Assembly: GCA_017525905.1 (NCBI GenBank)
Contig: JAFXSD010000018.1
Span: 1 to 64,000, forward strand
DNA: 64,000 nt
Direction of reading: 5' to 3'
DNA from: Elusimicrobiota bacterium
GTDB lineage: Bacteria; Elusimicrobiota; Endomicrobiia; Endomicrobiales; Endomicrobiaceae
The notes beneath the pieces are model-generated. The model ran no database searches. It was not told where the DNA came from and worked only from the letters and a program-made list of their open reading frames with translations. Positions 1 to 64,000 of this stretch are shown piece by piece. The stretch's first letter is position 1, and each line of letters opens with the position of its first letter. The translations under genes and the position numbers were made by a program.

Positions 1-1453
1 TATAAGCAGACAAATTTGGTGGGGACACAGAATACCTGTTTTTTATTGTGTTGATGAAAACGGTAACAAAACAAGTTGCCCTCCTATAGTTGAACAGGAT
101 ACACCGACAAAATGTCCTCATTGCGGTAACACACATTTAGTTCAGGATAACGATGTTTTGGATACATGGTTTTCTTCCGCTATGTGGCCGTTCAGTGTAT
201 TTAATTGGGGAGAAAATCCGGACAATGAAGAATTAAAATATTATTATCCTACCGGAGTTCTTGTAACAGGTCACGAAATTCTTTATTTGTGGGTTGCAAG
301 AATGGTTCAAATGGGACTTGAATTCTTGAACGATATACCATTCAGTGATGTGTTTATTCACGGTATAGTCAGAGATAAGCACGGATTAAAAATGTCCAAA
401 TCCAAAGGTAATGTTATTAATCCGTTGGAAATTATGGATCAGTTCGGAACGGATGCTTTAAGGTTTGCTTTGGCACAATCCGCGGCTCCGGGAAGAGATA
501 TGCAAATATCTAATGATTCTTTCCTTGCGGCAAGAAATTTTGCAAACAAAATTTGGAATGCTTCAAGATTTATTCTTATGAATAAAGGAGAATTGGAAAT
601 ATTGGATACACCGCAGGTAAAAGAACTTTCGGATAAGTGGATACTTAACGAATATAACCAAACAATAAAAACCGTTACAAGAGCATTTGAAGTTTACGAT
701 ATAGATGTCGCTTCAAGAACTCTTTACGATTTTATTTGGACAAAGTTCTGTGATTGGTATATAGAACTTTCAAAAATCAGAATGACATCCGAAAATGTTG
801 AAGAAAAGAAACAAGTATTGTCCGTTCTTATTTATGTGTTGAAAGGAACAATAAAAATGCTTGCACCTATTATGCCTTTTATAAGCGATGAATTATGGTC
901 AATATTTAATAACACAACGGAAAGTATAGTAAATTCAAGTTTCCCTGTTTATGATGATAAACTTGTTTTTGCAAATGAAGCAAATCAAATGGCTGTAGTT
1001 CAGGAAATTGTTTCCAAAATAAGAAATGTAAGAAGTGAAATGAATATTTCACCGGCGGCATTTATTACAACAAAAATAAAAGTGTTGGATGAAAGTAAGT
1101 TTGCTGTTGTTGAAAATAACCAAGCATACATAAAATCGTTAGGTAAAATAAAAGATTTGGTTATCGGTAAAGATATTCAAAGAGAAAAAAATTCCGCTTT
1201 GGCTGTTGCCACCGGCTTTGAAATGCTTATACCTTTGGAAGGTCTTATAGATATAGAAAAAGAAAAAGCAAGAATAAACAAAGAAATAAAAAATATTATA
1301 GCGGAACAGGAAAAATATAATAAAAAGTTGTCTAATCCGAAATTCGTAGAAAAAGCTCCTGCGGAAGAAGTTGCAAGAATAAGACAAAAACTTGCAGATA
1401 CACAAAGTAAAATTGCAACATTGGAAGAAACTTTAAAGAACTACGAAAATTGA
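1..1453 (+). CDS. valS: Valyl-tRNA synthetase, 3' part (5' end outside window)
   Basis: Class I aminoacyl-tRNA synthetase that charges tRNA-Val. The open frame runs in from the left edge (reading frame from base 2), so the gene is partial; about 483 C-terminal residues are present. The first visible residues read SRQIWWGHRIP, a ValRS signature, followed by DVLDTWFSSAMWPF and the KMSKS catalytic loop encoded at 389-403. A Cys pair (CPHCG, near 115-126) sits in the editing/zinc-like region. The last ~70 residues are Lys/Glu-rich heptads (LIDIEKEKARINKEI onward), the coiled-coil tRNA-binding arm typical of ValRS. An internal ATG at 158 is not the real start because conserved ValRS sequence lies upstream of it. 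Identity is very secure. Confidence 0.97.
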   Translation, partial: ISRQIWWGHRIPVFYCVDENGNKTSCPPIVEQDTPTKCPHCGNTHLVQDNDVLDTWFSSAMWPFSVFNWGENPDNEELKYYYPTGVLVTGHEILYLWVARMVQMGLEFLNDIPFSDVFIHGIVRDKHGLKMSKSKGNVINPLEIMDQFGTDALRFALAQSAAPGRDMQISNDSFLAARNFANKIWNASRFILMNKGELEILDTPQVKELSDKWILNEYNQTIKTVTRAFEVYDIDVASRTLYDFIWTKFCDWYIELSKIRMTSENVEEKKQVLSVLIYVLKGTIKMLAPIMPFISDELWSIFNNTTESIVNSSFPVYDDKLVFANEANQMAVVQEIVSKIRNVRSEMNISPAAFITTKIKVLDESKFAVVENNQAYIKSLGKIKDLVIGKDIQREKNSALAVATGFEMLIPLEGLIDIEKEKARINKEIKNIIAEQEKYNKKLSNPKFVEKAPAEEVARIRQKLADTQSKIATLEETLKNYEN

Positions 1454-1455
1454 GG

Positions 1456-1487
1456 AATAGAGGGATAGAAGTATAGAGGGATAGAAA
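1456..1487 (+). repeat. 32-bp four-octamer tandem repeat, copy 1
   Basis: Four consecutive octamers AATAGAGG, GATAGAAG, TATAGAGG and GATAGAAA fill the valS-rph gap. The same four-octamer layout ending in GAAA occurs at 4694-4725 and 21195-21226. The GAGGG around 1476-1480 lies about 9 nt before the rph ATG, so the repeat may supply its ribosome-binding site. Confidence 0.75.
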
Positions 1488-1489
1488 CA

Positions 1490-2176
1490 ATGAGAAAAAT
1501 TAAAATAGTAAAAAATTATTTGAAACATGCTGAAGGTTCCTGTATGTTTTCTTTAGGCGAAACAAAAGTGTTGTGTGTTGCAACGGTAGAAGAAAAAGTT
1601 CCGCCTTTTATAGAAGCGGAAAAAAGAGAACAGGGTTGGGTAACTGCGGAATATTCCATGATGCCGAGATCTTGTAACGATAGAATTTCAAGAAAGAAAT
1701 TACAAAACGGCAGAGCTCAGGAAATTTCAAGACTTGTAGGAAGATCGTTAAGAGCCTGTGTGGATTTGGAAAAGTTAGGTAAAAGAACAATAACTATAGA
1801 TTGTGATGTTATAAGAGCCGACGGCGGAACAAGAACAGCATCAATTAACGGCGGTTTTATAGCACTTGCTCTTGCACTTAAAAAATTACAGAAACAAAAA
1901 CTGATAGAAACATTACCTTTGAAAGGTTTTTTGGCGGCAATAAGTGTAGGTTTCGTGGGTAAACAAATGGTGTTGGATTTGTCCGCAAAAGAAGATAATG
2001 TTGCCGATATTGATATGAATGTCGTTATGCTTGATAACGGAGATTTGGTTGAAGTTCAAGGAACAGCCGAAGGCCACACATTTTCAAGAAAAGATTTAGA
2101 TAAAATGTTGGACAGTGCAAAAACAGGAATATTTCAAGTAATAAAAGCACAAAAAAAAGCATTGGGAAAAATTTAA
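1490..2176 (+). CDS. rph: Ribonuclease PH
   Basis: Phosphorolytic 3'-5' exoribonuclease that trims tRNA 3' ends. The 228-residue protein spans the whole RNase PH fold, near the usual ~240. Family landmarks are EKREQGWVTAEYSMMPR (44-60), NGRAQEISRLVGRSLRA (73-89) and the phosphate-binding DGGTRTASINGG (111-122). The start at 1490 follows the octamer repeat, whose GAGGG may act as Shine-Dalgarno. It is followed after 1 nt by rdgB, a common pairing in bacteria, so the two are almost surely cotranscribed. Confidence 0.96.
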   Translation: MRKIKIVKNYLKHAEGSCMFSLGETKVLCVATVEEKVPPFIEAEKREQGWVTAEYSMMPRSCNDRISRKKLQNGRAQEISRLVGRSLRACVDLEKLGKRTITIDCDVIRADGGTRTASINGGFIALALALKKLQKQKLIETLPLKGFLAAISVGFVGKQMVLDLSAKEDNVADIDMNVVMLDNGDLVEVQGTAEGHTFSRKDLDKMLDSAKTGIFQVIKAQKKALGKI

Positions 2177-2177
2177 A

Positions 2178-2774
2178 ATGAAAGAAATAATACTTGCCAC
2201 CGGAAACAAACATAAAGTTGTTGAAATAAAAGATATTTTAAAAGATTTGGCCGTAACAATAAAACCTATGACCGATTTCGAAAAGTATCCCGAAGTTGTT
2301 GAAGACGGACAAACTTTACAGGATAATGCAATAAAAAAAGCAACGGAAGTTGCAAAATATTTTAATTCGTGGGCAATAGCCGATGATACCGGACTTGAAG
2401 TAAATTATTTGAACGGTGCACCCGGAGTCTATTCTTCAAGATATGCCGGTGAAAATTGTTCTTATGCGGATAACAATAACAAGTTGTTAAAAGCACTTAA
2501 CGGCGTACAAATGGAAAACAGACAAGCACAATTCAGATGTGTTATTGCTTTAAGTGATCCGCAAGGTAATGTAAAAATACTAGGAGAAGGCAAAATAAAA
2601 GGATATATTGCCGAAAGCTTGTCCGGAACAACCGGGTTCGGTTACGATCCTTTATTTTATGTCCCTAAATATGACAAAACTTTTGCCGAGCTTGGTGAAG
2701 AAATAAAAAATCAAATCAGTCACAGAGCAATGGCTCTTAAAGATTTCAAAAATAAATTTTTATCTTTAAAATAA
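2178..2774 (+). CDS. rdgB: XTP/dITP diphosphatase (RdgB/HAM1 family)
   Basis: House-cleaning nucleotide pyrophosphatase that hydrolyses dITP, ITP and XTP to the monophosphates, keeping deaminated purines out of DNA and RNA. 198 residues, standard length. It opens with IILATGNKHKVVEIKDIL, the family N-terminal substrate loop, and contains DDTGLEVNYLNGAPGVYSSRYAG, TTGFGYDPLFYVP and ISHRAMALKDF, all diagnostic. It is translationally close to rph (1-nt gap) and is followed 2 nt later by a TIGR04076 gene. Confidence 0.96.
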   Translation: MKEIILATGNKHKVVEIKDILKDLAVTIKPMTDFEKYPEVVEDGQTLQDNAIKKATEVAKYFNSWAIADDTGLEVNYLNGAPGVYSSRYAGENCSYADNNNKLLKALNGVQMENRQAQFRCVIALSDPQGNVKILGEGKIKGYIAESLSGTTGFGYDPLFYVPKYDKTFAELGEEIKNQISHRAMALKDFKNKFLSLK

Positions 2775-2776
2775 TT

Positions 2777-3079
2777 ATGAAATCCGTAAAAATTACCGTA
2801 CTGAAACAAACTCAATATAAAGATTTAATGGAAAAGTACGAAAATCCTATAGAACATGCATGCAATTTAAAAATCGGAGACACTTTTGTTTCGGTAAATG
2901 CACAAAAACCGGACAATTTATGTGACAGTGCATGGGAAAGTATGGAAAAATTTGTTAAAGAACTTGCCGGGGGAGGAGGAGATTTTTTTGACGGGTGGAT
3001 GAAAAATAAACATTCCGCAATGATATCCTGTAACGATGGGTTCCGTCCAGTAAGTTTCTATATTGAAACCATAGAATAA
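2777..3079 (+). CDS. TIGR04076 family protein
   Basis: A 100-residue protein of unknown function. Its layout (MKSVKITVLKQTQYKDLMEKY, a central GDTFVSV, LCDSAWESM, a Gly-rich linker, WMKNKHSAMISCNDGFRPVSFYIE) matches what I know as the TIGR04076 family, small proteins common in anaerobes. No catalytic motif is obvious; a conserved Cys sits before DGFRPV. It is the last gene of the rph-rdgB operon, starting 2 nt after the rdgB stop. The assignment is from memory of the family and is fairly firm; function is unknown. Confidence 0.75.
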   Translation: MKSVKITVLKQTQYKDLMEKYENPIEHACNLKIGDTFVSVNAQKPDNLCDSAWESMEKFVKELAGGGGDFFDGWMKNKHSAMISCNDGFRPVSFYIETIE

Positions 3080-3082
3080 TAA

Positions 3083-3111
3083 TTGAAAAAAATACTCTTA
3101 AAAGATATAAT
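3083..3111 (+). promoter_or_regulatory. sigma70-type promoter of pyrD, start-proximal
   Basis: -35 TTGAAA (3083-3088), a 17-bp spacer and a perfect -10 TATAAT (3106-3111). The pyrD ATG is at 3121, so transcription would begin within about 0-4 nt of the start codon. No Shine-Dalgarno precedes the ATG. This predicts a leaderless pyrD mRNA. Confidence 0.75.
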
Positions 3112-3120
3112 AATACCGTT

Positions 3121-4026
3121 ATGAACAGTTTAAGCACAAATTTTTTAGGAATAAAGATGAAAAGCCCGTTGCTTACCGCATCGGGAACTTTCGGTTACGG
3201 CAACGAATTAACCGATTTAATTGATATTACAAAAATCGGTGCCATAGTAACAAAAACCATAACTTTGGAAGAAAGGTTGGGAAACCCGCAACCAAGAATC
3301 GCGGAAGTTGCAAGCGGTATGCTTAACACTATCGGCCTTCAAAATATCGGTGTAAAAAAATTTATAGAAACAAAGTTGGATGCAATATTAAAATTAAAAG
3401 TTCCTATAATCGTAAGTGTTGCGGGAGCATGTGTAAGTGATTATGCAAGAACGGTTATGGAACTTAACAGATATCCTAAAATATCGGCAATAGAATTAAA
3501 CCTTTCCTGCCCGAACTTAAAGAAAACAATCATATCACAAGATGTTGAACTGTTAAGCAATATAATAAAAAGCGTAAAACATATATCAAAGTTTCCTATA
3601 ATTGCGAAACTGTCACCGCAGGTACAAGATATTGCTGCACTTTCGCTTACCGCACAAAATTGCGGTGCGGATGCCGTAACATTAACAAATACTTTTCCGG
3701 CAATGGCTATAGATATCAACACATTTAAACCGAAACTTTCCACCGTTAAAGGCGGAATGTCAGGTCCTTGTGTAAAACCCATGGCTTTAAGGTGTGTGTT
3801 TGATGCTTTCCAAAAAATATCTATACCTATAATAGGTTGCGGCGGAATAACAAACAGTGATGATGTTATAGAATTTATTCTTGCCGGTGCAACTTGTGTA
3901 AGTATAGGAACACAGGTTTTGGTGGAACCGAAAGTGTTTGAAAATACATATGACGGTCTTGAAAAATATTTAAAAGACAAAAAAATAAAGAATATTAAAG
4001 AGTTGCAAGGTAAGGTCAAACTATGA
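3121..4026 (+). CDS. pyrD: Dihydroorotate dehydrogenase, class 1B-like catalytic subunit
   Basis: Oxidises dihydroorotate to orotate in pyrimidine synthesis. 301 residues, a flavin TIM barrel. SGTFGYGNE (21-29), NPQPRIAEVASGMLNTIGLQN (55-75) and the catalytic Cys130 in ELNLSCPN identify class 1; the SGMLN-IGLQN stretch resembles the 1B (PyrD/PyrK) subtype. The FMN/phosphate loop GGMSGP and GCGGI near residue 240 are present. The partner pyrK is not in this window. It overlaps pyrF by 4 nt (ATGA), so the two are translationally coupled. A consensus promoter ends 10 nt before the ATG. Confidence 0.95.
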   Translation: MNSLSTNFLGIKMKSPLLTASGTFGYGNELTDLIDITKIGAIVTKTITLEERLGNPQPRIAEVASGMLNTIGLQNIGVKKFIETKLDAILKLKVPIIVSVAGACVSDYARTVMELNRYPKISAIELNLSCPNLKKTIISQDVELLSNIIKSVKHISKFPIIAKLSPQVQDIAALSLTAQNCGADAVTLTNTFPAMAIDINTFKPKLSTVKGGMSGPCVKPMALRCVFDAFQKISIPIIGCGGITNSDDVIEFILAGATCVSIGTQVLVEPKVFENTYDGLEKYLKDKKIKNIKELQGKVKL

Positions 4027-4667
4027 ACAAAACAATATTGGCATTAGATGTTTTTGATTTAAAAAAAGCCGAAAAATTAGTTAAAGATTTAAGCCCTTAT
4101 ATAGATGTTTTTAAGGTTGGTCCGATACTTTTTTTACAATCCGGTAAGGAAATAATAAAGATGATAAACGATAACGGTAAAAAAGTATTTTTGGATTTAA
4201 AGTTTCATGATATTCCGGCAACAGTTCAAAGAGCGGTACAATCCGCAAGAGATTTGGGCGTTTACAGTTTAACCGTTCATTCCTGCGGCGGAGAAGAAAT
4301 GTTAAAACTTGCAACATCTGTTGAAAACAGACCTAAAATTTGGGCGGTAACCGTTTTAACAAGCCAGGTTACCACGACGGAAGAAGTTGTAAGAAGAGCA
4401 AAACTTGCTAAAGATTGCGGTGTTGACGGAGTAATATCTTCACCGCTTGAAATAGAAACAATAAAGTCAAACTGCGGCAAAGAGTTTGAAGTTGTTACAC
4501 CGGGTATAAGACCTGTTAAAGTTCAAGACGACCAAAAAAGAGTGGCAACTCCGGAATCCGCAGTTAAAGCGGGAGCCAATTTTATAGTTGTCGGAAGGCC
4601 TATAATTCAGGCGGAAAATCCTGTAGAAGTTGCAAAAAGTATTTACGAATCAATAAAAGGAATATAA
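4023..4667 (+). CDS. pyrF: Orotidine 5'-phosphate decarboxylase
   Basis: Decarboxylates OMP to UMP, the last step of the pathway. 214 residues, compact type. ILALDV (Asp9), Lys31 in VFKVGP and the catalytic D-x-K-x-x-D set Asp58/Lys60/Asp63 in FLDLKFHDIPAT are all visible; the phosphate-binding TPGIRPV and the GANFIVVGRPI segment close the barrel. It overlaps pyrD by 4 nt. A repeat-rich 161-bp gap separates it from pyrE, so pyrE may be transcribed separately. Confidence 0.96.
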   Translation: MNKTILALDVFDLKKAEKLVKDLSPYIDVFKVGPILFLQSGKEIIKMINDNGKKVFLDLKFHDIPATVQRAVQSARDLGVYSLTVHSCGGEEMLKLATSVENRPKIWAVTVLTSQVTTTEEVVRRAKLAKDCGVDGVISSPLEIETIKSNCGKEFEVVTPGIRPVKVQDDQKRVATPESAVKAGANFIVVGRPIIQAENPVEVAKSIYESIKGI

Positions 4668-4689
4668 AATTTTCACAAAGTGAAAATTT
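4667..4689. repeat. Stem-loop with C-AAA-G apex (H1)
   Basis: Perfect 10-bp arms AAATTTTCAC and GTGAAAATTT around an AAA loop, immediately after the pyrF stop. It has no T-tract continuing beyond the arm, so it is not a standard terminator. Relatives with the same apex occur at 4795-4817, 6453-6473, 11054-11073, 11091-11109 and, in the opposite orientation, 27869-27887. Confidence 0.75.
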
Positions 4690-4693
4690 GATG

Positions 4694-4725
4694 TATAGAA
4701 GTATAGAGGTATAGAGGTATAGAAA
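4694..4725 (+). repeat. 32-bp four-octamer tandem repeat, copy 2
   Basis: Octamers TATAGAAG, TATAGAGG, TATAGAGG and TATAGAAA. It forms an imperfect inverted repeat with 4759-4790, whose reverse complement is TATGGATG, TATGGATG, AATGGATG, TATAGAAA (25 of 32 positions identical), separated by 33 bp. The pair is itself framed by the stem-loops at 4667-4689 and 4795-4817. Confidence 0.8.
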
Positions 4726-4758
4726 AAGCAACAACGAAAATGGAAATTGTATTTGTAG

Positions 4759-4790
4759 TTTCTATACATCCATTCATCCATACATCCATA
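4759..4790 (-). repeat. Inverted partner of the four-octamer repeat
   Basis: Four octamers in reverse orientation, containing CATCCATTCATCCATACATCC-like sequence. With 4694-4725 it would make a long imperfect hairpin. Together with the flanking stem-loops the whole 4667-4817 segment looks like a small non-coding repeat element filling the pyrF-pyrE gap. Confidence 0.7.
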
Positions 4791-4794
4791 TCTC

Positions 4795-4817
4795 AAAAAA
4801 TCGCAAAGTGATTTTTT
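4795..4817. repeat. Stem-loop with C-AAA-G apex (H2)
   Basis: Arms AAAAAATCGC and GTGATTTTTT (one G-T pair) around an AAA loop, just before the pyrE Shine-Dalgarno (aaggag, about 4818-4823). Its T-rich right arm could terminate transcription or influence pyrE translation; both are guesses. Confidence 0.65.
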
Positions 4818-4828
4818 AAGGAGAATAT

Positions 4829-5404
4829 ATGAATCAGGAAGAAATGAAAGAATTATTCAAAAAACATAATGCATTATTAAACGGACACTTTTTATTGTCA
4901 AGCGGATTACATTCCGATACATATTTTCAGTCTGCACTTATATTGCAACATCCTGAAGTTGCACAAGTGTTGGCACAGAACTTAAAAGAAAAAATTGTAC
5001 AAGTTGTAAAAGATATAGATGTTGTAGTTTCACCTGCAATGGGCGGAGTAATAATCGGTCATGAAATGGGAAGAGCATTCGGAACCAGAGCAATTTTTAC
5101 CGAAAGAGTTGACGGTAAAGTTACATTAAGAAGAGGCTTTTCCGTAAGTAAAGGTGAAAAAGTTCTTGTCGTTGAAGATGTTATAACAACAGGCCTTTCC
5201 ACAAGAGAAGTTATAGAAAGTTTAAAAGAAACGGGAGCTGAAATAGTTGCCGTATGTTCTTTAGTAGATAGAAGTGCAGGCAAAGTGGATTTCGGTGTTC
5301 CGAGATTTTCTTTGTTGAGTTTGGAAGTTAAAAGTTATAAACCGGAAGAATGTCCGTTATGTAAGGGTGGTTCGAAACCGATTAAGCCCGGCAGCAGAAA
5401 ATAG
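4829..5404 (+). CDS. pyrE: Orotate phosphoribosyltransferase
   Basis: Joins orotate and PRPP to make OMP. 191 residues. FLLSSGLHSDTYFQSA (21-36) is the orotate/PRPP lid region, and VVEDVITTG (114-122) is the PRPP-binding motif. The C-terminus, CPLCKGGSKPIKPGSRK, has the CxxC and PGSR ending seen in Thermus-type OPRTs. A good aaggag lies ahead of the ATG. It completes the pyrD-F-E set after the repeat element. Confidence 0.95.
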   Translation: MNQEEMKELFKKHNALLNGHFLLSSGLHSDTYFQSALILQHPEVAQVLAQNLKEKIVQVVKDIDVVVSPAMGGVIIGHEMGRAFGTRAIFTERVDGKVTLRRGFSVSKGEKVLVVEDVITTGLSTREVIESLKETGAEIVAVCSLVDRSAGKVDFGVPRFSLLSLEVKSYKPEECPLCKGGSKPIKPGSRK

Positions 5405-5439
5405 AGACGGCAATTTATAATTTGTAATGGACGAATTGT

Positions 5440-6396
5440 ATGCTTGAACAATTAACGGATAAAATTCTAAATCAAAATTATCATATAACAAAACAGGAAG
5501 CACTGTCTCTTGTAACGGAAGATTTACAGGAGCTTTCTTTTGCTGCCGAAAAAATAAAACAAAAATTTTGCGGTAACAAATTTGATATGTGCTCAATAGT
5601 CAGCGGTAAAAGCGGTAAATGCAGCGAAAACTGTAAATTTTGTGCACAATCTTCACATTATAAAACAAGCATAAAAGAGTATCCTTTACTTGACAGCCAA
5701 AATATATTTAAAGAAGCAAAACATAATGCGGATAAAAAAGTTAAAAGATTTTCCATTGTTACATCAGGTAAAAAACTTTCCGATACGGAAATCGATTCCG
5801 TTTGTCAAACTTATAAAAATATAAAAAACAAATGTGATATTTTGTTATGTGCTTCTATGGGACTTTTGTCTTATGAACAACTTGTAAAATTAAAACAGGC
5901 AGGTGTTACAAGATATCATTGCAACCTGGAAACATCAAGAAGATTTTTTCCTAATATATGTTCTACACATACCTATGATGATAAAATAAATACAATAAAC
6001 CTTGCAAAGAAAGCCGGACTTGAAATTTGCAGCGGCGGGATTTTCGGGTTGGGAGAAACTTTTGAAGACAGAATAGATATGTTTTTTGATATCTATAATC
6101 TGGGTATAAAATCCGTTCCGATAAATGTTTTAAATCCCATAAAAGGAACACCATTTGAAAATAATAAAATTTTATCTCAGGAAGAAATTAACAGAACTGT
6201 TGCAACAGCAAGATTTATTTTGCCGGATGCATTTATAAGACTTGCCGGCGGAAGACTTTTATTTAAAGATAAAGGTGTGTCGATGTTTTCTTCAGGCGCA
6301 AATGCCACAATTACCGGAGATATGCTTACAACATCCGGTACTTCAATAGATGAAGATTTTGATACAATAAAACGATTAGGCTTAAAAATTTGCTAA
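5440..6396 (+). CDS. bioB: Biotin synthase
   Basis: Radical SAM enzyme inserting sulfur into dethiobiotin. 318 residues, normal length. The SAM-cluster cysteines are C61, C65 and C68 in GKCSENCKFCAQS; further family landmarks are LLCASMG, YHCNLETS and EICSGGIFGLGET, which carry the probable [2Fe-2S] ligand cysteines, plus RLAGGR near the C-terminus. No other bio genes are nearby, so it may use imported or separately encoded precursor. No Shine-Dalgarno is visible; a TATAAT at 5416-5421 lies 18 nt upstream of the ATG, so a very short leader is possible. Confidence 0.93.
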   Translation: MLEQLTDKILNQNYHITKQEALSLVTEDLQELSFAAEKIKQKFCGNKFDMCSIVSGKSGKCSENCKFCAQSSHYKTSIKEYPLLDSQNIFKEAKHNADKKVKRFSIVTSGKKLSDTEIDSVCQTYKNIKNKCDILLCASMGLLSYEQLVKLKQAGVTRYHCNLETSRRFFPNICSTHTYDDKINTINLAKKAGLEICSGGIFGLGETFEDRIDMFFDIYNLGIKSVPINVLNPIKGTPFENNKILSQEEINRTVATARFILPDAFIRLAGGRLLFKDKGVSMFSSGANATITGDMLTTSGTSIDEDFDTIKRLGLKIC

Positions 6397-6452
6397 ATGC
6401 GAAATTTATATATTTACTTCCAATCATCCAATCCTACAAATTTCTGCTCTTC

Positions 6453-6473
6453 AAAAATTGCAAAGCGATTTTT
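6453..6473. repeat. Stem-loop with C-AAA-G apex (H3)
   Basis: Arms AAAAATTGC and GCGATTTTT (one T-G pair) around AAA, in the bioB-sufC gap. A stretch at about 6418-6437 (ccaatcatccaatcctac) looks like a degenerate inverted octamer repeat, echoing the layout of the pyrF-pyrE gap. Confidence 0.6.
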
Positions 6474-6520
6474 ATATTGATAAAATATAAAAATATTAAT
6501 AACAATTTTTGGAGAGCAAC

Positions 6521-7249
6521 ATGTTAGAACTTAAAAATATTTCTTTTGATGTAATGGTAAACGGACAAAAAAAAGAAATATTAAAAAATCTCAATATAAA
6601 GTTTGATAATAATAAATTTATAGTTATTACCGGTCCCAACGGCAGCGGAAAATCTACACTTGCAAAAATAATTGCGGGTATAGTACTTCCGACACAAGGT
6701 CAAATTTTGTTTGATGAAACGGATATTACTGATAAAAGTATAACAGACAGAGCAAAATCCGGAGTAGGATATGCTTTCCAACAACCAGTAAAATTTAAAG
6801 GTTTACAAGTTTACGATTTGTTAAAAGTTGCGGCAAAAGGTTCTTTAAGTTTGGAACAGGCATGCAACTACTTAAGTAAAGTCGGTTTATGTGCCGGTGA
6901 ATATATAAGAAGAGAAGTTAACGGTTCATTGTCCGGCGGAGAACTTAAAAGAATTGAAATAGCGACCATACTTGCAAAACAATCAAAATTATCCGTATTT
7001 GATGAACCTGAAGCCGGAATAGATTTATGGAGCTTTCAGAATTTAACGAAAATATTTAATTCCATGAGACAAAATATTAACAACGGAACGATAGTTGTTA
7101 TTTCTCATCAGGAAAGAATTTTGGAGATTGCAGACGAAATTCTTGTTCTTGCAGACGGCAAAATAACAATGCAAGGTTCAAGAGAAGAAATATTACCGAA
7201 GATTTTGGGAACGGAATCTGCCGTTACAACTTGTGCAAAACTAAATTAG
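6521..7249 (+). CDS. sufC: SufC-like Fe-S assembly ATPase
   Basis: ABC-type ATPase that powers the SUF scaffold in Fe-S cluster assembly. 242 residues from ATG 6521, chosen because GGAGAG sits 4 nt upstream; a TTG 12 nt earlier is less likely. Walker A GPNGSGKST (38-46), Q-loop FQQP, signature SLSGGELKRIEIATIL, Walker B FDEPEAGID and the H-loop ISHQ are all present. SGGELKRIEIA is typical of SufC rather than of transporters, and there is no permease nearby. Its partner sufB-like gene starts 13 nt downstream. Confidence 0.92.
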   Translation: MLELKNISFDVMVNGQKKEILKNLNIKFDNNKFIVITGPNGSGKSTLAKIIAGIVLPTQGQILFDETDITDKSITDRAKSGVGYAFQQPVKFKGLQVYDLLKVAAKGSLSLEQACNYLSKVGLCAGEYIRREVNGSLSGGELKRIEIATILAKQSKLSVFDEPEAGIDLWSFQNLTKIFNSMRQNINNGTIVVISHQERILEIADEILVLADGKITMQGSREEILPKILGTESAVTTCAKLN

Positions 7250-7262
7250 GAGCATCAAAGAT

Positions 7263-8186
7263 ATGGAAATGAACGAAATACAAAAAAGATTAATAGCCGA
7301 AGTTGCCGATTTGCATGATGTTCCTATGGGAGCATATAATTTTAGAGCTAACGGTAAACTTGCCGGCAGAAATACAACCGCCAATATTGATATTCAAACA
7401 AAAACCGAAGGCAGCGGAATAGATATAAGAATCAAAGATAACACTAAAAACGAAAGTGTTCATATTCCCGTAGTTTTAAGTGACAGCGGATACAAAGAAG
7501 TTGTTTATAACGATTTTTATATAGGTGAAAATTGCGATGTTGTTATAGTTGCCGGTTGCGGTATAGACAATTGCGGTAACCAGGATTCACAACATGATGG
7601 TATCCACAGATTTTATGTGGGAAAAAATTCTAAAGTAAAATATGTTGAAAAACATTTTGGATCAGGTACCGGAACAGGTAAAAGAATATTAAATCCAGGA
7701 ACGGAAGTTTATTTGCAGGATAACAGTGTTATGGAAATGGAAATGGTACAAATTAAGGGCGTAGATAACACTAACAGACAAACAACCGCAAAACTTAATA
7801 AAGGTTCAAAACTTGTTGTAAGGGAAAGACTTTTAACACACGGTAATCAACAAGCTGTAAGCGGTTATACCGTTACTTTGGACGGTGAAGGTTCAACTGC
7901 GGATATAGTATCAAGATCGGTAGCAAAAGAAAAATCTTACCAAAAATTTGAAGTTAAACTTACCGGAAATAATCGTTGCAGCGGTCATACCGAATGCGAT
8001 TCAATAATTATGGACGAAGGTAAAATATTGGCAATACCTTCATTGGAAGCAAACAATATAGATGCGGCACTAATTCACGAAGCTGCTATCGGCAAAATTG
8101 CAGGGGAACAACTTATAAAGTTGATGACGCTCGGTTTAACCGAAAAAGAAGCCGAAGAACACATTATTAACGGTTTCTTAAAATAA
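7263..8186 (+). CDS. sufB: SufB/SufD-family scaffold protein (short form)
   Basis: Beta-helix Fe-S scaffold partner of SufC. 307 residues, shorter than classical SufB (~470), similar to the minimal two-gene systems of anaerobes and archaea. Recognisable segments are RILNPGTEVYLQDNSVMEMEMVQIKGVDNTNRQT, SVAKEKSYQKFEVKLTGNNRCSGHTECDSIIMDEGKILAIPSLEANNIDAALIHEAAIGKIAGEQLIKLMTLGL; the last is the diagnostic SufB/D C-terminal region with Glu and His. Candidate cluster ligands include the Cys residues of NRCSGHTECD. No sufS, sufU or sufD is adjacent. I chose the first ATG, with AGGAG about 10 nt upstream. Confidence 0.85.
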   Translation: MEMNEIQKRLIAEVADLHDVPMGAYNFRANGKLAGRNTTANIDIQTKTEGSGIDIRIKDNTKNESVHIPVVLSDSGYKEVVYNDFYIGENCDVVIVAGCGIDNCGNQDSQHDGIHRFYVGKNSKVKYVEKHFGSGTGTGKRILNPGTEVYLQDNSVMEMEMVQIKGVDNTNRQTTAKLNKGSKLVVRERLLTHGNQQAVSGYTVTLDGEGSTADIVSRSVAKEKSYQKFEVKLTGNNRCSGHTECDSIIMDEGKILAIPSLEANNIDAALIHEAAIGKIAGEQLIKLMTLGLTEKEAEEHIINGFLK

Positions 8187-8231
8187 AAATTATTAATAAA
8201 AAAAGATGCTTATTTAAAACCTTAAATATGA

Positions 8232-8243
8232 GTTTGCGCAAAC
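8232..8243. promoter_or_regulatory. 12-bp perfect palindrome upstream of the malic enzyme promoter
   Basis: GTTTGCGCAAAC is a perfect palindrome centred about 50 bp upstream of the predicted transcription start. It is GC-richer than its surroundings. Position and symmetry suit a dimeric activator or repressor; no regulator is identified. Confidence 0.4.
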
Positions 8244-8274
8244 AATAAAAATCTATACTTATATTCTTCCAATT

Positions 8275-8283
8275 TGCTATAAT
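8275..8283 (+). promoter_or_regulatory. Extended -10 promoter of the malic enzyme gene
   Basis: TG-C-TATAAT, a perfect extended -10 (TG 8275-8276, TATAAT 8278-8283), 40 bp before the ATG. The -35 region is weak, as expected for extended -10 promoters. Expected start is near 8290. Confidence 0.6.
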
Positions 8284-8323
8284 CTATAAGACAATAATAA
8301 TCTTAATAAAAGGGAAATTCACA

Positions 8324-9658
8324 ATGAAAACAAATGTAAAAAAACTTTTAAAGTTGGCAGAAAAACCTTCTAAAGATGCAAGAAAATTGCACCCTTTTTA
8401 TAAAGGGAAAATAGAAGTTGTTCCAAAATGCAGAATAAGAGATTTTAACGATTTTGCAATATGGTACAGTCCCGGAGTTGCTGCCGTTTGCAAAGATATA
8501 AACAAACAAATAGAACTTGCTTATGAATATACAAACAAGTGGAATTCGGTTGCTGTAGTTAGTGACGGAACAAGAGTTTTGGGACTTGGTGATATCGGTC
8601 CTGAAGCCGCAATGCCTGTTATGGAAGGTAAAGCATTGTTATACAAATATCTCGGCGGAGTAGATGCTTATCCTATTTGTCTTGCAACGAAAGATCAACA
8701 GGAAATAATAAATACCGTTAAAATTTTACAACCGTCTTTCGGCGGTGTAAACTTGGAAGATATTGCTCAACCGAAATGTTTCCCTATACTTTACACGTTA
8801 AGAAAAGAATGTCATATTCCTGTATGGCATGACGATCAACAAGGAACGGCTCTTGTTACGCTTGCAGGTTTAATAAATGCATTAAAAGTAGTTAACAAAA
8901 AAATATCTAAAGTTAAAATTGCAATGCTTGGTGCAGGTTCTGCAAATATTTGTATTGCAAGATTAATAATGTTTTACGGAGCAAATCCTGCAAACATAAT
9001 AATGGTGGATTCTAAAGGAACATTGAATAAAAAAAGAAAAGAATTGAAAATGTCTCATCCTGAAAAGTGGGCAATGTGTTGCGACACTAACGGTTCAAAT
9101 GTTGAAGGTACGATAGAAACCGCGATGGAAAATGCGGATGTATTGATATGTTTATCTACACCGGGACCAAATGTAATAAAGAAAGAATGGATTAAGAAAA
9201 TGGCAAAAAATCCTATAGTGTTTACATGTGCAAATCCTGTTCCGGAAATATGGCCTTGGGAAGCAAAAGAGGCAGGTGCGGCAGTAGTTGCTACAGGAAG
9301 GAGTGATTTTGAAAATCAGGTAAATAACTCTTTGGGTTTTCCGGGAGTATTTAGAGGAACACTTGATGCAAGAGCAACAACAATAACCGATAATATGTGT
9401 ATTACGGCGGCAGTAGAACTTGCTTCTTGCATTGCCGATAACAAAATAAAACCCACGCAGATACTTCCTACCATGGACGATTGGAAAGTTTATCCTAAAG
9501 TTGCGGCAGCGGTTGCAGTAAAAGCAATAAAAGAAAAAGTTGCTCAGAGAAAAGCAAGTTATGACCAATTTTATGCTCAAGCAATGAGTATGATAAAGAG
9601 AAGCAGAGCATTAACTGCAGATATGATGAAAAACGGATTCATAAAAAAATCCAAATAA
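8324..9658 (+). CDS. NAD(P)-dependent malic enzyme
   Basis: Oxidative decarboxylation of malate to pyruvate with reduction of NAD(P). 444 residues, the short bacterial type without a phosphotransacetylase domain. Landmarks: [16 protein letters not shown] (catalytic Tyr), [40 protein letters not shown] (catalytic Lys region), [18 protein letters not shown] (metal ligands DD), the Rossmann loop [15 protein letters not shown] and [15 protein letters not shown]. The fumarase subunit genes follow 16 nt downstream, so the operon would link fumarate, malate and pyruvate. It has its own extended -10 promoter. Confidence 0.94.
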
Positions 9659-9674
9659 AAATTTTGTTAGAAAA

Positions 9675-10514
9675 ATGAGAAAAATAAACAGTGAAGAAAT
9701 TATAAATAAAGTTTGTGAGCTTTGCGGTGATGTAAATTTTAATTTGCCGCAAGATATAACGAACTGCATATCTTCTCATATAAAAAACGATAATTCTATA
9801 TCGGATAATATTTTAAAAGAAATTTTGGAAAATGCAAAAATAGCAAAAGAGAACAAAATTGCATTATGTCAGGATACCGGAACTGCAAACTTTTTTGTAA
9901 AAATCGGTAAAGATATAGAAATTGTCGGTGATGATATTGTTACGGCAATAAATAAGGGTGTATCTCAAGGTTACACAAAATATTATTTAAGAAAATCTAT
10001 CGTAAACGATCCTTTAAACAGAGTAAATACAAAAGATAATACTCCCGCAAACATATATTGCGATTTCGTTGACGGAGACAAGATAGAAATTACAATATTA
10101 ACCAAAGGCGGCGGCAGCGAAAATGCAAGTTTTTTAAAAATGCTTACACCGCTTGACGGTTGGCAGGGTATAAAAAATTTTGTTGTTGAAAGCATGAAAC
10201 TTAAAGGTGCAAATGCCTGTCCTCCGGTAATAGTGGGGTTGGGTATAGGGGGAGATTTTGCAAGTGTAGGCCTTCTTGCAAAAAAAGCATTGCTAAGAAC
10301 GATAGGCAGTAAAAATATAAAGCAAGAATACAATGCCAAAGAACAGGAACTGTTGGAAGAAATAAATAAATTAAATATTGGACCTATGGGACTTGGCGGG
10401 AACCCTACGGCACTTGCTGTATTTATCGAGACAAAACCGTGTCATATTGCATCAATGCCCGTGGCAATAAATGTTCAATGTCATTCTTGCAGAAGAAAAA
10501 CAATAATAATATGA
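9675..10514 (+). CDS. Class I fumarate hydratase, alpha subunit
   Basis: N-terminal half of the heteromeric [4Fe-4S] fumarase (also the fold of tartrate dehydratase TtdA). 279 residues. The three cluster cysteines are visible in ALCQDTGTANF, ANACPPVIVGLGIGGD and QCHSCRR; KGGGSENASFLKML and GLGGNPTALAVFIETKPCHIASMPVAINVQCH complete the signature. The next gene's ATG overlaps its TGA. Fumarase is more likely than tartrate dehydratase because of the neighbouring malic enzyme, but sequence alone does not settle it. Confidence 0.92.
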   Translation: MRKINSEEIINKVCELCGDVNFNLPQDITNCISSHIKNDNSISDNILKEILENAKIAKENKIALCQDTGTANFFVKIGKDIEIVGDDIVTAINKGVSQGYTKYYLRKSIVNDPLNRVNTKDNTPANIYCDFVDGDKIEITILTKGGGSENASFLKMLTPLDGWQGIKNFVVESMKLKGANACPPVIVGLGIGGDFASVGLLAKKALLRTIGSKNIKQEYNAKEQELLEEINKLNIGPMGLGGNPTALAVFIETKPCHIASMPVAINVQCHSCRRKTIII

Positions 10515-11032
10515 AAATAACAACAGAACAATTATTAAAAGATATAAAAAATTTTAAAGCCGGAACAAAAATAGAGCTTACAGGCACTATTTATACGGCA
10601 AGAGATCAAGCTCATAAAAGGTTGGTAGAACTTTTAAACAGTAACAAAGAATTGCCGATACAATTAAAAGATGCTTGTATATATTATTGCGGGCCATGTC
10701 CCAATGCTCCCGATAAAATTATCGGTTCTTGCGGTCCCACAACTTCTTCGAGAATGGATATCTATACACCGAAAATGCTTGATAACGGTGTTAAGATTCT
10801 TATAGGTAAAGGCAAAAGAAGTAAAGATGTTTTTGAATCAATACAAAAAAATAACGGAATATATTTGCTTGCTACAGGCGGTGTAGGTGCATTGATAGCA
10901 GAAAAAGTAAAACAGTTTAAGTTGATAGCTTTTGAAGATTTAGGACCTGAAGCAATTTATGAACTAAAAGTAGAAAATTTTCCGTTAACGGTTGGAATAG
11001 ATTGTAACGGTAACAGCCTATTTAATTTATAA
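10511..11032 (+). CDS. Class I fumarate hydratase, beta subunit
   Basis: C-terminal half of the iron-sulfur fumarase. 173 residues from ATG 10511, which overlaps the alpha stop (ATGA). An in-frame opening further upstream would lie inside the alpha gene and is not used. Landmarks: LTGTIYTARDQAHKRL, YYCGPCP, GSCGPTTSSRMDIYTPKML, GKGKRSK and FEDLGPEAIYELKVENFPLTVGIDCNG. Subunit order and coupling match other split fumarases. Confidence 0.93.
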   Translation: MKITTEQLLKDIKNFKAGTKIELTGTIYTARDQAHKRLVELLNSNKELPIQLKDACIYYCGPCPNAPDKIIGSCGPTTSSRMDIYTPKMLDNGVKILIGKGKRSKDVFESIQKNNGIYLLATGGVGALIAEKVKQFKLIAFEDLGPEAIYELKVENFPLTVGIDCNGNSLFNL

Positions 11033-11053
11033 TTTACAATTTACAATGTAGGT

Positions 11054-11109
11054 AAAAATTGCAAAGCATTTTTTTTGATAAATAATTAGATTTTTCGCAA
11101 AGCAAAAAA
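11054..11109. repeat. Two C-AAA-G apex stem-loops (H4, H5) in the fumarase-coaX gap
   Basis: H4 (11054-11073) pairs AAAAATTGC with GCATTTTTT and H5 (11091-11109) pairs TTTTTCGC with GCAAAAAA, each around AAA with one mismatch. They are flanked by AT-only runs: ATTTACAATTTACAATG-type before (about 11030-11047) and a roughly complementary TATAAATTATACTTTATAAATTATG-type run after (about 11118-11143). The arrangement mirrors the pyrF-pyrE gap with a different filler. Confidence 0.55.
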
Positions 11110-11166
11110 TATATTGATTATAAATTATACTTTATAAATTATGAATTGCCGTTTTAAGGAGACATT

Positions 11167-11961
11167 ATGTTTTTAGCAATAGATATCGGTAACACTAATA
11201 TTACACTTGGTTTATTCAAATTTAAAGATAATAAAGTTGAAGATAAACCGTTCCAAATTTGGAGAATAGCAACATCCAAAAAGAAAACCGCGGATGAATA
11301 TGCAATAAAAATTTTAGACATATTTTATTATTCCAAAATAGATATATCTAAAGAACAAATCAAAGCTGTTGCCATTGCAAGCGTAGTCCCTTCTTTAGAC
11401 AATGTTTTTGCCGATTTGACAAAAAGATATTTCAAAAAAGATGCAATGTTTATTACAAGTAAAAGAGCCGGCGGTTTGAAATTCTTATATAATAATCCCG
11501 AAGAAGTCGGTGCAGACAGAATTGCAGATGCCGTTGCTGTTTATGAAAGATATAAAACCGCTTCCGTGGTTATAGATTTTGGAACGGCAACCACATTTGA
11601 TTGTATAGATAAAGAAGGTAATTATTTAGGCGGTGTAATAACGGCAGGACCGTCAATATCTGCAGAAGCTTTAACACAAAGAACGGCAAAACTTCCCCAG
11701 GTAACTTTGAATATGCCTGCAAGAATTGTAGGAAGAACAACAGTGGAATGTATACAGTCCGGTTTGTATTACGGCTATATAGGTTTGGTAAAAGAAATTT
11801 TGCATAGAATAAAAAATGAAATGGGAACAAAAGATATAAAAATTATTGCAACCGGCGGTCTTTCGTATCTTATGGTAAAAGAAATGGAAGAAATAGAAAG
11901 CGTAATACCGGAACTTACACTTGAAGGTATAAAAATAATTTGGGAAAAAGAAAATTGCTAG
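11167..11961 (+). CDS. coaX: Type III pantothenate kinase
   Basis: Phosphorylates pantothenate, the first step of CoA synthesis. 264 residues, ASKHA fold. MFLAIDIGNTNITLGLF (phosphate-1 loop), AIASVVPSLDN, EEVGADRIADAVAVYERY, VVIDFGTATTFDCID (phosphate-2) and GGVITAGPSISAEALTQRTAKLPQV are hallmark segments. A taaggag precedes the ATG. The stop codon lies inside an 8-bp-arm palindrome at 11952-11970 (AAATTGCT/AGCAATTT). Confidence 0.95.
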   Translation: MFLAIDIGNTNITLGLFKFKDNKVEDKPFQIWRIATSKKKTADEYAIKILDIFYYSKIDISKEQIKAVAIASVVPSLDNVFADLTKRYFKKDAMFITSKRAGGLKFLYNNPEEVGADRIADAVAVYERYKTASVVIDFGTATTFDCIDKEGNYLGGVITAGPSISAEALTQRTAKLPQVTLNMPARIVGRTTVECIQSGLYYGYIGLVKEILHRIKNEMGTKDIKIIATGGLSYLMVKEMEEIESVIPELTLEGIKIIWEKENC

Positions 11962-12000
11962 CAGCAATTTATAACTTACAATAATTATCAATTATAAATT

Positions 12001-12021
12001 ATACATTATACATTATACATT
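12001..12021 (+). repeat. Three tandem ATACATT heptamers
   Basis: Three identical 7-mers in the leader of the next gene, within a longer AT-only stretch (about 11966-12021). Similar AT-only filler occurs in several other gaps of this window. Confidence 0.7.
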
Positions 12022-12042
12022 GTTGTATAAAGGGAGAACAAA

Positions 12043-12783
12043 ATGAAAAAAGTATTGTCTGTAGTTGCCGTGTTATGTTTTATGTCTGTTAGTGTTTTTG
12101 CAAATCCGGTAGATAAATTTAATTCTGTAATGAACGGAGTATCAGATGATGCAACAGCCGAAAAATATTTGAAGCATTTTGCAGATGATATGGGTTCCGT
12201 TATGACAGGAAGTAATTTCGGTATTCATTCAAAGATAGGTTTTGCCAATTTAAATTTAAGTTTAAAACTTAATGTGGTTAATGTTGATAACGAAATAATG
12301 AAAGCGGAAGGAACAAGGCAATTATATGTGCCTATATTTGTTGCGGCTGTAGGTTTAATTTCAGGTTTTGATCTTATAGGAAAATACGGCTATTTTTACG
12401 GTTCAAATCTTTATGGTATAGGAGTAAGATATAAAATATATGACAGTACAGCCTATTATTTACCTACTGTTACTGTTCAAGGAATATATTCTGTTTTAAA
12501 TATTGACAGCTCCGGAAATAAAGTTGATAATAACAATCTTGCATTGGGAGCTGTTGCATCTTTCCCGTTACCGTTTGTATCTCCTTATGTAGGAATCGGA
12601 TTTGACAGAACAAAATCCGAAGCAAAATCTTCAAATAAAGAAGGTTTATCCGTTGATGTTGATAAAGTTAGATATTCTTTAGGTGTAAGTATTAATATAC
12701 TTATGTTAAGAGGTTCTGCGGGTATCACATTCCGTGAGAACGGTGTTCCAAGTTATCACTTCAGTTTAAGTGCGGGTATTTAG
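12043..12783 (+). CDS. Secreted beta-barrel-like outer membrane protein, unknown function
   Basis: 246 residues. It has a clear signal peptide (MKKVLSVVAVLCFMSVSVFA, cleavage likely after residue 20). The mature part alternates hydrophobic and polar residues with many aromatic/Gly strands (GKYGYFYGSNLYGIGVRYKIY, PFVSPYVGIGFDR) and ends in HFSLSAGI, which suits a small outer-membrane barrel. The N-terminal part (AEKYLKHFADDMGSVMTGSNFG) resembles what I remember of DUF6588 proteins, but not firmly. Strong aggg-type ribosome-binding site. Function unknown. Confidence 0.6.
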   Translation: MKKVLSVVAVLCFMSVSVFANPVDKFNSVMNGVSDDATAEKYLKHFADDMGSVMTGSNFGIHSKIGFANLNLSLKLNVVNVDNEIMKAEGTRQLYVPIFVAAVGLISGFDLIGKYGYFYGSNLYGIGVRYKIYDSTAYYLPTVTVQGIYSVLNIDSSGNKVDNNNLALGAVASFPLPFVSPYVGIGFDRTKSEAKSSNKEGLSVDVDKVRYSLGVSINILMLRGSAGITFRENGVPSYHFSLSAGI

Positions 12784-12798
12784 TTTGTAAAGTTTATC

Positions 12799-13485
12799 GT
12801 GAATAAAGTAAGGTTTATAATATCAATTTTGTTTTTGCCGTGGCTTTTGGTTTTGGTATACGATTTTTTAGGCATGTTTTTTTCTTTTGCCGGGAAAACA
12901 AATGTTACAATAGTTCCGTTTTGGATAGGTATAGCAGTTTATTTTTTGTTTCAATTAATATTTTTTAAGCCGATGTCCACTTATGTTTTCGGCCATGAAC
13001 TTACACATGCATTGGCAGGTCTTTTAAGCGGAGCAAAAATAAAAAAATTTAAAGTATCGGCAAATAAAGGCAGTGTTACTTTAACAAAAGATAATATTTT
13101 TATAACTTTATCTCCTTATTTTTTCCCGATATACCCAATAATTATTATTCTTATATATTTTTGTCTCGGTTGGTTTATGGATATAACAAAAATATATTCG
13201 TGGTTTTTGTTCTTTTCAGGTATGGCTCTTGCTTTTTATTATGCACTGACTTTTTATGCAATTAAAGTCGGGCAGGAAGATATGAGAATTTACGGGAAGT
13301 TCTTTTCTTTTGTTTTTGTTTGTTTTATTAATATAATAATGGTAGTGTTTGTTTTGGTTTGGATATTTCCTAACCATATATATGTAAAAGATTTTTTTGT
13401 TAATGTGTTTAATGACGGTATAAATTTTTATAAATATATTTTTGCGGGAGTGTATAAATGCTTGGCTTTCCTAAAGACGAAATAA
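12799..13485 (+). CDS. Integral membrane protein with HExxH motif
   Basis: 228 residues with about five hydrophobic segments. HELTHA in STYVFGHELTHALAGLLSGAKIKKF resembles the zinc-binding HExxH of membrane metalloproteases, followed by a Gly-rich stretch as in M50-like proteins; the second-motif aspartate typical of site-2 proteases is not evident to me. GTG start at 12799; the ribosome-binding site is weak. Its 3' end overlaps the next gene by 28 nt. A protease role is possible but not established. Confidence 0.55.
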   Translation: MNKVRFIISILFLPWLLVLVYDFLGMFFSFAGKTNVTIVPFWIGIAVYFLFQLIFFKPMSTYVFGHELTHALAGLLSGAKIKKFKVSANKGSVTLTKDNIFITLSPYFFPIYPIIIILIYFCLGWFMDITKIYSWFLFFSGMALAFYYALTFYAIKVGQEDMRIYGKFFSFVFVCFINIIMVVFVLVWIFPNHIYVKDFFVNVFNDGINFYKYIFAGVYKCLAFLKTK

Positions 13486-14042
13486 AAAGAAAAACTTTTC
13501 ATATTCTTTCACTTATTTATGTTGCCGCATACTGGTTTTTACCCAAGAATATAGTTTTAGTCGGACTTTTAATAGCTATAATAATTGTTTTAATCGGTGA
13601 ATTTATAAGAGCAAGGAACGAAAAATTCAATATTTTTATACTGAAAGTTTTAGGCGGTGTTCACAGAGAATCCGAAACTCATAAAATGAGCGGTTTACCG
13701 TGGACACTTTCCGGTGCATTTTTGGCAATACTTTTATTTCCGGAAAAAATATTTGTATTGGCAAGTTTCTTGTATCTTGCTTTCGGTGATGCTTGTGCGG
13801 CTCTTTTCGGTAAGGCATACGGTAAACATAAAATTTATGCGGGCAAATCTTTGGAAGGCTCGGCGGCTTGTTTTGTTGCTTGTTTGATAGTAGGTTTAAT
13901 AGTTTTACCGACTTGGCAGTTTGCCGTTGCGGGAGCACTTATTGCCACTTTTATAGAAACAATACCTTGGCCGTTGAACGATAATTTTTGGATGCAAATA
14001 ATAAATGCCGGAATATTAACATATATTTCAAGATTTTTCTAA
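13458..14042 (+). CDS. Diacylglycerol/polyprenol (dolichol) kinase family protein
   Basis: 194-residue multi-pass membrane protein. KRKTFHILSLIY near the N-terminus and FGDACAALFGKAYGKHKIYAGKSLEGSAACFVAC (about 110-143) match the SEC59/DGK1-type CTP-dependent lipid kinase family, related to phosphatidate cytidylyltransferases. The Asp and Lys/Gly motif likely bind nucleotide. The likely role is phosphorylating a lipid alcohol in the inner membrane. It overlaps the upstream HExxH gene by 28 nt, so the two are probably coupled. Confidence 0.75.
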   Translation: MLGFPKDEIKRKTFHILSLIYVAAYWFLPKNIVLVGLLIAIIIVLIGEFIRARNEKFNIFILKVLGGVHRESETHKMSGLPWTLSGAFLAILLFPEKIFVLASFLYLAFGDACAALFGKAYGKHKIYAGKSLEGSAACFVACLIVGLIVLPTWQFAVAGALIATFIETIPWPLNDNFWMQIINAGILTYISRFF

Positions 14043-14131
14043 TGCATGATTTTAAAAAAAATACTAAACTTATGAAAGTAAACGATAACAGTATGAAGAC
14101 TTATAAATAAAAGGTTGCAGGAGGAATATTT

Positions 14132-14377
14132 ATGAAAAACATTATTATTATTTCTGTTCAACAAAGGAAAAGTGTGTCTGGTGCGGTTCAGGAAGTTTTA
14201 AGTGAATATGGTTGCCTTATAAAAACAAGGTTGGGTATTACAGACAGTACGGCAAAAAAATGTTCTCAAACAGGTCTTATAATATTGGAATTTTTAGGCA
14301 ACAAAAGAGAAATAAATTTGATGACTAAAAAGTTATCCAAAATAAAAGGTGTTACGGTAAAATCGGTTTCAATATAG
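14132..14377 (+). CDS. TM1266-type iron-only hydrogenase system putative regulator
   Basis: 81-residue ACT-like/NikR-C-like small protein. The pattern (IIIISVQQRKSVSGAVQEVLSEYGCLIKTRLGI ... GLIILEFLGNKREINLMTKKLSKIKGVTVKSVSI) matches the putative iron-only hydrogenase system regulator family, usually encoded with [FeFe]-hydrogenase maturation genes. None of those is in this window. Strong gcaggagga ribosome-binding site. Ligand and targets are unknown; DNA binding has not been shown for the family as far as I know. Confidence 0.75.
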   Translation: MKNIIIISVQQRKSVSGAVQEVLSEYGCLIKTRLGITDSTAKKCSQTGLIILEFLGNKREINLMTKKLSKIKGVTVKSVSI

Positions 14378-14397
14378 TTTTGTTTCGGGAGAAAATT

Positions 14398-15165
14398 ATG
14401 AAAAAGTTTTTAATGTTAAGTTTAAGTTTGTTGTTTGTTTCATCTTTAGTGTATGCGGATATTAATTCGGATTTACAGATAAAGAAAAATGATACTCAAA
14501 AAGCGGGTATTTCTTATACTGCAGTATTTCCAGGGGATTCCAACGGAGATTCTCCTAAAGAATATACCATAACGGAAAAAGGGAATGCAAAATTGTTTGA
14601 AGCTCAAGCATATGAGCAAGAACATATGATTCTTGTTAGTGACAATAAAATGTATCAAATTCCCGCTATACTAAAAACAGAAAGGCAGTTGCCTCTTCCT
14701 GTTATGGTTTTAAGCGGGGATGCAAGATCCGGTTTTGATAAAGAAATGGAAAAATTTAAAGTTCCTGATTATAAAGATTTTAAAGTTGCAGGTAAAGAAA
14801 CCGCAAACGGTTATCAATGCCAAGTTTTAACAAAAGTTCTTTCAAGTGAACAAAGGGAAGATGAATACGGCGGAAAATTTTTAACACAGGATTCAATGAA
14901 AGTTTATGTTACTGAAAAATACGGTTACCCTACAAAAATAGAATCTGTGTTTACAAGTAAAGATATGAAAGGTAATGTGATACACAATGAAGTAAGCAGC
15001 ACCATAGATTATGTAAAATTTAATACAAATATATCCGACAAAATCATTTCTTTACCCAAAAATGCTATGGTTATGGATCTTTTAAATCAAAAAACAATTG
15101 ATACAAAAGCAATGAAATATCAATATTTGAATAAGCTTAAAGAACAGTATAGAGATAGTAAATAA
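14398..15165 (+). CDS. Secreted protein, possibly LolA-like fold
   Basis: 255 residues from ATG 14398, chosen because cgggagaa precedes it; a TTG 18 nt upstream lacks this. Signal peptide MKKFLMLSLSLLFVSSLVYA. The mature part is a run of beta strands (SYTAVFPG, KMYQIPAIL, KVYVTEKYGYPTKIESVF) of the kind seen in LolA/LppX-like or DUF4412-like periplasmic proteins that handle lipids, but no decisive motif is seen. It is the last gene before a strong terminator at 15183-15219. Confidence 0.55.
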   Translation: MKKFLMLSLSLLFVSSLVYADINSDLQIKKNDTQKAGISYTAVFPGDSNGDSPKEYTITEKGNAKLFEAQAYEQEHMILVSDNKMYQIPAILKTERQLPLPVMVLSGDARSGFDKEMEKFKVPDYKDFKVAGKETANGYQCQVLTKVLSSEQREDEYGGKFLTQDSMKVYVTEKYGYPTKIESVFTSKDMKGNVIHNEVSSTIDYVKFNTNISDKIISLPKNAMVMDLLNQKTIDTKAMKYQYLNKLKEQYRDSK

Positions 15166-15182
15166 TTAATTAAAAATAAGGC

Positions 15183-15219
15183 AAAAAAACTTCTGCTTTA
15201 AAACGGCAGAAGTTTTTTT
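15183..15219 (+). terminator. Intrinsic terminator
   Basis: Arms AACTTCTGC (15188-15196) and GCAGAAGTT (15206-15214), 9-nt loop, preceded by an A-run and followed by a T-tract, so it may work in both directions. It ends the 14.1-15.2 kb transcript ahead of proS. Confidence 0.9.
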
Positions 15220-15287
15220 GTTTATTTCATATAAAAAATGATAAAATACATAGCATAAAATTTTATAATAATTTATCGGAGTAAAAA

Positions 15288-17012
15288 ATGTACTTTTCAA
15301 AAGCTTTTATACCAACATTAAAAGAAGCACCTTCGGATATGGACAATGTTTCCGCAAAACTTATGGTAAGATCCGGAATGGTAAAAAAATTGGGCAGCGG
15401 ATTGTTCGAAATTTTGCCTTTAGGGCTTAAAACATTAGGTAATGTAATAAATGTTATCAGAGAAGAAATGTCTTCCATAGACGGTCAGGAAGTAAAGCTT
15501 CCTTTACTTTTACCAAAAGAATTGTGGATAGAAACAGGAAGATGGAATGTATACGGTAAAGAACTTTTCAGAATAAAAGACAGAAAAAACGCAGAGTTTG
15601 CACTTGCTCCGACACATGAAGAAGCAATAACGGACCTTGCAAGAAGCTTTATAAGATCATATAAACAACTTCCTGTAATGTTATATCAGTTCGGTATAAA
15701 ATTCAGAGATGAAATAAGACCGAGATTCGGTGTTATGAGAGCCAGAGAATTTTTAATGAAAGATGCATATTCCTTTCATGCAACCGAAGCGGATTTGGAA
15801 GAATATTATAAAAAAGTTTACGATGCATACGAAAGAATTTGTAAAAGATGCGGCTTTAAATACAGAGTAGTAGAAGCTGCTTCCGGAGCAATAGGCGGAA
15901 ACTTTTCACATGAGTTTATGGTTCTTGCGGATACCGGTGAAGAAGAAATTGCTTGGTGTAATTGCGGGTATGGCGCAAACTCCGAAAAAGCCGAATGTTT
16001 ATCTGATATTTATGAAAAATCCAACGAACAAGTTTTGGATATGCAGGAAATTTCCACACCTAATGTCGGAACAATAGAAGATGTTTCAAAATTTTTAAAT
16101 TCTTCGGCACAGAAATTTATTAAAACTATCATTTATATTGCAGACGGTACTCCTGTTGCAGTTCTTGTAAGAGGAGATTATGAAATTAATGAAATCAAGT
16201 TGCAATCTGTAATAGGTTGCAGTGAACTTGAACTTGCAACACCAGAGATAATTACGGATGTTACAGGTGCAAAAGTGGGATTTGCAGGTCCCGTAAATTT
16301 AAAGAAAAAAATAAAAATATATGCAGACTATTCAGTTGTAAATATTGTTAACGGTGTTATAGGTGCAAATAAAGATGATATGCATATAAAAAATGTAAAT
16401 TATAACAAAGATTATAAAGCAGATGTCGTTACCGATTTAAGAAAAGTTGTTCACGGTGATACTTGCCCAAGATGTAAAAAAGAAAAATTGCAGTTTTCAA
16501 GAGGTATAGAAATAGGACACATTTTTAAACTCGGAACAAAATATTCAAAATCCATGAAAGCAACATATCTTGATGCTAACGGTAAAGAAAATTTGATGGT
16601 TATGGGTTGTTATGGTATAGGAGTAACAAGAATACTTGCTGCCACAATAGAACAATCTTACGATGAAAACGGTATTATTTGGCCGGTACCTCTTGCAGCT
16701 TTTAAAGTTATGATAATACCTGTAGATTTTAACAATGAACAGATAAAAGAAACGGCATTAAAAATTTATGAAGAATTGAAAAAATTAAAAATAGATGTCT
16801 TGCTCGATGACAGAGACGAAAGAGCCGGTATAAAATTTAAAGATGCCGACTTAATAGGTATTCCGTTTAGAATTACTATCGGTGAAAAAAATCTTAAAAA
16901 CGGTAATGTGGAATTTAAAAACAGAAAAGACGATAAATCTCAGGCACAAGTTATAAAAGTTGAAGATGCGGTATCAAAAATAGTTGAAGAACTTAAAAAA
17001 TACGAGATATAA
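15288..17012 (+). CDS. proS: Prolyl-tRNA synthetase (bacterial type)
   Basis: Charges tRNA-Pro. 574 residues, the length of the bacterial form with the inserted editing domain. Class II motif 2 lies in LPVMLYQFGIKFRDEIRPRFGVMRAREFLMKDAYSFH, motif 3 in MVMGCYGIGVTRILAATIEQ. The insertion (about residues 225-400, including KFIKTIIYIADGTPVAVLVRGD and the GPVNL loop) is the YbaK-like editing module. The C-terminal anticodon domain contains DDRDERAGIKFKDADLIGIPFRITIG. The downstream gene starts 3 nt after the stop. Confidence 0.96.
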   Translation: MYFSKAFIPTLKEAPSDMDNVSAKLMVRSGMVKKLGSGLFEILPLGLKTLGNVINVIREEMSSIDGQEVKLPLLLPKELWIETGRWNVYGKELFRIKDRKNAEFALAPTHEEAITDLARSFIRSYKQLPVMLYQFGIKFRDEIRPRFGVMRAREFLMKDAYSFHATEADLEEYYKKVYDAYERICKRCGFKYRVVEAASGAIGGNFSHEFMVLADTGEEEIAWCNCGYGANSEKAECLSDIYEKSNEQVLDMQEISTPNVGTIEDVSKFLNSSAQKFIKTIIYIADGTPVAVLVRGDYEINEIKLQSVIGCSELELATPEIITDVTGAKVGFAGPVNLKKKIKIYADYSVVNIVNGVIGANKDDMHIKNVNYNKDYKADVVTDLRKVVHGDTCPRCKKEKLQFSRGIEIGHIFKLGTKYSKSMKATYLDANGKENLMVMGCYGIGVTRILAATIEQSYDENGIIWPVPLAAFKVMIIPVDFNNEQIKETALKIYEELKKLKIDVLLDDRDERAGIKFKDADLIGIPFRITIGEKNLKNGNVEFKNRKDDKSQAQVIKVEDAVSKIVEELKKYEI

Positions 17013-17015
17013 ATA

Positions 17016-18305
17016 ATGGAAAACAAATATGATATAGCTGTTATCGGTGCAGGCCCCGCAGGGTATAATTGTGCCATAAATTTTTCAAAACAAGGGAAGA
17101 AAGTTGTAATAATTGAAAAAGATAATTTAGGCGGAACTTGTTTGAACAGGGGATGTATTCCTACAAAATTTTTGTGGCAGGCAGCATCGGTAAAACAGAC
17201 AATATCAAAATCTTACGAATATGGTCTGAAATCATCTTTAGAACCTGTAAATTTCCAGGAAATAATAAACAAAAAGAATAAGTTGGTTGAAAATTTGGTT
17301 AAAGGTGTAGCAAGACTTTTAACTGCAAATAAAGTTGATGTTATAAAAGGTACGGCAAGTTTTAAAAATAAAAACGAACTTATCATAAAAACGGAAACCG
17401 AAGAAATAAGTGTAGTTGCAGATAAAATAATTATTGCTACAGGTTCGGAAAGTAAATCAATCCCGAATGTTGAATATGATCACCAAAAGTATATTGATTC
17501 CACCGATGCTTTAAACTTAACAGAAGTTCCTAAAACAATGCTTGTTATCGGTGCCGGTGCAATCGGTATAGAATTAAGTTCCATATTTGCAAGTTTCGGA
17601 TGCAAAGTTACTTTAAGAGAAATTTGTCCTCAAATTTTGCCGAGTGAAGACAGTGATTTGGCACAAGAACTTTCAAGAGTTTTGGCAAGACAAGGTATAA
17701 AAGTAGAAGCGGGATGCACGGACACTTTAAGAGATAAAGACAGTTTTGAAAAAATATTGATAGTTGCAGGCAGGAAATCCAATGCCGACGAACTGAAAAC
17801 AGAAAATATAGGTTTAAATTTAGATAAAAGAAATTTTGTGGCAACACAAAATTATGCAACAAATGTAGATAACATTTTTGCCATAGGTGATATTAACGCT
17901 AAAGGCTTTTTGGCATATACGGCAGAACAAGATGCAATAAATGTTGCAGAAAATTTACAGTCGCAAAATCCTATACCGAAAGTTGTTTTTTCGTTCCCGC
18001 CGGTAGCTTCGGTAAAAGCTGTTGATTATGATGAGTACAAAGATATTGCTTTCGGTAAATCATCTTTTATTTCAAACGCAAGAGCTCAAATTGAAGGGCA
18101 AAGAACAGGTTGGGTAAAAGTTGCCGCAGATAAAGTTTCCAAAAAAATTATAGGTGTTTGGATAATAGGCGTAAATGCGGACGAACTTATAGAGTCTGCA
18201 ACAATGATAATAAAAGCAAATATGAAAATTACGGATTTATCGAAAGATATGTTTTTCCATCCGGGACTTGCGGAAATACTTTTGGAAGCAGCCAAAAATT
18301 GCTGA
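17016..18305 (+). CDS. Dihydrolipoamide dehydrogenase-like flavoprotein
   Basis: Pyridine nucleotide-disulfide oxidoreductase. 429 residues, somewhat shorter than classical Lpd (~470). FAD loop GAGPAGYN (11-18), redox-active Cys42/Cys47 in GGTCLNRGCIPTK, NAD-binding loop VIGAGAIGIELSSIFASFG, second FAD motif VDNIFAIGDIN, and a C-terminal HPGLAE equivalent to the catalytic HPT-E. These favour dihydrolipoamide dehydrogenase over glutathione or mercuric reductase, but no 2-oxo acid dehydrogenase or glycine-cleavage genes are adjacent, so the physiological partner is unknown. It follows proS by 3 nt. Confidence 0.8.
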   Translation: MENKYDIAVIGAGPAGYNCAINFSKQGKKVVIIEKDNLGGTCLNRGCIPTKFLWQAASVKQTISKSYEYGLKSSLEPVNFQEIINKKNKLVENLVKGVARLLTANKVDVIKGTASFKNKNELIIKTETEEISVVADKIIIATGSESKSIPNVEYDHQKYIDSTDALNLTEVPKTMLVIGAGAIGIELSSIFASFGCKVTLREICPQILPSEDSDLAQELSRVLARQGIKVEAGCTDTLRDKDSFEKILIVAGRKSNADELKTENIGLNLDKRNFVATQNYATNVDNIFAIGDINAKGFLAYTAEQDAINVAENLQSQNPIPKVVFSFPPVASVKAVDYDEYKDIAFGKSSFISNARAQIEGQRTGWVKVAADKVSKKIIGVWIIGVNADELIESATMIIKANMKITDLSKDMFFHPGLAEILLEAAKNC

Positions 18306-18366
18306 ATCAATTTTAAAGAATAAAATATTAAAACCAATATTGTAATTATTGTATGATTAACTTAAA

Positions 18367-19089
18367 TTATGCAAAGTTGCGAATATTGGAAGTTACAACC
18401 ACATTATTATCTTGAATGTCTATTATATGAAAACCGTACACATTTATAATCGTTGTGTTATTGATTTTTGAAATTTGTTCGTTTGTTTGCCCTTCAAAAT
18501 GAACATGTCCGTGGAACCAAATTAAAGGATTGAATTTGTTAAGAAATTTTTTAAAACATTTAAATCCTTTATGACAAATGTCAGTTTTATCATGTATGCC
18601 TTCTATGGGAGCATGGGAAACAACTATTATTTTTTTCTTTTTCCTTCTAAATATAAAATCTTTTAATTGTTGAAATCTTATTTTTCTTGATACTTTTGAA
18701 ACTATTTTTGCCATTTCTTTTTCGGTGTATTGGTAACCTTTCATATTGTATCTCATGGAACCTTCAAATCCCACTAAAATATATTCACCGTAAACTTCCA
18801 TTCTTGCATGAATATTTATTCCGCCCAAACTGAATTGCTGTTCATTATCGTAAATTTGTTCCACGATTTTTTTAAAATAGTCTTTTACCGGCGCTTTATT
18901 TAATGTGGGATGATTACCTTCAACAAAGAAAAAATATTTTCTTACAGTATCTACAACAAATTCCAAATAATCTTTTGATAAATCTCCGCAGGATATAATG
19001 AAATCTATTTTTTTTACGGTATCCGGATGTGTTAATATAAAATCCTGAAGTTTTATATCTTCTTTATCTGATACGGCAAGAATTTTCAT
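18367..19089 (-). CDS. Calcineurin-like metallophosphoesterase
   Basis: 240 residues. Metal-binding motifs in order: AVSDKED (8-ish Asp), SCGDLSKDYLEF, VEGNHPTL, VVSHAPIEGIHD and FHGHVHFEGQ, the full set of the calcineurin-like superfamily. Substrate unknown. It is on the - strand, transcribed after the ParB-like gene with a short gap, away from the tRNA-Leu gene. It is not similar in layout to the PPP-type phosphatase at 23.7 kb. Confidence 0.8.
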   Translation of the reverse strand: MKILAVSDKEDIKLQDFILTHPDTVKKIDFIISCGDLSKDYLEFVVDTVRKYFFFVEGNHPTLNKAPVKDYFKKIVEQIYDNEQQFSLGGINIHARMEVYGEYILVGFEGSMRYNMKGYQYTEKEMAKIVSKVSRKIRFQQLKDFIFRRKKKKIIVVSHAPIEGIHDKTDICHKGFKCFKKFLNKFNPLIWFHGHVHFEGQTNEQISKINNTTIINVYGFHIIDIQDNNVVVTSNIRNFA

Positions 19090-19112
19090 AAGGTATCCTT
19101 ATTTGTTTAAAA

Positions 19113-19964
19113 TTACTTTACTAAGTTTTTTATAATATCAGTAAAAATCGAAGGAATAATATCAAGAAATTTCTTATCTTTGTATTTTGCCATAAAATCG
19201 TGAGCAGTAAAATCGAAACCTACATCGTGTCCGGCTCTTTGGCTTAAGAAATATTTGTGTTTTTGTATCCAAACATATAAATCCGTATAAGTTCTGTTTG
19301 CGAATTTAGATAAAATTTTTTCTTCTATCATTAATTTTACGGCAGGCAAAAATCTTTCCGCATACCATTTATAAGATACATACATTATCGGTTTTTTTGA
19401 AAGTTCGCCGTTGTTGTAATTTTCTTTGAAATCCAATATTTCCTGATTTAATATTGCATAACTTTTAAGCTCGGTAACTTTTAAAGGATGTATTAAAATT
19501 TCGTTATTTAGCATTGTTGCTTTTTGAAAAGCATTTTCTTCAAGCTTTATTAAAAATTTCTTTGTACTTTCCGAATCAAAAGTATAGTTTTTATCTTTGG
19601 ATAATTCAAAATCGAACTTAATTTCGGTAACATCCGCATCTATATATTTTGCTTTAAATTCGTTTTTTGCAACCGCAACTCTATGATGCCCGTCTATAAT
19701 AAAATAATTATCAAGCATTTGATAAACTTGTATCGGTTCCAAGTTTATACCTTTTTCCATTAAAGATTTAATATATTCGTATCTTGAACTTCCGTCAGTC
19801 CTTTTCGGAAGCAAAGTTTCGGAAAAATCCAAATATCTTCCCAAACTGCCTATAATTTTATCTATGGGGATAGCTTGAACCCCTTTAGATTTTAATGTAT
19901 ATACAGGTACATTCTTTTCTATTGCCGAAAAATCTACTAATATTCCGTCTTTATCACTTGCCAT
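19113..19964 (-). CDS. ParB/sulfiredoxin-like N-terminal domain protein
   Basis: 283 residues from the ATG at 19964, preceded by AGAGG 6 nt upstream; a TTG 15 nt earlier is less convincing. Residues ~35-120 match the ParB-like fold: IPIDKIIGSLGRYLDFSETLLPKR, LEPIQVYQMLDNYFIIDGHHRVAVAKNEFKAKYIDADVTEI, where DGHHR is the nucleotide-binding loop. The C-terminal ~170 residues are helical and unfamiliar. It lies between tRNA-Leu and the phosphoesterase gene on the same strand, so the three may form one unit. This is not chromosomal ParB; function unknown. Confidence 0.7.
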   Translation of the reverse strand: MASDKDGILVDFSAIEKNVPVYTLKSKGVQAIPIDKIIGSLGRYLDFSETLLPKRTDGSSRYEYIKSLMEKGINLEPIQVYQMLDNYFIIDGHHRVAVAKNEFKAKYIDADVTEIKFDFELSKDKNYTFDSESTKKFLIKLEENAFQKATMLNNEILIHPLKVTELKSYAILNQEILDFKENYNNGELSKKPIMYVSYKWYAERFLPAVKLMIEEKILSKFANRTYTDLYVWIQKHKYFLSQRAGHDVGFDFTAHDFMAKYKDKKFLDIIPSIFTDIIKNLVK

Positions 19965-19990
19965 TTCTTTCCTCTGCAAAATAAAAAATA

Positions 19991-20076
19991 TGGGTAGAGA
20001 GGGAATTGAACCCTCACGGCTCTTGCGAGCCTCAGGATTTTAAGTCCTGTGCGTCTGCCAGTTCCGCCATCCACCC
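19991..20076 (-). tRNA. tRNA-Leu (UAA anticodon)
   Basis: 86 nt. The 7-bp acceptor stem GGGTGGA/TCTACCC closes with one G-T pair; the discriminator is A at 19991. The anticodon stem is CAGGA/TCCTG around CTTAAAA, giving anticodon TAA at 20042-20040. A long variable arm (GGCTCGCAAGAGCC) confirms a class II tRNA, and the T-arm GAGGG-TTCAATT-CCCTC is canonical. CCA is not encoded. It borders the accessory island, and tRNA genes are common integration targets, but I found no second copy of its 3' end. Confidence 0.97.
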
Positions 20077-20222
20077 ATACTTACAACTTTTATTAAAAAA
20101 ACATATTGCTGCTTAGTATTTGGAGATTATACAACTTTTTTATTAAACTGTCAAAATACGATATATACGGAGTTGGTTTATGCGGAAAGTTTTACAATCA
20201 GTTGACAATAACAAGTTTAATT

Positions 20223-21116
20223 TTAGTATTGCTTTAATGTTTCTCTAATCTTATCATCAAGCCATTTTGGTTCTATTACCTTAACATAAGGTAACCAATG
20301 GAATATTGTAGGTAGTATTTCTTCCTCTTTGGCTATTTTACATTCCAATATTAAAGAACTGTCTTTATTTTCTTTTATTATTTTTTGTAAAGGAAAGTAT
20401 TGTTTTGCTTTAAAGTATTTTGCTGCCTTTTTAGCAATAGAAAGTTTTACTTTTATTTTTCGTTCCATCTCAAAATAAATATTTGTGCTTTCTTTTAATA
20501 TTTTGGTTATATCCTTTGTAATTTCAAAATATTTATTTGTTGTTGTTATTGTTTTTATATTATCAATATTATATTTTAAAACTTTATTTTTATGTCCTAC
20601 TAAACAGATTAAATACCAGAATCCTTCAAAGTATGCTATTTTTATTGGTTTTAAATTTTGTATTTTCTTATTATATACGGATTCGATTGTTAAATATTCA
20701 TTATCTTTTATTGCTTTTTCTATAGTCTTTGTTTTTTCGGTTATTTCATATTTAGGTCCGGTTTGAAACTTTACAAAAAACGGGCTGTCTGCATTTTCAG
20801 ACAATATCCTTTTTCTGAATATATCAAAACTTTTATCTATCTTTTTATTTTTTAAAGAATCTACAAAAGAATTTAACAATACTAAAAGTCCAGCTTCCGT
20901 ATCAGATAACAACATCTTTTGTAAAGAGAATCCTTCAGCAAAAGCATAAGCACCTTTTTGTGGGTTATATAGAGGAAATTCTGCATTTTCTATTTCTCTA
21001 ATATATCTTTGAATAGATTTTGTAGATACATTTAATTCTTCGGCAAGACCTTTCGTTGTTACTTCACCACTGTCCAACTTGTTCAAAATAAATATTATTG
21101 CAGACATTTTATTCAT
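20223..21116 (-). CDS. WYL-domain transcriptional regulator (YafY/BrxR/CapW-like architecture)
   Basis: 297 residues. An N-terminal winged helix-turn-helix (AIIFILNKLDSGEVTTKGLAEELNVSTKSIQRYIREIE, 6-43), a WYL domain (KPIKIAYFEGFWYLICLVGHKNKVLKYNIDNIKTI, about 155-190) and a C-terminal WCX-like extension (ILPTIFHWLPYVKVIEPKWLDDKI). WYL domains sense ligands, often nucleic acids, and such regulators commonly sit in defence islands. GGTGG 7 nt before the ATG supports the start. It is divergent from the deiminase operon; a plausible - strand promoter (TGGACA at 21173-21168, 17 bp, TAAAAT at 21150-21145) overlaps the motif at 21158-21171, suggesting autoregulation. Confidence 0.85.
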   Translation of the reverse strand: MNKMSAIIFILNKLDSGEVTTKGLAEELNVSTKSIQRYIREIENAEFPLYNPQKGAYAFAEGFSLQKMLLSDTEAGLLVLLNSFVDSLKNKKIDKSFDIFRKRILSENADSPFFVKFQTGPKYEITEKTKTIEKAIKDNEYLTIESVYNKKIQNLKPIKIAYFEGFWYLICLVGHKNKVLKYNIDNIKTITTTNKYFEITKDITKILKESTNIYFEMERKIKVKLSIAKKAAKYFKAKQYFPLQKIIKENKDSSLILECKIAKEEEILPTIFHWLPYVKVIEPKWLDDKIRETLKQY

Positions 21117-21157
21117 AAAATTCCACCTATAATAAATTTTTTACATTTTATCAAAAG

Positions 21158-21189
21158 GACAGACTGTTGTCCACTTGGAATGTTATATA
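21158..21189 (+). promoter_or_regulatory. Island promoter/operator, site 1 (deiminase operon; overlaps WYL promoter)
   Basis: GACAGACTGTTGTC (21158-21171), TG at 21176-21177 and a -10-like TATATA at 21184-21189, with 12 bp between motif and -10 as in the other four copies. In the opposite direction it overlaps the -35 and spacer of a good WYL-gene promoter. Confidence 0.75.
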
Positions 21190-21194
21190 TTAGG

Positions 21195-21226
21195 TATGAA
21201 TGTATGGAAGAAAAGAGGGATGGAAA
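21195..21226 (+). repeat. 32-bp four-octamer tandem repeat, copy 3
   Basis: Octamers TATGAATG, TATGGAAG, AAAAGAGG, GATGGAAA, diverged relatives of copies 1 and 2, beginning roughly at the transcription start predicted from island site 1. The remaining ~95 nt to the ATG are AT-rich without obvious structure. Confidence 0.6.
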
Positions 21227-21320
21227 CGATAAACAACAGAAAAGTAAGGGGAAAAAAACTAAACAAAAAAATCATTAATTGTAGATTTGATAAAAATTCA
21301 TGCGAATTTATTGAGATAAA

Positions 21321-22118
21321 ATGACAACAATATATTTTTCATCATTATTAAAACAAAAAAGATATTTTCTTTTCTATAACAGGTTAGTAAAATTGTTTAA
21401 AGATAATAATTTAAATTGTGAATTTGTTGAAGGAACAAAAGATATTTGGATGCGGGATTTTATGCCTGTAAAATCTATGGATGGTAAATATATTCAATTT
21501 GATTATCATCCTATATACTTAAAAAAATATCCTACATATATAACAAACGGTAGTTTAATTGCAAAAAAGTTAGGTATAGAAACAATAAAAACGGATATAA
21601 AACTTGATGGCGGGAATTTCGTTTGTTATAACGGAAAAGCAATAATAACATCAAGAATATTTAAAGAAAATCCACAATATAAAGAAGAAAATCTCATAGA
21701 TAAAGTAAAAGATTTACTTAAACTTAACAAAATAATAATAATTGAAGAAGAATATGATGATTATGGGCATAGTGATGGTATGGTTAGGTTTGTTGATGAT
21801 AATGCCGTTTTAATTAATGAATATCCTAAAAAAGACATCAAATATAAAAAAAAATTAACCGATGTTTTAGAGAGAGAGGGTTTAAAATATATTGAAATAC
21901 CGTCAACTGATAATATGACAAATGCAATAGGTTTATATATAAACTATTTACAATTTGACGATGTTATAATAGTGCCGAAGTTCAATATAAAAAATGATAA
22001 TAATATATTAATATCGTTAAATAAAATATTTGGCAATAAATATAAGATACTGCAAATAGATTGCACCGAAATTGCCAAAGATGGTGGAGTTTTAAATTGC
22101 ATTAGTTGGCAGTTATAA
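21321..22118 (+). CDS. Agmatine deiminase / Porphyromonas-type peptidyl-arginine deiminase family protein, short
   Basis: Guanidine-modifying (GME) superfamily enzyme. 265 residues, versus ~340-370 for typical agmatine deiminases. Catalytic landmarks are all kept: KDIWMRDFMP, LDGGNFV, YGHSDGMVRFVDD (His-Asp) and the C-terminal nucleophile Cys in DGGVLNCISWQ. Substrate (agmatine, peptidyl-arginine or another guanidine) cannot be told from sequence. It opens the first island operon, under promoter site 1, with two more genes behind it. The missing ~80 residues are around the substrate-capping regions, so specificity may differ. Confidence 0.75.
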   Translation: MTTIYFSSLLKQKRYFLFYNRLVKLFKDNNLNCEFVEGTKDIWMRDFMPVKSMDGKYIQFDYHPIYLKKYPTYITNGSLIAKKLGIETIKTDIKLDGGNFVCYNGKAIITSRIFKENPQYKEENLIDKVKDLLKLNKIIIIEEEYDDYGHSDGMVRFVDDNAVLINEYPKKDIKYKKKLTDVLEREGLKYIEIPSTDNMTNAIGLYINYLQFDDVIIVPKFNIKNDNNILISLNKIFGNKYKILQIDCTEIAKDGGVLNCISWQL

Positions 22119-22177
22119 CGACAATGTATAATTTAGAATTTATAATGTATAATAAAAAAATAATGGAGGAAAACAAA

Positions 22178-22981
22178 ATGGGCAATATAATAAAAGCGGA
22201 TGATTTTTTAAAAAAAACAAGAGAAGAAATAATATCAGATAAAAAAATTGAAAATTATAATTTAGTAAATGAAGCAATTAAAAATAGAACTTTGAATAAT
22301 TATTTTGAAGATTGTAGTGATACAAAAACAATAATTCCTATATTGCAAAAAGTAAATGAATATTTTTTAAAGAACTATGAAATTAATATTGATAAAGATT
22401 TGATAATGAGACCTATAGAAACAGAAATATATTTTGCAAATGACTTATTTTACGATGGAATGTGTCATAAAAACGAATTACAAAAAGGCAAAGATGATAG
22501 TGGTAATGATAGATTTGGCAAATTATATTTTCATAGATATAAAGATACAGAATGTAGTAAAATTATTTGTATGAAAACAAAAATGGGTGGAATGGATATT
22601 TGTTTGGCAGATGTTAGAGATAAAAATAATTATTATTTATCAATATTAATAAGGAGTGCATTTATAAATGACAAAATATTTTCTGGAATAAATAATATTT
22701 GTAAGGAAATAATGAATAAATGTAATATAGATGAAGAATATAAATTAAAAAAAATGGAAGAATCTATTGTGTTAGTTGAGAGAAAAGAAGAAAATAAAGT
22801 AAAACAAAGTAATATTTTTCTTCAACAAAGAATATTTGGAAGGAAATATGACAAAGGATATAAATTAAATTGTTTAAATTATAACTATTTGAATGAAATA
22901 ATAGAAACAAAACAAACTTTTTATAATGTTCCAAAAAATATACAGAGAATAAAAAATTGTTTTGAAAACAAAAAAAATTAA
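22178..22981 (+). CDS. Unknown protein; possible MPG/AAG-fold (3-methyladenine glycosylase-like)
   Basis: 267 residues from ATG 22178, where GGAGG lies 8 nt upstream; an earlier in-frame start overlapping the deiminase lacks such a site. The central segment, LIMRPIETEIYFANDLFYDG, then FGKLYFHRYKD, GGMDICLAD and YYLSILIRSAFI, is reminiscent of a family of MPG-fold proteins sometimes annotated as 3-methyladenine DNA glycosylase-like. I cannot confirm this, and a catalytic Glu is not certain. The gene is strikingly rich in A and in Lys/Asn codons. Middle gene of the deiminase-Fic operon. Confidence 0.5.
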   Translation: MGNIIKADDFLKKTREEIISDKKIENYNLVNEAIKNRTLNNYFEDCSDTKTIIPILQKVNEYFLKNYEINIDKDLIMRPIETEIYFANDLFYDGMCHKNELQKGKDDSGNDRFGKLYFHRYKDTECSKIICMKTKMGGMDICLADVRDKNNYYLSILIRSAFINDKIFSGINNICKEIMNKCNIDEEYKLKKMEESIVLVERKEENKVKQSNIFLQQRIFGRKYDKGYKLNCLNYNYLNEIIETKQTFYNVPKNIQRIKNCFENKKN

Positions 22982-23007
22982 TGGCTTAATTATAGATAGG
23001 TGTTTTT

Positions 23008-23544
23008 ATGGAAAAAGAATATCAATATGAAATGGAAAACATAAATAAGATTTTAAATGATTTTTCTAAAGGTTTAAACTTGCTTGATGATTACGACCAT
23101 CAACAATTGGATAAAAAAGGAAATTCCAAAAGAAAAGCCATAAAAATAAAAGTTCAAGACTTTTTAAAAATCATTGATAAAATGAAAGGTGAATTTGCAA
23201 GTGATGTGTTTGCTGTACCTAAAGATAAAAGTTTTGAAAGTTCTGTTAATCAAGTATATCAAACTTTCGGCAGGCAAGAGCTTTATCCTACATTAGAAGA
23301 AAAAGCAGCAATGTTACTTTATATGGTTGTAAAAAATCATAGTTTTGTTGACGGAAATAAAAGAATTGCTGCAAGTTGTTTCTTGTATTTCTTAGACAGA
23401 AACAAAATGCTTTATGATAAAACAAATAAACCTATTATAGACAGTGCCACATTATTTGCATTAACTCTACTTATTGCAGAAAGCAATCCTAAAGATAAAG
23501 ATATTGTTATGCAAGTTGTGATAAGTGTATTGAATAGGCAATAA
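23008..23544 (+). CDS. Fic/Doc-family protein (RhuM C-terminal-like)
   Basis: 178 residues. The Fic motif HSFVDGNKRIA (about 111-121) has the catalytic His and the GNKR variant, intermediate between Fic (HPFxxGNGR) and the Doc kinase (HxFxxANKR). Flanking sequence (LLDDYDHQQLDKKG, YQTFGRQELYPTLEEKAAMLLYMVVKNHSFVDGNKRIAASCFLYFLDRN, LLIAESNP) is very like the C-terminal part of RhuM-type proteins, but the usual N-terminal DNA-binding-like domain is absent. It could AMPylate or phosphorylate a target. No separate antitoxin is obvious, though the upstream 22178 gene could fill that role. Last gene of its operon. Confidence 0.8.
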   Translation: MEKEYQYEMENINKILNDFSKGLNLLDDYDHQQLDKKGNSKRKAIKIKVQDFLKIIDKMKGEFASDVFAVPKDKSFESSVNQVYQTFGRQELYPTLEEKAAMLLYMVVKNHSFVDGNKRIAASCFLYFLDRNKMLYDKTNKPIIDSATLFALTLLIAESNPKDKDIVMQVVISVLNRQ

Positions 23545-23606
23545 TTCTCCCTAAACTTACAACCTATATAATCTATAAATCAAATTTGTTTATAACAAGT
23601 TTGTTC

Positions 23607-23638
23607 GACATAGTGCTGTCCACTTGCTATGGTACAAT
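23607..23638 (+). promoter_or_regulatory. Island promoter/operator, site 2 (PPP phosphatase)
   Basis: GACATAGTGCTGTC (23607-23620), TG at 23625-23626 and TACAAT at 23633-23638. Same spacing as the other copies; it points at the phosphatase gene 42 nt downstream. Confidence 0.8.
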
Positions 23639-23679
23639 ATATAAAAATAATGTCGTAATAAATTTATTAGGAGAAAAAA

Positions 23680-24483
23680 ATGGGAAGAAGATTGTGTATC
23701 GGTGACATCCATGGTATGTATTCAAAATTAACTGATGTTTTGGATAGATGCAATTTTTCTTCTTCCGATATTCTGTATTGTGTTGGTGATTTGTGTGACA
23801 GAGGAAAAGAAAACTTAAAAACTTTAGAATTTCTAATGAGTTTAGATAATTTTTATCCGGTTATAGGTAACCATGATATTTGGCTTGCAGAATATTTAAG
23901 TTGTAAAATGCCGGAAAACACTTTTCGTGTTTGGGCTTATTATAACGGCGGAATGAATACTTTTGTAGAATTTTTGGATATGGCAGACGAAGAAAAACTA
24001 AAAATTTATGATTGGTTGAAAAATATACCATACATGATAAACCTTAAAGATAAAATTATAATGCATACTCCGACACCAAAAAAGGTATTTAAGAGATTAA
24101 AAGCAGGATATAATTTAGAAGGAATAACTCTTGCCAATATAAAAGAAAGCGGACTTTTACAAGATGAAATATATGATGACCAGCTTTGGAGTAGAAAAGT
24201 TATAGCATGTTCTAAATATGTAAACGATAAACAAAAACACAAAAAATTTTTTGAAACACAATTCAATAGTAAATCTCCAATAGTGTTTGCAGGTCATACT
24301 CCTTTATTTGAACCTATATATGATGAAAATATGAATATTTGTCTTATAGATACAGGCAGTTTTGCAACAAAAGAAAAAAATGAACAAGACGGTCATATAA
24401 CAATTGTAGATATAGATACATTGGACTATTGGCAAAACGGTAATACAAAAAAGCAAAACTTTTTAGATATTATTAGAAAATAG
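23680..24483 (+). CDS. PPP-family serine/threonine phosphatase-like metallophosphoesterase
   Basis: 267 residues. The phosphoprotein-phosphatase signatures appear in order: GDIHGMY (8-14), VGDLCDRGKEN, VIGNHDIWL, and a late FAGHTPLFEP and LIDTGSFA. This is the PrpA/PrpB/ApaH-like branch; targets could be phosphoproteins or dinucleoside polyphosphates. Single-gene transcript with its own island promoter (site 2). Its 3' end overlaps the convergent ClpX-like gene by 21 bp. Taggag ribosome-binding site. A phosphatase beside a Fic/Doc protein might reverse a modification, but this is speculation. Confidence 0.82.
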   Translation: MGRRLCIGDIHGMYSKLTDVLDRCNFSSSDILYCVGDLCDRGKENLKTLEFLMSLDNFYPVIGNHDIWLAEYLSCKMPENTFRVWAYYNGGMNTFVEFLDMADEEKLKIYDWLKNIPYMINLKDKIIMHTPTPKKVFKRLKAGYNLEGITLANIKESGLLQDEIYDDQLWSRKVIACSKYVNDKQKHKKFFETQFNSKSPIVFAGHTPLFEPIYDENMNICLIDTGSFATKEKNEQDGHITIVDIDTLDYWQNGNTKKQNFLDIIRK

Positions 24484-25971
24484 AGAAAACTCTTTTGGAC
24501 TTAAAGTAAAATCTTTTTGTCCTTTGGAAGAAGTTTCAAATAATATTTTGTTTAAAATACTGCTCAATATACTCTTCAAACCTCTTGCCCCCGTATTATT
24601 TTTTATTGCTTGTTCAGCAACATATTCTATTGTTTCATCAAGAATATTTAAATTTATACCAGCTTCCGTAAATACTTGTTTATATTGAGTTATAACATTA
24701 TTTTGGCTTTTCGTTAAAATTTTTATTAAATCTTGTTTTGTTAAAGCATTTAGTATTACCTTGTTAGGTAATCTTCCTATAAATTCCTGTAAAAAACCAT
24801 ACTCTATTAAATCTTCCGTAGTAACTTGTTGTAATATGTTTAAATTATCTTGTTCTACAATATTATCTTTAAAGAAACCTATACTTTTTCCTTTGTTTGT
24901 TTTTTTTCTTTTTTCAATAATCTTTTCCAACCCACTAAAAGCTCCGCCTAAAATGAACATAACATTTGATATATCATATTCTCTATTATCAAACATTCCA
25001 AAACAACAATGTGTGGTACTTTCAAATATTTTTAAAAATTCTTCCTGAACACTTTTGCTACCTATAATACCATCTTTTTCTTTACTAATCGCAATTTTAT
25101 CTATTTCATCTATATAAATTATGCTTATAGGAAATTTATTTCCTTCCATATTTTGTTTACATTCTTTTAATAATCCAACAAACATTGATTCTGGGGATAA
25201 TCCTACATATCCTGTTTCAGTCAATTGACTTGCATCTGCTATATATATGGGAATATTTAATATTTTACTTAATGTATTACAGATAAATGTTTTACCTGTT
25301 CCTGTTTGACCAATTATTAAAGTGTTTGTTTTATCTATTTTATCTTTTTTATTTTCATCTTTGTTTAGTCTACATTTTATTATGTGTTCATAAACTGCTG
25401 CAGAAATGTTTTTTATTGCATTATCTTGTCCTATAACATAACTATTTAATTTGCAATATAATTCGTTAGGTTTTATATCGATAATATAATTATTAATGGA
25501 TGTCGTTTCTCCTTTTGAAGTTATTAACAAATTAAATAAATGTTCGTTTAATTCTAAACCGAATGAGTATATTATGCATTTGTTTTTAAATAATTTTGAA
25601 TTTTTGCCAATTAAGTTTATTATTGTAATAGGTTTTGCAATATTTAATTCAATAAGCTCTGATACTAAGTCGCTTCTGCTAAAATGTTCATGTCTAATTT
25701 GGGCAATAGCTATTCTTATCAAAGTATATCGTTCTATGATATTAAGATTATATGGTTTTATCTCTTTAATAAAATCAATATCGGATTCTTCTTCCATACT
25801 TCTCTCATCTATCATTTTAAACAATTCAAAGATATTTTTTCTACGGTGTGTTTCACTATAAAAAAGTTTTAAAATATCATTGATGTAATGTTCGGAAGTA
25901 TAAGTTGGGAGTTTTGTTAAAGGTTCAATTTTACCTTGTTTTATTTCTTGTTCGTTAAATAATTCTTCCAT
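24463..25971 (-). CDS. ClpX-like AAA+ ATPase with atypical N-terminal domain
   Basis: 502 residues. From residue 171 it follows ClpX: LNSYVIGQDNAIKNIS, Walker A GQTGTGKT (221-228), pore loop GYVG (254-257), Walker B IIYIDEIDKIA (284-293), VQEEFLKIFE, sensor 1 NVMFILGGAF (336-345), IGF loop (364-366, in KSIGFFKDN), EFIGRLP (396-402) and the C-terminal TGARGLKSIL. ClpX normally has a short Cys4 zinc domain; here the ~170-residue N-terminus has no such motif and is unfamiliar, so substrates likely differ. The kept IGF loop suggests it can still dock on ClpP. Strong AGGAGG before the ATG; it has its own island promoter (site 5). Confidence 0.85.
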   Translation of the reverse strand: MEELFNEQEIKQGKIEPLTKLPTYTSEHYINDILKLFYSETHRRKNIFELFKMIDERSMEEESDIDFIKEIKPYNLNIIERYTLIRIAIAQIRHEHFSRSDLVSELIELNIAKPITIINLIGKNSKLFKNKCIIYSFGLELNEHLFNLLITSKGETTSINNYIIDIKPNELYCKLNSYVIGQDNAIKNISAAVYEHIIKCRLNKDENKKDKIDKTNTLIIGQTGTGKTFICNTLSKILNIPIYIADASQLTETGYVGLSPESMFVGLLKECKQNMEGNKFPISIIYIDEIDKIAISKEKDGIIGSKSVQEEFLKIFESTTHCCFGMFDNREYDISNVMFILGGAFSGLEKIIEKRKKTNKGKSIGFFKDNIVEQDNLNILQQVTTEDLIEYGFLQEFIGRLPNKVILNALTKQDLIKILTKSQNNVITQYKQVFTEAGINLNILDETIEYVAEQAIKNNTGARGLKSILSSILNKILFETSSKGQKDFTLSPKEFSLFSNNI

Positions 25972-26006
25972 TTGTTTGTCCTCCTAAAAGTTATAAGTTT
26001 TTTATC

Positions 26007-26038
26007 ATTCTACAAAAACATACCGACAACATTATGTC
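26007..26038 (-). promoter_or_regulatory. Island promoter/operator, site 5 (ClpX-like gene)
   Basis: Read on the - strand: GACATAATGTTGTC (26038-26025), TG at 26020-26019 and TAGAAT at 26012-26007, 36 nt before the ClpX-like ATG. It is oriented towards the - strand gene, showing the motif is directional. Confidence 0.8.
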
Positions 26039-26070
26039 CGTTTAATAATATTTTTAAAATAATCATTTGC

Positions 26071-26102
26071 GACATACTGTTGTCTGTGTGCTGTTATAAA
26101 AT
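26071..26102 (+). promoter_or_regulatory. Island promoter/operator, site 3 (DnaA-lid protein / nuclease operon)
   Basis: GACATACTGTTGTC (26071-26084), TG at 26089-26090 and TAAAAT at 26097-26102, 30 nt before the ATG at 26132. It is back to back with site 5, with 32 bp between the two motifs. Confidence 0.8.
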
Positions 26103-26131
26103 ATTGTTAAAATAAAATATCGAAGGAAAAA

Positions 26132-26542
26132 ATGTATAAAAATTTTAAAGTAAAAGAAGATGAATGTTCAAAAATTGTAAATAATTTAACAAGTGTTTTA
26201 GACTTTGCTAATAAAATCTGTTCAAAATGCTGTGATATTCAAAAACTTGAAACAAGAATTGAAATGTTAAAAAAGAAAGCCAAAGATGAACAAATAGAAA
26301 TTCCCGAAGATGTTATAGAATTTATTGCTTCACAAATACAAACTAACAGTATAGATTTATTTAGTGCTTTATTTAGAATATCTGCTTTTATTAAATTTAC
26401 GGACAACCCTTTTACTGTAGATGTTGTGCAAAAGGCATTTAAAGATTTTAAATTTGAAGAAGAATTACATTGTAAAACTTGTCCTTATAATACAATGAAA
26501 AACAGTATTTCTGATATAATAAATATAACAAAAAACAAATAA
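26132..26542 (+). CDS. Stand-alone DnaA lid-domain-like protein with cysteine pairs
   Basis: 136 residues with no P-loop. Residues ~43-107 (LETRIEMLKKKAKDEQIEIPEDVIEFIA, then SQIQTNSIDLFSALFRISAF and FTVDVVQKAFKDF) follow the lid (domain IIIb) of the replication initiator DnaA almost residue by residue, including the Arg in ALFR that corresponds to the sensor-2 Arg of ALNR. No Walker motifs or DnaA DNA-binding domain are present. CSKCC (about 35-39) and CKTC (about 115-118) flank the lid and could bind a metal. It may interact with DnaA or another AAA+ protein such as the divergent ClpX-like one. Gaagg ribosome-binding site. Confidence 0.65.
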   Translation: MYKNFKVKEDECSKIVNNLTSVLDFANKICSKCCDIQKLETRIEMLKKKAKDEQIEIPEDVIEFIASQIQTNSIDLFSALFRISAFIKFTDNPFTVDVVQKAFKDFKFEEELHCKTCPYNTMKNSISDIINITKNK

Positions 26543-26564
26543 AAAATAAAAAAAGGAATTTAAA

Positions 26565-27647
26565 ATGAATAAAAATGAATTAATAAAAGATTTAAAATTG
26601 TCACCAATTTATAATATCTCACAAGATTCTTTAGAAAATTTTCATACTTCTTTTTTATGTTGGTTAGGAAATACTTATCCTGAAAAATTTATAAAACTAT
26701 TTACTAATAGAACAATAGATAAAACTAAAGAGTATAATTGTAAAAAACAACAATCTCATACATATGAAGACAAATATATAATAACAGACTTAGAAATTGA
26801 ATTTAACGACAATGAAATGCTTGTCATAGAAAATAAATTAAAATCTTTTCCTACAAAAGAACAATTAAACAAATATTCTAATGTAATCAATAAAAAAAAT
26901 AAAGTAGCAAGTTTTATTTTGCTATCATTAGCTCCTAAAACAATAAATTTACCAAAAGAATGGGAATATAAAAATTATGACGATTTAGTTTCAAAAATGA
27001 AAGAGATATTTAACAAAAATTTCAAATATATTGATATTTATCATGAACACTTAATTCAAGATTATATTAATGTTATAAATTTACTTTCAAAAAGTTTTCC
27101 TGAAAAAAACAATGAAATATATGATTTGTATGAACAAAAAAAACAAATTATAGATGATTTACAAGATATTTATATCAAATATAGGACATCCGAATTAGCA
27201 AATTATATTAATGAAAATATAAAAGAAAAAGATAATTGGAAAATTAAAGAAGGATTTAGCAGAAAACAAGGTATTATTGATGTAATACGAAAAATAGATG
27301 AAAACAACAGATTTCATATACAGATACAAGGTGAACAATATAGTTATGGCTTTGTATATTTAGAAGGGAAATCTAACCCAGATGATATATGGAAAGAAAG
27401 AATAAAGATTGCAAATAAATTAAAAGACCAGGGTTATTGGTTTGTTGATACAAAAAATCCTAAAAGAAAAACAAAATGTGAAAATTTTTGTAGTTTTAAA
27501 CCAGATTTCATATATAGACAATCTAATAAAGGAATCGATGAAAAAACAACTTATAAAGAAATAACAAACAGAATCAAAAAAGATATTGAAAAATTTGAAA
27601 CAAATTTAATTGAAATACAAAATTGTATATTTGAATTTGTTAAATAA
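26565..27647 (+). CDS. PD-(D/E)XK nuclease superfamily protein (PDDEXK_4-like)
   Basis: 360 residues. N-terminal ENFHTSFLCWLGNTYPEKFIKLF (24-46) resembles the E-x-HSxFLAWLL opening of PDDEXK_4 family proteins. The active-site triad appears as Asp75, then Glu89-x-Lys91 (DLEIEF ... MLVIENKLKS), with EQLNKY just after, the QxxxY motif of this superfamily. Remaining residues are Lys/Asn-rich helices, then a segment that may bind a substrate (FHIQIQGEQYSYGFVYLEG). Function unknown; many relatives lie in defence regions. Cotranscribed with the DnaA-lid gene (22-nt gap) and followed by a terminator. Confidence 0.7.
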   Translation: MNKNELIKDLKLSPIYNISQDSLENFHTSFLCWLGNTYPEKFIKLFTNRTIDKTKEYNCKKQQSHTYEDKYIITDLEIEFNDNEMLVIENKLKSFPTKEQLNKYSNVINKKNKVASFILLSLAPKTINLPKEWEYKNYDDLVSKMKEIFNKNFKYIDIYHEHLIQDYINVINLLSKSFPEKNNEIYDLYEQKKQIIDDLQDIYIKYRTSELANYINENIKEKDNWKIKEGFSRKQGIIDVIRKIDENNRFHIQIQGEQYSYGFVYLEGKSNPDDIWKERIKIANKLKDQGYWFVDTKNPKRKTKCENFCSFKPDFIYRQSNKGIDEKTTYKEITNRIKKDIEKFETNLIEIQNCIFEFVK

Positions 27648-27730
27648 ACACCTAAAATGAGCCTGTAAAAGAAGTATGTAAATAGTATTTTCTCATAGTA
27701 AAACTTTATCTTCAAAAACTATGATAAATC

Positions 27731-27766
27731 AAAAAATCTTCGAAAAAAATTTCGAGGATTTTTTTA
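27731..27766 (+). terminator. Intrinsic terminator after the nuclease gene
   Basis: AAAAAATCTTCGAAA pairs with TTTCGAGGATTTTTT (one mismatch) around an A-rich loop and ends in a T-run. It is 84 nt downstream of the PD-(D/E)XK stop codon. Confidence 0.85.
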
Positions 27767-27868
27767 CGGAATATATTAACAATCTGTCCAATAGAATATA
27801 AAAATCACTAATTTATAATTATTAACTCGTTTAACCTATAACCTTATAACCTAATAATCTAATAACCC

Positions 27869-27887
27869 AAAATTGCTTTGCAATTTT
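27869..27887. repeat. Stem-loop of the C-AAA-G family, reverse orientation (H6)
   Basis: Perfect 8-bp arms AAAATTGC and GCAATTTT around TTT, 4 nt before island promoter site 4. Confidence 0.7.
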
Positions 27888-27891
27888 CCCC

Positions 27892-27923
27892 GACATAGTG
27901 TTGTCTTGGTGCTTTTGTAAAAT
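27892..27923 (+). promoter_or_regulatory. Island promoter/operator, site 4 (FKNVP-repeat operon)
   Basis: GACATAGTGTTGTC (27892-27905), TG at 27910-27911 and TAAAAT at 27918-27923, 34 nt before the ATG at 27957. The downstream stretch also resembles site 3 (TAAAATA, then TGGTAAA versus TTGTTAAA). Confidence 0.8.
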
Positions 27924-27956
27924 ACTGGTAAAGAATATTTGTTATGGAGAATTATT

Positions 27957-29183
27957 ATGAATAATTCTATAGAAAATTTGACAAGAAAACAACTTGAGAA
28001 TTTAACAAAAGAACAAGCTTTTGATTATGTAAAAAAACTTGGTTTTAAAAATGTTCCAAATGAACTTATTTACAAATTGTCAGGATGGCAGCTTATTGAA
28101 TATGCAGAGAGTTTAAATTTTAAAAATGTTCCAAAATTTATAGTTGATGCAATATGTAAACGAGGTTATCATTCTGATTATGCTGAAAAAATGAAATATA
28201 AAAATGTTCCCAAAAAAATTATATATAAAATGAGCAGGTATGGAAACGAATCTTATTGGTATGCAAAAGGAGTTGGTTTTAAAAATGTTCCAAAAGTAAT
28301 TACTGATAGAATAGCAATGTATCCGTATTGGTCTTATTCATATGCAAGAGAGATTCTTATGAATAAAGAATTACCATTTACCAAAATAGATTCAGTTAAA
28401 TTACCGCAAAACATTTTAAATACGGTTAAAAATTCAGGTTTGTATAACATAACAGTTTTACAAAAAAGAAATATTTTTAGCTTTAAATTTAAAGATGAAA
28501 TTGACCCCGGTAAATATTACGAAGTAAATGTAAATAAATGCCCAGATGAACTTAATAAAGAGATTATGGAAAAAGTGTTTGAAGAGGAAAATCCACATGT
28601 TTGGTTTAATATGTATACAAAACTTGCTAATTTTTTACCGTTTGATTTTACTGTAAATAACAAAAAATATTTATGTGTATGTGAGTATATGTATAAATAT
28701 GAGTCTATGGAGATTGTAATAACCGAATATACCGAACCTAAAATACAATCTTTCAGTAAGACAGAAATAATATGCGATAGATTATGGGAACCCCATTTAA
28801 ATAATATGTTTTTTGAACATTGTGCAAAAATAATAACGGATAATAAATCGGAAAGAGTATCTCATTGGATAAAAGAATTATGGTTATATTGTGGATGGAT
28901 TCAATACGATAGAATAAAGCCAAATAATAAAACAATATCTTATGATTTGATGAGAACATATTTTTTCGGTGGTTGGGGACACAACTATGATTTCTTCAAA
29001 CGAGATTTATTTAATACCTATACCGAAATAAAGAAAGTAAAAACCGAGATACAAGACAAAAGCAATGATAGATTAGCTTTTGTAAAATTCAAAATATTTT
29101 TAAGAAAAACTATGCAGATGTTATCTAAACAACAATTAACCAAAGAAAAACTGACAAATTTAGCAAAACAATATTTAATTTAA
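27957..29183 (+). CDS. Unknown protein with YA...FKNVP repeats
   Basis: 408 residues from ATG 27957 (GGAGA 7 nt upstream; an earlier TTG is unlikely). Residues ~15-130 contain four ~31-residue units with the core FKNVP or YKNVP followed by a helix (GFKNVPNELIYKL, NFKNVPKFIVDAI, KYKNVPKKIIYKM, GFKNVPKVITDRI), each preceded by an aromatic-Ala-rich YA/YV helix. They look like a helical repeat solenoid. The C-terminal ~280 residues are Trp- and Tyr-rich and match nothing I know. No catalytic motif or signal peptide. First gene of a three-gene operon under island site 4. Confidence 0.65.
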   Translation: MNNSIENLTRKQLENLTKEQAFDYVKKLGFKNVPNELIYKLSGWQLIEYAESLNFKNVPKFIVDAICKRGYHSDYAEKMKYKNVPKKIIYKMSRYGNESYWYAKGVGFKNVPKVITDRIAMYPYWSYSYAREILMNKELPFTKIDSVKLPQNILNTVKNSGLYNITVLQKRNIFSFKFKDEIDPGKYYEVNVNKCPDELNKEIMEKVFEEENPHVWFNMYTKLANFLPFDFTVNNKKYLCVCEYMYKYESMEIVITEYTEPKIQSFSKTEIICDRLWEPHLNNMFFEHCAKIITDNKSERVSHWIKELWLYCGWIQYDRIKPNNKTISYDLMRTYFFGGWGHNYDFFKRDLFNTYTEIKKVKTEIQDKSNDRLAFVKFKIFLRKTMQMLSKQQLTKEKLTNLAKQYLI

Positions 29184-29196
29184 AAAGGAGCATAAA

Positions 29197-29760
29197 ATGG
29201 AAAGTAAAATTAAAGAAAAAGTGCTTTGGTACAAAGGTTATAACTATTTTCTTAAAGGAGAATATGAAAAGGCGACAGAAGTTTATGATGAAGTAATAAA
29301 TAAAGAACATAATGAATATGGATATTTATTAATGGGAATATTAAACAAAAAATTAAATAAATATGATGATGCGATTAAAAATTTTAATATGTATATCAAA
29401 CTTTCTGATAATAAAAGCAAAGGTTATGGCTACAGAGGTTTAACTAAACTAAATATGGTTTTAAATAAACAAGCTATTGATGATATTATGAAGTCGATAA
29501 AATTAGAATTGGAAAGCAGAAAAAAAGATATTAAGAAAGAAGAATTGGACAAGTTTTACAGAATACTAAAAACATATAAGAAAGGTAATGTTAATAATCC
29601 ACAGAAAAGAATATACAGCATTCCTATTGATATTTCAGGTTTCTTTAAATCTTGTATTTATAATATCGGGATAAACAACAAGTATGCTATAGACTATCTG
29701 CAACATTTATCAAACATATATTCCCAAATATCTACATGGAAAACTATACATAAAGGATAA
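29197..29760 (+). CDS. TPR-repeat protein
   Basis: 187 residues. Residues ~8-110 form about three tetratricopeptide repeats: KVLWYKGYNYFLKGEYEKATEVYDEVINK, YGYLLMGILNKKLNKYDDAIKNFNMYIKL, KGYGYRGLTKLNMVLNKQAIDDIMKSIKL. The C-terminal part (IYSIPIDISGFFKSCIYN) is distinct. A scaffold or adaptor role is likely; partner unknown. Ribosome-binding site aaggag, 13 nt after the FKNVP-repeat gene. Confidence 0.75.
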   Translation: MESKIKEKVLWYKGYNYFLKGEYEKATEVYDEVINKEHNEYGYLLMGILNKKLNKYDDAIKNFNMYIKLSDNKSKGYGYRGLTKLNMVLNKQAIDDIMKSIKLELESRKKDIKKEELDKFYRILKTYKKGNVNNPQKRIYSIPIDISGFFKSCIYNIGINNKYAIDYLQHLSNIYSQISTWKTIHKG

Positions 29761-29765
29761 TTAAA

Positions 29766-30209
29766 ATGATAAAAGAAAAATTAAAACCTATACTGTTTAC
29801 TGTTGCAATATTAGTAACTATCGTAATATTTGCATTATATTTAGGGTATTATATGTATTACGAAGGATATATTGCCGCCGATATAAAAACTTGCGATGGT
29901 ATAAACTATTCCATAGAACAAATTTTGTTGTCGAAAAATACTCAAGAAAAGAAAAAAGAATTAATAGAAAAGTTATGTTCATATACGTATGCGGAAATAA
30001 GTGTAGAAAATCTTTCAGATGATACTATGTTTTACAAGAAAGAAAGTGATTTTAAAAATGAAAAACTTTTTAAAGGATTAGGGTTATCGGCAAAAACAAT
30101 AAAAATAAAAGAAGATTATTATTCAATAAGATATAAAATTTATATTCCAACATTTTATACAACTATAAGATATTGTCTGTATTTAGGCAAACACATGACA
30201 AAAATATAA
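29766..30209 (+). CDS. Membrane-anchored protein of unknown function
   Basis: 147 residues. One strong N-terminal membrane helix (LFTVAILVTIVIFALYLGYY, about 10-29) after a short basic tail, then a ~115-residue domain, probably on the outer face of the inner membrane. No family recognised. Starts 5 nt after the TPR gene and ends the island. Confidence 0.6.
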   Translation: MIKEKLKPILFTVAILVTIVIFALYLGYYMYYEGYIAADIKTCDGINYSIEQILLSKNTQEKKKELIEKLCSYTYAEISVENLSDDTMFYKKESDFKNEKLFKGLGLSAKTIKIKEDYYSIRYKIYIPTFYTTIRYCLYLGKHMTKI

Positions 30210-30264
30210 AATGTTCTTCATTTTTATACATCTTTTTCCTGGAAGTGCAAAGCATGTGTTGCTG

Positions 30265-30293
30265 TTGAAAGGTTAAAGGGTTTTTTGTAGAAT
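30265..30293 (+). promoter_or_regulatory. sigma70-type promoter of smpB
   Basis: -35 TTGAAA (30265-30270), 17-bp spacer, -10 TAGAAT (30288-30293), 29 bp before the smpB ATG. It lacks the GACA motif of the island promoters, marking the return to core genes. Confidence 0.7.
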
Positions 30294-30322
30294 AATATCC
30301 GAAATAACGAGAGAATATTGTT

Positions 30323-30790
30323 ATGGCAAACAAAGATACAGGCAAGAAAGTTTTAGTTACGAATAAAAAGGCATATCATAATTATCATATTTTAGAAGAA
30401 TATGAAGCGGGTATTGTATTGTCCGGATATGAAGTTAAATCTTTAAGATTGCACAATGCAAGTTTAGTTGATTCTCTTGTTCGCTTTAATAATAACGAAG
30501 CTTTTTTGGAAAATGTATATATTGCTCCATATTTACAGATATCAACACATATTCAAGAATATCAAGCTAAAAGACTGAGAAAATTGCTTTTACATAAAAG
30601 AGAAATTATTAAAATATTTTCAAAATCGAAAGAAAAAGGTTTAACTGTTGTTCCGCTTGAAATATATGTATCAAAATACGGTAAAATAAAAGCTTTAATA
30701 GGTCTTGCAAAAGGTAAAACAACCTACGATAAAAGAGAAGATTTAAAGAAAAGAGATATTAATCGTGAATTGGCAAGAGAAGTTTTTTAG
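30323..30790 (+). CDS. smpB: SsrA-binding protein
   Basis: Binds tmRNA and delivers it to stalled ribosomes. 155 residues, full length. VLVTNKKAYHNYHILEEYEAGIVLSGYEVKSLR at the start, FLENVYIAPY in the middle, YGKIKALIGLAKGKTTYDKREDLKKRDINRELAREV at the end are all diagnostic. No tmRNA gene is seen in this window. It ends 23 nt before the AddA-like gene. Confidence 0.96.
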   Translation: MANKDTGKKVLVTNKKAYHNYHILEEYEAGIVLSGYEVKSLRLHNASLVDSLVRFNNNEAFLENVYIAPYLQISTHIQEYQAKRLRKLLLHKREIIKIFSKSKEKGLTVVPLEIYVSKYGKIKALIGLAKGKTTYDKREDLKKRDINRELAREVF

Positions 30791-30813
30791 TTTTTTTATC
30801 TTCAATTAAAAAT

Positions 30814-33800
30814 ATGGAATACAAATCAAATTTTATATCATTAGAAGCATCCGCCGGTTCAGGGAAAACTCATAATTTGGCAAAAAGATACATTTCTTTG
30901 TTGCTTGATTTTGATTCTTCAAAAAACAAGCCTCCGTTAAACAACATTTTAGCTTTAACATTTGCAAATAAAGCTACAGTTGAAATGAAAGAAAGAATAA
31001 TAAAATATTTGAAAAAAATGTCTTTAAAACAAGATGTTAAAGATGTGTTGACTGCCGTTAATATTTCTAAATCAAAAATTCCCGCAAATGCCTATATGGC
31101 TGTAAACGACATAATAAAAAATTTCGATCATTTTAATGTTAGAACAATAGACAGTTTTATAAATTTGATAATAAAAGCATGTGCATTAAAGTTGGAAGTT
31201 TCTCCTAATTATAAAATAGTTGATACTTATGAAGATTACATAGATTATTCAATAGATGCTTTTTTGGATAAATCTTTTGAAGACGACAAAGTAAGAACTG
31301 TTCTTGATAGTTTTTTTGAACAATATAATATAGACGGTTCTTCTTCTTGGAATATAAGGAAAAATATATTTGACACATTCAAAAAACTTTATAAAAAAGA
31401 AATAATAAAAAAAATTTCCGAAGGCGGAAAAAATACTAAATATTTTGAAGGCATTTCAAAAATAAATTCGAAATTTATAAATTTATGCAAAGATATTTTA
31501 ACCATAGACAGATTAGATGAATATACGAGAACAAAAATTAAAGATTATGCTGAGAAAATAGTTTCAGGAAAAACAACTTTATTCAAAGATAGAATAACAT
31601 CTTTTTTTGCAAATGAGGATATTGAATATAAAAAAAACTGTAAAAGAAATGCAAAACTTGAAGAATGTTTTAAAAAAGGGAAAGCTGTTATTTGCGAATT
31701 TATGGAATTCAGAGCAAAACATTTCTATGATAATTATATAAAAATGTTTGATCCGATTTTAGATGAATTTGATAAGAGAGCAAAAATAGATTCCGTAATG
31801 TTTTTGCAGGATATTAATAAACAAGTGGCTAAAGTTTTTTATGAAGAAAATTTAGCTCCGGAAATATATTTAAGTTTATCCAATAATTTTACGGATTTTC
31901 TTATAGATGAATTTCAAGATACAAATCAGCTCCAGTGGCAGACATTAAAACTTATAGTTGAAGAAAATCTTTCAAAGGGCGGCTCTTTCTTTTATGTGGG
32001 TGACAAAAAACAAGCTATTTACGGATTTAGGGGCGGTGATTATAAAATTTTTGATGTTCCCCGATTGGAATTTAAAAAATATAATCAGCAGGATGAATTT
32101 TTGGATACCAATTACAGAAGTTGTAAGGCAATAGTTGATTTTAACAATCAACTGTATTGCCGGGAAAATATAATTAAATTATTAAATGCTTTCGGGAAAG
32201 AAAAAAATTTAAATAATATAGATAAGTATTGTAAAGGGATAATAGAAGTTTTTAAAAATTCCCAACAGAAATGTAATAAAAAAGAAACAGGTTATGTTGA
32301 GGTATCATATAAAGAATATTCCGCCGGAGAGGATGTTGATGAAATAGTGAAACAATATTTATATGACACAATAGAAGATATAAATAAGAGATTTTTAAAT
32401 AAAGATATAACAATAATTTGCAGAACAAACGACGAAATAAAAAAAATAGGTGAATGGCTACTTGAGAAAAATATAGAAATAGAATCTTTTCAAACATTAA
32501 ATATAGTAAATTCGCAGATAATAAAAGAATTGTTTTCCGTATTGCAATTTTTAAATATGCCTATAGATAATGTTTCGTTCATTTCGTTTATAACAAGCTC
32601 GGTTTTCTTAAAAGCCACGGGTTTAACAAAAGAAGATATTCTTAAATTTATATCGGAAAATATGATTGGAGAACGGAAAATCGGCAGCATTTATATGACA
32701 TTTAGAGAAAAATATTTTGAGGTTTGGAAAAATTATATTGAAGAATTTTTTAACAGAGCAGGATTTGTTGCCGTGTATGAAATGGTGGTGTCACTGATTT
32801 CAAAATATAAAGTGTTGGATAATTTTAAAGAATATTCCAATATAATATACAGATTTTTGGAAGTAGTTTGCGACTTTGAAAAAAATAATCAGGGATTGGG
32901 CAATTTTATAGATTATTTTACGAGCTTTGCAAAAAAAGAAAAAGATGGAAAAAACGATAAATTCTTTATAAAAATTCCTTCTTCAAATGCAATAAAAATT
33001 ACTACAATGCACAAATCAAAAGGTTTGGAATTTAATGTTGTAATAATTCCTTACTTTTACATAAAACAATTAGGTTCAAATGACAATACTTTTCCGGTTG
33101 AAAACGAAGACGAAGTGTCATTTTTAAGAATAACTAAAAATATGACAACTTATTCCGAATATTTGAAAGATATTTATTATGAAAAACATTTTAAAAACAT
33201 GTCTGATGAATTAAACGGGTTATATGTTTCAACAACAAGGGCTATATGTGAATTTTATGGTCTCATACTACACAAAAAAGAAACAAAAGAAAGTGTTATT
33301 GAAGTATTGGTAGATAAAGATAAAAGAATATTCGGTAAAAAAGAAAAAATAAATATAAAATCTAAAGATGAAGATGAAGAAAAAGTTAACGATATTGAAA
33401 TAACATCCACACAACTTGAAGATATCGTAGATATAATAAACTCAAGTTCTACAGAAATTTACGGCAAAAAACACAAAGATGTTTTATTGAAAGGGAAAAT
33501 AATTCACTATGCTTTATCTCAAATAACGACTTTTAATTTAAACAATTTACAAAACGTTGTTGAACAAGCTGTTACGGAAACTCAAAATATGTTCCCGGAA
33601 CAAAGTATAGATTGGCTTAAAGATAAAATTACGAATTTATTATCAAACAAAGATATAGCGGTTTTATTTGATGAAGGAAATGTTGTCTTTAACGAAAAAG
33701 AATATGTTGACGGGTTCGGTAACACAATAAGATTGGATAAAATAATATTAAAGCAAGACAGTGTAATTGTAGCGGATTTTAAAAACAGTATATACGATAA

Positions 33801-33933
33801 AGAGTATATAAACAGACAAATGGAAAAATATGTCGAGACAATAAAAGAAATTTATCCGGAGAAAAAAATTTGTTGTTATGTGGTTGATGTTGAAAATGTA
33901 ATTTTATATGAATTTAATAACGGAACAATATGA
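30814..33933 (+). CDS. addA: AddA-like UvrD/RecB-family helicase-nuclease
   Basis: 1039 residues. Superfamily 1 helicase motifs: Walker A LEASAGSGKTHNLAKRY (10-26), LALTFANKATVEMKERI, Walker B LIDEFQDTNQLQWQ, YVGDKKQAIYGFRGGD, TTMHKSKGLEFNVVIIP and YVSTTRA. The C-terminus contains RLDKIILKQDSVIVADFKNS and a downstream Gln/Tyr helix, the Asp...Asp-x-Lys nuclease core of RecB-type domains. It processes double-strand DNA ends for recombination, with the next gene as partner. Overlaps the AddB-like gene by 4 nt (ATGA). Confidence 0.9.
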   Translation: MEYKSNFISLEASAGSGKTHNLAKRYISLLLDFDSSKNKPPLNNILALTFANKATVEMKERIIKYLKKMSLKQDVKDVLTAVNISKSKIPANAYMAVNDIIKNFDHFNVRTIDSFINLIIKACALKLEVSPNYKIVDTYEDYIDYSIDAFLDKSFEDDKVRTVLDSFFEQYNIDGSSSWNIRKNIFDTFKKLYKKEIIKKISEGGKNTKYFEGISKINSKFINLCKDILTIDRLDEYTRTKIKDYAEKIVSGKTTLFKDRITSFFANEDIEYKKNCKRNAKLEECFKKGKAVICEFMEFRAKHFYDNYIKMFDPILDEFDKRAKIDSVMFLQDINKQVAKVFYEENLAPEIYLSLSNNFTDFLIDEFQDTNQLQWQTLKLIVEENLSKGGSFFYVGDKKQAIYGFRGGDYKIFDVPRLEFKKYNQQDEFLDTNYRSCKAIVDFNNQLYCRENIIKLLNAFGKEKNLNNIDKYCKGIIEVFKNSQQKCNKKETGYVEVSYKEYSAGEDVDEIVKQYLYDTIEDINKRFLNKDITIICRTNDEIKKIGEWLLEKNIEIESFQTLNIVNSQIIKELFSVLQFLNMPIDNVSFISFITSSVFLKATGLTKEDILKFISENMIGERKIGSIYMTFREKYFEVWKNYIEEFFNRAGFVAVYEMVVSLISKYKVLDNFKEYSNIIYRFLEVVCDFEKNNQGLGNFIDYFTSFAKKEKDGKNDKFFIKIPSSNAIKITTMHKSKGLEFNVVIIPYFYIKQLGSNDNTFPVENEDEVSFLRITKNMTTYSEYLKDIYYEKHFKNMSDELNGLYVSTTRAICEFYGLILHKKETKESVIEVLVDKDKRIFGKKEKINIKSKDEDEEKVNDIEITSTQLEDIVDIINSSSTEIYGKKHKDVLLKGKIIHYALSQITTFNLNNLQNVVEQAVTETQNMFPEQSIDWLKDKITNLLSNKDIAVLFDEGNVVFNEKEYVDGFGNTIRLDKIILKQDSVIVADFKNSIYDKEYINRQMEKYVETIKEIYPEKKICCYVVDVENVILYEFNNGTI

Positions 33934-36752
33934 AAAAAAGTAAAATATTTAACATCGATTTAAATAATAATATTGTTGAGTATGTATCGAAACATATTCT
34001 TGAATTGAGTGTCGACAATGAAAACGATTTAAGTAATATTGCTGTTGTTATGCCGTCAAAGAGACCTTCATTGTTTATAAAAAAAGAAATTTCAAAAAAA
34101 ATTAATAAACCGTATGTTCCGCCAAAATTTTTTACATTTGAAGAATTGGTAAATTCGATATCTGCTTTAAGAGGTATTCAAAAAATATCTGCAATAGACA
34201 GCAGTTATATAATTTATGATATTGTTCATAATAAGCTTAAAGTTCCGAATTTTTATCAATATACATACTCCTCTTTTTTTCAATGGGCGAACGAAATATT
34301 GAGTTTTATAAATTTATTGGATTTGGAAAAAATTGATAACGACAAACTTCTTAATATCCAATTACAAGCCGATATAGGTTTTGATGTTCCGAAAAGTATT
34401 AATGAACTTTTAAAAAATATAACCTTTATAAGAGACGAATTCCATAAAAGAATTGAATATTTAAATAAGACAACATCTGCATATTCTTATTGTATGGCCG
34501 GGAAATATATAGGAGATTTTTTCAAAGATTTTGACAGGGTTATATTATTTAATCCTTATTATTTGAATAAGTCCGAAACGGAAATGTTTAAAGTTTTATT
34601 TGATAAAAATAAACTTGATATCGTTATAAAAGGAAGTAAAAATAATTGGCAGTATTTAAACAAGATATATAAAGATTTTAACTGTGATCCGATCGAAACC
34701 GAAGATGTTTTACTGGGAAATATTAAATTTTACGCTTCTTACGATGGCTATTCACAGGCATGTCTTGTTAAAAATTTAGTACAAGAAATACCTAAAGAGG
34801 AATTTAAAGATACTGTGGTAATAGTTCCCGATAACACCATATTACAAGCTGTTGCCGGAGAACTTTATTCTGTTACGAAAGACATAAATATCGCCGTCGG
34901 GTATCCTGCGACAAAAACTACGGTTTTTTCTTTGATGAAAGATTTAATTACAACACATTTTAACAGAGATAAAACAAACAGGTACTATGTAAAAGATTTT
35001 GTTTCAATAATATCAAATCCGCTTGTTAAAAATATAAGATTTATCGGAATGCCGGCAATTACAAGAATTATTGTTCATGAAATAATAAATAATTTTAATT
35101 TTTCGGATAAAAAGGCATTGTTTAAAACTTATCAATTTATTTCTTTGGAAGAAATTCAAAATAATGTAATTTTGCATGAAAATATTTCAAAAAAAATAAC
35201 TGCATATTGGCAAGAAGTTTCTCCGGAAAGAGTAAAAGAAATCATTAATATGCTTTTTGATATGTTGTTTTATAAATTTGAAAATGTTTCTACGTTGGCT
35301 GCTTTCGGTAAAGCTGTAAATAATATTGCCGATATTATAACTCAAAAAAGTTTAATAAATTCTTATTCGTTTAATATAGGCGCACTTAATATAATTTATT
35401 CGATAGCCAACCAATTTATAAATTCAATTTGTGCCGATGACATTTTTTTACAAAAAGAAATTTTTAAAATATTTGAGAATCTTATATCTCAAGGGAACAT
35501 AAACCTTGCGGGAAGTCCTTTAAGAGGGTTGCAGGTACTGGGATTCATGGAGGCAAGGGGACTTTCTTTTAAAAATGTATTTGTTGTATCCATGTCTGAT
35601 TCCGTGGTTCCAAAGGTAAAAGATATTAATCCTCTTATTCCGAAAGATGTTATTAATTTGTTAAATGCAGGTTATTTGGAAAGAGAAATCGATATCCAAA
35701 AATATCAGTTTTACGGTTTAATTGCCGGAGCAAAAACAGTCCATTTAATTTATCCTAACGATAATGTTAATGTAAGAAGCAGATTTATAGAAGAACTTGT
35801 TTGGAAAAAGCAATATGAAACAAAACAATTAAAATCGGTAACGATTAATTCAGTAACGATGTCTGCAAAAATATTCCCGAATAATAAGCCGATGTTCGAA
35901 AAAAACGATAAAATAAAAAGTTTTTTATCTGATTTTGTTTATTCGGCAACAAGTATTGATACATATATGAATTGTAAATTGAAATTTTACTATAAGTATG
36001 TATTAAAGCTGGGGGAACAGACCGATTATGACGATGATCATGAAAGTATTAATATAGGTAATTGTGTTCATGATTTCTTGAATGAAATTTTTTGCGGCGG
36101 TTCAACAAAAGAAATATTAATGAGCAAAACAGAAGCTTATTATGAGCAGGTTTTGGAAAATAAAATAGATAAATATTTTAAAAATGTAAAAACCGGTAAG
36201 ATGTATTTGTTAAAAAAACTTCTTAAAAAGAAATTAAATGATTTTAGAAAAGAAGAAATTCAAAGAAATTTCAAGAAAATTTTATATACGGAAAAAGAAT
36301 TTTCTTCTCAAATAGAAATTAACGGTAAAAAATATAATTTAATGTCGAAGATGGACAGAATAGATGAAAACGAAGACGGAACAATAAGTATTATAGATTA
36401 TAAAACCGGAGAAATAAAATCTCCTTTATCCGGTACCGATATTATATTTGATGAAAGTACTTTGTCCAGAAAAGAAATAGCAGAAAACATAAACTCTTTT
36501 CAATTGATAATCTATAAATATTTGTACGAGCTAAACAATACCGATAAAACCGTATCTCGTGTGATGTTATATTCTTTAAAAAATTTAACTTTTCAACCTT
36601 TATTTAAAGATAAAAATAAAACAGAATTCGACACACTGATTAGTATGCTAAAATTCGTAATTGCCGATATTAACGGAGATGAACCGTTTAAAGCAGAACT
36701 CTATGATGATGTAAAATGTGAACAGTGCCCGTATTTTTACTTGTGCAGATAG
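33930..36752 (+). CDS. addB: AddB-like nuclease/helicase partner with Fe-S cysteines
   Basis: 940 residues. The N-terminal half looks like an inactivated helicase without a clear Walker A. The C-terminal nuclease domain starts with SATSIDTYMNCKLKFYYKYVLKLG, continues with KMDRIDENEDGTISIIDYKTGEI (Asp and Asp-x-Lys) and finishes with CEQCPYFYLCR. The first Cys plus the three C-terminal ones form the four-cysteine Fe-S staple of AddB. Paired with addA by a 4-nt overlap. It is distant from model AddB, so the subunit name is by domain layout. Confidence 0.85.
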   Translation: MKKSKIFNIDLNNNIVEYVSKHILELSVDNENDLSNIAVVMPSKRPSLFIKKEISKKINKPYVPPKFFTFEELVNSISALRGIQKISAIDSSYIIYDIVHNKLKVPNFYQYTYSSFFQWANEILSFINLLDLEKIDNDKLLNIQLQADIGFDVPKSINELLKNITFIRDEFHKRIEYLNKTTSAYSYCMAGKYIGDFFKDFDRVILFNPYYLNKSETEMFKVLFDKNKLDIVIKGSKNNWQYLNKIYKDFNCDPIETEDVLLGNIKFYASYDGYSQACLVKNLVQEIPKEEFKDTVVIVPDNTILQAVAGELYSVTKDINIAVGYPATKTTVFSLMKDLITTHFNRDKTNRYYVKDFVSIISNPLVKNIRFIGMPAITRIIVHEIINNFNFSDKKALFKTYQFISLEEIQNNVILHENISKKITAYWQEVSPERVKEIINMLFDMLFYKFENVSTLAAFGKAVNNIADIITQKSLINSYSFNIGALNIIYSIANQFINSICADDIFLQKEIFKIFENLISQGNINLAGSPLRGLQVLGFMEARGLSFKNVFVVSMSDSVVPKVKDINPLIPKDVINLLNAGYLEREIDIQKYQFYGLIAGAKTVHLIYPNDNVNVRSRFIEELVWKKQYETKQLKSVTINSVTMSAKIFPNNKPMFEKNDKIKSFLSDFVYSATSIDTYMNCKLKFYYKYVLKLGEQTDYDDDHESINIGNCVHDFLNEIFCGGSTKEILMSKTEAYYEQVLENKIDKYFKNVKTGKMYLLKKLLKKKLNDFRKEEIQRNFKKILYTEKEFSSQIEINGKKYNLMSKMDRIDENEDGTISIIDYKTGEIKSPLSGTDIIFDESTLSRKEIAENINSFQLIIYKYLYELNNTDKTVSRVMLYSLKNLTFQPLFKDKNKTEFDTLISMLKFVIADINGDEPFKAELYDDVKCEQCPYFYLCR

Positions 36753-36781
36753 TAACAATTTTGTATAAGTATATGTCTAAG

Positions 36782-36799
36782 TTATAAGATTGCTTATAA
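36782..36799. repeat. 7-bp stem-loop directly upstream of a ribosome-binding site
   Basis: TTATAAG and CTTATAA around ATTG, ending at the aaggag of the next gene. It could hinder ribosome access if folded in the mRNA. Confidence 0.5.
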
Positions 36800-36811
36800 A
36801 AGGAGAAAGAA

Positions 36812-37318
36812 ATGAAAAAAATAATTGTTTGTATAATGTTGTTTCTTCTTGCAATGGCAAATGTGTATGCTGATAAAACGACAAATTTGTTTGTAATAGA
36901 AAGAAGCAAAAATGCCAATGTCGTTAACTACGATGCCGTTTTAACGGATGAAGGTAAAATTAATGAAAACAAACCGATAGATGCTTATTGGCTGTTGTAT
37001 GCTTACAAAAACGGAGAAAGAGAAGAGTTGAGTGCTTTCGACAAAAAAGCCTATGGCTTTAAAGTAAAATATAATGAAGAAAAAAAATATTTTGATTTTG
37101 TATTAAAAGCCGTAAAAGAAAAACCGATGATACTTAATTTGTATAACGGAGTTGCAAAAGTTGTTATAAAAATAAACAATATTGATTGCTTTTTGGAGAA
37201 AGTTTATATTGATTCCGTTGACGGTGCTTTAGGTATACCGAAAGTAAATTATTATGAGTTGTTTGGTACTGAAATTGAAACGGGAGGTGTTCAACAACAA
37301 AAAATAATGGTGAAATAA
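36812..37318 (+). CDS. Secreted DUF4833-like protein
   Basis: 168 residues with a signal peptide (MKKIIVCIMLFLLAMANVYA). NLFVIERSKNANVVNYDAVLTDEGKINENKPIDAYWLLYAYKNGEREELSAFDKKAYGFKV closely fits my recollection of the DUF4833 family, periplasmic proteins of unknown role. The C-terminal half is beta-rich. It lies just upstream of polysaccharide-export genes but has a T-run after its stop and may be a separate transcript. Confidence 0.65.
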   Translation: MKKIIVCIMLFLLAMANVYADKTTNLFVIERSKNANVVNYDAVLTDEGKINENKPIDAYWLLYAYKNGEREELSAFDKKAYGFKVKYNEEKKYFDFVLKAVKEKPMILNLYNGVAKVVIKINNIDCFLEKVYIDSVDGALGIPKVNYYELFGTEIETGGVQQQKIMVK

Positions 37319-37330
37319 CTTTTTTTTTTG

Positions 37331-37336
37331 TATAAT
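37331..37336 (+). promoter_or_regulatory. -10 element of the Wza-like gene, start-proximal
   Basis: Perfect TATAAT 8 nt before the ATG at 37345. No Shine-Dalgarno lies between; the -35 is weak. If used, the mRNA would be nearly leaderless. Confidence 0.45.
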
Positions 37337-37344
37337 ATTAGATT

Positions 37345-38022
37345 ATGAAAAATTATATTACTTTTTTATTATGTTTTGTTTGTTTTAGTTTGTTGTCGTG
37401 CGCTTCAACACAACCAAAAGGTGGTGCAGTAAGCAGTGAAGTTTTTGTATCCAACAGCGGTGATGAAGATTTTAGTATTCAGAACCAAGTGATGGACGGG
37501 ATTTCTGCCGTTCAAAATTCGAGGAATTATGTATTACAGCCCGGAGATTTGGTAGAGATCAAGATTTTTATGGAACCGAGTATGGATAGAACTTTAAGAA
37601 TTTCTTCGGATGGAATTATTACATTTCCTTTAGTAGGAAATATCAAAATAGGGGGGTATACTATTTCACAAGCGGAAATTCAGTTGGTAGACAAATTGAA
37701 TTATTATATAAAAAATCCGCAAGTTTCCATGCTTATTAGAGAATATTCAAAACAAATGGTTTATGTCTTGGGACAAGTACATAGACCATCGGGGATATCT
37801 ATTCCTCCCGAAAAAGATATTACCGTTTTAGAGGCAATAATTTCCGTTGGAGGTTTTACTGCCGTTGCGAATACATCCAAAGTGAAAATTTTAAGATTGG
37901 AAGACGGAAAACAAAAAAGTATATATGTTGATGTTGGGGCAATAACCAAACAAGGTAAAAAATCTCTTGATGTTAAATTGTTGCCGGGAGATGTTGTTTT
38001 TGTTCCGGAGAGTATATTTTAG
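37345..38022 (+). CDS. Polysaccharide export outer-membrane lipoprotein (Wza-like)
   Basis: 225 residues. Lipoprotein signal with lipobox LLSC (lipidated Cys about residue 20). NYVLQPGDLVEIKIFMEPSMDRTLRISSDGIITFPLVGNIKIGGYTISQAE is the Poly_export domain (about 55-130); YVLGQVHRPSGISIPPEKDITVLEAIISVGGFT is the SLBB domain, and LLPGDVVFVP ends it. It forms or gates the outer-membrane exit for a capsular or exopolysaccharide. Its inner-membrane partner follows 9 nt downstream. Confidence 0.9.
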   Translation: MKNYITFLLCFVCFSLLSCASTQPKGGAVSSEVFVSNSGDEDFSIQNQVMDGISAVQNSRNYVLQPGDLVEIKIFMEPSMDRTLRISSDGIITFPLVGNIKIGGYTISQAEIQLVDKLNYYIKNPQVSMLIREYSKQMVYVLGQVHRPSGISIPPEKDITVLEAIISVGGFTAVANTSKVKILRLEDGKQKSIYVDVGAITKQGKKSLDVKLLPGDVVFVPESIF

Positions 38023-38031
38023 AGGAAAGTA

Positions 38032-39774
38032 ATGAACGATAATTTTTTAAACAATGTTAATAATGCACCAAATGAAGATATAGATCTTATGTATTATGTA
38101 GCCATAATACTAAAGAGGATATGGTTGTTGATAGGAGCAATTGTTATATGTGTTTTAGCTGCTGTTATGGTTAATATGTATATGCAGCCAAAATATAAGT
38201 CTGCGGCTCTTTTGTTAATAGATAAAGAAAGTACCGGAAAAATAGATAGCTCTACTTACGGTTCTTGGTCAAGTGATAGAGAGTATTATGGAACACAACA
38301 TAAACTGTTACAGTCAAGAACACTTTTGGAGAAAGTTTATAATAAAATGGACTTATCCCAATATACGGAATTTAAAAATCCCGGAGGTTGGGTGAAGTTA
38401 AAAAATAATCTGCATATTATTCCGGTAAAAGGCAGTCGTTTACTTAATGTTGAAGTTGAATCTTATGATAAGAAGTTATGTGCCGATATTGCAAATACAC
38501 TTGCAAGTATGTTTGTTGAAGAAAATATCAGCAATAGAGTATCTGTTGCAAAAGATATTATAGCTGCACTTGAAGCAACCGAAAAAAGTGCTAAACAACA
38601 GGAATTGTTGAATTCGTTACCGCAAGTAGTAAACAGTGATTTTATAAAAAATCTTAAGAATCAAGAAATATCCTTATATAAACAATTTGTTCAACTTAAT
38701 GCAAAATATACCCTGAATCATCCGGAAGTAATAGCTGTTCAAGAAGAATTGAGAGCTATTAGAGAAGAAATAGATATTGAAACCAAAAGAATAATACAAA
38801 GTATCAAGATAAATCTTTCCGGACAATTTTTAGGTAACAACGTAAGGTTAATAGATAAAGCAGCTATTGCGGGTGTTCCATATAGACCTAATAAATTACT
38901 AAATTTATTGATAGGTGTCGGTGCCGGATTTGTTTTGGGAATATTATTTATATGTCTTGTTGAGTATTCTGACAGAAGTATAAGATCTGATGAAGATTTA
39001 CGGGAAAAATTAAATTTATCATTTCTCGGTTTTGTCCCGGTAGTTAAAATAAAGAAGAAAGAAAGAGAATATGCAACAATGTTAAAGGGTGATAATGATT
39101 TTTTATTGGCTGAACAAGTAAGAAATATAAGAACGATGTTGAATTTTGCTTTGTCTGAAAACAGAAAGGATCCTTTTTTAATAGTAAGTTCTCTTCAGGG
39201 TGAAGGTAAAAGTCATTTTGCCGTAAATCTTTCGGTCGCATTTTCTCAAACACAAAAAAAAGTTTTACTTGTTGATGGAGATTTGAGAAGATCCAGACTC
39301 CACAAAGTTTTCAGACTTTCAAACGAAAAAGGTTTAACTAATTTTTGGAAAGAAGATAAAAACATATCTTCTTTTGAATATAATGTGCAAAAAACAGATG
39401 TTGAAAATCTTTTTATTATGACATCCGGAACAAGACCTCCGAATCCTTCGGAACTTTTAAATACTCCGGTACTTGAAAAATTTATAGAATGGGCGGTTGC
39501 AAGTTATGATACCGTTATTATAGATTGTCCTGCAGTATTACCGGTAAGTGATGCTTTATTGTGGGGTAAGTATATTAAAAAAGCGGTATTTATTGTTAAA
39601 TATAGCAGTACTGATTCGAAATTAGCAAAACTCTCATTGGAAAAATTGAGAAATGTAGGAATAAAAATATTGGGAGGAATAATAGCCCAATATGAAAAGA
39701 GCGGCTTTAAATACAGTAAGTACGGATATTACAAAAACTATTCTTATTATAACAGTTATAAGGAAGATAAGTAA
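38032..39774 (+). CDS. Wzc-like polysaccharide co-polymerase with BY-tyrosine kinase domain
   Basis: 580 residues. N-terminal membrane helix (IWLLIGAIVICVLAAVMVNMY) and Wzz chain-length domain, a long periplasmic part, a second helix (LLIGVGAGFVLGILFICLVEY), then a cytoplasmic kinase: Walker A SSLQGEGKSHFAVNL, Walker A' VLLVDGDLRRSRLHKVF, Walker B DTVIIDCPAV. The C-terminal tail after FKYSKYGYYKNY carries about ten Tyr residues, the autophosphorylation cluster. It controls chain length and export with the Wza-like lipoprotein. No glycosyltransferases are adjacent, so the sugar genes lie elsewhere. Confidence 0.92.
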   Translation: MNDNFLNNVNNAPNEDIDLMYYVAIILKRIWLLIGAIVICVLAAVMVNMYMQPKYKSAALLLIDKESTGKIDSSTYGSWSSDREYYGTQHKLLQSRTLLEKVYNKMDLSQYTEFKNPGGWVKLKNNLHIIPVKGSRLLNVEVESYDKKLCADIANTLASMFVEENISNRVSVAKDIIAALEATEKSAKQQELLNSLPQVVNSDFIKNLKNQEISLYKQFVQLNAKYTLNHPEVIAVQEELRAIREEIDIETKRIIQSIKINLSGQFLGNNVRLIDKAAIAGVPYRPNKLLNLLIGVGAGFVLGILFICLVEYSDRSIRSDEDLREKLNLSFLGFVPVVKIKKKEREYATMLKGDNDFLLAEQVRNIRTMLNFALSENRKDPFLIVSSLQGEGKSHFAVNLSVAFSQTQKKVLLVDGDLRRSRLHKVFRLSNEKGLTNFWKEDKNISSFEYNVQKTDVENLFIMTSGTRPPNPSELLNTPVLEKFIEWAVASYDTVIIDCPAVLPVSDALLWGKYIKKAVFIVKYSSTDSKLAKLSLEKLRNVGIKILGGIIAQYEKSGFKYSKYGYYKNYSYYNSYKEDK

Positions 39775-39812
39775 TAAAATATAAAATAGTATAACTATAA
39801 AGGAGCTTTTTT

Positions 39813-40565
39813 ATGAGAAAACCATTGATGGCAGGAAACTGGAAAATGAACAAAACCATACCGGAAGCAGTTGCTATGGTAAAAGAATTAAAAGGTAAAA
39901 TCGCCGATGTTAAAGATGTGGATGTTTTGTTATGCCCTACATTTACGGCAATTTCCGCTTTAGCAACGGAAGCTAAAGGAACAAATATCAATATAGGTGC
40001 ACAAGATATATTTTGGGAAGCTAAAGGTGCTTTCACGGGAGAAATTGCTCCTAATATGTTGGTAGATGCCGGTTGCAGTTATGTAATAATCGGTCATTCC
40101 GAAAGAAGACAATATTTCGGTGAAACAAACGAAACCGTAAACAAAAAAGTTAAAGCTGCATTGGCTATCGGTTTAATACCTGTAGTTTGTGTAGGTGAAA
40201 CATTGCAGGAAAGAGAAACAAATGTAACTTTTAAAGTTATAGAATCTCAGGTTAGAGAAGGTTTAAAAGATTTATCAAAAGAAGAAGCTGCAAAAATTGT
40301 TATAGCTTATGAACCTGTTTGGGCAATAGGAACAGGAAAAACCGCAACTCCTGATCAAGCACAAGAAGTTCATGCATTTATAAGAAAAGTTTATTCCGAA
40401 ATGTATGGAACAGCTGCTCAAGAAGTCAGAATCCTCTACGGCGGTTCCGTAAAACCCGAAAATGTAAGTGAACTTATGAAAAAAGAAGATATCGACGGCG
40501 GATTGGTAGGCGGAGCAAGTTTGAAGGCAGACTCTTTTGAAGCATTGGTAAAATTTTCTAAATAA
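39813..40565 (+). CDS. tpiA: Triosephosphate isomerase
   Basis: Interconverts dihydroxyacetone phosphate and glyceraldehyde 3-phosphate. 250 residues. MAGNWKMNKT (Asn/Lys), IGHSERRQYF (catalytic His), IAYEPVWAIGTGKTA (catalytic Glu and flexible loop) and LYGGSVKPEN are all present. Shine-Dalgarno aaggag. It opens the central-carbon/nucleoside gene group but is followed by a possible terminator (40595-40628), so pduL may be separately controlled. Confidence 0.97.
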   Translation: MRKPLMAGNWKMNKTIPEAVAMVKELKGKIADVKDVDVLLCPTFTAISALATEAKGTNINIGAQDIFWEAKGAFTGEIAPNMLVDAGCSYVIIGHSERRQYFGETNETVNKKVKAALAIGLIPVVCVGETLQERETNVTFKVIESQVREGLKDLSKEEAAKIVIAYEPVWAIGTGKTATPDQAQEVHAFIRKVYSEMYGTAAQEVRILYGGSVKPENVSELMKKEDIDGGLVGGASLKADSFEALVKFSK

Positions 40566-40594
40566 ACACTTACCGAAAACTTCTTAGTCTATTA

Positions 40595-40628
40595 GCTAAG
40601 AATGCGAAGTATTTGTTCTTGGCTTTTT
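40595..40628 (+). terminator. Possible terminator/attenuator between tpiA and pduL
   Basis: GCTAAGAA (40595-40602) can pair with TTCTTGGC (40616-40623, one G-T), followed by five Ts. The left arm also forms a competing hairpin, CTTAG (40583-40587) with CTAAG (40596-40600). Two exclusive foldings would be an attenuator layout; the stems are short, so this could be chance. Confidence 0.4.
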
Positions 40629-40659
40629 GGTTACAATTACAACAAAAAAGGAATAAAAA

Positions 40660-41244
40660 ATGAACGAAAACAGAAAAAATAATCCTATATTAACAAATGT
40701 TTCTAACAGACATATTCATTTGTCTAAAGAAGATATGGAAACATTGTTTGGTAAAGGTCATACATTAACAAAAACAAAAGATTTGGTTCAACCGGGAGAA
40801 CATGCTTGTGATGAAACAGTTACAATACAAGGTCCTAAAAGAGCAATAGAAAAAGTTAGAGTTTTAGGCCCGTTGAGAAAACAAACTCAAGTAGAAATAT
40901 TTGTAACCGATGCCATAAGGTTAGGTGTTAATGTTTGTATAAGATTGTCCGGAGATTTAGCCGGTTCAGAACCTATAAAAGTTATAGGTCCTGCAGGTTC
41001 AATAGATTTAAAAGAAGGGTGTATTGTTGCTAAAAGACATATCCATTTTACAACGAAAGATGCTGAATTTTACGGAGTAAAAAACGGAGACAGCTTAAAG
41101 TTGAAAACAGAAGGGGAAAGAGGACTTGTTTTTGATAATGTTATAGCCAGAGTAAGCGATAAAATGGCATTGGAATGTCATTTGGATATGGAAGAAGCTA
41201 ATGCCGCAGGTGTAAAGAACGGAGATAAACTCTTTTTATTATAA
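40660..41244 (+). CDS. pduL: Phosphate propanoyltransferase / phosphotransacetylase, PduL type
   Basis: Exchanges CoA for phosphate on acetyl- or propionyl-CoA, yielding acyl-phosphate for ATP synthesis. 194 residues with the duplicated PduL barrel. The metal-binding His motifs SNRHIHLSKEDMETLFG (near the N-terminus) and AKRHIHFTTKDAEFYGV (near residue 125) are clear, as are VLGPLRKQTQVEIFVTDAIRLGV and CHLDMEEANAAG. There is no encapsulation peptide extension, and no microcompartment genes are in the window, so it probably serves soluble acetate metabolism. Confidence 0.92.
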   Translation: MNENRKNNPILTNVSNRHIHLSKEDMETLFGKGHTLTKTKDLVQPGEHACDETVTIQGPKRAIEKVRVLGPLRKQTQVEIFVTDAIRLGVNVCIRLSGDLAGSEPIKVIGPAGSIDLKEGCIVAKRHIHFTTKDAEFYGVKNGDSLKLKTEGERGLVFDNVIARVSDKMALECHLDMEEANAAGVKNGDKLFLL

Positions 41245-41258
41245 CACGGGATACAAAA

Positions 41259-41699
41259 ATGAAAATTGCATTCGGTTGCGACCATGCAGGAATAGAAATT
41301 AAAGAAAAACTGATAGACTTTATAAAATCTTTGGGACATGATGTTTTGGATTTCGGAACAAATTCAAGCCAAAGTTGCGATTATCCCGATTTTGCATTAA
41401 AAGTAGCACAATCAGTTGTTTCAAAAGCCGCGGATAAAGGTATTTTAATTTGCGGAACAGGTATAGGAATGTCTATAGCCGCAAATAAGGTTAAAGGTAT
41501 AAGAGCGGCTGTTTGTTGGAATAAAGAAACCGCACAATTGATATCTCAACATAATAATGCAAATATTATGTGTGCCGGAGCAAGATTTGCTTCAGTTGAT
41601 GATATATGTTCTTGGATTAAAATTTTTCTTGAAACGGAATTTGAACAAAGGCATTTAAAAAGAATAGATAAAATAAAGAACATAGAACAACAGTATTAA
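41259..41699 (+). CDS. rpiB: Ribose-5-phosphate isomerase B
   Basis: Interconverts ribose 5-phosphate and ribulose 5-phosphate. 146 residues. MKIAFGCDHAGIEIKE (Asp/His), a catalytic Cys in ILICGTGIGMSIAANKVKGIRAAVCW and HNNANIMCAGAR are diagnostic of the RpiB/LacAB family. 14 nt behind pduL. The stop codon lies inside the loop of an intrinsic terminator, so the last residues (EQQ) are encoded by the terminator's left arm. Confidence 0.95.
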   Translation: MKIAFGCDHAGIEIKEKLIDFIKSLGHDVLDFGTNSSQSCDYPDFALKVAQSVVSKAADKGILICGTGIGMSIAANKVKGIRAAVCWNKETAQLISQHNNANIMCAGARFASVDDICSWIKIFLETEFEQRHLKRIDKIKNIEQQY

Positions 41700-41722
41700 T
41701 GCTGTTGTTCTATTTTTTTTTA
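41683..41722 (+). terminator. Intrinsic terminator wrapping the rpiB stop codon
   Basis: TAGAACAACAG (41683-41693) pairs perfectly with CTGTTGTTCTA (41702-41712), with a T-tract after it. The loop holds the TAA stop (41697-41699). Ribosomes ending rpiB translation would cover the left arm. Confidence 0.92.
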
Positions 41723-41735
41723 CGGGAGAATAAAA

Positions 41736-43094
41736 ATGAAAAAAATTTTTGTTTTGTTGGCATTTATGTTTTTAGCAAATTTTTGTTATTCCGCATCGGT
41801 TACAATATACAATGATAATTTTGCACTCGTTAGAGATACGAAAGAATTTAATATAAAAGCAGGTCAACAACTGATAGAAATGGATGATGTAGCTTCGAAA
41901 GTAGATCCGACAAGTGTTTTACCGAAATTTCTTTCCGACTCGGATAAAATTACAATTCTTGAACAAAATTACGATTTTGATTTGGTAAACAGCAATAAAT
42001 TATTACAAAAATATATCGGCAGCGACATTTCGGTAGAAAGATATTTACCGAATTCTCAAAAAGAAAAAATTTCCGGTAAACTGTTATCCGTTCAAGGCGG
42101 GACTATAATAAAAACAAATAACGATAAAATAGTGATAAATCCGGAAGGAGAAATTATTTTGCCGAAAATGCCGGAAGGTTTAATGTTAAAACCTACTTTG
42201 TCATGGTTGATAAACAGTAAGGTTTCAGGTAAGAAAAAATTAGAATTAACATATAAAACAACCGGTTTTTCATGGGTTGCCGATTATGTTGCCGTATTAG
42301 ATAAAGACGATAAGAAGATAGATTTGAATGCTTGGGTAACCATAAACAACACATCTGGTGCTACATATAAAGATGCGAAGTTAAAATTAGTTGCAGGTGA
42401 TGTAAATACAGTTAAAGAATATGGAAGATCTAACAGAGTTATGTTGGCTAAGAGTGCTGCAATGGATGCAATGGCGGAAGAATCAGCAGCAGGTTTTCAG
42501 GAACAATCTTTCTTCGAATATCATATTTATAAATTACAAAGAACTGCGAACTTAAAAGATAACGAAAAAAAACAAATAGAATTTACTGCAGCACAAAATA
42601 TTCCGGTAGAAAAAAAGTATACTTATGAAAGTTCTAAAAATAATAAGGTTGAAATATCTTTAAAATTTAAAAACAATAAAGCTTCGAATTTAGGAATACC
42701 GTTACCTAAAGGTAAAGTAAGAGTATTTAAGAGTGACGGAGATTCAATAGAATTCGTAGGTGAAGATAAAATAGATCATACACCGGAAAATAAAGATATG
42801 AGATTAACCATAGGTAATGCTTTTGATGTTACGGCCGAAAGAAAAATGACCGGTTCATCAAGCAGTAATTCCGCAAAGCAATCGGAAGAAAGTTATGAAA
42901 TTACTTTAAAGAATGCTAAAACCGAGGCTGTAAAAGTTGAAGTTATAGAGAAATTTTATGGCTGGTCAAATTGGAAAATAACATCAAATTCTCAAAAGTT
43001 TGAAAAGAAAGATTCAAACACCGCGGTTTTTGAAGTATCTGTTCCGGCAAAATCCGAAACAAAAATTTCTTATAAGGTAAAATATTCATGGTAA
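41736..43094 (+). CDS. Secreted DUF4139-domain protein
   Basis: 452 residues with a signal peptide (MKKIFVLLAFMFLANFCYSA). It begins with VTIYNDNFALVRDTKEFNIKAGQQLIEMDDVASKVDPTSVLPKF and later has KKLELTYKTTGFSWVADYVAVLDKDDKKIDLNAWVTINNTSGATYKDAKLKLVAGDV, the typical DUF4139 region, then a beta-rich C-terminus. Likely exported to the periplasm or surface; function unknown. Its end overlaps deoC by 7 nt even though it is unrelated in function, so deoC translation may depend on it. Confidence 0.8.
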   Translation: MKKIFVLLAFMFLANFCYSASVTIYNDNFALVRDTKEFNIKAGQQLIEMDDVASKVDPTSVLPKFLSDSDKITILEQNYDFDLVNSNKLLQKYIGSDISVERYLPNSQKEKISGKLLSVQGGTIIKTNNDKIVINPEGEIILPKMPEGLMLKPTLSWLINSKVSGKKKLELTYKTTGFSWVADYVAVLDKDDKKIDLNAWVTINNTSGATYKDAKLKLVAGDVNTVKEYGRSNRVMLAKSAAMDAMAEESAAGFQEQSFFEYHIYKLQRTANLKDNEKKQIEFTAAQNIPVEKKYTYESSKNNKVEISLKFKNNKASNLGIPLPKGKVRVFKSDGDSIEFVGEDKIDHTPENKDMRLTIGNAFDVTAERKMTGSSSSNSAKQSEESYEITLKNAKTEAVKVEVIEKFYGWSNWKITSNSQKFEKKDSNTAVFEVSVPAKSETKISYKVKYSW

Positions 43095-43747
43095 ATATAG
43101 CTGCTATTATAGATCATACATTATTGAAACCTAATGCAACATACAGAGATTTTAAATTGTTGTGTGAGCAGGCTGTAGAAAACAGATTTTGGTCTGTATG
43201 TGTTCCTCCGTTTATGGTGGAAACCTGCAAAAAAGCTCTTATAAATACAGATGTAAAAGTTTGTACCGTAATAGGTTTTCCGTTAGGATATAACAATTAT
43301 GTAAGTAAACTTATGGAAGCAAAATATTCAATAAAAAAGGGTGCGGATGAAATAGATGCCGTAATAAATATATCTGCATTGAAATCAAAAGATTTTAATT
43401 ATGTTGAAAAAGAAATAGCTTTATTAAGAAAAAAAGTTTCAAACAAAATTTTAAAAGTAATAGTTGAAACTGCATATTTAAATGAAGAAGAAAAAGAAAA
43501 AATTGCAAAAATAATTTTAAATAATGGCGTTGATTTTTTGAAAACATCAACAGGTTTTGCTCCCGGCGGAGCAACTGTTGAAGATATTAAATTTTTTAAA
43601 AAAATATTAAAAAACAATGTAAAAATAAAAGCATCCGGCGGGATATCCACTTATAAACAAGCCGAAGAATTGATAAGAGCAGGTGCAAGCAGAATCGGAA
43701 CATCAAAATCTTTACAACTGATGACAGATTATGAAGATGATGAATAG
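43088..43747 (+). CDS. deoC: Deoxyribose-phosphate aldolase
   Basis: Splits deoxyribose 5-phosphate into glyceraldehyde 3-phosphate and acetaldehyde. 219 residues, TIM barrel. IDHTLLKPNAT (7-17), TVIGFPLGYN, GADEIDAVINI, KVIVETAYL and the Schiff-base lysine in DFLKTSTGF are present, then KASGGI and IGTSKSL. With the downstream phosphopentomutase and nucleoside phosphorylases it completes deoxynucleoside breakdown; the acetaldehyde could feed acetyl-CoA and PduL. Overlaps its neighbours on both sides. Confidence 0.95.
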   Translation: MVNIAAIIDHTLLKPNATYRDFKLLCEQAVENRFWSVCVPPFMVETCKKALINTDVKVCTVIGFPLGYNNYVSKLMEAKYSIKKGADEIDAVINISALKSKDFNYVEKEIALLRKKVSNKILKVIVETAYLNEEEKEKIAKIILNNGVDFLKTSTGFAPGGATVEDIKFFKKILKNNVKIKASGGISTYKQAEELIRAGASRIGTSKSLQLMTDYEDDE

Positions 43748-45473
43748 AACAATAATTAAACATATATCGGCAATTAGCATAATTGCTTTTTTTATGTTAT
43801 TGGCTTGGCTGTTGTTTGTATATGTTTTTTTTAATAACGAATTAAAAAGAAATATATATCCGATTATTGATGAATCCAAACAAACTTTAGCTGAAATTTT
43901 AAATAAAAATTTTTCATCCGAAAAAGCAGGAAAGTTTATTCCGGAATTCGAAAAAAATGAATATGTTAGTTATGTTACGATAAAAAATAATCAAAACGAA
44001 ATCAATTCCAAAAAAATAAACTCACTTATATTAGACTCGTTAAAATTAACTTATCCGATAAAATATGAAAATAAAACCGTAGGCCGGATTGAAATTTGGC
44101 CGTCTTATGAACTCTTTTCTAAAATTTTATCTTCTGCTGTTAATATTTTAATTTTTTCTTTTTCAATAATTATTTTAATCGGTGCATTTGTTTTTTTTAT
44201 ATATGTTTATATAAGAAAATATATTTTTGTTCCGTATAAACAAATAAAAACAATGATAAACGATATAGCTTTAGATAAAAGATTAAGCGTTGATGAAACA
44301 ATTAAAGCCGGTGTTTGGAATAATATTTTTTTTGATTTGAAAAAATTACATAACAAAGTTTTTGATATAAACACTACAATGAATTTGTTGTTTTCGGCAA
44401 CCGGCACGATAAGTTCTGATTTGGAACTTGTAAATTCCGTTCATGTAATATTTAATGTTGTTCACAAAAGAATAAAAGAATCTATATGTGTTTTGTTTGT
44501 TCCTGATGAAAGCGGGCAACTGAAAGTTTTTGCAAAAAACGGCTTATTGAATAATGATGTGATGTTTATACCTGAAAGTGCAGATAATTATATATGGACT
44601 ACATACAAACAAATAAAAAATATTATTGTTAATGATACAAATAAAATAACAAAAGAAAATTTGGGTGGTTTGTATGATGACAATATACGTGCATTTATGT
44701 CTATACCTCTTATAGATGAAAATAAAAATTGCATAGGCGTTTTTGTTGTGATAAGCAAAATAGAAAATTCGTTTAACGAGGATAATATAGATATAATAAA
44801 CAGTGTTTCACAATATTTGGTTGCACTTATAAACAGAATTAAAGATTACCAGGAAATAAAAGAGACAAACAGAAAATTGGAAATAGAAATAGAGACCGTA
44901 TCAAAAGGAATTATGGAAACGAATGATATTCTTATAAAAAAAGTAAAGGATATGAATAATATTTATTCCGTGGCAAACTATGTATCAACAAAAAAAGATA
45001 TATCGGATTGTATGGAGTATATTTCATTGAAAGTGAAAGAAATTTTAGGAGTAGAGAAGTTCGGTATTTTTAAATATAATAAAAAAAATAACAGTTTAAG
45101 TTCCGTTAAAGGTTCTTTTGATTTAAATTACTGCTTAAAATTTGTTGATAAAAAAGATACAATTTATAATAATGTATTAAATACCGGAAAAGCAGTCGTT
45201 TTAAATAAAGATTCAAAAACGAATGATTTTTTAAAAGATTTAAAAATTGATGAATTGAAAATAAATTCTGCCGTGTTTGTGCCTGTAATGAAGGAACACG
45301 ATGTTGTTGCACTCGTTGCAGCTTTAAATAAGGCAGATTCCGATTTTGTTCGTTCGGATATAAAAATTTTAGAACACATTTCTGTTATTATTTATGATAT
45401 AATAGAAAGAACAAACTTATATAATAAAATAAAAGCTAATATAAAAATGGGGGAAGCAAATGGAAATAGCTGA
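43731..45473 (+). CDS. Membrane-bound tandem-GAF sensor-like protein, no output domain seen
   Basis: 580 residues. Membrane helix 1 ([20 protein letters not shown], about 14-33), a ~95-residue extracytoplasmic part, membrane helix 2 ([24 protein letters not shown], about 138-161), a linker, then two GAF-like domains (about 205-380 and 415-570; [24 protein letters not shown] and [21 protein letters not shown], each ending in a hydrophobic VALV or CIGVFVV strand) separated by a coiled coil. No kinase, GGDEF or phosphatase domain follows. It overlaps deoC by 17 nt and the transketolase gene by 14 nt, so it is buried in the pentose operon. Confidence 0.7.
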
Positions 45474-46287
45474 TTTAAAAGTTATATCAGCATCTGTCAG
45501 GAAAGAAATTCTTAAGATGTTGCAGAAAGCAGGCTCCGGACATCCGGGAGGAAGTTTATCTGCAGTAGAATTGATGGTTGATTTGTATATTAATCATATG
45601 AATTTTAATAAGGATAATTTTCAAGATAAAAACAGAGATTATTTTGTTTTATCGAAAGGTCATGTTTGCCCTGTTTTATATGCGGTTCTTTCTCAAATAG
45701 GTTGTATTCCCAAAGAAGAACTTGATACATTAAGAAAAATCGGCGGAAGATTGCAGGGACATCCCGCAATGGATAAACACATCCCGGGCGTTGAAATTTC
45801 CACCGGTTCTTTAGGATACGGTCTTTCGATTGCTGCCGGTATTGCAAAAGGTATGAAAACTTTAAAACAAAATAACAGAGTATATGTTCTTATGGGAGAC
45901 GGGGAACAACAGGAAGGTTCTGTTTGGGAAGCGGTTATGGCGGCTCCTCATTTTAAACTCGATAATTTATGTGCGATTATAGATTGTAACGGATTACAAA
46001 TAGACGGTAAAGTTGAAGATGTATTAAATATTAATCCGATAGCGGATAAATACAGAGCTTTCGGTTGGAATGTTTTGGAAATAGACGGACACAATTTGCA
46101 GGAAGTTGATCAAGCATATTCAAAAGCAAAACAGTGTAAAGGAAAACCGACGGCAATAATTGCAAAAACCGTAAAAGGAAAAGGGGTTTCTTTTATGGAA
46201 AATGTTGCGGATTGGCACGGAAAAGCTCCGAATGCCGAACAATTGGAACAAGCTCTTAAAGAAATAGATGAAAGTTTAAAAAAATAA
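45460..46287 (+). CDS. Transketolase, N-terminal subunit
   Basis: Thiamine-diphosphate-binding half of a split transketolase. 275 residues. [63 protein letters not shown] and the TPP motif [39 protein letters not shown] are hallmark. It acts in the non-oxidative pentose phosphate pathway. Agcaaatg-type start preceded by ggggg. The C-terminal subunit follows 16 nt downstream. Confidence 0.95.
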
Positions 46288-46303
46288 ATATAGGGATATA
46301 ATT

Positions 46304-47254
46304 ATGGTAAATGTTTTTGGTAATAAAGCTACAAGGTTTGGTTTTGGTGAAGGGTTGGTTGAGTTGGGCAAAAAAAACGATAAAATTTTTGTGCTTGGAG
46401 CAGATACCGTTTCTTCCGTTGCGATAAACGGATTTCAAAAAGAATTTCCGGAAAGATTTGCTAATGTAGGTATAGCCGAAACAAATTTGTTGGGAATGGC
46501 TGCCGGACTTGCGGTTGCAGGTTTTATTCCTTTTGTTTCAACATACGGTGTTTTTGCTTCCGGAAGACCTTGGGAACAAATAAGAACTACGATTTGTTAT
46601 TCCAACTTAAATGTAAAAATCGGTGGTTCTCATTCAGGACTTATGGTTGGCCCGGACGGTGCAACCCACCAAGCTTTGGAAGAAATTTCTATAATGAGAT
46701 GTTTACCGAATATGACGGTTTTAGTTCCGTGCGATTTAACGGAAACAAAGAAAGCAACGATAGCGGCTGCGGATTATAACGGTCCGGTTTATATAAGATA
46801 CGGAAGAGAAAATATTCCTATAATAACGGACGATAAAACTCCTTTCGAAATAGGAAAAGCAGTTCAAATGAAAGGCGGTAAAGATGTTTGTATTATGGCT
46901 TGCGGTTCAATGGTATATGAATCTTTAATGGCTGCGGAAATTTTGGAAAAAGAAGGTATAAAAGCAAGAGTTTTAAATATACATACAATAAAACCGATAG
47001 ACAAAAAAGCAATAATTGATGCTGCAAAAGATTGCGGTGCAATAGTTACGGCAGAAGAGCACCAAATATTTGGCGGATTCGGAAGTGCCGTTGCCGAAGT
47101 TGTTGTTGCAAATTGTCCGGTACCGATGGAATTTGTAGGTGTTAACGATACATTCGGAGAATCCGGAAAACCGTCAGACTTGATTGTTAAGTACGGTTTA
47201 AAAGATGTAAATATAGTTGAAGCCGTAAAAAAAGTTTTAAAAAGAAAAAAATAA
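46304..47254 (+). CDS. Transketolase, C-terminal subunit
   Basis: Pyrimidine-binding half of the split enzyme, 316 residues. The catalytic Glu lies in FANVGIAETNLLGMAAGLAVAGF; further conserved are IGGSHSGLMVGPDGATHQALEEISIMRCLPNMTV and the C-terminal EEHQIFGGFGSAVAEVV. A two-gene transketolase is common in low-GC anaerobes. Followed by an 86-bp AT-rich gap before deoB. Confidence 0.95.
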   Translation: MVNVFGNKATRFGFGEGLVELGKKNDKIFVLGADTVSSVAINGFQKEFPERFANVGIAETNLLGMAAGLAVAGFIPFVSTYGVFASGRPWEQIRTTICYSNLNVKIGGSHSGLMVGPDGATHQALEEISIMRCLPNMTVLVPCDLTETKKATIAAADYNGPVYIRYGRENIPIITDDKTPFEIGKAVQMKGGKDVCIMACGSMVYESLMAAEILEKEGIKARVLNIHTIKPIDKKAIIDAAKDCGAIVTAEEHQIFGGFGSAVAEVVVANCPVPMEFVGVNDTFGESGKPSDLIVKYGLKDVNIVEAVKKVLKRKK

Positions 47255-47325
47255 TAAATTGTAGCAGATAATTTAATTTATAAGTTTATAAGGTTATAGT
47301 TTAGTATAAACCTAAAAGTTGTAAT

Positions 47326-47331
47326 TATAAT
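47326..47331 (+). promoter_or_regulatory. -10 element of deoB, start-proximal
   Basis: Perfect TATAAT 9 nt before the deoB ATG. No Shine-Dalgarno is visible and the -35 is weak. Like pyrD, this would give an almost leaderless mRNA. Confidence 0.4.
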
Positions 47332-47340
47332 TGCACTAAA

Positions 47341-48543
47341 ATGGTAAATATAAACAGAATAATCTTAATAGTATTGGATAGTGTCGGGGTAGGAGAACTT
47401 CCCGATGCAAACAGATATAATGATGCAGGTGCCAATACACTAAAACATATTCTTGAAAATAAAGATAAAAATTTTATTTTTGAAAATATGGGAAAACTCG
47501 GTTTATATAATATTGTTCCGTCTCCTTACGGATATAAACCCGATAAAGTTTCAGGTTGTTACGGTAAAATGGCAACCATGTCTCCGGCAAAAGATACTAC
47601 AGCGGGACATTGGGAACTTTCCGGTATAATTTTGGATAAACCTTTTCCTACATATCCTAACGGTTTCCCTAAAGAAATAACAGAAGAATTCGAAAAACAA
47701 ATCGGAACAAAAATTTTGGGTAATTGTGTTGCTTCCGGAACGGAAATAATACAAAGATTAGGTAAACAACATTACGAAACAGGTTTCCCGATAGTTTATA
47801 CATCAGCCGATTCCGTTTTTCAAGTTGCTGCCGCCGAAGATAGTGAAAAGTTCGGAAATCTTCAACATCTTTATGATATATGTGAAATTGCAAGAAATTT
47901 GTTGCAGGGAGAGCATGCTGTAGGCAGAGTTATAGCAAGACCTTTTATAACAAAAGAAGACGGCACGTTTAAAAGAACAACAAACAGGAAAGATTATTCT
48001 TTAACTCCGCCAGGAACAACTATATTGGACAAAATAAAAAACAGCGGCGGAAGTGTAATAGCGGTAGGTAAAATTAAAGATATATTTAATAACAAGGGAA
48101 TTACCACAGCTTACCATACGGTTGGTAATCCGCACGGAATACAACTTACAATAGATTCCATAAAAGAACAATCAAGTTTTGATAAACAATTGATTTTTAC
48201 AAATTTGGTCGACTTTGATATGCTTTGGGGGCATAGAAGAAATATTGATGCTTATGCTCAAGGATTAAAATTTTTTGACGAAAAATTGCCGGAAATAATT
48301 GGTTCCATGAAAGACACTGATGTGCTTATAATAACAGCAGATCACGGATGTGACCCTACATATACAAAACATACAGATCATACAAGAGAATATGTTCCTC
48401 TTTTAGTCTACGGCTCGGCAATAAAGCAAAATGTAAATTTGGGGACAAGAAAAACATTGTCGGATGTTGCTCAAACAATAGCCGATATTTTCGAAATCGA
48501 ACCGATGAAAAACGGAACAAGTTTCAAGGATGAAATTCTATGA
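47341..48543 (+). CDS. deoB: Phosphopentomutase
   Basis: Moves phosphate between C1 and C5 of ribose and deoxyribose. 400 residues, alkaline-phosphatase superfamily. Metal-binding and catalytic segments: IILIVLDSVGVGELPDA, MSPAKDTTAGHWELSGI (catalytic Thr), FTNLVDFDMLWGHRR and ITADHGCDPTYTKHTDHTRE. It converts the ribose 1-phosphate made by the next two gene products. Overlaps the PNP gene by 4 nt. Confidence 0.96.
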   Translation: MVNINRIILIVLDSVGVGELPDANRYNDAGANTLKHILENKDKNFIFENMGKLGLYNIVPSPYGYKPDKVSGCYGKMATMSPAKDTTAGHWELSGIILDKPFPTYPNGFPKEITEEFEKQIGTKILGNCVASGTEIIQRLGKQHYETGFPIVYTSADSVFQVAAAEDSEKFGNLQHLYDICEIARNLLQGEHAVGRVIARPFITKEDGTFKRTTNRKDYSLTPPGTTILDKIKNSGGSVIAVGKIKDIFNNKGITTAYHTVGNPHGIQLTIDSIKEQSSFDKQLIFTNLVDFDMLWGHRRNIDAYAQGLKFFDEKLPEIIGSMKDTDVLIITADHGCDPTYTKHTDHTREYVPLLVYGSAIKQNVNLGTRKTLSDVAQTIADIFEIEPMKNGTSFKDEIL

Positions 48544-49367
48544 AAGAAAAAACTGTTTTAGACAAAATTAAAGAGAGTGTAAAATATATTCGCAGCAGGA
48601 TAAAATCTTCTCCGAAAACAGCTTTGATTTGCGGTTCCGGGCTTGGAAATATAAAAAATATAATAAAAAAAGAAACAATTGTCTCTTATTCAAAAATTCC
48701 TCATTTTAAGCAATCGACGGTTGAAGGTCATACCGGTGAAATGATTGTCGGTAAATTTAACTCTAAAGATATAATTTTACTAAACGGCAGAGTTCATTAT
48801 TATGAAGGTTACAGTATGCAGGAAGTATCTTATCCCGTAAGAGTATTGAAAGAGTTGGGAGTAGAAACTTTGATTATAACTTGTGCCGTGGGAGCAATAA
48901 ATAAAAAATATAATCCGGGAGATGTTGTAGTTATAGAAGATCATATAAATTTTATGGGCAACAATCCTTTAATAGGAAAACATTATGATGAGTTCGGTGA
49001 CAGATTTCCGGATATGACAAACATATACGACAAAAAAGTAATAAACAAAATATTAAAAACAGCAAAAAATAATAAGATATCCGTTCACAAAGGAGTATAT
49101 TTTGCCGTCAGCGGACCTTCATACGAGACTCCTGCGGAAATTAATGCTTACAGGAAGTTGGGTGGAGATGTTGTAGGAATGTCGTTAGTGCCGGAAGCAA
49201 TAGTTGCAAATCAAATAGGCATAAAAACAGTTGCCTTAACTTATGTGTCAAATAAAGCAAGCGGATTATCAAAAAAAAGTTTAACACATGAAGAAGTTTT
49301 ACGGACAGGTAAAAAAGCTTCAGTTTCAATGGAGAAGATAATAACAATTTTTATAAAGGAACTTTAA
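48540..49367 (+). CDS. Purine nucleoside phosphorylase
   Basis: Phosphorolysis of purine nucleosides to base and (deoxy)ribose 1-phosphate. 275 residues, trimeric (PunA/PNP-I) type: ALICGSGLGNI, TVEGHTGEMIVGKF, GRVHYYEGYSMQEVSYPVRVLKELGVETLIITCAVGAIN, SGPSYETPAEINAYRKLGGDVVGMSLVPEAIVANQIG. The ATGA overlap with deoB and the ATG shared with the next gene's start region show tight coupling. Confidence 0.95.
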   Translation: MKEKTVLDKIKESVKYIRSRIKSSPKTALICGSGLGNIKNIIKKETIVSYSKIPHFKQSTVEGHTGEMIVGKFNSKDIILLNGRVHYYEGYSMQEVSYPVRVLKELGVETLIITCAVGAINKKYNPGDVVVIEDHINFMGNNPLIGKHYDEFGDRFPDMTNIYDKKVINKILKTAKNNKISVHKGVYFAVSGPSYETPAEINAYRKLGGDVVGMSLVPEAIVANQIGIKTVALTYVSNKASGLSKKSLTHEEVLRTGKKASVSMEKIITIFIKEL

Positions 49368-50668
49368 TGAGAGCTTATGATGTAATTTATAAAAAAAGAA
49401 ACGGACAAAAATTATCAGAAAAAGAAATATCTTTTATGATAGAAGGATATACTAAACATGAAATTGCAGACTATCAAATGTCTGCTTTTTTGATGTCTGT
49501 TTATTTCCAAAATCTTGATGATGAGGAAACTTTTTATCTTACAAAAGCTATGGCAAATTCCGGAGAAATTTTAGATTTAAGTTTTTTGGACGGGCCTACG
49601 GCAGATAAACATTCCACAGGCGGTGTAGGTGACGGAACATCGTTACTTATAGCACCGATACTTGCAAGTTGCGATATTTATGTCCCGATGATGTCCGGCA
49701 GAGCATTGGGACATACAGGCGGAACACTTGATAAATTGGAATCTATTCCGGGATTTAATGTTAATCTTGATATAAAAGAATTTATTTCCGTTCTAAAAGA
49801 AAACAAGTTTGCAATGATAGGCCAAACAAAAGAAGTAGCGCCTGTGGATAAAAGGACATATGCATTAAGAGATGTTACGGCTACAGTAGAATCCATACCG
49901 TTGATTTGTTCAAGTATAATGTCCAAAAAAATTGCGGAAGGTGCACAAAATATATTGTTGGATGTGAAAACAGGAAATGCGGCTTTTATACAGGAATATG
50001 AGAAATCAAAAATGTTGGCTGAAAAGATGGTTAGTGTGGGAAAAAAATTCGGAAGGAATATGACTGCCGTTATTACCGATATGGATGAACCGTTGGGAAC
50101 TGCTGTAGGTAACAGCTTGGAAGTTATACAAACTATAGAAGCATTAAAGAATAAAATTAATAACGATTTTGTTCAATTAAGTATAGATTTAGCCGCACTT
50201 TCCATATTGCAGGTGGGATTAACAAAAACTTTTGAACAGGCACAAAGTTTAGCTAAAGAAAAAATTACATCGGGGCAGGCATTAAATAAATTTATAAAAA
50301 TGATAGAATTACAGAAAGGGAACACAAAAGTTGTAGATGATTATTCTGTTTTCGGTAAAGCCAAAAATATGTGTTATATAAAAGCAAAAGAAGACGGTTA
50401 TTTAAAATTTTCAAATACAAGAAATATAGGAATAGCTTCTTGCTTGTTGGGTGCTGGAAGATTAAAAGTTGAAGATAAAATAGATCATGTAAGCGGTATA
50501 ATTATTCATAAAAAAACGGGTGATTTTATTAACAAGAACGATATTATATTTGAATTACATCATAATAAAACTGATATCGATAATGTTGTGGAAATATTGA
50601 ATTCTTCCTATACTATAAGCAACACAAAAACAGAACAAGATAAAAAAATTAAATATATAGTAAATTAA
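49367..50668 (+). CDS. Pyrimidine-nucleoside (thymidine) phosphorylase
   Basis: Phosphorolysis of thymidine, uridine or deoxyuridine. 433 residues. DVIYKKRNGQKLSEKEISFMI opening, TADKHSTGGVGDGTSLLIAPILASC (phosphate-binding), MMSGRALGHTGGTLDKLESIPGFN and DVTATVESIPLICSSIMSKKIAEG are the family signatures. Pdp and DeoA cannot be separated with confidence here. Its start overlaps the last base of the PNP stop. Confidence 0.94.
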   Translation: MRAYDVIYKKRNGQKLSEKEISFMIEGYTKHEIADYQMSAFLMSVYFQNLDDEETFYLTKAMANSGEILDLSFLDGPTADKHSTGGVGDGTSLLIAPILASCDIYVPMMSGRALGHTGGTLDKLESIPGFNVNLDIKEFISVLKENKFAMIGQTKEVAPVDKRTYALRDVTATVESIPLICSSIMSKKIAEGAQNILLDVKTGNAAFIQEYEKSKMLAEKMVSVGKKFGRNMTAVITDMDEPLGTAVGNSLEVIQTIEALKNKINNDFVQLSIDLAALSILQVGLTKTFEQAQSLAKEKITSGQALNKFIKMIELQKGNTKVVDDYSVFGKAKNMCYIKAKEDGYLKFSNTRNIGIASCLLGAGRLKVEDKIDHVSGIIIHKKTGDFINKNDIIFELHHNKTDIDNVVEILNSSYTISNTKTEQDKKIKYIVN

Positions 50669-50679
50669 AAGGAGAAAAA

Positions 50680-52683
50680 TTGCAAAAGAACAAATGGATA
50701 CTTCAAGACATAGACAAAGATAAATTGTTTTACCTGCAAAAAGAATTAGCCTTATCGGAAATAATTTTAAAAATTTTATTGGCAAGAGGGCTTAATTCCG
50801 AAGAAGAAATACTTTCTTTCATTTATCCCAAGAAAGAAGATTTGTTTAATCCTTTTCTGTTTAGGGATATGTACAAGGCTGTTTTAAGAATAAAACAGTC
50901 CATAGAAAATCAGGAAAAAATTCTTATTTATGCCGACAGAGATGTTGACGGGATAACATCATTAGCCATTCTGTATAACACAATTTTCGTTTTGGGAGGA
51001 AATTGTTGTTGGTACATACCATCCGATGAAGGATACGGCCTTTCATGTAATATCTTGGACAAATATAAACAGGAAGGTGTGAAACTTATAATAACGGTAG
51101 ATTGCGGAATATCTGCAGTTACCGAAATAGATTATGCAAACAGTTTAGGTATGGAAGTTATTGTTACGGATCATCACGAACCTCCAAACGACGGCTTACC
51201 TAAAGCTTTTTGTATCGTTGATGCTAAAGCTGATTTCTGTAATTATCCTTTTAAAGAACTTGCAGGTTGCGGAGTTTCTTTTAAAGTGTCTCAGGCTTTA
51301 ATGCAAACATACGGAAAATATTTCGATAAAAATATTGCCGTTGTTGCTGTTAAAGATGATAAAGCATATGTTATTACTGTTGTTAACGATATTGTAATCA
51401 GTGCGGAAGAAAAAGATTTAAAAGATATTGATTTTAGTAAGTATGCAAAGATAGTTTTATCCGAAAAAGGCGAGGCAGCAAATATTAAGAATATTGGTAT
51501 AGAAACTGACATTGTTAATTTAAAAGATGAAGAAATAAAAAGTGAAACGGAAACTAGTTTGAAACAGCAAGCGGAAATACTTTTTAAAAAATACAGAAAA
51601 CAAGAATTTGAAACAGACGGCAGAATGTTAGAATTTTTTGAAAATAATATTGATTTGGTTGCCTTGGGTTCCGTTGCGGATATAGTTCCTTTGGTAAACG
51701 AAAACAGAACTTTGGTTCAGTGCGGACTTTCGATGTTAAACAAAGATTATTCAAAAAGGTTCGGACTAAGATATATATTCGATGAATATTTAAAAGGGAA
51801 ACAAGTTTCCGCAAAAACAATATCTTGGAATGTAGCACCGATTTTAAATGCTGCCGGAAGAATGGGGAAGGCTTCCGTGGCTGCGGATCTTATTCTTGCA
51901 GATGATAGCTATAATGCAAATAATTTTTTTGCGGAATTAAAGGATTTAAATAATGCAAGAAAAGAACTTCAAAACGAAAATATAAAACAATTCAATATTT
52001 TATTAAAACAACAATGTGATATAGAAAACGATAATATACTTGTTGTATCTGCAGATAATTTGGCTCACGGTGTTACGGGAATAGTTGCATCTCAAATGGT
52101 AAAATTATACGGTAAGCCCGTAATTCTTTTTATAGAAGATAAACAAAAAGGTGAAGCAACCGGTGCTTGCAGATCAATAGACGGCTTTGATATGGTTGCC
52201 GCACTTGATAAAACAAAAGATTTGCTTATTAAGTTCGGCGGTCATCATCAGGCGGCAGGTCTTACAATAGAAATCGGTAAAATAGAAGAATTCAGAAACA
52301 GAATTAAAGAAATAGCTTCCGTTTCAATTTCTACCGAAATGGTAGCAAAAAAAATAAATATAGATTGTGAACTTAAAATTACGGAAGTAAACAGAAAAAC
52401 ATATAATGAGTTGGTTTCTTTAGAACCGTTCGGAGCTTCGAATCCCGTTCCTATATTTTTACTGAAAAATGTAAGTTTTGAAGAAATTTCAATTATAGGG
52501 CAAACACAGGAACATCTTCGTTTAAAAGTTTGTAAAGACGGAATATCCGTTCCTGCAGTATTTTGGGGCGCAGCAAAAAATATAGACGATTTCGGCTATA
52601 AAGATAAATTTGATATTTTGTTTAACATGGATTTGAACAGAGGTGCTGTTCAACTTATAATATTGGATGTAAAAATAGTTTAA
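50680..52683 (+). CDS. recJ: Single-stranded-DNA-specific exonuclease RecJ with an internal insertion
   Basis: 5'-3' ssDNA exonuclease for mismatch and recombination repair. 667 residues, versus about 550-580 usually. TTG start at 50680, chosen because aaaaggag precedes it at proper spacing. DHH-family metal motifs: YADRDVDG (84-91), TVDCGIS, TDHHEP (163-168); then after GCGVSFKVSQALMQTYGKY an extra ~100-residue segment (about 215-318) precedes the conserved DLVALGSVADIVPLV. DHHA1 lies at KFGGHHQAAG. The extra block is described in the findings. It is inserted between nucleoside salvage genes. Confidence 0.93.
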   Translation: MQKNKWILQDIDKDKLFYLQKELALSEIILKILLARGLNSEEEILSFIYPKKEDLFNPFLFRDMYKAVLRIKQSIENQEKILIYADRDVDGITSLAILYNTIFVLGGNCCWYIPSDEGYGLSCNILDKYKQEGVKLIITVDCGISAVTEIDYANSLGMEVIVTDHHEPPNDGLPKAFCIVDAKADFCNYPFKELAGCGVSFKVSQALMQTYGKYFDKNIAVVAVKDDKAYVITVVNDIVISAEEKDLKDIDFSKYAKIVLSEKGEAANIKNIGIETDIVNLKDEEIKSETETSLKQQAEILFKKYRKQEFETDGRMLEFFENNIDLVALGSVADIVPLVNENRTLVQCGLSMLNKDYSKRFGLRYIFDEYLKGKQVSAKTISWNVAPILNAAGRMGKASVAADLILADDSYNANNFFAELKDLNNARKELQNENIKQFNILLKQQCDIENDNILVVSADNLAHGVTGIVASQMVKLYGKPVILFIEDKQKGEATGACRSIDGFDMVAALDKTKDLLIKFGGHHQAAGLTIEIGKIEEFRNRIKEIASVSISTEMVAKKINIDCELKITEVNRKTYNELVSLEPFGASNPVPIFLLKNVSFEEISIIGQTQEHLRLKVCKDGISVPAVFWGAAKNIDDFGYKDKFDILFNMDLNRGAVQLIILDVKIV

Positions 52684-52746
52684 AATGGTTGTTGTTTTAT
52701 AAAATATGAATTAAAATTTTAGTATAAATATAAAATAGGGGGCAAA

Positions 52747-53631
52747 ATGGTAAAAAAAATTGAACCTGTAAAAATTGCAGTAATTGGCGGTAGCGGTATA
52801 AGTGAAATCAGCGGAATTGAAAATGTTAAAGAAATTGAAATTGATACACCGTTTGGAAAGCCGTCCGCACCGATAACTATAGGAACAGTTGATAACGTCA
52901 GAGTCGCTTTTTTGCCGAGACACGGAAAAGGTCATATAATTTTACCTTCCGAAATAAATGTTAGAGCAAATATTTATGCTTTAAAATCTTTGGGAGTAGA
53001 ACAAATAGTTGCCTTGACGGCAGTAGGCTCATTACAGGAAAATATAAAGCCGAAAGATTTTGTTATTCCCGAACAAATATTCGACAGAACAAAAAACAGA
53101 ATAAATTCTTTTTTCGGTAACGGAATAGTTGCGCATATAGGTTTTGCAGATCCTTTTTGTAATGATTTGAGAGATATTATACATAAAGCGGTTACCGAAC
53201 TTGCCATACAACATCATTTCAGTAATACAACTTATGTTTGTATTGAAGGTCCTCAATTTTCCACAAGGGCGGAATCTAAAGTGAACAGAGCAAACGGTTT
53301 TTCCGTTGTGGGAATGACGGCAATACCTGAAGCTAAACTTGCAAGAGAAGCGGAAATTTGTTATGCGAATGTTTCGTTGGTTACCGATTACGATGTTTGG
53401 AAAGTAGGTGATGAAGTAGGTGTGGATAAAGTTTTGGAAGTTATGGAAGCAAATGCAAATACATGTAAAAAACTTATTAAAAATCTTATACCTAAAATGG
53501 CACAAAGAGAACTTAAATGTGAATGCCAACATTGCCTGCAATATGCCGTTCAATCTGCACCGGAAACCGTAACGAAAGCTCCGGCATATAAAGATCTTGC
53601 TTTGTTCTTGGATAAATATTTTAAGAAATAA
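52747..53631 (+). CDS. mtnP: S-methyl-5'-thioadenosine phosphorylase-like enzyme
   Basis: Phosphorolysis of methylthioadenosine (or possibly inosine/adenosine) to base and a ribose 1-phosphate derivative. 294 residues. AVIGGSGISEI, FLPRHGKGHIILPSEINVRANIYALKSLGVEQIVALTAVGSLQE, CIEGPQFSTRAESKVNRANGFSVVGMTAIPEAKLAREAEICYANVSLVTDYDVW are typical of MTAP. Substrate could be purine nucleosides given its neighbours. Shine-Dalgarno aggggg. Confidence 0.9.
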   Translation: MVKKIEPVKIAVIGGSGISEISGIENVKEIEIDTPFGKPSAPITIGTVDNVRVAFLPRHGKGHIILPSEINVRANIYALKSLGVEQIVALTAVGSLQENIKPKDFVIPEQIFDRTKNRINSFFGNGIVAHIGFADPFCNDLRDIIHKAVTELAIQHHFSNTTYVCIEGPQFSTRAESKVNRANGFSVVGMTAIPEAKLAREAEICYANVSLVTDYDVWKVGDEVGVDKVLEVMEANANTCKKLIKNLIPKMAQRELKCECQHCLQYAVQSAPETVTKAPAYKDLALFLDKYFKK

Positions 53632-53638
53632 AGATAAA

Positions 53639-54043
53639 ATGAATAAAAAACAAATATATAAACAATTATTAAATTATGCGAAACAAATATCCGAAAATTC
53701 GTACAGTCCTTATTCGAAGTTTAAAGTAGGGTCTGCCGTTTTATGCGACGGTAATAAAGTTTTTTGCGGAACAAATATTGAAAATGCTTCTTACGGCCTT
53801 TCAATGTGTGCCGAAAGAGTTGCAATATTTACGGCAATAGCAAACGGGTGTAAAAAAATAAAAGCTGTTGCCGTGTATTCCAAAAAAGGTAATGTTTCTC
53901 CCTGCGGTGCATGCAGACAAGTGATATTGGAATTTTCAAAAAACGCGGACATTGTTTATAATACGAAAGAAACAGATTTTGTTGTAACAAAAATATCGAA
54001 ATTGTTGCCTAAATCTTTCAGCAAAAAAACATTAAAAAAATGA
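53639..54043 (+). CDS. cdd: Cytidine deaminase
   Basis: Deaminates (deoxy)cytidine to (deoxy)uridine. 134 residues from ATG 53639; an in-frame TTG upstream would overlap mtnP and is rejected. SYSPYSKFKVGSAVL is the N-terminal signature. The zinc ligands are Cys57 (of CAE, 57-59), Cys89 and Cys92 (PCGACRQ), with Glu59 as proton shuttle. It feeds the pyrimidine phosphorylase upstream. Overlaps the transporter gene by 4 nt. Confidence 0.95.
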   Translation: MNKKQIYKQLLNYAKQISENSYSPYSKFKVGSAVLCDGNKVFCGTNIENASYGLSMCAERVAIFTAIANGCKKIKAVAVYSKKGNVSPCGACRQVILEFSKNADIVYNTKETDFVVTKISKLLPKSFSKKTLKK

Positions 54044-56067
54044 AAATAAAAAAAATAATATTTTTCTTGGTTTTAATGCTTTTACCGGCAATTTGTTTAG
54101 GTCAGGATTTTTTGTTAACCAAAGTTTCCGGTGATAAGCAGCTTGCCGTTCGCGGAACAAAAATAAAAAACGATTTGATTGTACGATTAACCGATAAAAA
54201 TGAGCAACCTGTTGCAAATGTGAATGTTGATTTTATGGTTGCCGACGGTTCTTATTCTTCAAACACAATCCGGGAAGAACACATATTTACCGATGAAAAC
54301 GGGTATGCAAAATCCAAAATTTTTATAGATAAAAAAGCCGAAGATAAGGTCGTAGTTATAGTCAATGTTGATGTCTTGGCCGAGCCGGTTTATTTTACGG
54401 TTTCCGTTTTAAGCAAATATTGGATATTTATAATGATTGCCACAATGCTTGGCGGAGCAGCACTTTTGCTGTTTGGTATGTTTAAAATTAATTCGGCTTT
54501 TCAAGAAATTGCCGGGCAGAACATAAGAGCAATTCTTACAAGATTTACAAATACGAGACTGAAAGGCTTTTTTACGGGTTTTATTGTTACCGGAATAAAT
54601 CAGTCAAGCACGGCAACACTTTTATTGCAAATTACACTTACAAGTGCCGGAGTAATGACTTTTTTTCAGGCAATGTCGGTAACTATAGGTGCTTCGGTAG
54701 GTTCTACAGTTACAGGTCAACTTGTTGCTTTTAAATTGGTAGATTATGCTTTAATTATCACGGCAATAGGTTATTTCTTGTCTTTCTTTTCCAAAAGAAG
54801 AAAAATTATAGAAACGGGAGAAGCAATTTTTGGGTTCGGGCTGTTATTTTTCGGTATGAAATTAATGTCCGATTCAATGCTTCCGATAACATTAAATAAC
54901 GAACTTTTGGCAACGATTGCTACTTTACAATCACCGTTATGGTTAATACTTTTCGGTATATTTTTCACTATCCTTACACAAAGCAGCGGTGCAACAGTAG
55001 GAATAATTATTGTGTTGGCATCGTCCGGAATATTATCTTTGCTTCAAGGTATATGTATTTGTTTGGGAGCACAAATAGGAACGTGTTTTACCGCAATAGT
55101 AGCTTCACTTACACAACCGAGAAGCGGCAAAAGAGTTATGTTTTGGCATTTGGGATACCAAATATTAGGTGTTGTATTGGTGTATCCGTTTATATCTTTT
55201 GTTTATTATAAGGGTGAACTTTGTTGGACATATTTCGTTAAATACTTTACTTCAACTTTTATTTTTTCCAATGATATAGCAAGACAAATAGCAATGTCAC
55301 ATACATTGGTAACATTGTTCACGGCTGTTATTATATTGCCGATAGTTCCGTTACTGCATAAATTTATAATGTTTATTTATCCGAATTCCGCTGTTGAAAA
55401 AAGTTTTGGGACGGCATTTATAAATGAAAAATATATTGAAGAACCCGAGAAAGCGTTGGAATTGTCGAAAAAAGAAATAGAAAGACTTTCCGAGATAGTA
55501 TCTGAGGTAATGAAAGATTCCATAAATGCACTGAAAACAAGGCATGAAATCGTTATAGGAAAAATTAAGTATAAATGTATGCAAATATCTCATTTGGTAA
55601 ATGAAATAATTCCGTATTTAATAAAAATAGGACAAAATGAACTTACCAAAAAACAATCCGAGAGAGAAACAATGCTTTTATATATCGTTGCCGATTTTGA
55701 ACAGATAGCGGATGTTATTAACAGAAATATTATTTATATATCTCAGGAAAAGTTAAGAAGACGATTAAGATTTTCCGATGAAGGATTAAAAGATTTGAAA
55801 TATTTACATAATGTTGTTTATACAAATTGTTCGAAAATAATAGATTCTTTTATTGAAGAAGATAAAGTGTTGGCAAAGGAAGTAAGTGACGATATCAACA
55901 AATTAAATTCTATAATGCATGAACTTAAAAGAAACCATATTGCAAGGTTGCATGCCGGGTTGCAGGAATCAATTGAAACGTCAAGTTTGCATTTGGATGT
56001 TTTGGACCAATATATGAAAATAAACGAAACATTGTTGGATATTGCAATGAATATTTACGATATTTAA
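54040..56067 (+). CDS. Na+/phosphate cotransporter family protein with N-terminal Ig-like domain and PhoU-like tail
   Basis: 675 residues. Signal-like start (MKIKKIIFFLVLMLLPAICLG), then a ~100-residue invasin/Big_1-like beta domain (IVRLTDKNEQPVANVNVDFMVADGSY, FTDENGYAKSKIFI). Two inverted halves of the Na/Pi transporter carry QSSTATLLLQ and TQSSGATVGI, with about eight to nine membrane helices. The C-terminal ~200 residues (from EPEKALELSKKEIERLSEIV) are helical and PhoU-like. It probably moves phosphate, perhaps relevant beside phosphorolytic enzymes, but substrate is inferred only. The Ig-like domain would face the periplasm. Confidence 0.85.
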   Translation: MKIKKIIFFLVLMLLPAICLGQDFLLTKVSGDKQLAVRGTKIKNDLIVRLTDKNEQPVANVNVDFMVADGSYSSNTIREEHIFTDENGYAKSKIFIDKKAEDKVVVIVNVDVLAEPVYFTVSVLSKYWIFIMIATMLGGAALLLFGMFKINSAFQEIAGQNIRAILTRFTNTRLKGFFTGFIVTGINQSSTATLLLQITLTSAGVMTFFQAMSVTIGASVGSTVTGQLVAFKLVDYALIITAIGYFLSFFSKRRKIIETGEAIFGFGLLFFGMKLMSDSMLPITLNNELLATIATLQSPLWLILFGIFFTILTQSSGATVGIIIVLASSGILSLLQGICICLGAQIGTCFTAIVASLTQPRSGKRVMFWHLGYQILGVVLVYPFISFVYYKGELCWTYFVKYFTSTFIFSNDIARQIAMSHTLVTLFTAVIILPIVPLLHKFIMFIYPNSAVEKSFGTAFINEKYIEEPEKALELSKKEIERLSEIVSEVMKDSINALKTRHEIVIGKIKYKCMQISHLVNEIIPYLIKIGQNELTKKQSERETMLLYIVADFEQIADVINRNIIYISQEKLRRRLRFSDEGLKDLKYLHNVVYTNCSKIIDSFIEEDKVLAKEVSDDINKLNSIMHELKRNHIARLHAGLQESIETSSLHLDVLDQYMKINETLLDIAMNIYDI

Positions 56068-56130
56068 AATTCAATTTTAGCATTCCTTTTTATTTTAATA
56101 TCAAAAATCAATAAAAAGTTCGATTGTTAT

Positions 56131-56160
56131 TTGTAAAAATCAGTCATAAAATTATATAAT
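56131..56160 (+). promoter_or_regulatory. sigma70-type promoter of rfbA with long leader
   Basis: TTGTAA (56131-56136), 18-bp spacer, perfect TATAAT (56155-56160). The start would be near 56167, leaving an untranslated leader of about 150 nt. Confidence 0.6.
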
Positions 56161-56173
56161 AAACAGATGTATT

Positions 56174-56207
56174 TAAGAGTAAAAAAAAGAAAGTTTTATT
56201 ACTCTTA
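56174..56207 (+). other. 9-bp stem-loop in the rfbA leader
   Basis: TAAGAGTAA (56174-56182) and TTACTCTTA (56199-56207) pair perfectly at the very 5' end of the predicted rfbA mRNA. A second-region G-rich/T-rich stretch (ggtcggttttt) follows. It may stabilise the mRNA or act in regulation; it matches no riboswitch I know. Confidence 0.5.
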
Positions 56208-56315
56208 GAAGGTCGGTTTTTAAGTTTTTGTTTTTGCGATTTCTTGTTGAAAAATTTATTGTACGGATAATTTAATTACCGGAAGATACTTCTAAAAAAA
56301 TAAAAGGAGTAAATC

Positions 56316-57191
56316 ATGAAAACAAAAGGTATTATTCTTGCGGGCGGAAAAGCTACAAGGCTTTACCCTTTAACATCAACAATATCAAAACAATTGTTGC
56401 CGGTTTATAATAAACCGATGATATATTATCCGCTTTCGGTTCTTATGCTTGCCGGGATAAAAGATGTTTTAATTATATCAAATTCCGCAACTTTACCGAG
56501 ATTAAAAGATTTATTTGGTAACGGAAACAATTTAGGAATAAACATTTCTTATGCCGAACAGGAAAAGCCTAACGGACTTGCCGAAGCTTTTATTATCGGT
56601 GAAGAATTTATAGGTAAAGATAACGTTGCTTTAATATTGGGTGATAACATATTTTTCGGTCATGGTTTTTCTGAAATATTAGATAAAGCAAAAAACAGAA
56701 TAACAGGTGCAACGATTTTCGGTTATTATGTGGAAGATCCCTGCAGATATGGAATAGTTGAACTTGATAAAAATAAAAAACCGGTCTCAATCACAGAAAA
56801 GCCTAAAAATCCGAAATCAAATTGGGCTGTTCCCGGCCTTTATTTCTATGATAATTCCGTTGTAAAAATAGCTAAAAGTATAAAACCTTCCGCAAGGGGA
56901 GAACTTGAAATAACCGATATAAACAAAATTTATTTAAAAAGGAAAAAATTGTCGGTAGAACTTTTGGGAAGAGGTTTTGCTTGGCTTGATGCCGGAACTT
57001 ATGATTCGTTACTTGATTCTGCTTTGTTTATAAGAACAATAGAAGAAAGACAGGGAATAATGGTCGGTTGTTTGGAAGAAATTGCATATAAGAAAGGTTT
57101 TATAAACAAAAAAAAGTTGTTGGACCAATCTAAAAAATTAAATTCCGTGTATGCAAAATATTTATTGAAAGTTGCAAATGAAAAGTATTAA
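56316..57191 (+). CDS. rfbA: Glucose-1-phosphate thymidylyltransferase
   Basis: Makes dTDP-glucose for rhamnose-type sugars. 291 residues. The nucleotide-binding loop reads [16 protein letters not shown] (K-A in place of the usual S-G), followed by [38 protein letters not shown] (metal Asp), [27 protein letters not shown] and [17 protein letters not shown]. rfbB, rfbC and rfbD are not adjacent. Good aaggag. It overlaps miaB by 14 nt. Confidence 0.95.
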
Positions 57192-58440
57192 TTTTTTTAT
57201 AGAAACTATCGGTTGTCAAATGAACGTTAACGATTCCGAAAAAATGGCGGAAATCTTATCTGGGAAAGGTTGTATTCAGGTAAAAGATGTACACCAAGCG
57301 GATATTGTTATAGTAAATACTTGTTCGGTTAGGTTTTCTGCCGAACATAAGGCATATTCTCTTCTAGGCAGGTTAAAAGAACAAAAAGAAAACAATCCTA
57401 ATTTAGTTATAGGTGTTACCGGTTGTATGGCGGAATATGCCGCTAAAGAAATAAAAGCAAGATGCAAATTTGTGGATTTTGTTTTGGGCGCAAAAAAAAC
57501 AGATTTGTTTGAAGAAACAATAAATCGTTTTCTTCATACCCAGTCTGCTCGTTTATCCGTTCGTCCGGCGGATGATGTTTTTAAATATGTAACCATAATG
57601 AGAGGGTGTAGTAATTTTTGCTCTTATTGTATAGTGCCGCATGTTCGCGGTCCCGAGATAAGTATAGATTATAACAAGATACTGAATGAAATAAATACAG
57701 CTGTTGATAACGGTATAAAAGAAATAATTTTGTTGGGACAAAATGTCAATTCTTACAATTATGAAGGTGTTAACTTTACACAATTATTACAAAAGATATC
57801 TAAAACAGATAAACTTAACAGAATAAGATTTATGACAAATCATCCTAAAGATTTTTCCGATGAACTTATAGAAGAGATTTCCAACAACAAAAAAATTTGC
57901 AGGCATATTCATTTACCGTTACAGTCCGGTTCGAACAAAATTTTAAAAGCAATGAACAGAAAATATACTTATGAACAATATGAAACTTTATATAACAAAA
58001 TAAAAAATAAAATACCGGATATAAATATAACAAGTGATATTATAATAGGTTTTCCCGGTGAAACCGATGATGATTTTCAGGCAACTTTTGATGCTTCAAG
58101 AAAATTACAATTCGGAGGACTTTTTATATTTAAATATTCGCCGAGGCCTAAAACTTATGCCGCTAAATTAAAAGACAGAGTTCCTTTGGAAATAATAAAG
58201 AAAAGGCATACTGCTTTATTGGAAGATTCAAATATAATTTCCAAAAATATAAACGAAAAATATCTTAATAAAACAGTTGAAGTTTTAGTTGAAAATATTG
58301 ATAATAATGTTGCACAGGCAAGAAATAGTCAAAATATAAAAATATTTTTTGATTGTGACGAAAATTTAAAAGGTAGAGTTGTTAATGTTAAAATAAATAA
58401 AGTTTTACCTAACAGTATGTCGGGAATTTTACAACAATGA
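57178..58440 (+). CDS. miaB: tRNA-2-methylthio-N6-dimethylallyladenosine synthase
   Basis: Radical SAM methylthiotransferase modifying A37 of tRNAs. 420 residues from ATG 57178 (an upstream TTG is 6 nt earlier). N-terminal cluster cysteines C13 ([13 protein letters not shown]), C49 (IVNTCSVR) and the Cys of VTGCMAEYA; radical SAM motif [18 protein letters not shown]; later [20 protein letters not shown] and [12 protein letters not shown]; a TRAM domain at the C-terminus. Overlaps the lytic transglycosylase gene by 4 nt. Confidence 0.94.
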
Positions 58441-58979
58441 AAATTTTTAGAATGTCTTTAGGATTATGTTTAATATGCCTTTTATTGATGCTGAGTTATA
58501 TTCTTTTTAATGTTAATAAAGCATTAAAATTTTATCCCATAATAGAAAAATACAGCACGGAATACAGTGTGGATCCGTTACTTGTGACGGCAATAATAAA
58601 GGTTGAGTCTAATTTTAACCCGGAAGCGAAATCTAAAAAAGGGGCTGTAGGGCTTATGCAACTTATGCCTCAAACAGCAAAAGATGTTGCACGGAAATAT
58701 TTATATCTTAATAATTTTGATGAAAATAAATTATATGAACCCGATTATAATATAAAATTAGGTGTGTATTATATTAAAATTTTATCGGATATGTTTAACA
58801 ATAATTTAAATTTGGTTTTAGCTTCTTACAATGCGGGGCTCGGAAATGTTCAAAAGTGGCAACATGAAAATCCTATTATAGAATATGTCAGTGACGAATT
58901 GCCCTTTAAAGAAACAAAAAAATATGTTTCAAGAATAAACAGAATATATACAACACTTAAATATTTTGAGAACAGGTAA
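58437..58979 (+). CDS. Lytic murein transglycosylase (Slt type)
   Basis: 180 residues. N-terminal membrane anchor (LGLCLICLLLMLSYILF, about 8-24), then the Slt domain: LVTAIIKVESNFNPEAKSKKGAVGLMQLMPQTAKDVA with the catalytic Glu in VESNF, VLASYNAGLGNVQKW, and a C-terminal YVSRINRIYTTLKYF. It cleaves peptidoglycan glycan strands. The layout resembles the small YjbJ/CwlQ-like SLT proteins that sit before mutS in some genomes. Three nucleotides separate it from mutS. Confidence 0.88.
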   Translation: MKIFRMSLGLCLICLLLMLSYILFNVNKALKFYPIIEKYSTEYSVDPLLVTAIIKVESNFNPEAKSKKGAVGLMQLMPQTAKDVARKYLYLNNFDENKLYEPDYNIKLGVYYIKILSDMFNNNLNLVLASYNAGLGNVQKWQHENPIIEYVSDELPFKETKKYVSRINRIYTTLKYFENR

Positions 58980-58982
58980 AAT

Positions 58983-61574
58983 ATGGCAACTGAAAAAAAA
59001 GATAATAATCAAGTTACTCCGTTAATGCAACAATATTTGAATATCAAGGCACAGTATCCCGATGTGATACTTTTTTTCAGGCTCGGTGATTTCTATGAAA
59101 TGTTCGGAGATGATGCAATAAAAGCGCATAAAATATTGGAAGTAATTCTTACCAAAAGGCAAACTACGCCAATGTGCGGAGTGCCATATCATTCCGTAAA
59201 TAATTATATAAGAAAACTTATAAAAGCAGGTTTTAAAATTGCAATATGCGAACAGCTTGAAGATCCGGCTTCGGTAAAAGGTATAGTAAAAAGAGGAGTC
59301 GTAAGAGTTATAACTCCGGGAACAATATTGGAAGATAATTTGCTCGATTCAAGACAAAATAATTTTTTAATGTCTGTGATTTTGGATGGTATTGATAAAA
59401 ATATTGCCGTGGCAGTAAGTGATATTTCCACCGGAGACTTTTTTACATACAGATCAACTCTTTCAAATTTGGAAAACGAAATAACAAAATATAAACCCAA
59501 CGAAATAATTATACCGCAGAAAGATTCTTCAAACGAAAAACTTCAAAAAATATTGCAAAAGTTTGAAATATTGGCTTCTCCGGTAAAAGATATTTATGCA
59601 GACAGTTCTTACTGCGAAAGTTTTATAAAGAAAACTTTAAATATACAATCTTTAACTCATTTTAATATTGCAGATAAACCCGATATAATTTCTGCTGTAG
59701 GTATGATTTTTGTTTATATTAAGGAAAATCAACCGCAAACTATATCGATATTGCAAAATATAAAATTTATTGAAAACAATAATTTTATGGTTTTGGATTC
59801 CGTTGCAATTAAGAATTTGGAAATATTGAGATCTTTATCTACTTTAAAACAGGAAGGTTCATTACTTAATGCAATAGATTCCACGATTACACCAATGGGC
59901 GCAAGACTTTTAAGAAATTGGCTGATAAAACCGTTGCTCTCCGTTTCTGAAATACAAGAAAGACAAAATAATACAAAAGTGTTTGTTGAAAACACTTCGT
60001 TGAAAGAAGAACTCAGGCAGGATTTAAAATCCGTTCATGATTTGGACAGAATTGTTTCAAGAATAGTAAGCGGCGGAGCACATCCCAAAGAGATATTGGC
60101 ATTAAAAGACTCTTTAATAACAATAACTAATATTTTAAAGAAAATGGAAACAGCAGTTTCTTTTAAAAACAATGTTGATATGTCTATTGCAACGAATATA
60201 ATAAACAAAATAGAAAATTATATAGAGCCGGAAGCTCCGATACTTTTAAAAGACGGTAATGTAATAAAAAGCGGAGTATCACAGGATTTGGACGAGTATA
60301 GGCTTTTAAGCAGAGATGCAAAAAAGTATATATCCGATTTGGAAATAAAAGAAAGAGAGGCTACAGGAATAAGCAATTTAAAAATCGGATACACTTCCGT
60401 TTTCGGTTATTATATAGATATAACAAAATCCAATGTTCATTTGGCACCGGCACATTATGTAAGGAAACAAACTCTTACAAACTCCGAAAGATATATCACT
60501 CAGGAACTTAAAACGCTTGAAGAAAAAATAATTTCGGCACAAGATAAAATAATAAAGTTAGAAACTGAACTTTTTGTTTCTTTAAAACAAGAAATAGCAT
60601 CGTTTTCCAATTATATATTAAAATTATCGTCGATTATTGCGGAACTTGATATATTTTTATCTTTTGCCGATAATGCAATAAGATACAATTATTGTCTTCC
60701 GAATATTTCCGACAGTAAAAATTTAATTTTAAAAGATGCAAGACATCCTGTCGTTGAACAAATTTTAAAAAGCGGAAATTTTGTTGCAAACGATGTTAAT
60801 TTGAACGATTCTACCGACAGAGTTATGATTATAACAGGTCCTAATATGTCCGGAAAATCAACATATTTAAGACAAACCGCTTTAATCGTTATAATGGCAC
60901 AGATAGGTTCTTTTGTTCCTTGCAGTTATGCCGAAATCGGAATAGTAGACAGAATTTTTACGAGAATTGGTGCGGGAGATAATTTGGCGGGAGGAGAGTC
61001 CACATTTATGGTTGAAATGTCCGAAACCGCAAATATTTTAAATCAATACACGGACAGAAGCTTAATAATTCTTGACGAGGTTGGAAGGGGAACATCCACT
61101 TATGACGGTATGTCTATTGCTTGGGCAATAATAGAATCTTTTTCCGATCTTTCGGACAAAAAAAATACAGGCGCAAAAGTTTTATTTGCAACACATTATT
61201 TTGAACTTACATCTTTGGCAAATAAAAACGGTATAATAAACAAAAGTATAGATGTAAAAGAATGGAACGGAAATGTTGTTTTCTTACACAAAATAGTTGA
61301 CGGCGCGGCAGATAAGTCTTACGGAATACATGTTGCAAAAATTGCCGGGCTTCCGTACAAAGTAACAAAAAGGGCTTACGAAATATTAAACGGCTTGGAA
61401 AAAAATCTTCATAAAAACTTTTCCAAATTTGAAGATGAAATTCAACAACCGAATCTTTTTACTTCAATTGAGCCTGAAATTTTGATAGAATTAAATAACA
61501 CCGATATTGACAGCCTAAGACCTATAGATGCATTGAAGTTATTATCTGAATGGAAAGAAAAATATAAAAAATAA
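58983..61574 (+). CDS. mutS: DNA mismatch repair protein MutS
   Basis: 863 residues, full length. Mismatch-recognition F-x-E motif in FRLGDFYEMFGDDA (Phe37, Glu39), connector and clamp regions, core KIGYTSVFGYYIDITKSN, Walker A GPNMSGKSTYLRQTALI, Walker B SLIILDEVGRGTSTYDG, ATHYFEL. C-terminal SLRPIDALKLLSEWKEKYKK. Forms the repair pathway with mutL 0.4 kb downstream; the PilZ gene lies between. Confidence 0.97.
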   Translation: MATEKKDNNQVTPLMQQYLNIKAQYPDVILFFRLGDFYEMFGDDAIKAHKILEVILTKRQTTPMCGVPYHSVNNYIRKLIKAGFKIAICEQLEDPASVKGIVKRGVVRVITPGTILEDNLLDSRQNNFLMSVILDGIDKNIAVAVSDISTGDFFTYRSTLSNLENEITKYKPNEIIIPQKDSSNEKLQKILQKFEILASPVKDIYADSSYCESFIKKTLNIQSLTHFNIADKPDIISAVGMIFVYIKENQPQTISILQNIKFIENNNFMVLDSVAIKNLEILRSLSTLKQEGSLLNAIDSTITPMGARLLRNWLIKPLLSVSEIQERQNNTKVFVENTSLKEELRQDLKSVHDLDRIVSRIVSGGAHPKEILALKDSLITITNILKKMETAVSFKNNVDMSIATNIINKIENYIEPEAPILLKDGNVIKSGVSQDLDEYRLLSRDAKKYISDLEIKEREATGISNLKIGYTSVFGYYIDITKSNVHLAPAHYVRKQTLTNSERYITQELKTLEEKIISAQDKIIKLETELFVSLKQEIASFSNYILKLSSIIAELDIFLSFADNAIRYNYCLPNISDSKNLILKDARHPVVEQILKSGNFVANDVNLNDSTDRVMIITGPNMSGKSTYLRQTALIVIMAQIGSFVPCSYAEIGIVDRIFTRIGAGDNLAGGESTFMVEMSETANILNQYTDRSLIILDEVGRGTSTYDGMSIAWAIIESFSDLSDKKNTGAKVLFATHYFELTSLANKNGIINKSIDVKEWNGNVVFLHKIVDGAADKSYGIHVAKIAGLPYKVTKRAYEILNGLEKNLHKNFSKFEDEIQQPNLFTSIEPEILIELNNTDIDSLRPIDALKLLSEWKEKYKK

Positions 61575-61594
61575 AATGCCGGCCGGAGGGTTTT

Positions 61595-62017
61595 ATGATA
61601 AACAGAAGAAAACAAACAAGATTACCGGTAATAAAAAATGTGGCAAAAGAAATATTTATTTCTACGGATAAAGGCTTTTTTCAAGGTCTGATAATAAATT
61701 TATCTTCCGGCGGTTTACTTTTACTTATGTATGTTGATTTGCCGGTTGGAACAAAAGTTTGTCTTTTGTTTGATTATCCTCCGTTGGAAACAGATACTAT
61801 TTTCGGTGAAGTTATAAGATCTGCAAAAACAAAAGCTCTTGTCAGGGAAGTTGCAATAAAATTTACAAATATAAGCACATTGGATTCAAAAAGAATAAAC
61901 AGATTAGCTATAGATTATACCGATTGCGAAAATAAAATAATGCTTGGTGCATTGGACGTTTGCAGAAAAGAGTGCAGTTATTACAACCTTTGTGAAAAAA
62001 AATTAAAGATAAAATAA
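61595..62017 (+). CDS. PilZ-domain protein with C-terminal cysteine cluster
   Basis: 140 residues. RRKQTRLPV at the N-terminus (R-x-x-x-R) and NLSSGGLLLLM (N-x-S-x-x-G) are the c-di-GMP-binding motifs, followed by a beta barrel (GTKVCLLFDYPP, FGEVIRSAKT). The tail has four Cys (DYTDCENK, DVCRKECSYYNLCEKK), suggesting metal binding. Strong ggagg. It sits in the 0.45-kb gap between mutS and mutL and overlaps neither; it may respond to c-di-GMP, though no cyclase is in the window. Confidence 0.8.
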   Translation: MINRRKQTRLPVIKNVAKEIFISTDKGFFQGLIINLSSGGLLLLMYVDLPVGTKVCLLFDYPPLETDTIFGEVIRSAKTKALVREVAIKFTNISTLDSKRINRLAIDYTDCENKIMLGALDVCRKECSYYNLCEKKLKIK

Positions 62018-62018
62018 A

Positions 62019-63830
62019 ATGGCAATAAAAATATTAGATGAAAAAACAATAAATAAAATTTCTGCCGGAGAAGTGGTGGAAAGACCTTTAAATGTAGTAA
62101 AAGAGTTGGTTGAAAATTCTCTTGATTCCGGTGCTACAACCATATCTGTGGAAATAGAGAAATCAGGCAAAAAACTCATTTCCGTTTGCGATAACGGTTG
62201 CGGCATGAATAAAGAGGATTTAAAACTTTCAATTCTAAGACATGCAACAAATAAAATAACATCTTTCGATGACCTTTCAAATATATTCTCGTTAGGCTTT
62301 AGAGGTGAAGCGTTACCGTCTATTGCTTCCGTTTCAATGTTTAGTATAAAAACTCAACAGCAAGGGCAAAATTCCGGATGGCAATTGTCTATGAGCGGGG
62401 AAACAGAACCGGAAATTGAACCTTGGGCCGGAGCAAACGGAACAACGGTTGAAGTAAGAAATTTATTTTTTAATACACCGGCAAGAGAAAAATTTTTAAA
62501 AAGTGATATAACAGAAAAAGCCAAAATAATAAGTTGTTTGGATGAAATAGCACTTGTAAGAAATGATATAAATTTGAAAGTGGTTTCCGATGGTAAAGTT
62601 GTATCGGATTATCACAAAACCGATTCGAAACTGCAAAGAATAGAAGCGGTTTTAGGTAAGAATATTTCACAAAAATTAAAACATATTTCTTTTGGACATC
62701 CAAAAGTTGAAATAGACGGATATATTACAACAAGACAAAACTCTTTCCCGCAAAAAAATATGCAGTATCTTTTTGTTAACGGGAGATGTGTGAATTATCC
62801 TAAATGGTTAATACATGCAATATACCAGGCTTCAAAAGAAGCAATACCTATAGGAAGACATCCCGGAATAATATTGTTTTTAAAAACCAATCCGTCGGAT
62901 ATAGACATAAATGTACATCCTACAAAAAGAGAAATAAAGTTTGTTCAAGAAAACCAAATGTATGAATTGTTTTATTCGTTTATAAAAAATTCTCTTGAAT
63001 CGGATGCTCCCGCGAATATAATAAATGTTCAAAATGATGTCTCTTCGCAAACTAAAATGAATAATGTAAATAATTCTTATGTCCCGTCCGAATACAAGCA
63101 CAGCGGCGGTTACGGGGGAACAAAGTATCCGTCAAGACAATTCAGTGTTAAAGATTATCAAAATGTTTATCAAACCCCTGTAATAAACAAAGAAGAATCC
63201 GCTGCAATTCCAAATACGGAACCGGTAAAACTTACTCAAACGGATTTATTACAACAAGACAATTTTAAATTTGTAGGACAAATTTTTGAAACATATATTT
63301 TGGTGGAAAAAGATAAATCTTTTTATATTATAGATCAGCATGCCGCACAAGAAAGAGTAAGATACGAAATGTTTTCAAATCAGTTGGAACAAAAATCTTT
63401 AAAGATACAGCAACTTTTAATACCGGATGTTTTTGAATTGCAAAAATCAAAAGCTATGTTGTTAAAAAACAATCTGGGAACATTTAAAAATTTAGGCTTT
63501 GATGTTGAAGAGTTTGGTGATAACAGTTTTAGATTAACGGCATATCCTGCACTTTTAGGAAACAATGTTAACTTTATTGAAATAATCGATGTTTTGGTTA
63601 GCTTTTTAGAAGAAGAAAAATCAACCGATGTTGAACAAATAAAAGAAAAAATTATAAGAGCCTCTTGCAGAACAAGTATTAAAGCCGGAGATAAAGTTTA
63701 TGAACAACAGGCAAAAACTTTGTTGAGGGAACTCTTTTCATGTAAAATGCCGTGGACGTGTCCTCATGGAAGGCCTACCGTTTACACATTGACATTATCC
63801 GATTTAGAAAAATTCTTTAAAAGAATTTAG
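62019..63830 (+). CDS. mutL: DNA mismatch repair endonuclease MutL
   Basis: 603 residues. N-terminal GHKL ATPase: INKISAGEVVERPLNVVKELVENSLDSGATTISVEI, VCDNGCGMN, RHATNKITSFDDL, SLGFRGEALPSIASV. The C-terminal dimerisation domain contains the endonuclease motif DQHAAQERVRYE and a late CPHGRP zinc/metal site (MPWTCPHGRPTVYTL), so this is the nicking type of MutL. A Pro/Ser-rich linker lies at about 335-410. Starts 1 nt after the PilZ stop. Confidence 0.96.
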   Translation: MAIKILDEKTINKISAGEVVERPLNVVKELVENSLDSGATTISVEIEKSGKKLISVCDNGCGMNKEDLKLSILRHATNKITSFDDLSNIFSLGFRGEALPSIASVSMFSIKTQQQGQNSGWQLSMSGETEPEIEPWAGANGTTVEVRNLFFNTPAREKFLKSDITEKAKIISCLDEIALVRNDINLKVVSDGKVVSDYHKTDSKLQRIEAVLGKNISQKLKHISFGHPKVEIDGYITTRQNSFPQKNMQYLFVNGRCVNYPKWLIHAIYQASKEAIPIGRHPGIILFLKTNPSDIDINVHPTKREIKFVQENQMYELFYSFIKNSLESDAPANIINVQNDVSSQTKMNNVNNSYVPSEYKHSGGYGGTKYPSRQFSVKDYQNVYQTPVINKEESAAIPNTEPVKLTQTDLLQQDNFKFVGQIFETYILVEKDKSFYIIDQHAAQERVRYEMFSNQLEQKSLKIQQLLIPDVFELQKSKAMLLKNNLGTFKNLGFDVEEFGDNSFRLTAYPALLGNNVNFIEIIDVLVSFLEEEKSTDVEQIKEKIIRASCRTSIKAGDKVYEQQAKTLLRELFSCKMPWTCPHGRPTVYTLTLSDLEKFFKRI

Positions 63831-63871
63831 AACGTCAATTTATAATTAACAATAAACAATAAACTATAAAC

Positions 63872-63909
63872 AAAAAAACAGCAGGTATTTCTCATACCTG
63901 CTGTTTTTT
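63872..63909. terminator. Bidirectional intrinsic terminator between mutL and a convergent gene
   Basis: ACAGCAGGTAT (63878-63888) and ATACCTGCTGT (63894-63904), 5-nt loop, A-run before and T-run after. It would end mutL transcription and that of the opposite-strand gene beyond it. Confidence 0.92.
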
Positions 63910-63924
63910 ATTAAAATATCTTTA

Positions 63925-64000
63925 TTATTTTATCAACATACTTGTAAATGATCTAACTACAAATATTACTGAAATTATAAAGAATATTGCTGCACAAACT
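63925..64000 (-). CDS. C-terminus of a hydrophobic membrane protein (partial, cut by the right edge)
   Basis: On the - strand one frame is open from the window end to a TAA at 63925-63927. Its ~25 residues read VCAAIFFIISVIFVVRSFTSMLIK, a membrane helix with a short basic tail. It converges on mutL and shares the terminator at 63872-63909. Too short to name. Confidence 0.5.
   Translation of the reverse strand, partial: VCAAIFFIISVIFVVRSFTSMLIK

Follow-up and report, generated by a model that had tools for sequence, protein, structure and literature searches.

A 64,000-nucleotide stretch of an Elusimicrobiota genome (the window) carries, at 26132..26542 on the plus strand, a gene for a 136-amino-acid stand-alone DnaA lid (domain IIIb) protein. 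On sequence-based evidence, we conclude that this lid gene is an inducible, mobile mimic of a DnaA domain within a WYL-controlled defence or damage regulon. The structural and regulatory description of the gene can be given with high confidence; a block of replication initiation is its most likely action, and the mechanism as a whole is put forward tentatively. A second lid gene, full length, 84% identical, and with the same cysteines, is present in G013, a genome that belongs to a different genus of this family and is publicly recorded as uncultured Elusimicrobia bacterium, isolate RUG240.

The DnaA lid spans residues 36 to 106 (26237..26449, plus strand) and is predicted to form four helices, at residues 39 to 52, 59 to 68, 73 to 90, and 96 to 106. 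A phmmer search of the PDB aligned residues 38 to 106 with the lid of Bacillus subtilis DnaA (8btg, E value 7.8e-10; 8bv3, E value 1.2e-9), with 41% identity over 68 columns, and the protein is 54% identical to the DnaA of its own genome (E value 2.5e-20). The first-pass annotation had placed a DnaA lid at residues 43 to 107; the lid was borne out and its boundaries were not, since the NCBIfam DnaA profile TIGR00362 aligned residues 36 to 134 with profile positions 266 to 363 of 437 (57 bits; cutoff, 344), so that the likeness begins slightly before that range and extends past the lid. It ends within the linker and the start of domain IV (the linker helix), where the open reading frame stops. 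An AlphaFold model, built on an alignment of the two lid proteins and 23 dnaA lid segments, gave the lid helices a pLDDT of about 90 and placed lower-certainty helices outside the lid, at residues 9 to 34 and 118 to 135. The top Foldseek match was DnaA domain III (8btg_B), at 0.9 Å over 68 columns; the best E value in that search was 3.7e-3, with none below 0.001. An origin of the N terminus from DnaA domain I, suggested by eye from the motif IVDNLT, gained no support from local alignments with shuffled sequences.

The protein has the sequence, the fold, and the lid and linker order of DnaA domain IIIb (8btg/8bv3), and it differs from DnaA in having no ATPase core, no helix-turn-helix (HTH) domain, and no sensor-II arginine, in its flanking CxxC pairs, and in a separate damage- or defence-type promoter. 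No AAA+ core with Walker A and B motifs was present when the reading frame was compared with TIGR00362, of which only positions 266 to 363 aligned, and with the Hda profile, against which it scored 18.5 bits (cutoff, 195). The C-terminal HTH domain that binds DnaA boxes is absent as well; the search gave no match to a domain IV family, and the frame stops at profile position 363 of 437. Pfam yielded a sub-threshold match to Hda_lid alone (21 bits; cutoff, 27), such that it was the NCBIfam profile, and not Pfam, that recovered the lid region of DnaA. Because the AAA+ core is missing, we regard the protein as a homolog of the DnaA lid that is neither DnaA nor Hda. Hda is likewise derived from DnaA without a DNA-binding domain, and the lid protein bears a weak similarity to its lid. 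Hda, however, retains the AAA+ core in full and works through ATP hydrolysis; that core is absent here.

Changes within the lid are concentrated where a coreless protein would be expected to show them. Against a reference set of 40 dnaA columns that are at least 95% invariant, 13 are altered in both lid proteins and 27 are retained in at least one copy; six of the 13 fall within residues 71 to 81, around the sensor-II motif. Residues 72 to 78 (26345..26365, plus strand) read NSIDLFS in both copies in place of NIRELEG, with loss of the sensor-II arginine and the glycine. As read from these alignments, both copies have lost the face by which a lid closes the ATP site and have kept most other family-invariant positions, and such a loss is expected of a lid that has no core. 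Two cysteine motifs bracket the lid, as had been noticed at first reading: CSKCC (C30, C33, and C34; 26219..26233, plus strand) and, in the linker between the lid and domain IV, CKTC (C114 and C117; 26471..26482, plus strand). The CxxC pairs at 30 to 33 and 114 to 117 are conserved in the second copy, and they may plausibly coordinate zinc and hold the two ends of the lid together. These four cysteines and a new helix N-terminal to the lid, together with the 13 changed columns, would suit a lid fold recruited as a small scaffold in a role that has nothing to do with DnaA, such as a zinc-stabilized subunit of a defence complex. We consider that quite unlikely, since even after long divergence over half of the lid still resembles DnaA.

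The comparison of the two lid genes bears on whether the reading frame has a function at all. DNA homology between the loci runs from about the ribosome-binding site (GAAGGA at 26122..26127, plus strand; GGAGGG in the second copy) to just past the next start codon. The two copies differ with a dS of 0.23 and a dN of 0.09 (dN/dS, 0.40), and purifying selection on the protein is supported by Fisher's test (P = 0.0067). In neutral simulations with 43 changes, 22 or fewer amino acid changes arose in 0.04% of runs (P = 0.0004), and 87.5% of runs acquired a stop codon. The gene is a piece of dnaA in which the start and the end of the parent are unmatched, as a functionless, decaying fragment of a duplicated dnaA would be. 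However, the full-length copy at 84% identity in another genus, the dN/dS ratio, the gene's own promoter and ribosome-binding site, and the lack of internal stops led us to reject decay, as far as two sequences allow, and we judge it very improbable; this alternative, one of those that the first-pass annotation had named as fatal to its claim, is thus disfavored by the conserved copy and the selection on it. The dnaA genes of the two hosts have a dS of 1.04, against 0.23 for the lid genes, and we infer from this disparity that the lid gene moved horizontally between genera.

A tree built on 80 columns joined the lid pair to dnaA of its own genus (support, 94/89) and, more broadly, to dnaA of genera g1, g4, g7, and g11 (support, 100/99). 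A tree that grouped the lids instead with the outer dnaA genera was only 2.3 log units worse and was not rejected (AU test, P = 0.32). On this phylogeny, the lid derives from a dnaA of, or close to, this bacterial family; the comparison with the host dnaA thus upheld an origin in the same lineage and did not fix the exact donor genus. The genome bin has 7% contamination. The WYL protein encoded in the window has a counterpart with 92% identity in a genome of the same genus (G001), which supports the assignment of the window to this lineage.

The gene is rare. It was found in 2 of 341 genomes of the phylum, among the matches listed, and no third copy appeared among them; the other listed matches in these genomes were open frames at least as long as dnaA, except for frames truncated by a contig end or a stop. 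Searches of viral contigs and of phage, plasmid, PHROGs, and BFVD sets yielded no stand-alone relative, and the one phage match examined was a full-length dnaA from an unverified record, so a phage origin of the lid was set aside. We found no description of a stand-alone DnaA lid in the literature, nor an instance in the databases searched.

The lid gene is preceded by a WYL/PafBC-type promoter at 26071..26102 on the plus strand, an exact pattern match that can be written GACATACTGTTGTC-N12-TAAAAT or TTGTCTGTG-N8-TAAAAT. The latter form, ending at 26102, fits the mycobacterial damage promoter consensus tTGTCRgtg-8 nt-TannnT (PMC5656591), the target of PafBC, with the same spacing and one base off at R. 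Promoters of the same type stand before the ClpX-like gene (26007..26038, minus strand) and before a set of genes for an FKNVP-repeat protein, a tetratricopeptide repeat (TPR) protein, and a membrane protein (27892..27923, plus strand), and, with one mismatch each, before the PAD-like gene (21158..21189, plus strand) and the metallophosphatase gene (23607..23638, plus strand). The sites before the lid gene, the ClpX-like gene, and other genes fit the pattern GACAnnnTGTTGTC-N12-TAnnnT. Exact matches in the genome number 9, with none for the reversed pattern, and in 40 family genomes the respective counts are 31 and 1; the three exact sites in the window are not independent of this count, because the pattern was written after the window had been viewed, and without them the figures are 6 against 0 and 28 against 1. 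In G013, the same promoter type precedes the lid gene, at position 6296 of its contig. The stress-type control proposed at first reading thus has a concrete candidate, which resembles known WYL-dependent promoters (PMC5656591, PMC12340889).

Genes immediately downstream of such sites include those for Cas9, an HsdR/methylase-type protein, a RelE-like/HTH pair, a WYL regulator, and YAcAr-RmuC, along with Fic and McrB-like AAA genes; a SIR2 protein gene is on the opposite side of a divergent site, and genes for GmrSD and a DUF4143 ATPase are farther along. The loci with Cas9, restriction, SIR2, RelE-like/HTH, WYL, and RmuC genes are at C95, C60, C126, C104, C80, and C25 of this genome (G000; L096-L112). 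These genes form a candidate joint defence and damage regulon of Elusimicrobia under a WYL/PafBC-type promoter. Two regulators of the HTH and WYL-WCX type are encoded in the genome, one in the window (HTH_11-WYL-WCX; 20223..21116, minus strand), which is the likely controller of the island around the lid gene, and one at G000:C104. The local protein would bind these sites and activate transcription. The sites come in two flavours (GACATA and GACAAG) and the two WYL paralogues are 40% identical, which together suggest at least two regulators.

Several WYL systems are comparable. PafBC is a WYL activator switched on by single-stranded DNA (PMC11804915), and in Caulobacter the WYL activator DriD, which binds a pseudo-palindrome whose distance from the -10 element is fixed, activates the division inhibitor gene didA (PMC12340889). 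The regulon described here has in common with those of PafBC and DriD the tTGTC-N12-TAnnnT spacing, a pseudo-palindrome in a constant position relative to the -10 element, a WYL-WCX regulator nearby, and a repair gene, rmuC, among its targets. It differs in belonging to Elusimicrobia and in consisting mostly of defence and accessory genes, including Cas9, and its regulators are single-gene WYL proteins in place of the PafBC pair. WYL regulators BrxR and CapW are tied to defence systems (PMC9122601, PMC9122588), and BrxR binds inverted repeats. BrxR represses its own island, whereas here the site is common to many scattered loci.

The accessory stretch in the window extends from the WYL regulator gene (20223-21116) through 30209, just short of a gene that we take from its sequence to be smpB. 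Upstream of the lid gene, the order is PAD-like, an unknown gene, Fic (PDC-S23-like), metallophosphatase, and ClpX-like (minus strand); downstream come a PDDEXK_4-like nuclease, the FKNVP-repeat protein, the TPR protein, and the membrane protein. The nuclease gene (26565..27647, plus strand), a candidate PDC-S26 defence protein, starts 22 bp downstream of the lid gene, and the two are likely cotranscribed. The TPR gene (29197..29760, plus strand) has a homolog, 63% identical, in G013, where it immediately precedes the lid gene in the order TPR, lid, DnaB_C-like, GmrSD, and GmrSD. The DnaB_C-like protein of G013 has a degenerate GKYSFDKT where a Walker A motif, GxxxxGK[ST], is expected. In G001, a DnaB_C-like gene lies behind the same promoter type, beside the gene for the 92% identical WYL regulator, and in a further genome (G028) the promoter occurs in a cluster of PAD-like, HNH-like, ClpX-like, and PDDEXK_4 genes. 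An integron-like cassette array was considered and rejected, as only the promoter repeats and one internal protein repeat stood out.

This setting lends itself to a reading in which the free lid imitates a part of DnaA attacked by phages and so absorbs a phage protein or triggers a partner, which in the window would be the PDDEXK_4 nuclease. Its promoter type is common to Cas9, restriction, and SIR2 genes, the PDC-S26-like nuclease follows the lid gene in the window, a DnaB_C-like gene and then two GmrSD-type genes follow it in G013, and the DnaB_C-like gene behind the same promoter type in G001 fits an island of replication protein mimics; moreover, the lid gene evolves faster than the lid of dnaA. 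However, the downstream partners of the two copies are unlike, the phage sets lacked a stand-alone lid relative, and no phage protein is known to us to target the lid of DnaA. A decoy or sensor role, and with it the nuclease as partner, is in our view unlikely.

The AAA+ gene that the first-pass annotation had noticed beside the lid gene encodes a ClpX paralogue (24463..25971, minus strand), divergently transcribed from a promoter of the same type. It retains the GYVG pore loop and the IGF loop for ClpP docking, and its N-terminal specificity domain, the part that a ClpX adaptor binds, has been replaced. The replacement is an approximately 150-amino-acid helical or winged domain with weak Foldseek likenesses to the DnaD N-domain and to MarR, neither of them significant. 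Relatives of the paralogue are at L092, L088, and L093. The retained loops and the exchanged domain would allow the lid to serve as adaptor or substrate, such that the unfoldase recognizes DnaA or another target for ClpP, and a close paralogue is present in both lid genomes and yet in just 4 of 75 family genomes. In two genomes with the ClpX-like gene, however, no lid gene was detected among the matches listed. In the assembly of G013, a ClpX-like, metallophosphatase, and Fic group, with the promoter before the ClpX-like gene, is on a separate contig from the lid gene, and a shared type of island would by itself yield the association. The partnership with the ClpX-like protein suggested at first reading thus draws weak support from co-occurrence, and we rate it as improbable.

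The action we prefer for the lid protein, a block of replication initiation, would proceed as follows. The gene encodes a free DnaA domain IIIb and is a mobile accessory gene drawn from a dnaA of the family; the WYL activator, sensing single-stranded DNA that results from damage or from an attacking phage, would turn it on. The free lid would then dock on DnaA at the position of the neighboring protomer's lid, in the contact between domains IIIa and IIIb of the filament. Critical DnaA residues line that contact between successive filament protomers (PMC10721633). As a free lid can neither complete the ATP site nor bind DNA, it may cap or poison the oligomer and pause initiation, and an induced pause of this type would parallel the induction of a division inhibitor by DriD. 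Against capping, several lid residues that are invariant in the family are altered, and the filament contact may have been lost with them; nearly all relatives do without the gene, and its neighbors differ between the two genomes; and the N-terminal 35 residues and the cysteines are not accounted for by a simple capping model. By analogy, the lid protein would join SirA, YabA, and YfdR as a small accessory protein that restrains DnaA. None of the three is known to be built from DnaA's own lid. The binding of YfdR depends on Phe46 of DnaA (PMC4776307).

Since the promoter is common to Cas9 and other antivirus genes, the lid may either pause replication or bait a virus during an attack. A wider statement, possible though slightly more doubtful than a block of initiation, is that a mobile, WYL-controlled checkpoint or defence protein was made from the DnaA lid, as a dominant-negative subunit or as bait, in islands with other mimics of housekeeping machines. 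Those mimics would be the ClpX paralogue with its exchanged specificity domain and the DnaB C-domain proteins, of which one has a degenerate Walker A motif, and defence would then operate by mimicking domains of the host's replisome and protease. If the lid does restrain DnaA, the sensing of damage or phages would be tied directly to replication initiation, and the protein would be a small natural tool for DnaA. Apart from that, in a rumen-type Elusimicrobia genome the promoter links several systems, CRISPR-Cas9, restriction, and SIR2 among them, to a single WYL-type control signal, and joint regulation of defence genes is a testable claim in a phylum with almost no genetics.

Some further reading frames were observed alongside these. 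The FKNVP-repeat gene (27939-29183) encodes tandem repeats of approximately 26 residues (FKNVPKxI) that match no Pfam family. The PAD-like gene behind the island promoter type (21321-22118) resembles Porphyromonas-type peptidyl-arginine deiminases and agmatine deiminases, and the island in G028 holds a similar gene. A reading frame on an IMG/VR contig (L147:2596-3522) seemingly carries a sigma-factor-like HTH stretch joined to the lid and domain IV of DnaA, with the ATPase core absent, and may be a chimera. Short DnaB C-domain proteins are encoded in islands of the lid type at L032:1019-1714 and L095:2922-3368.
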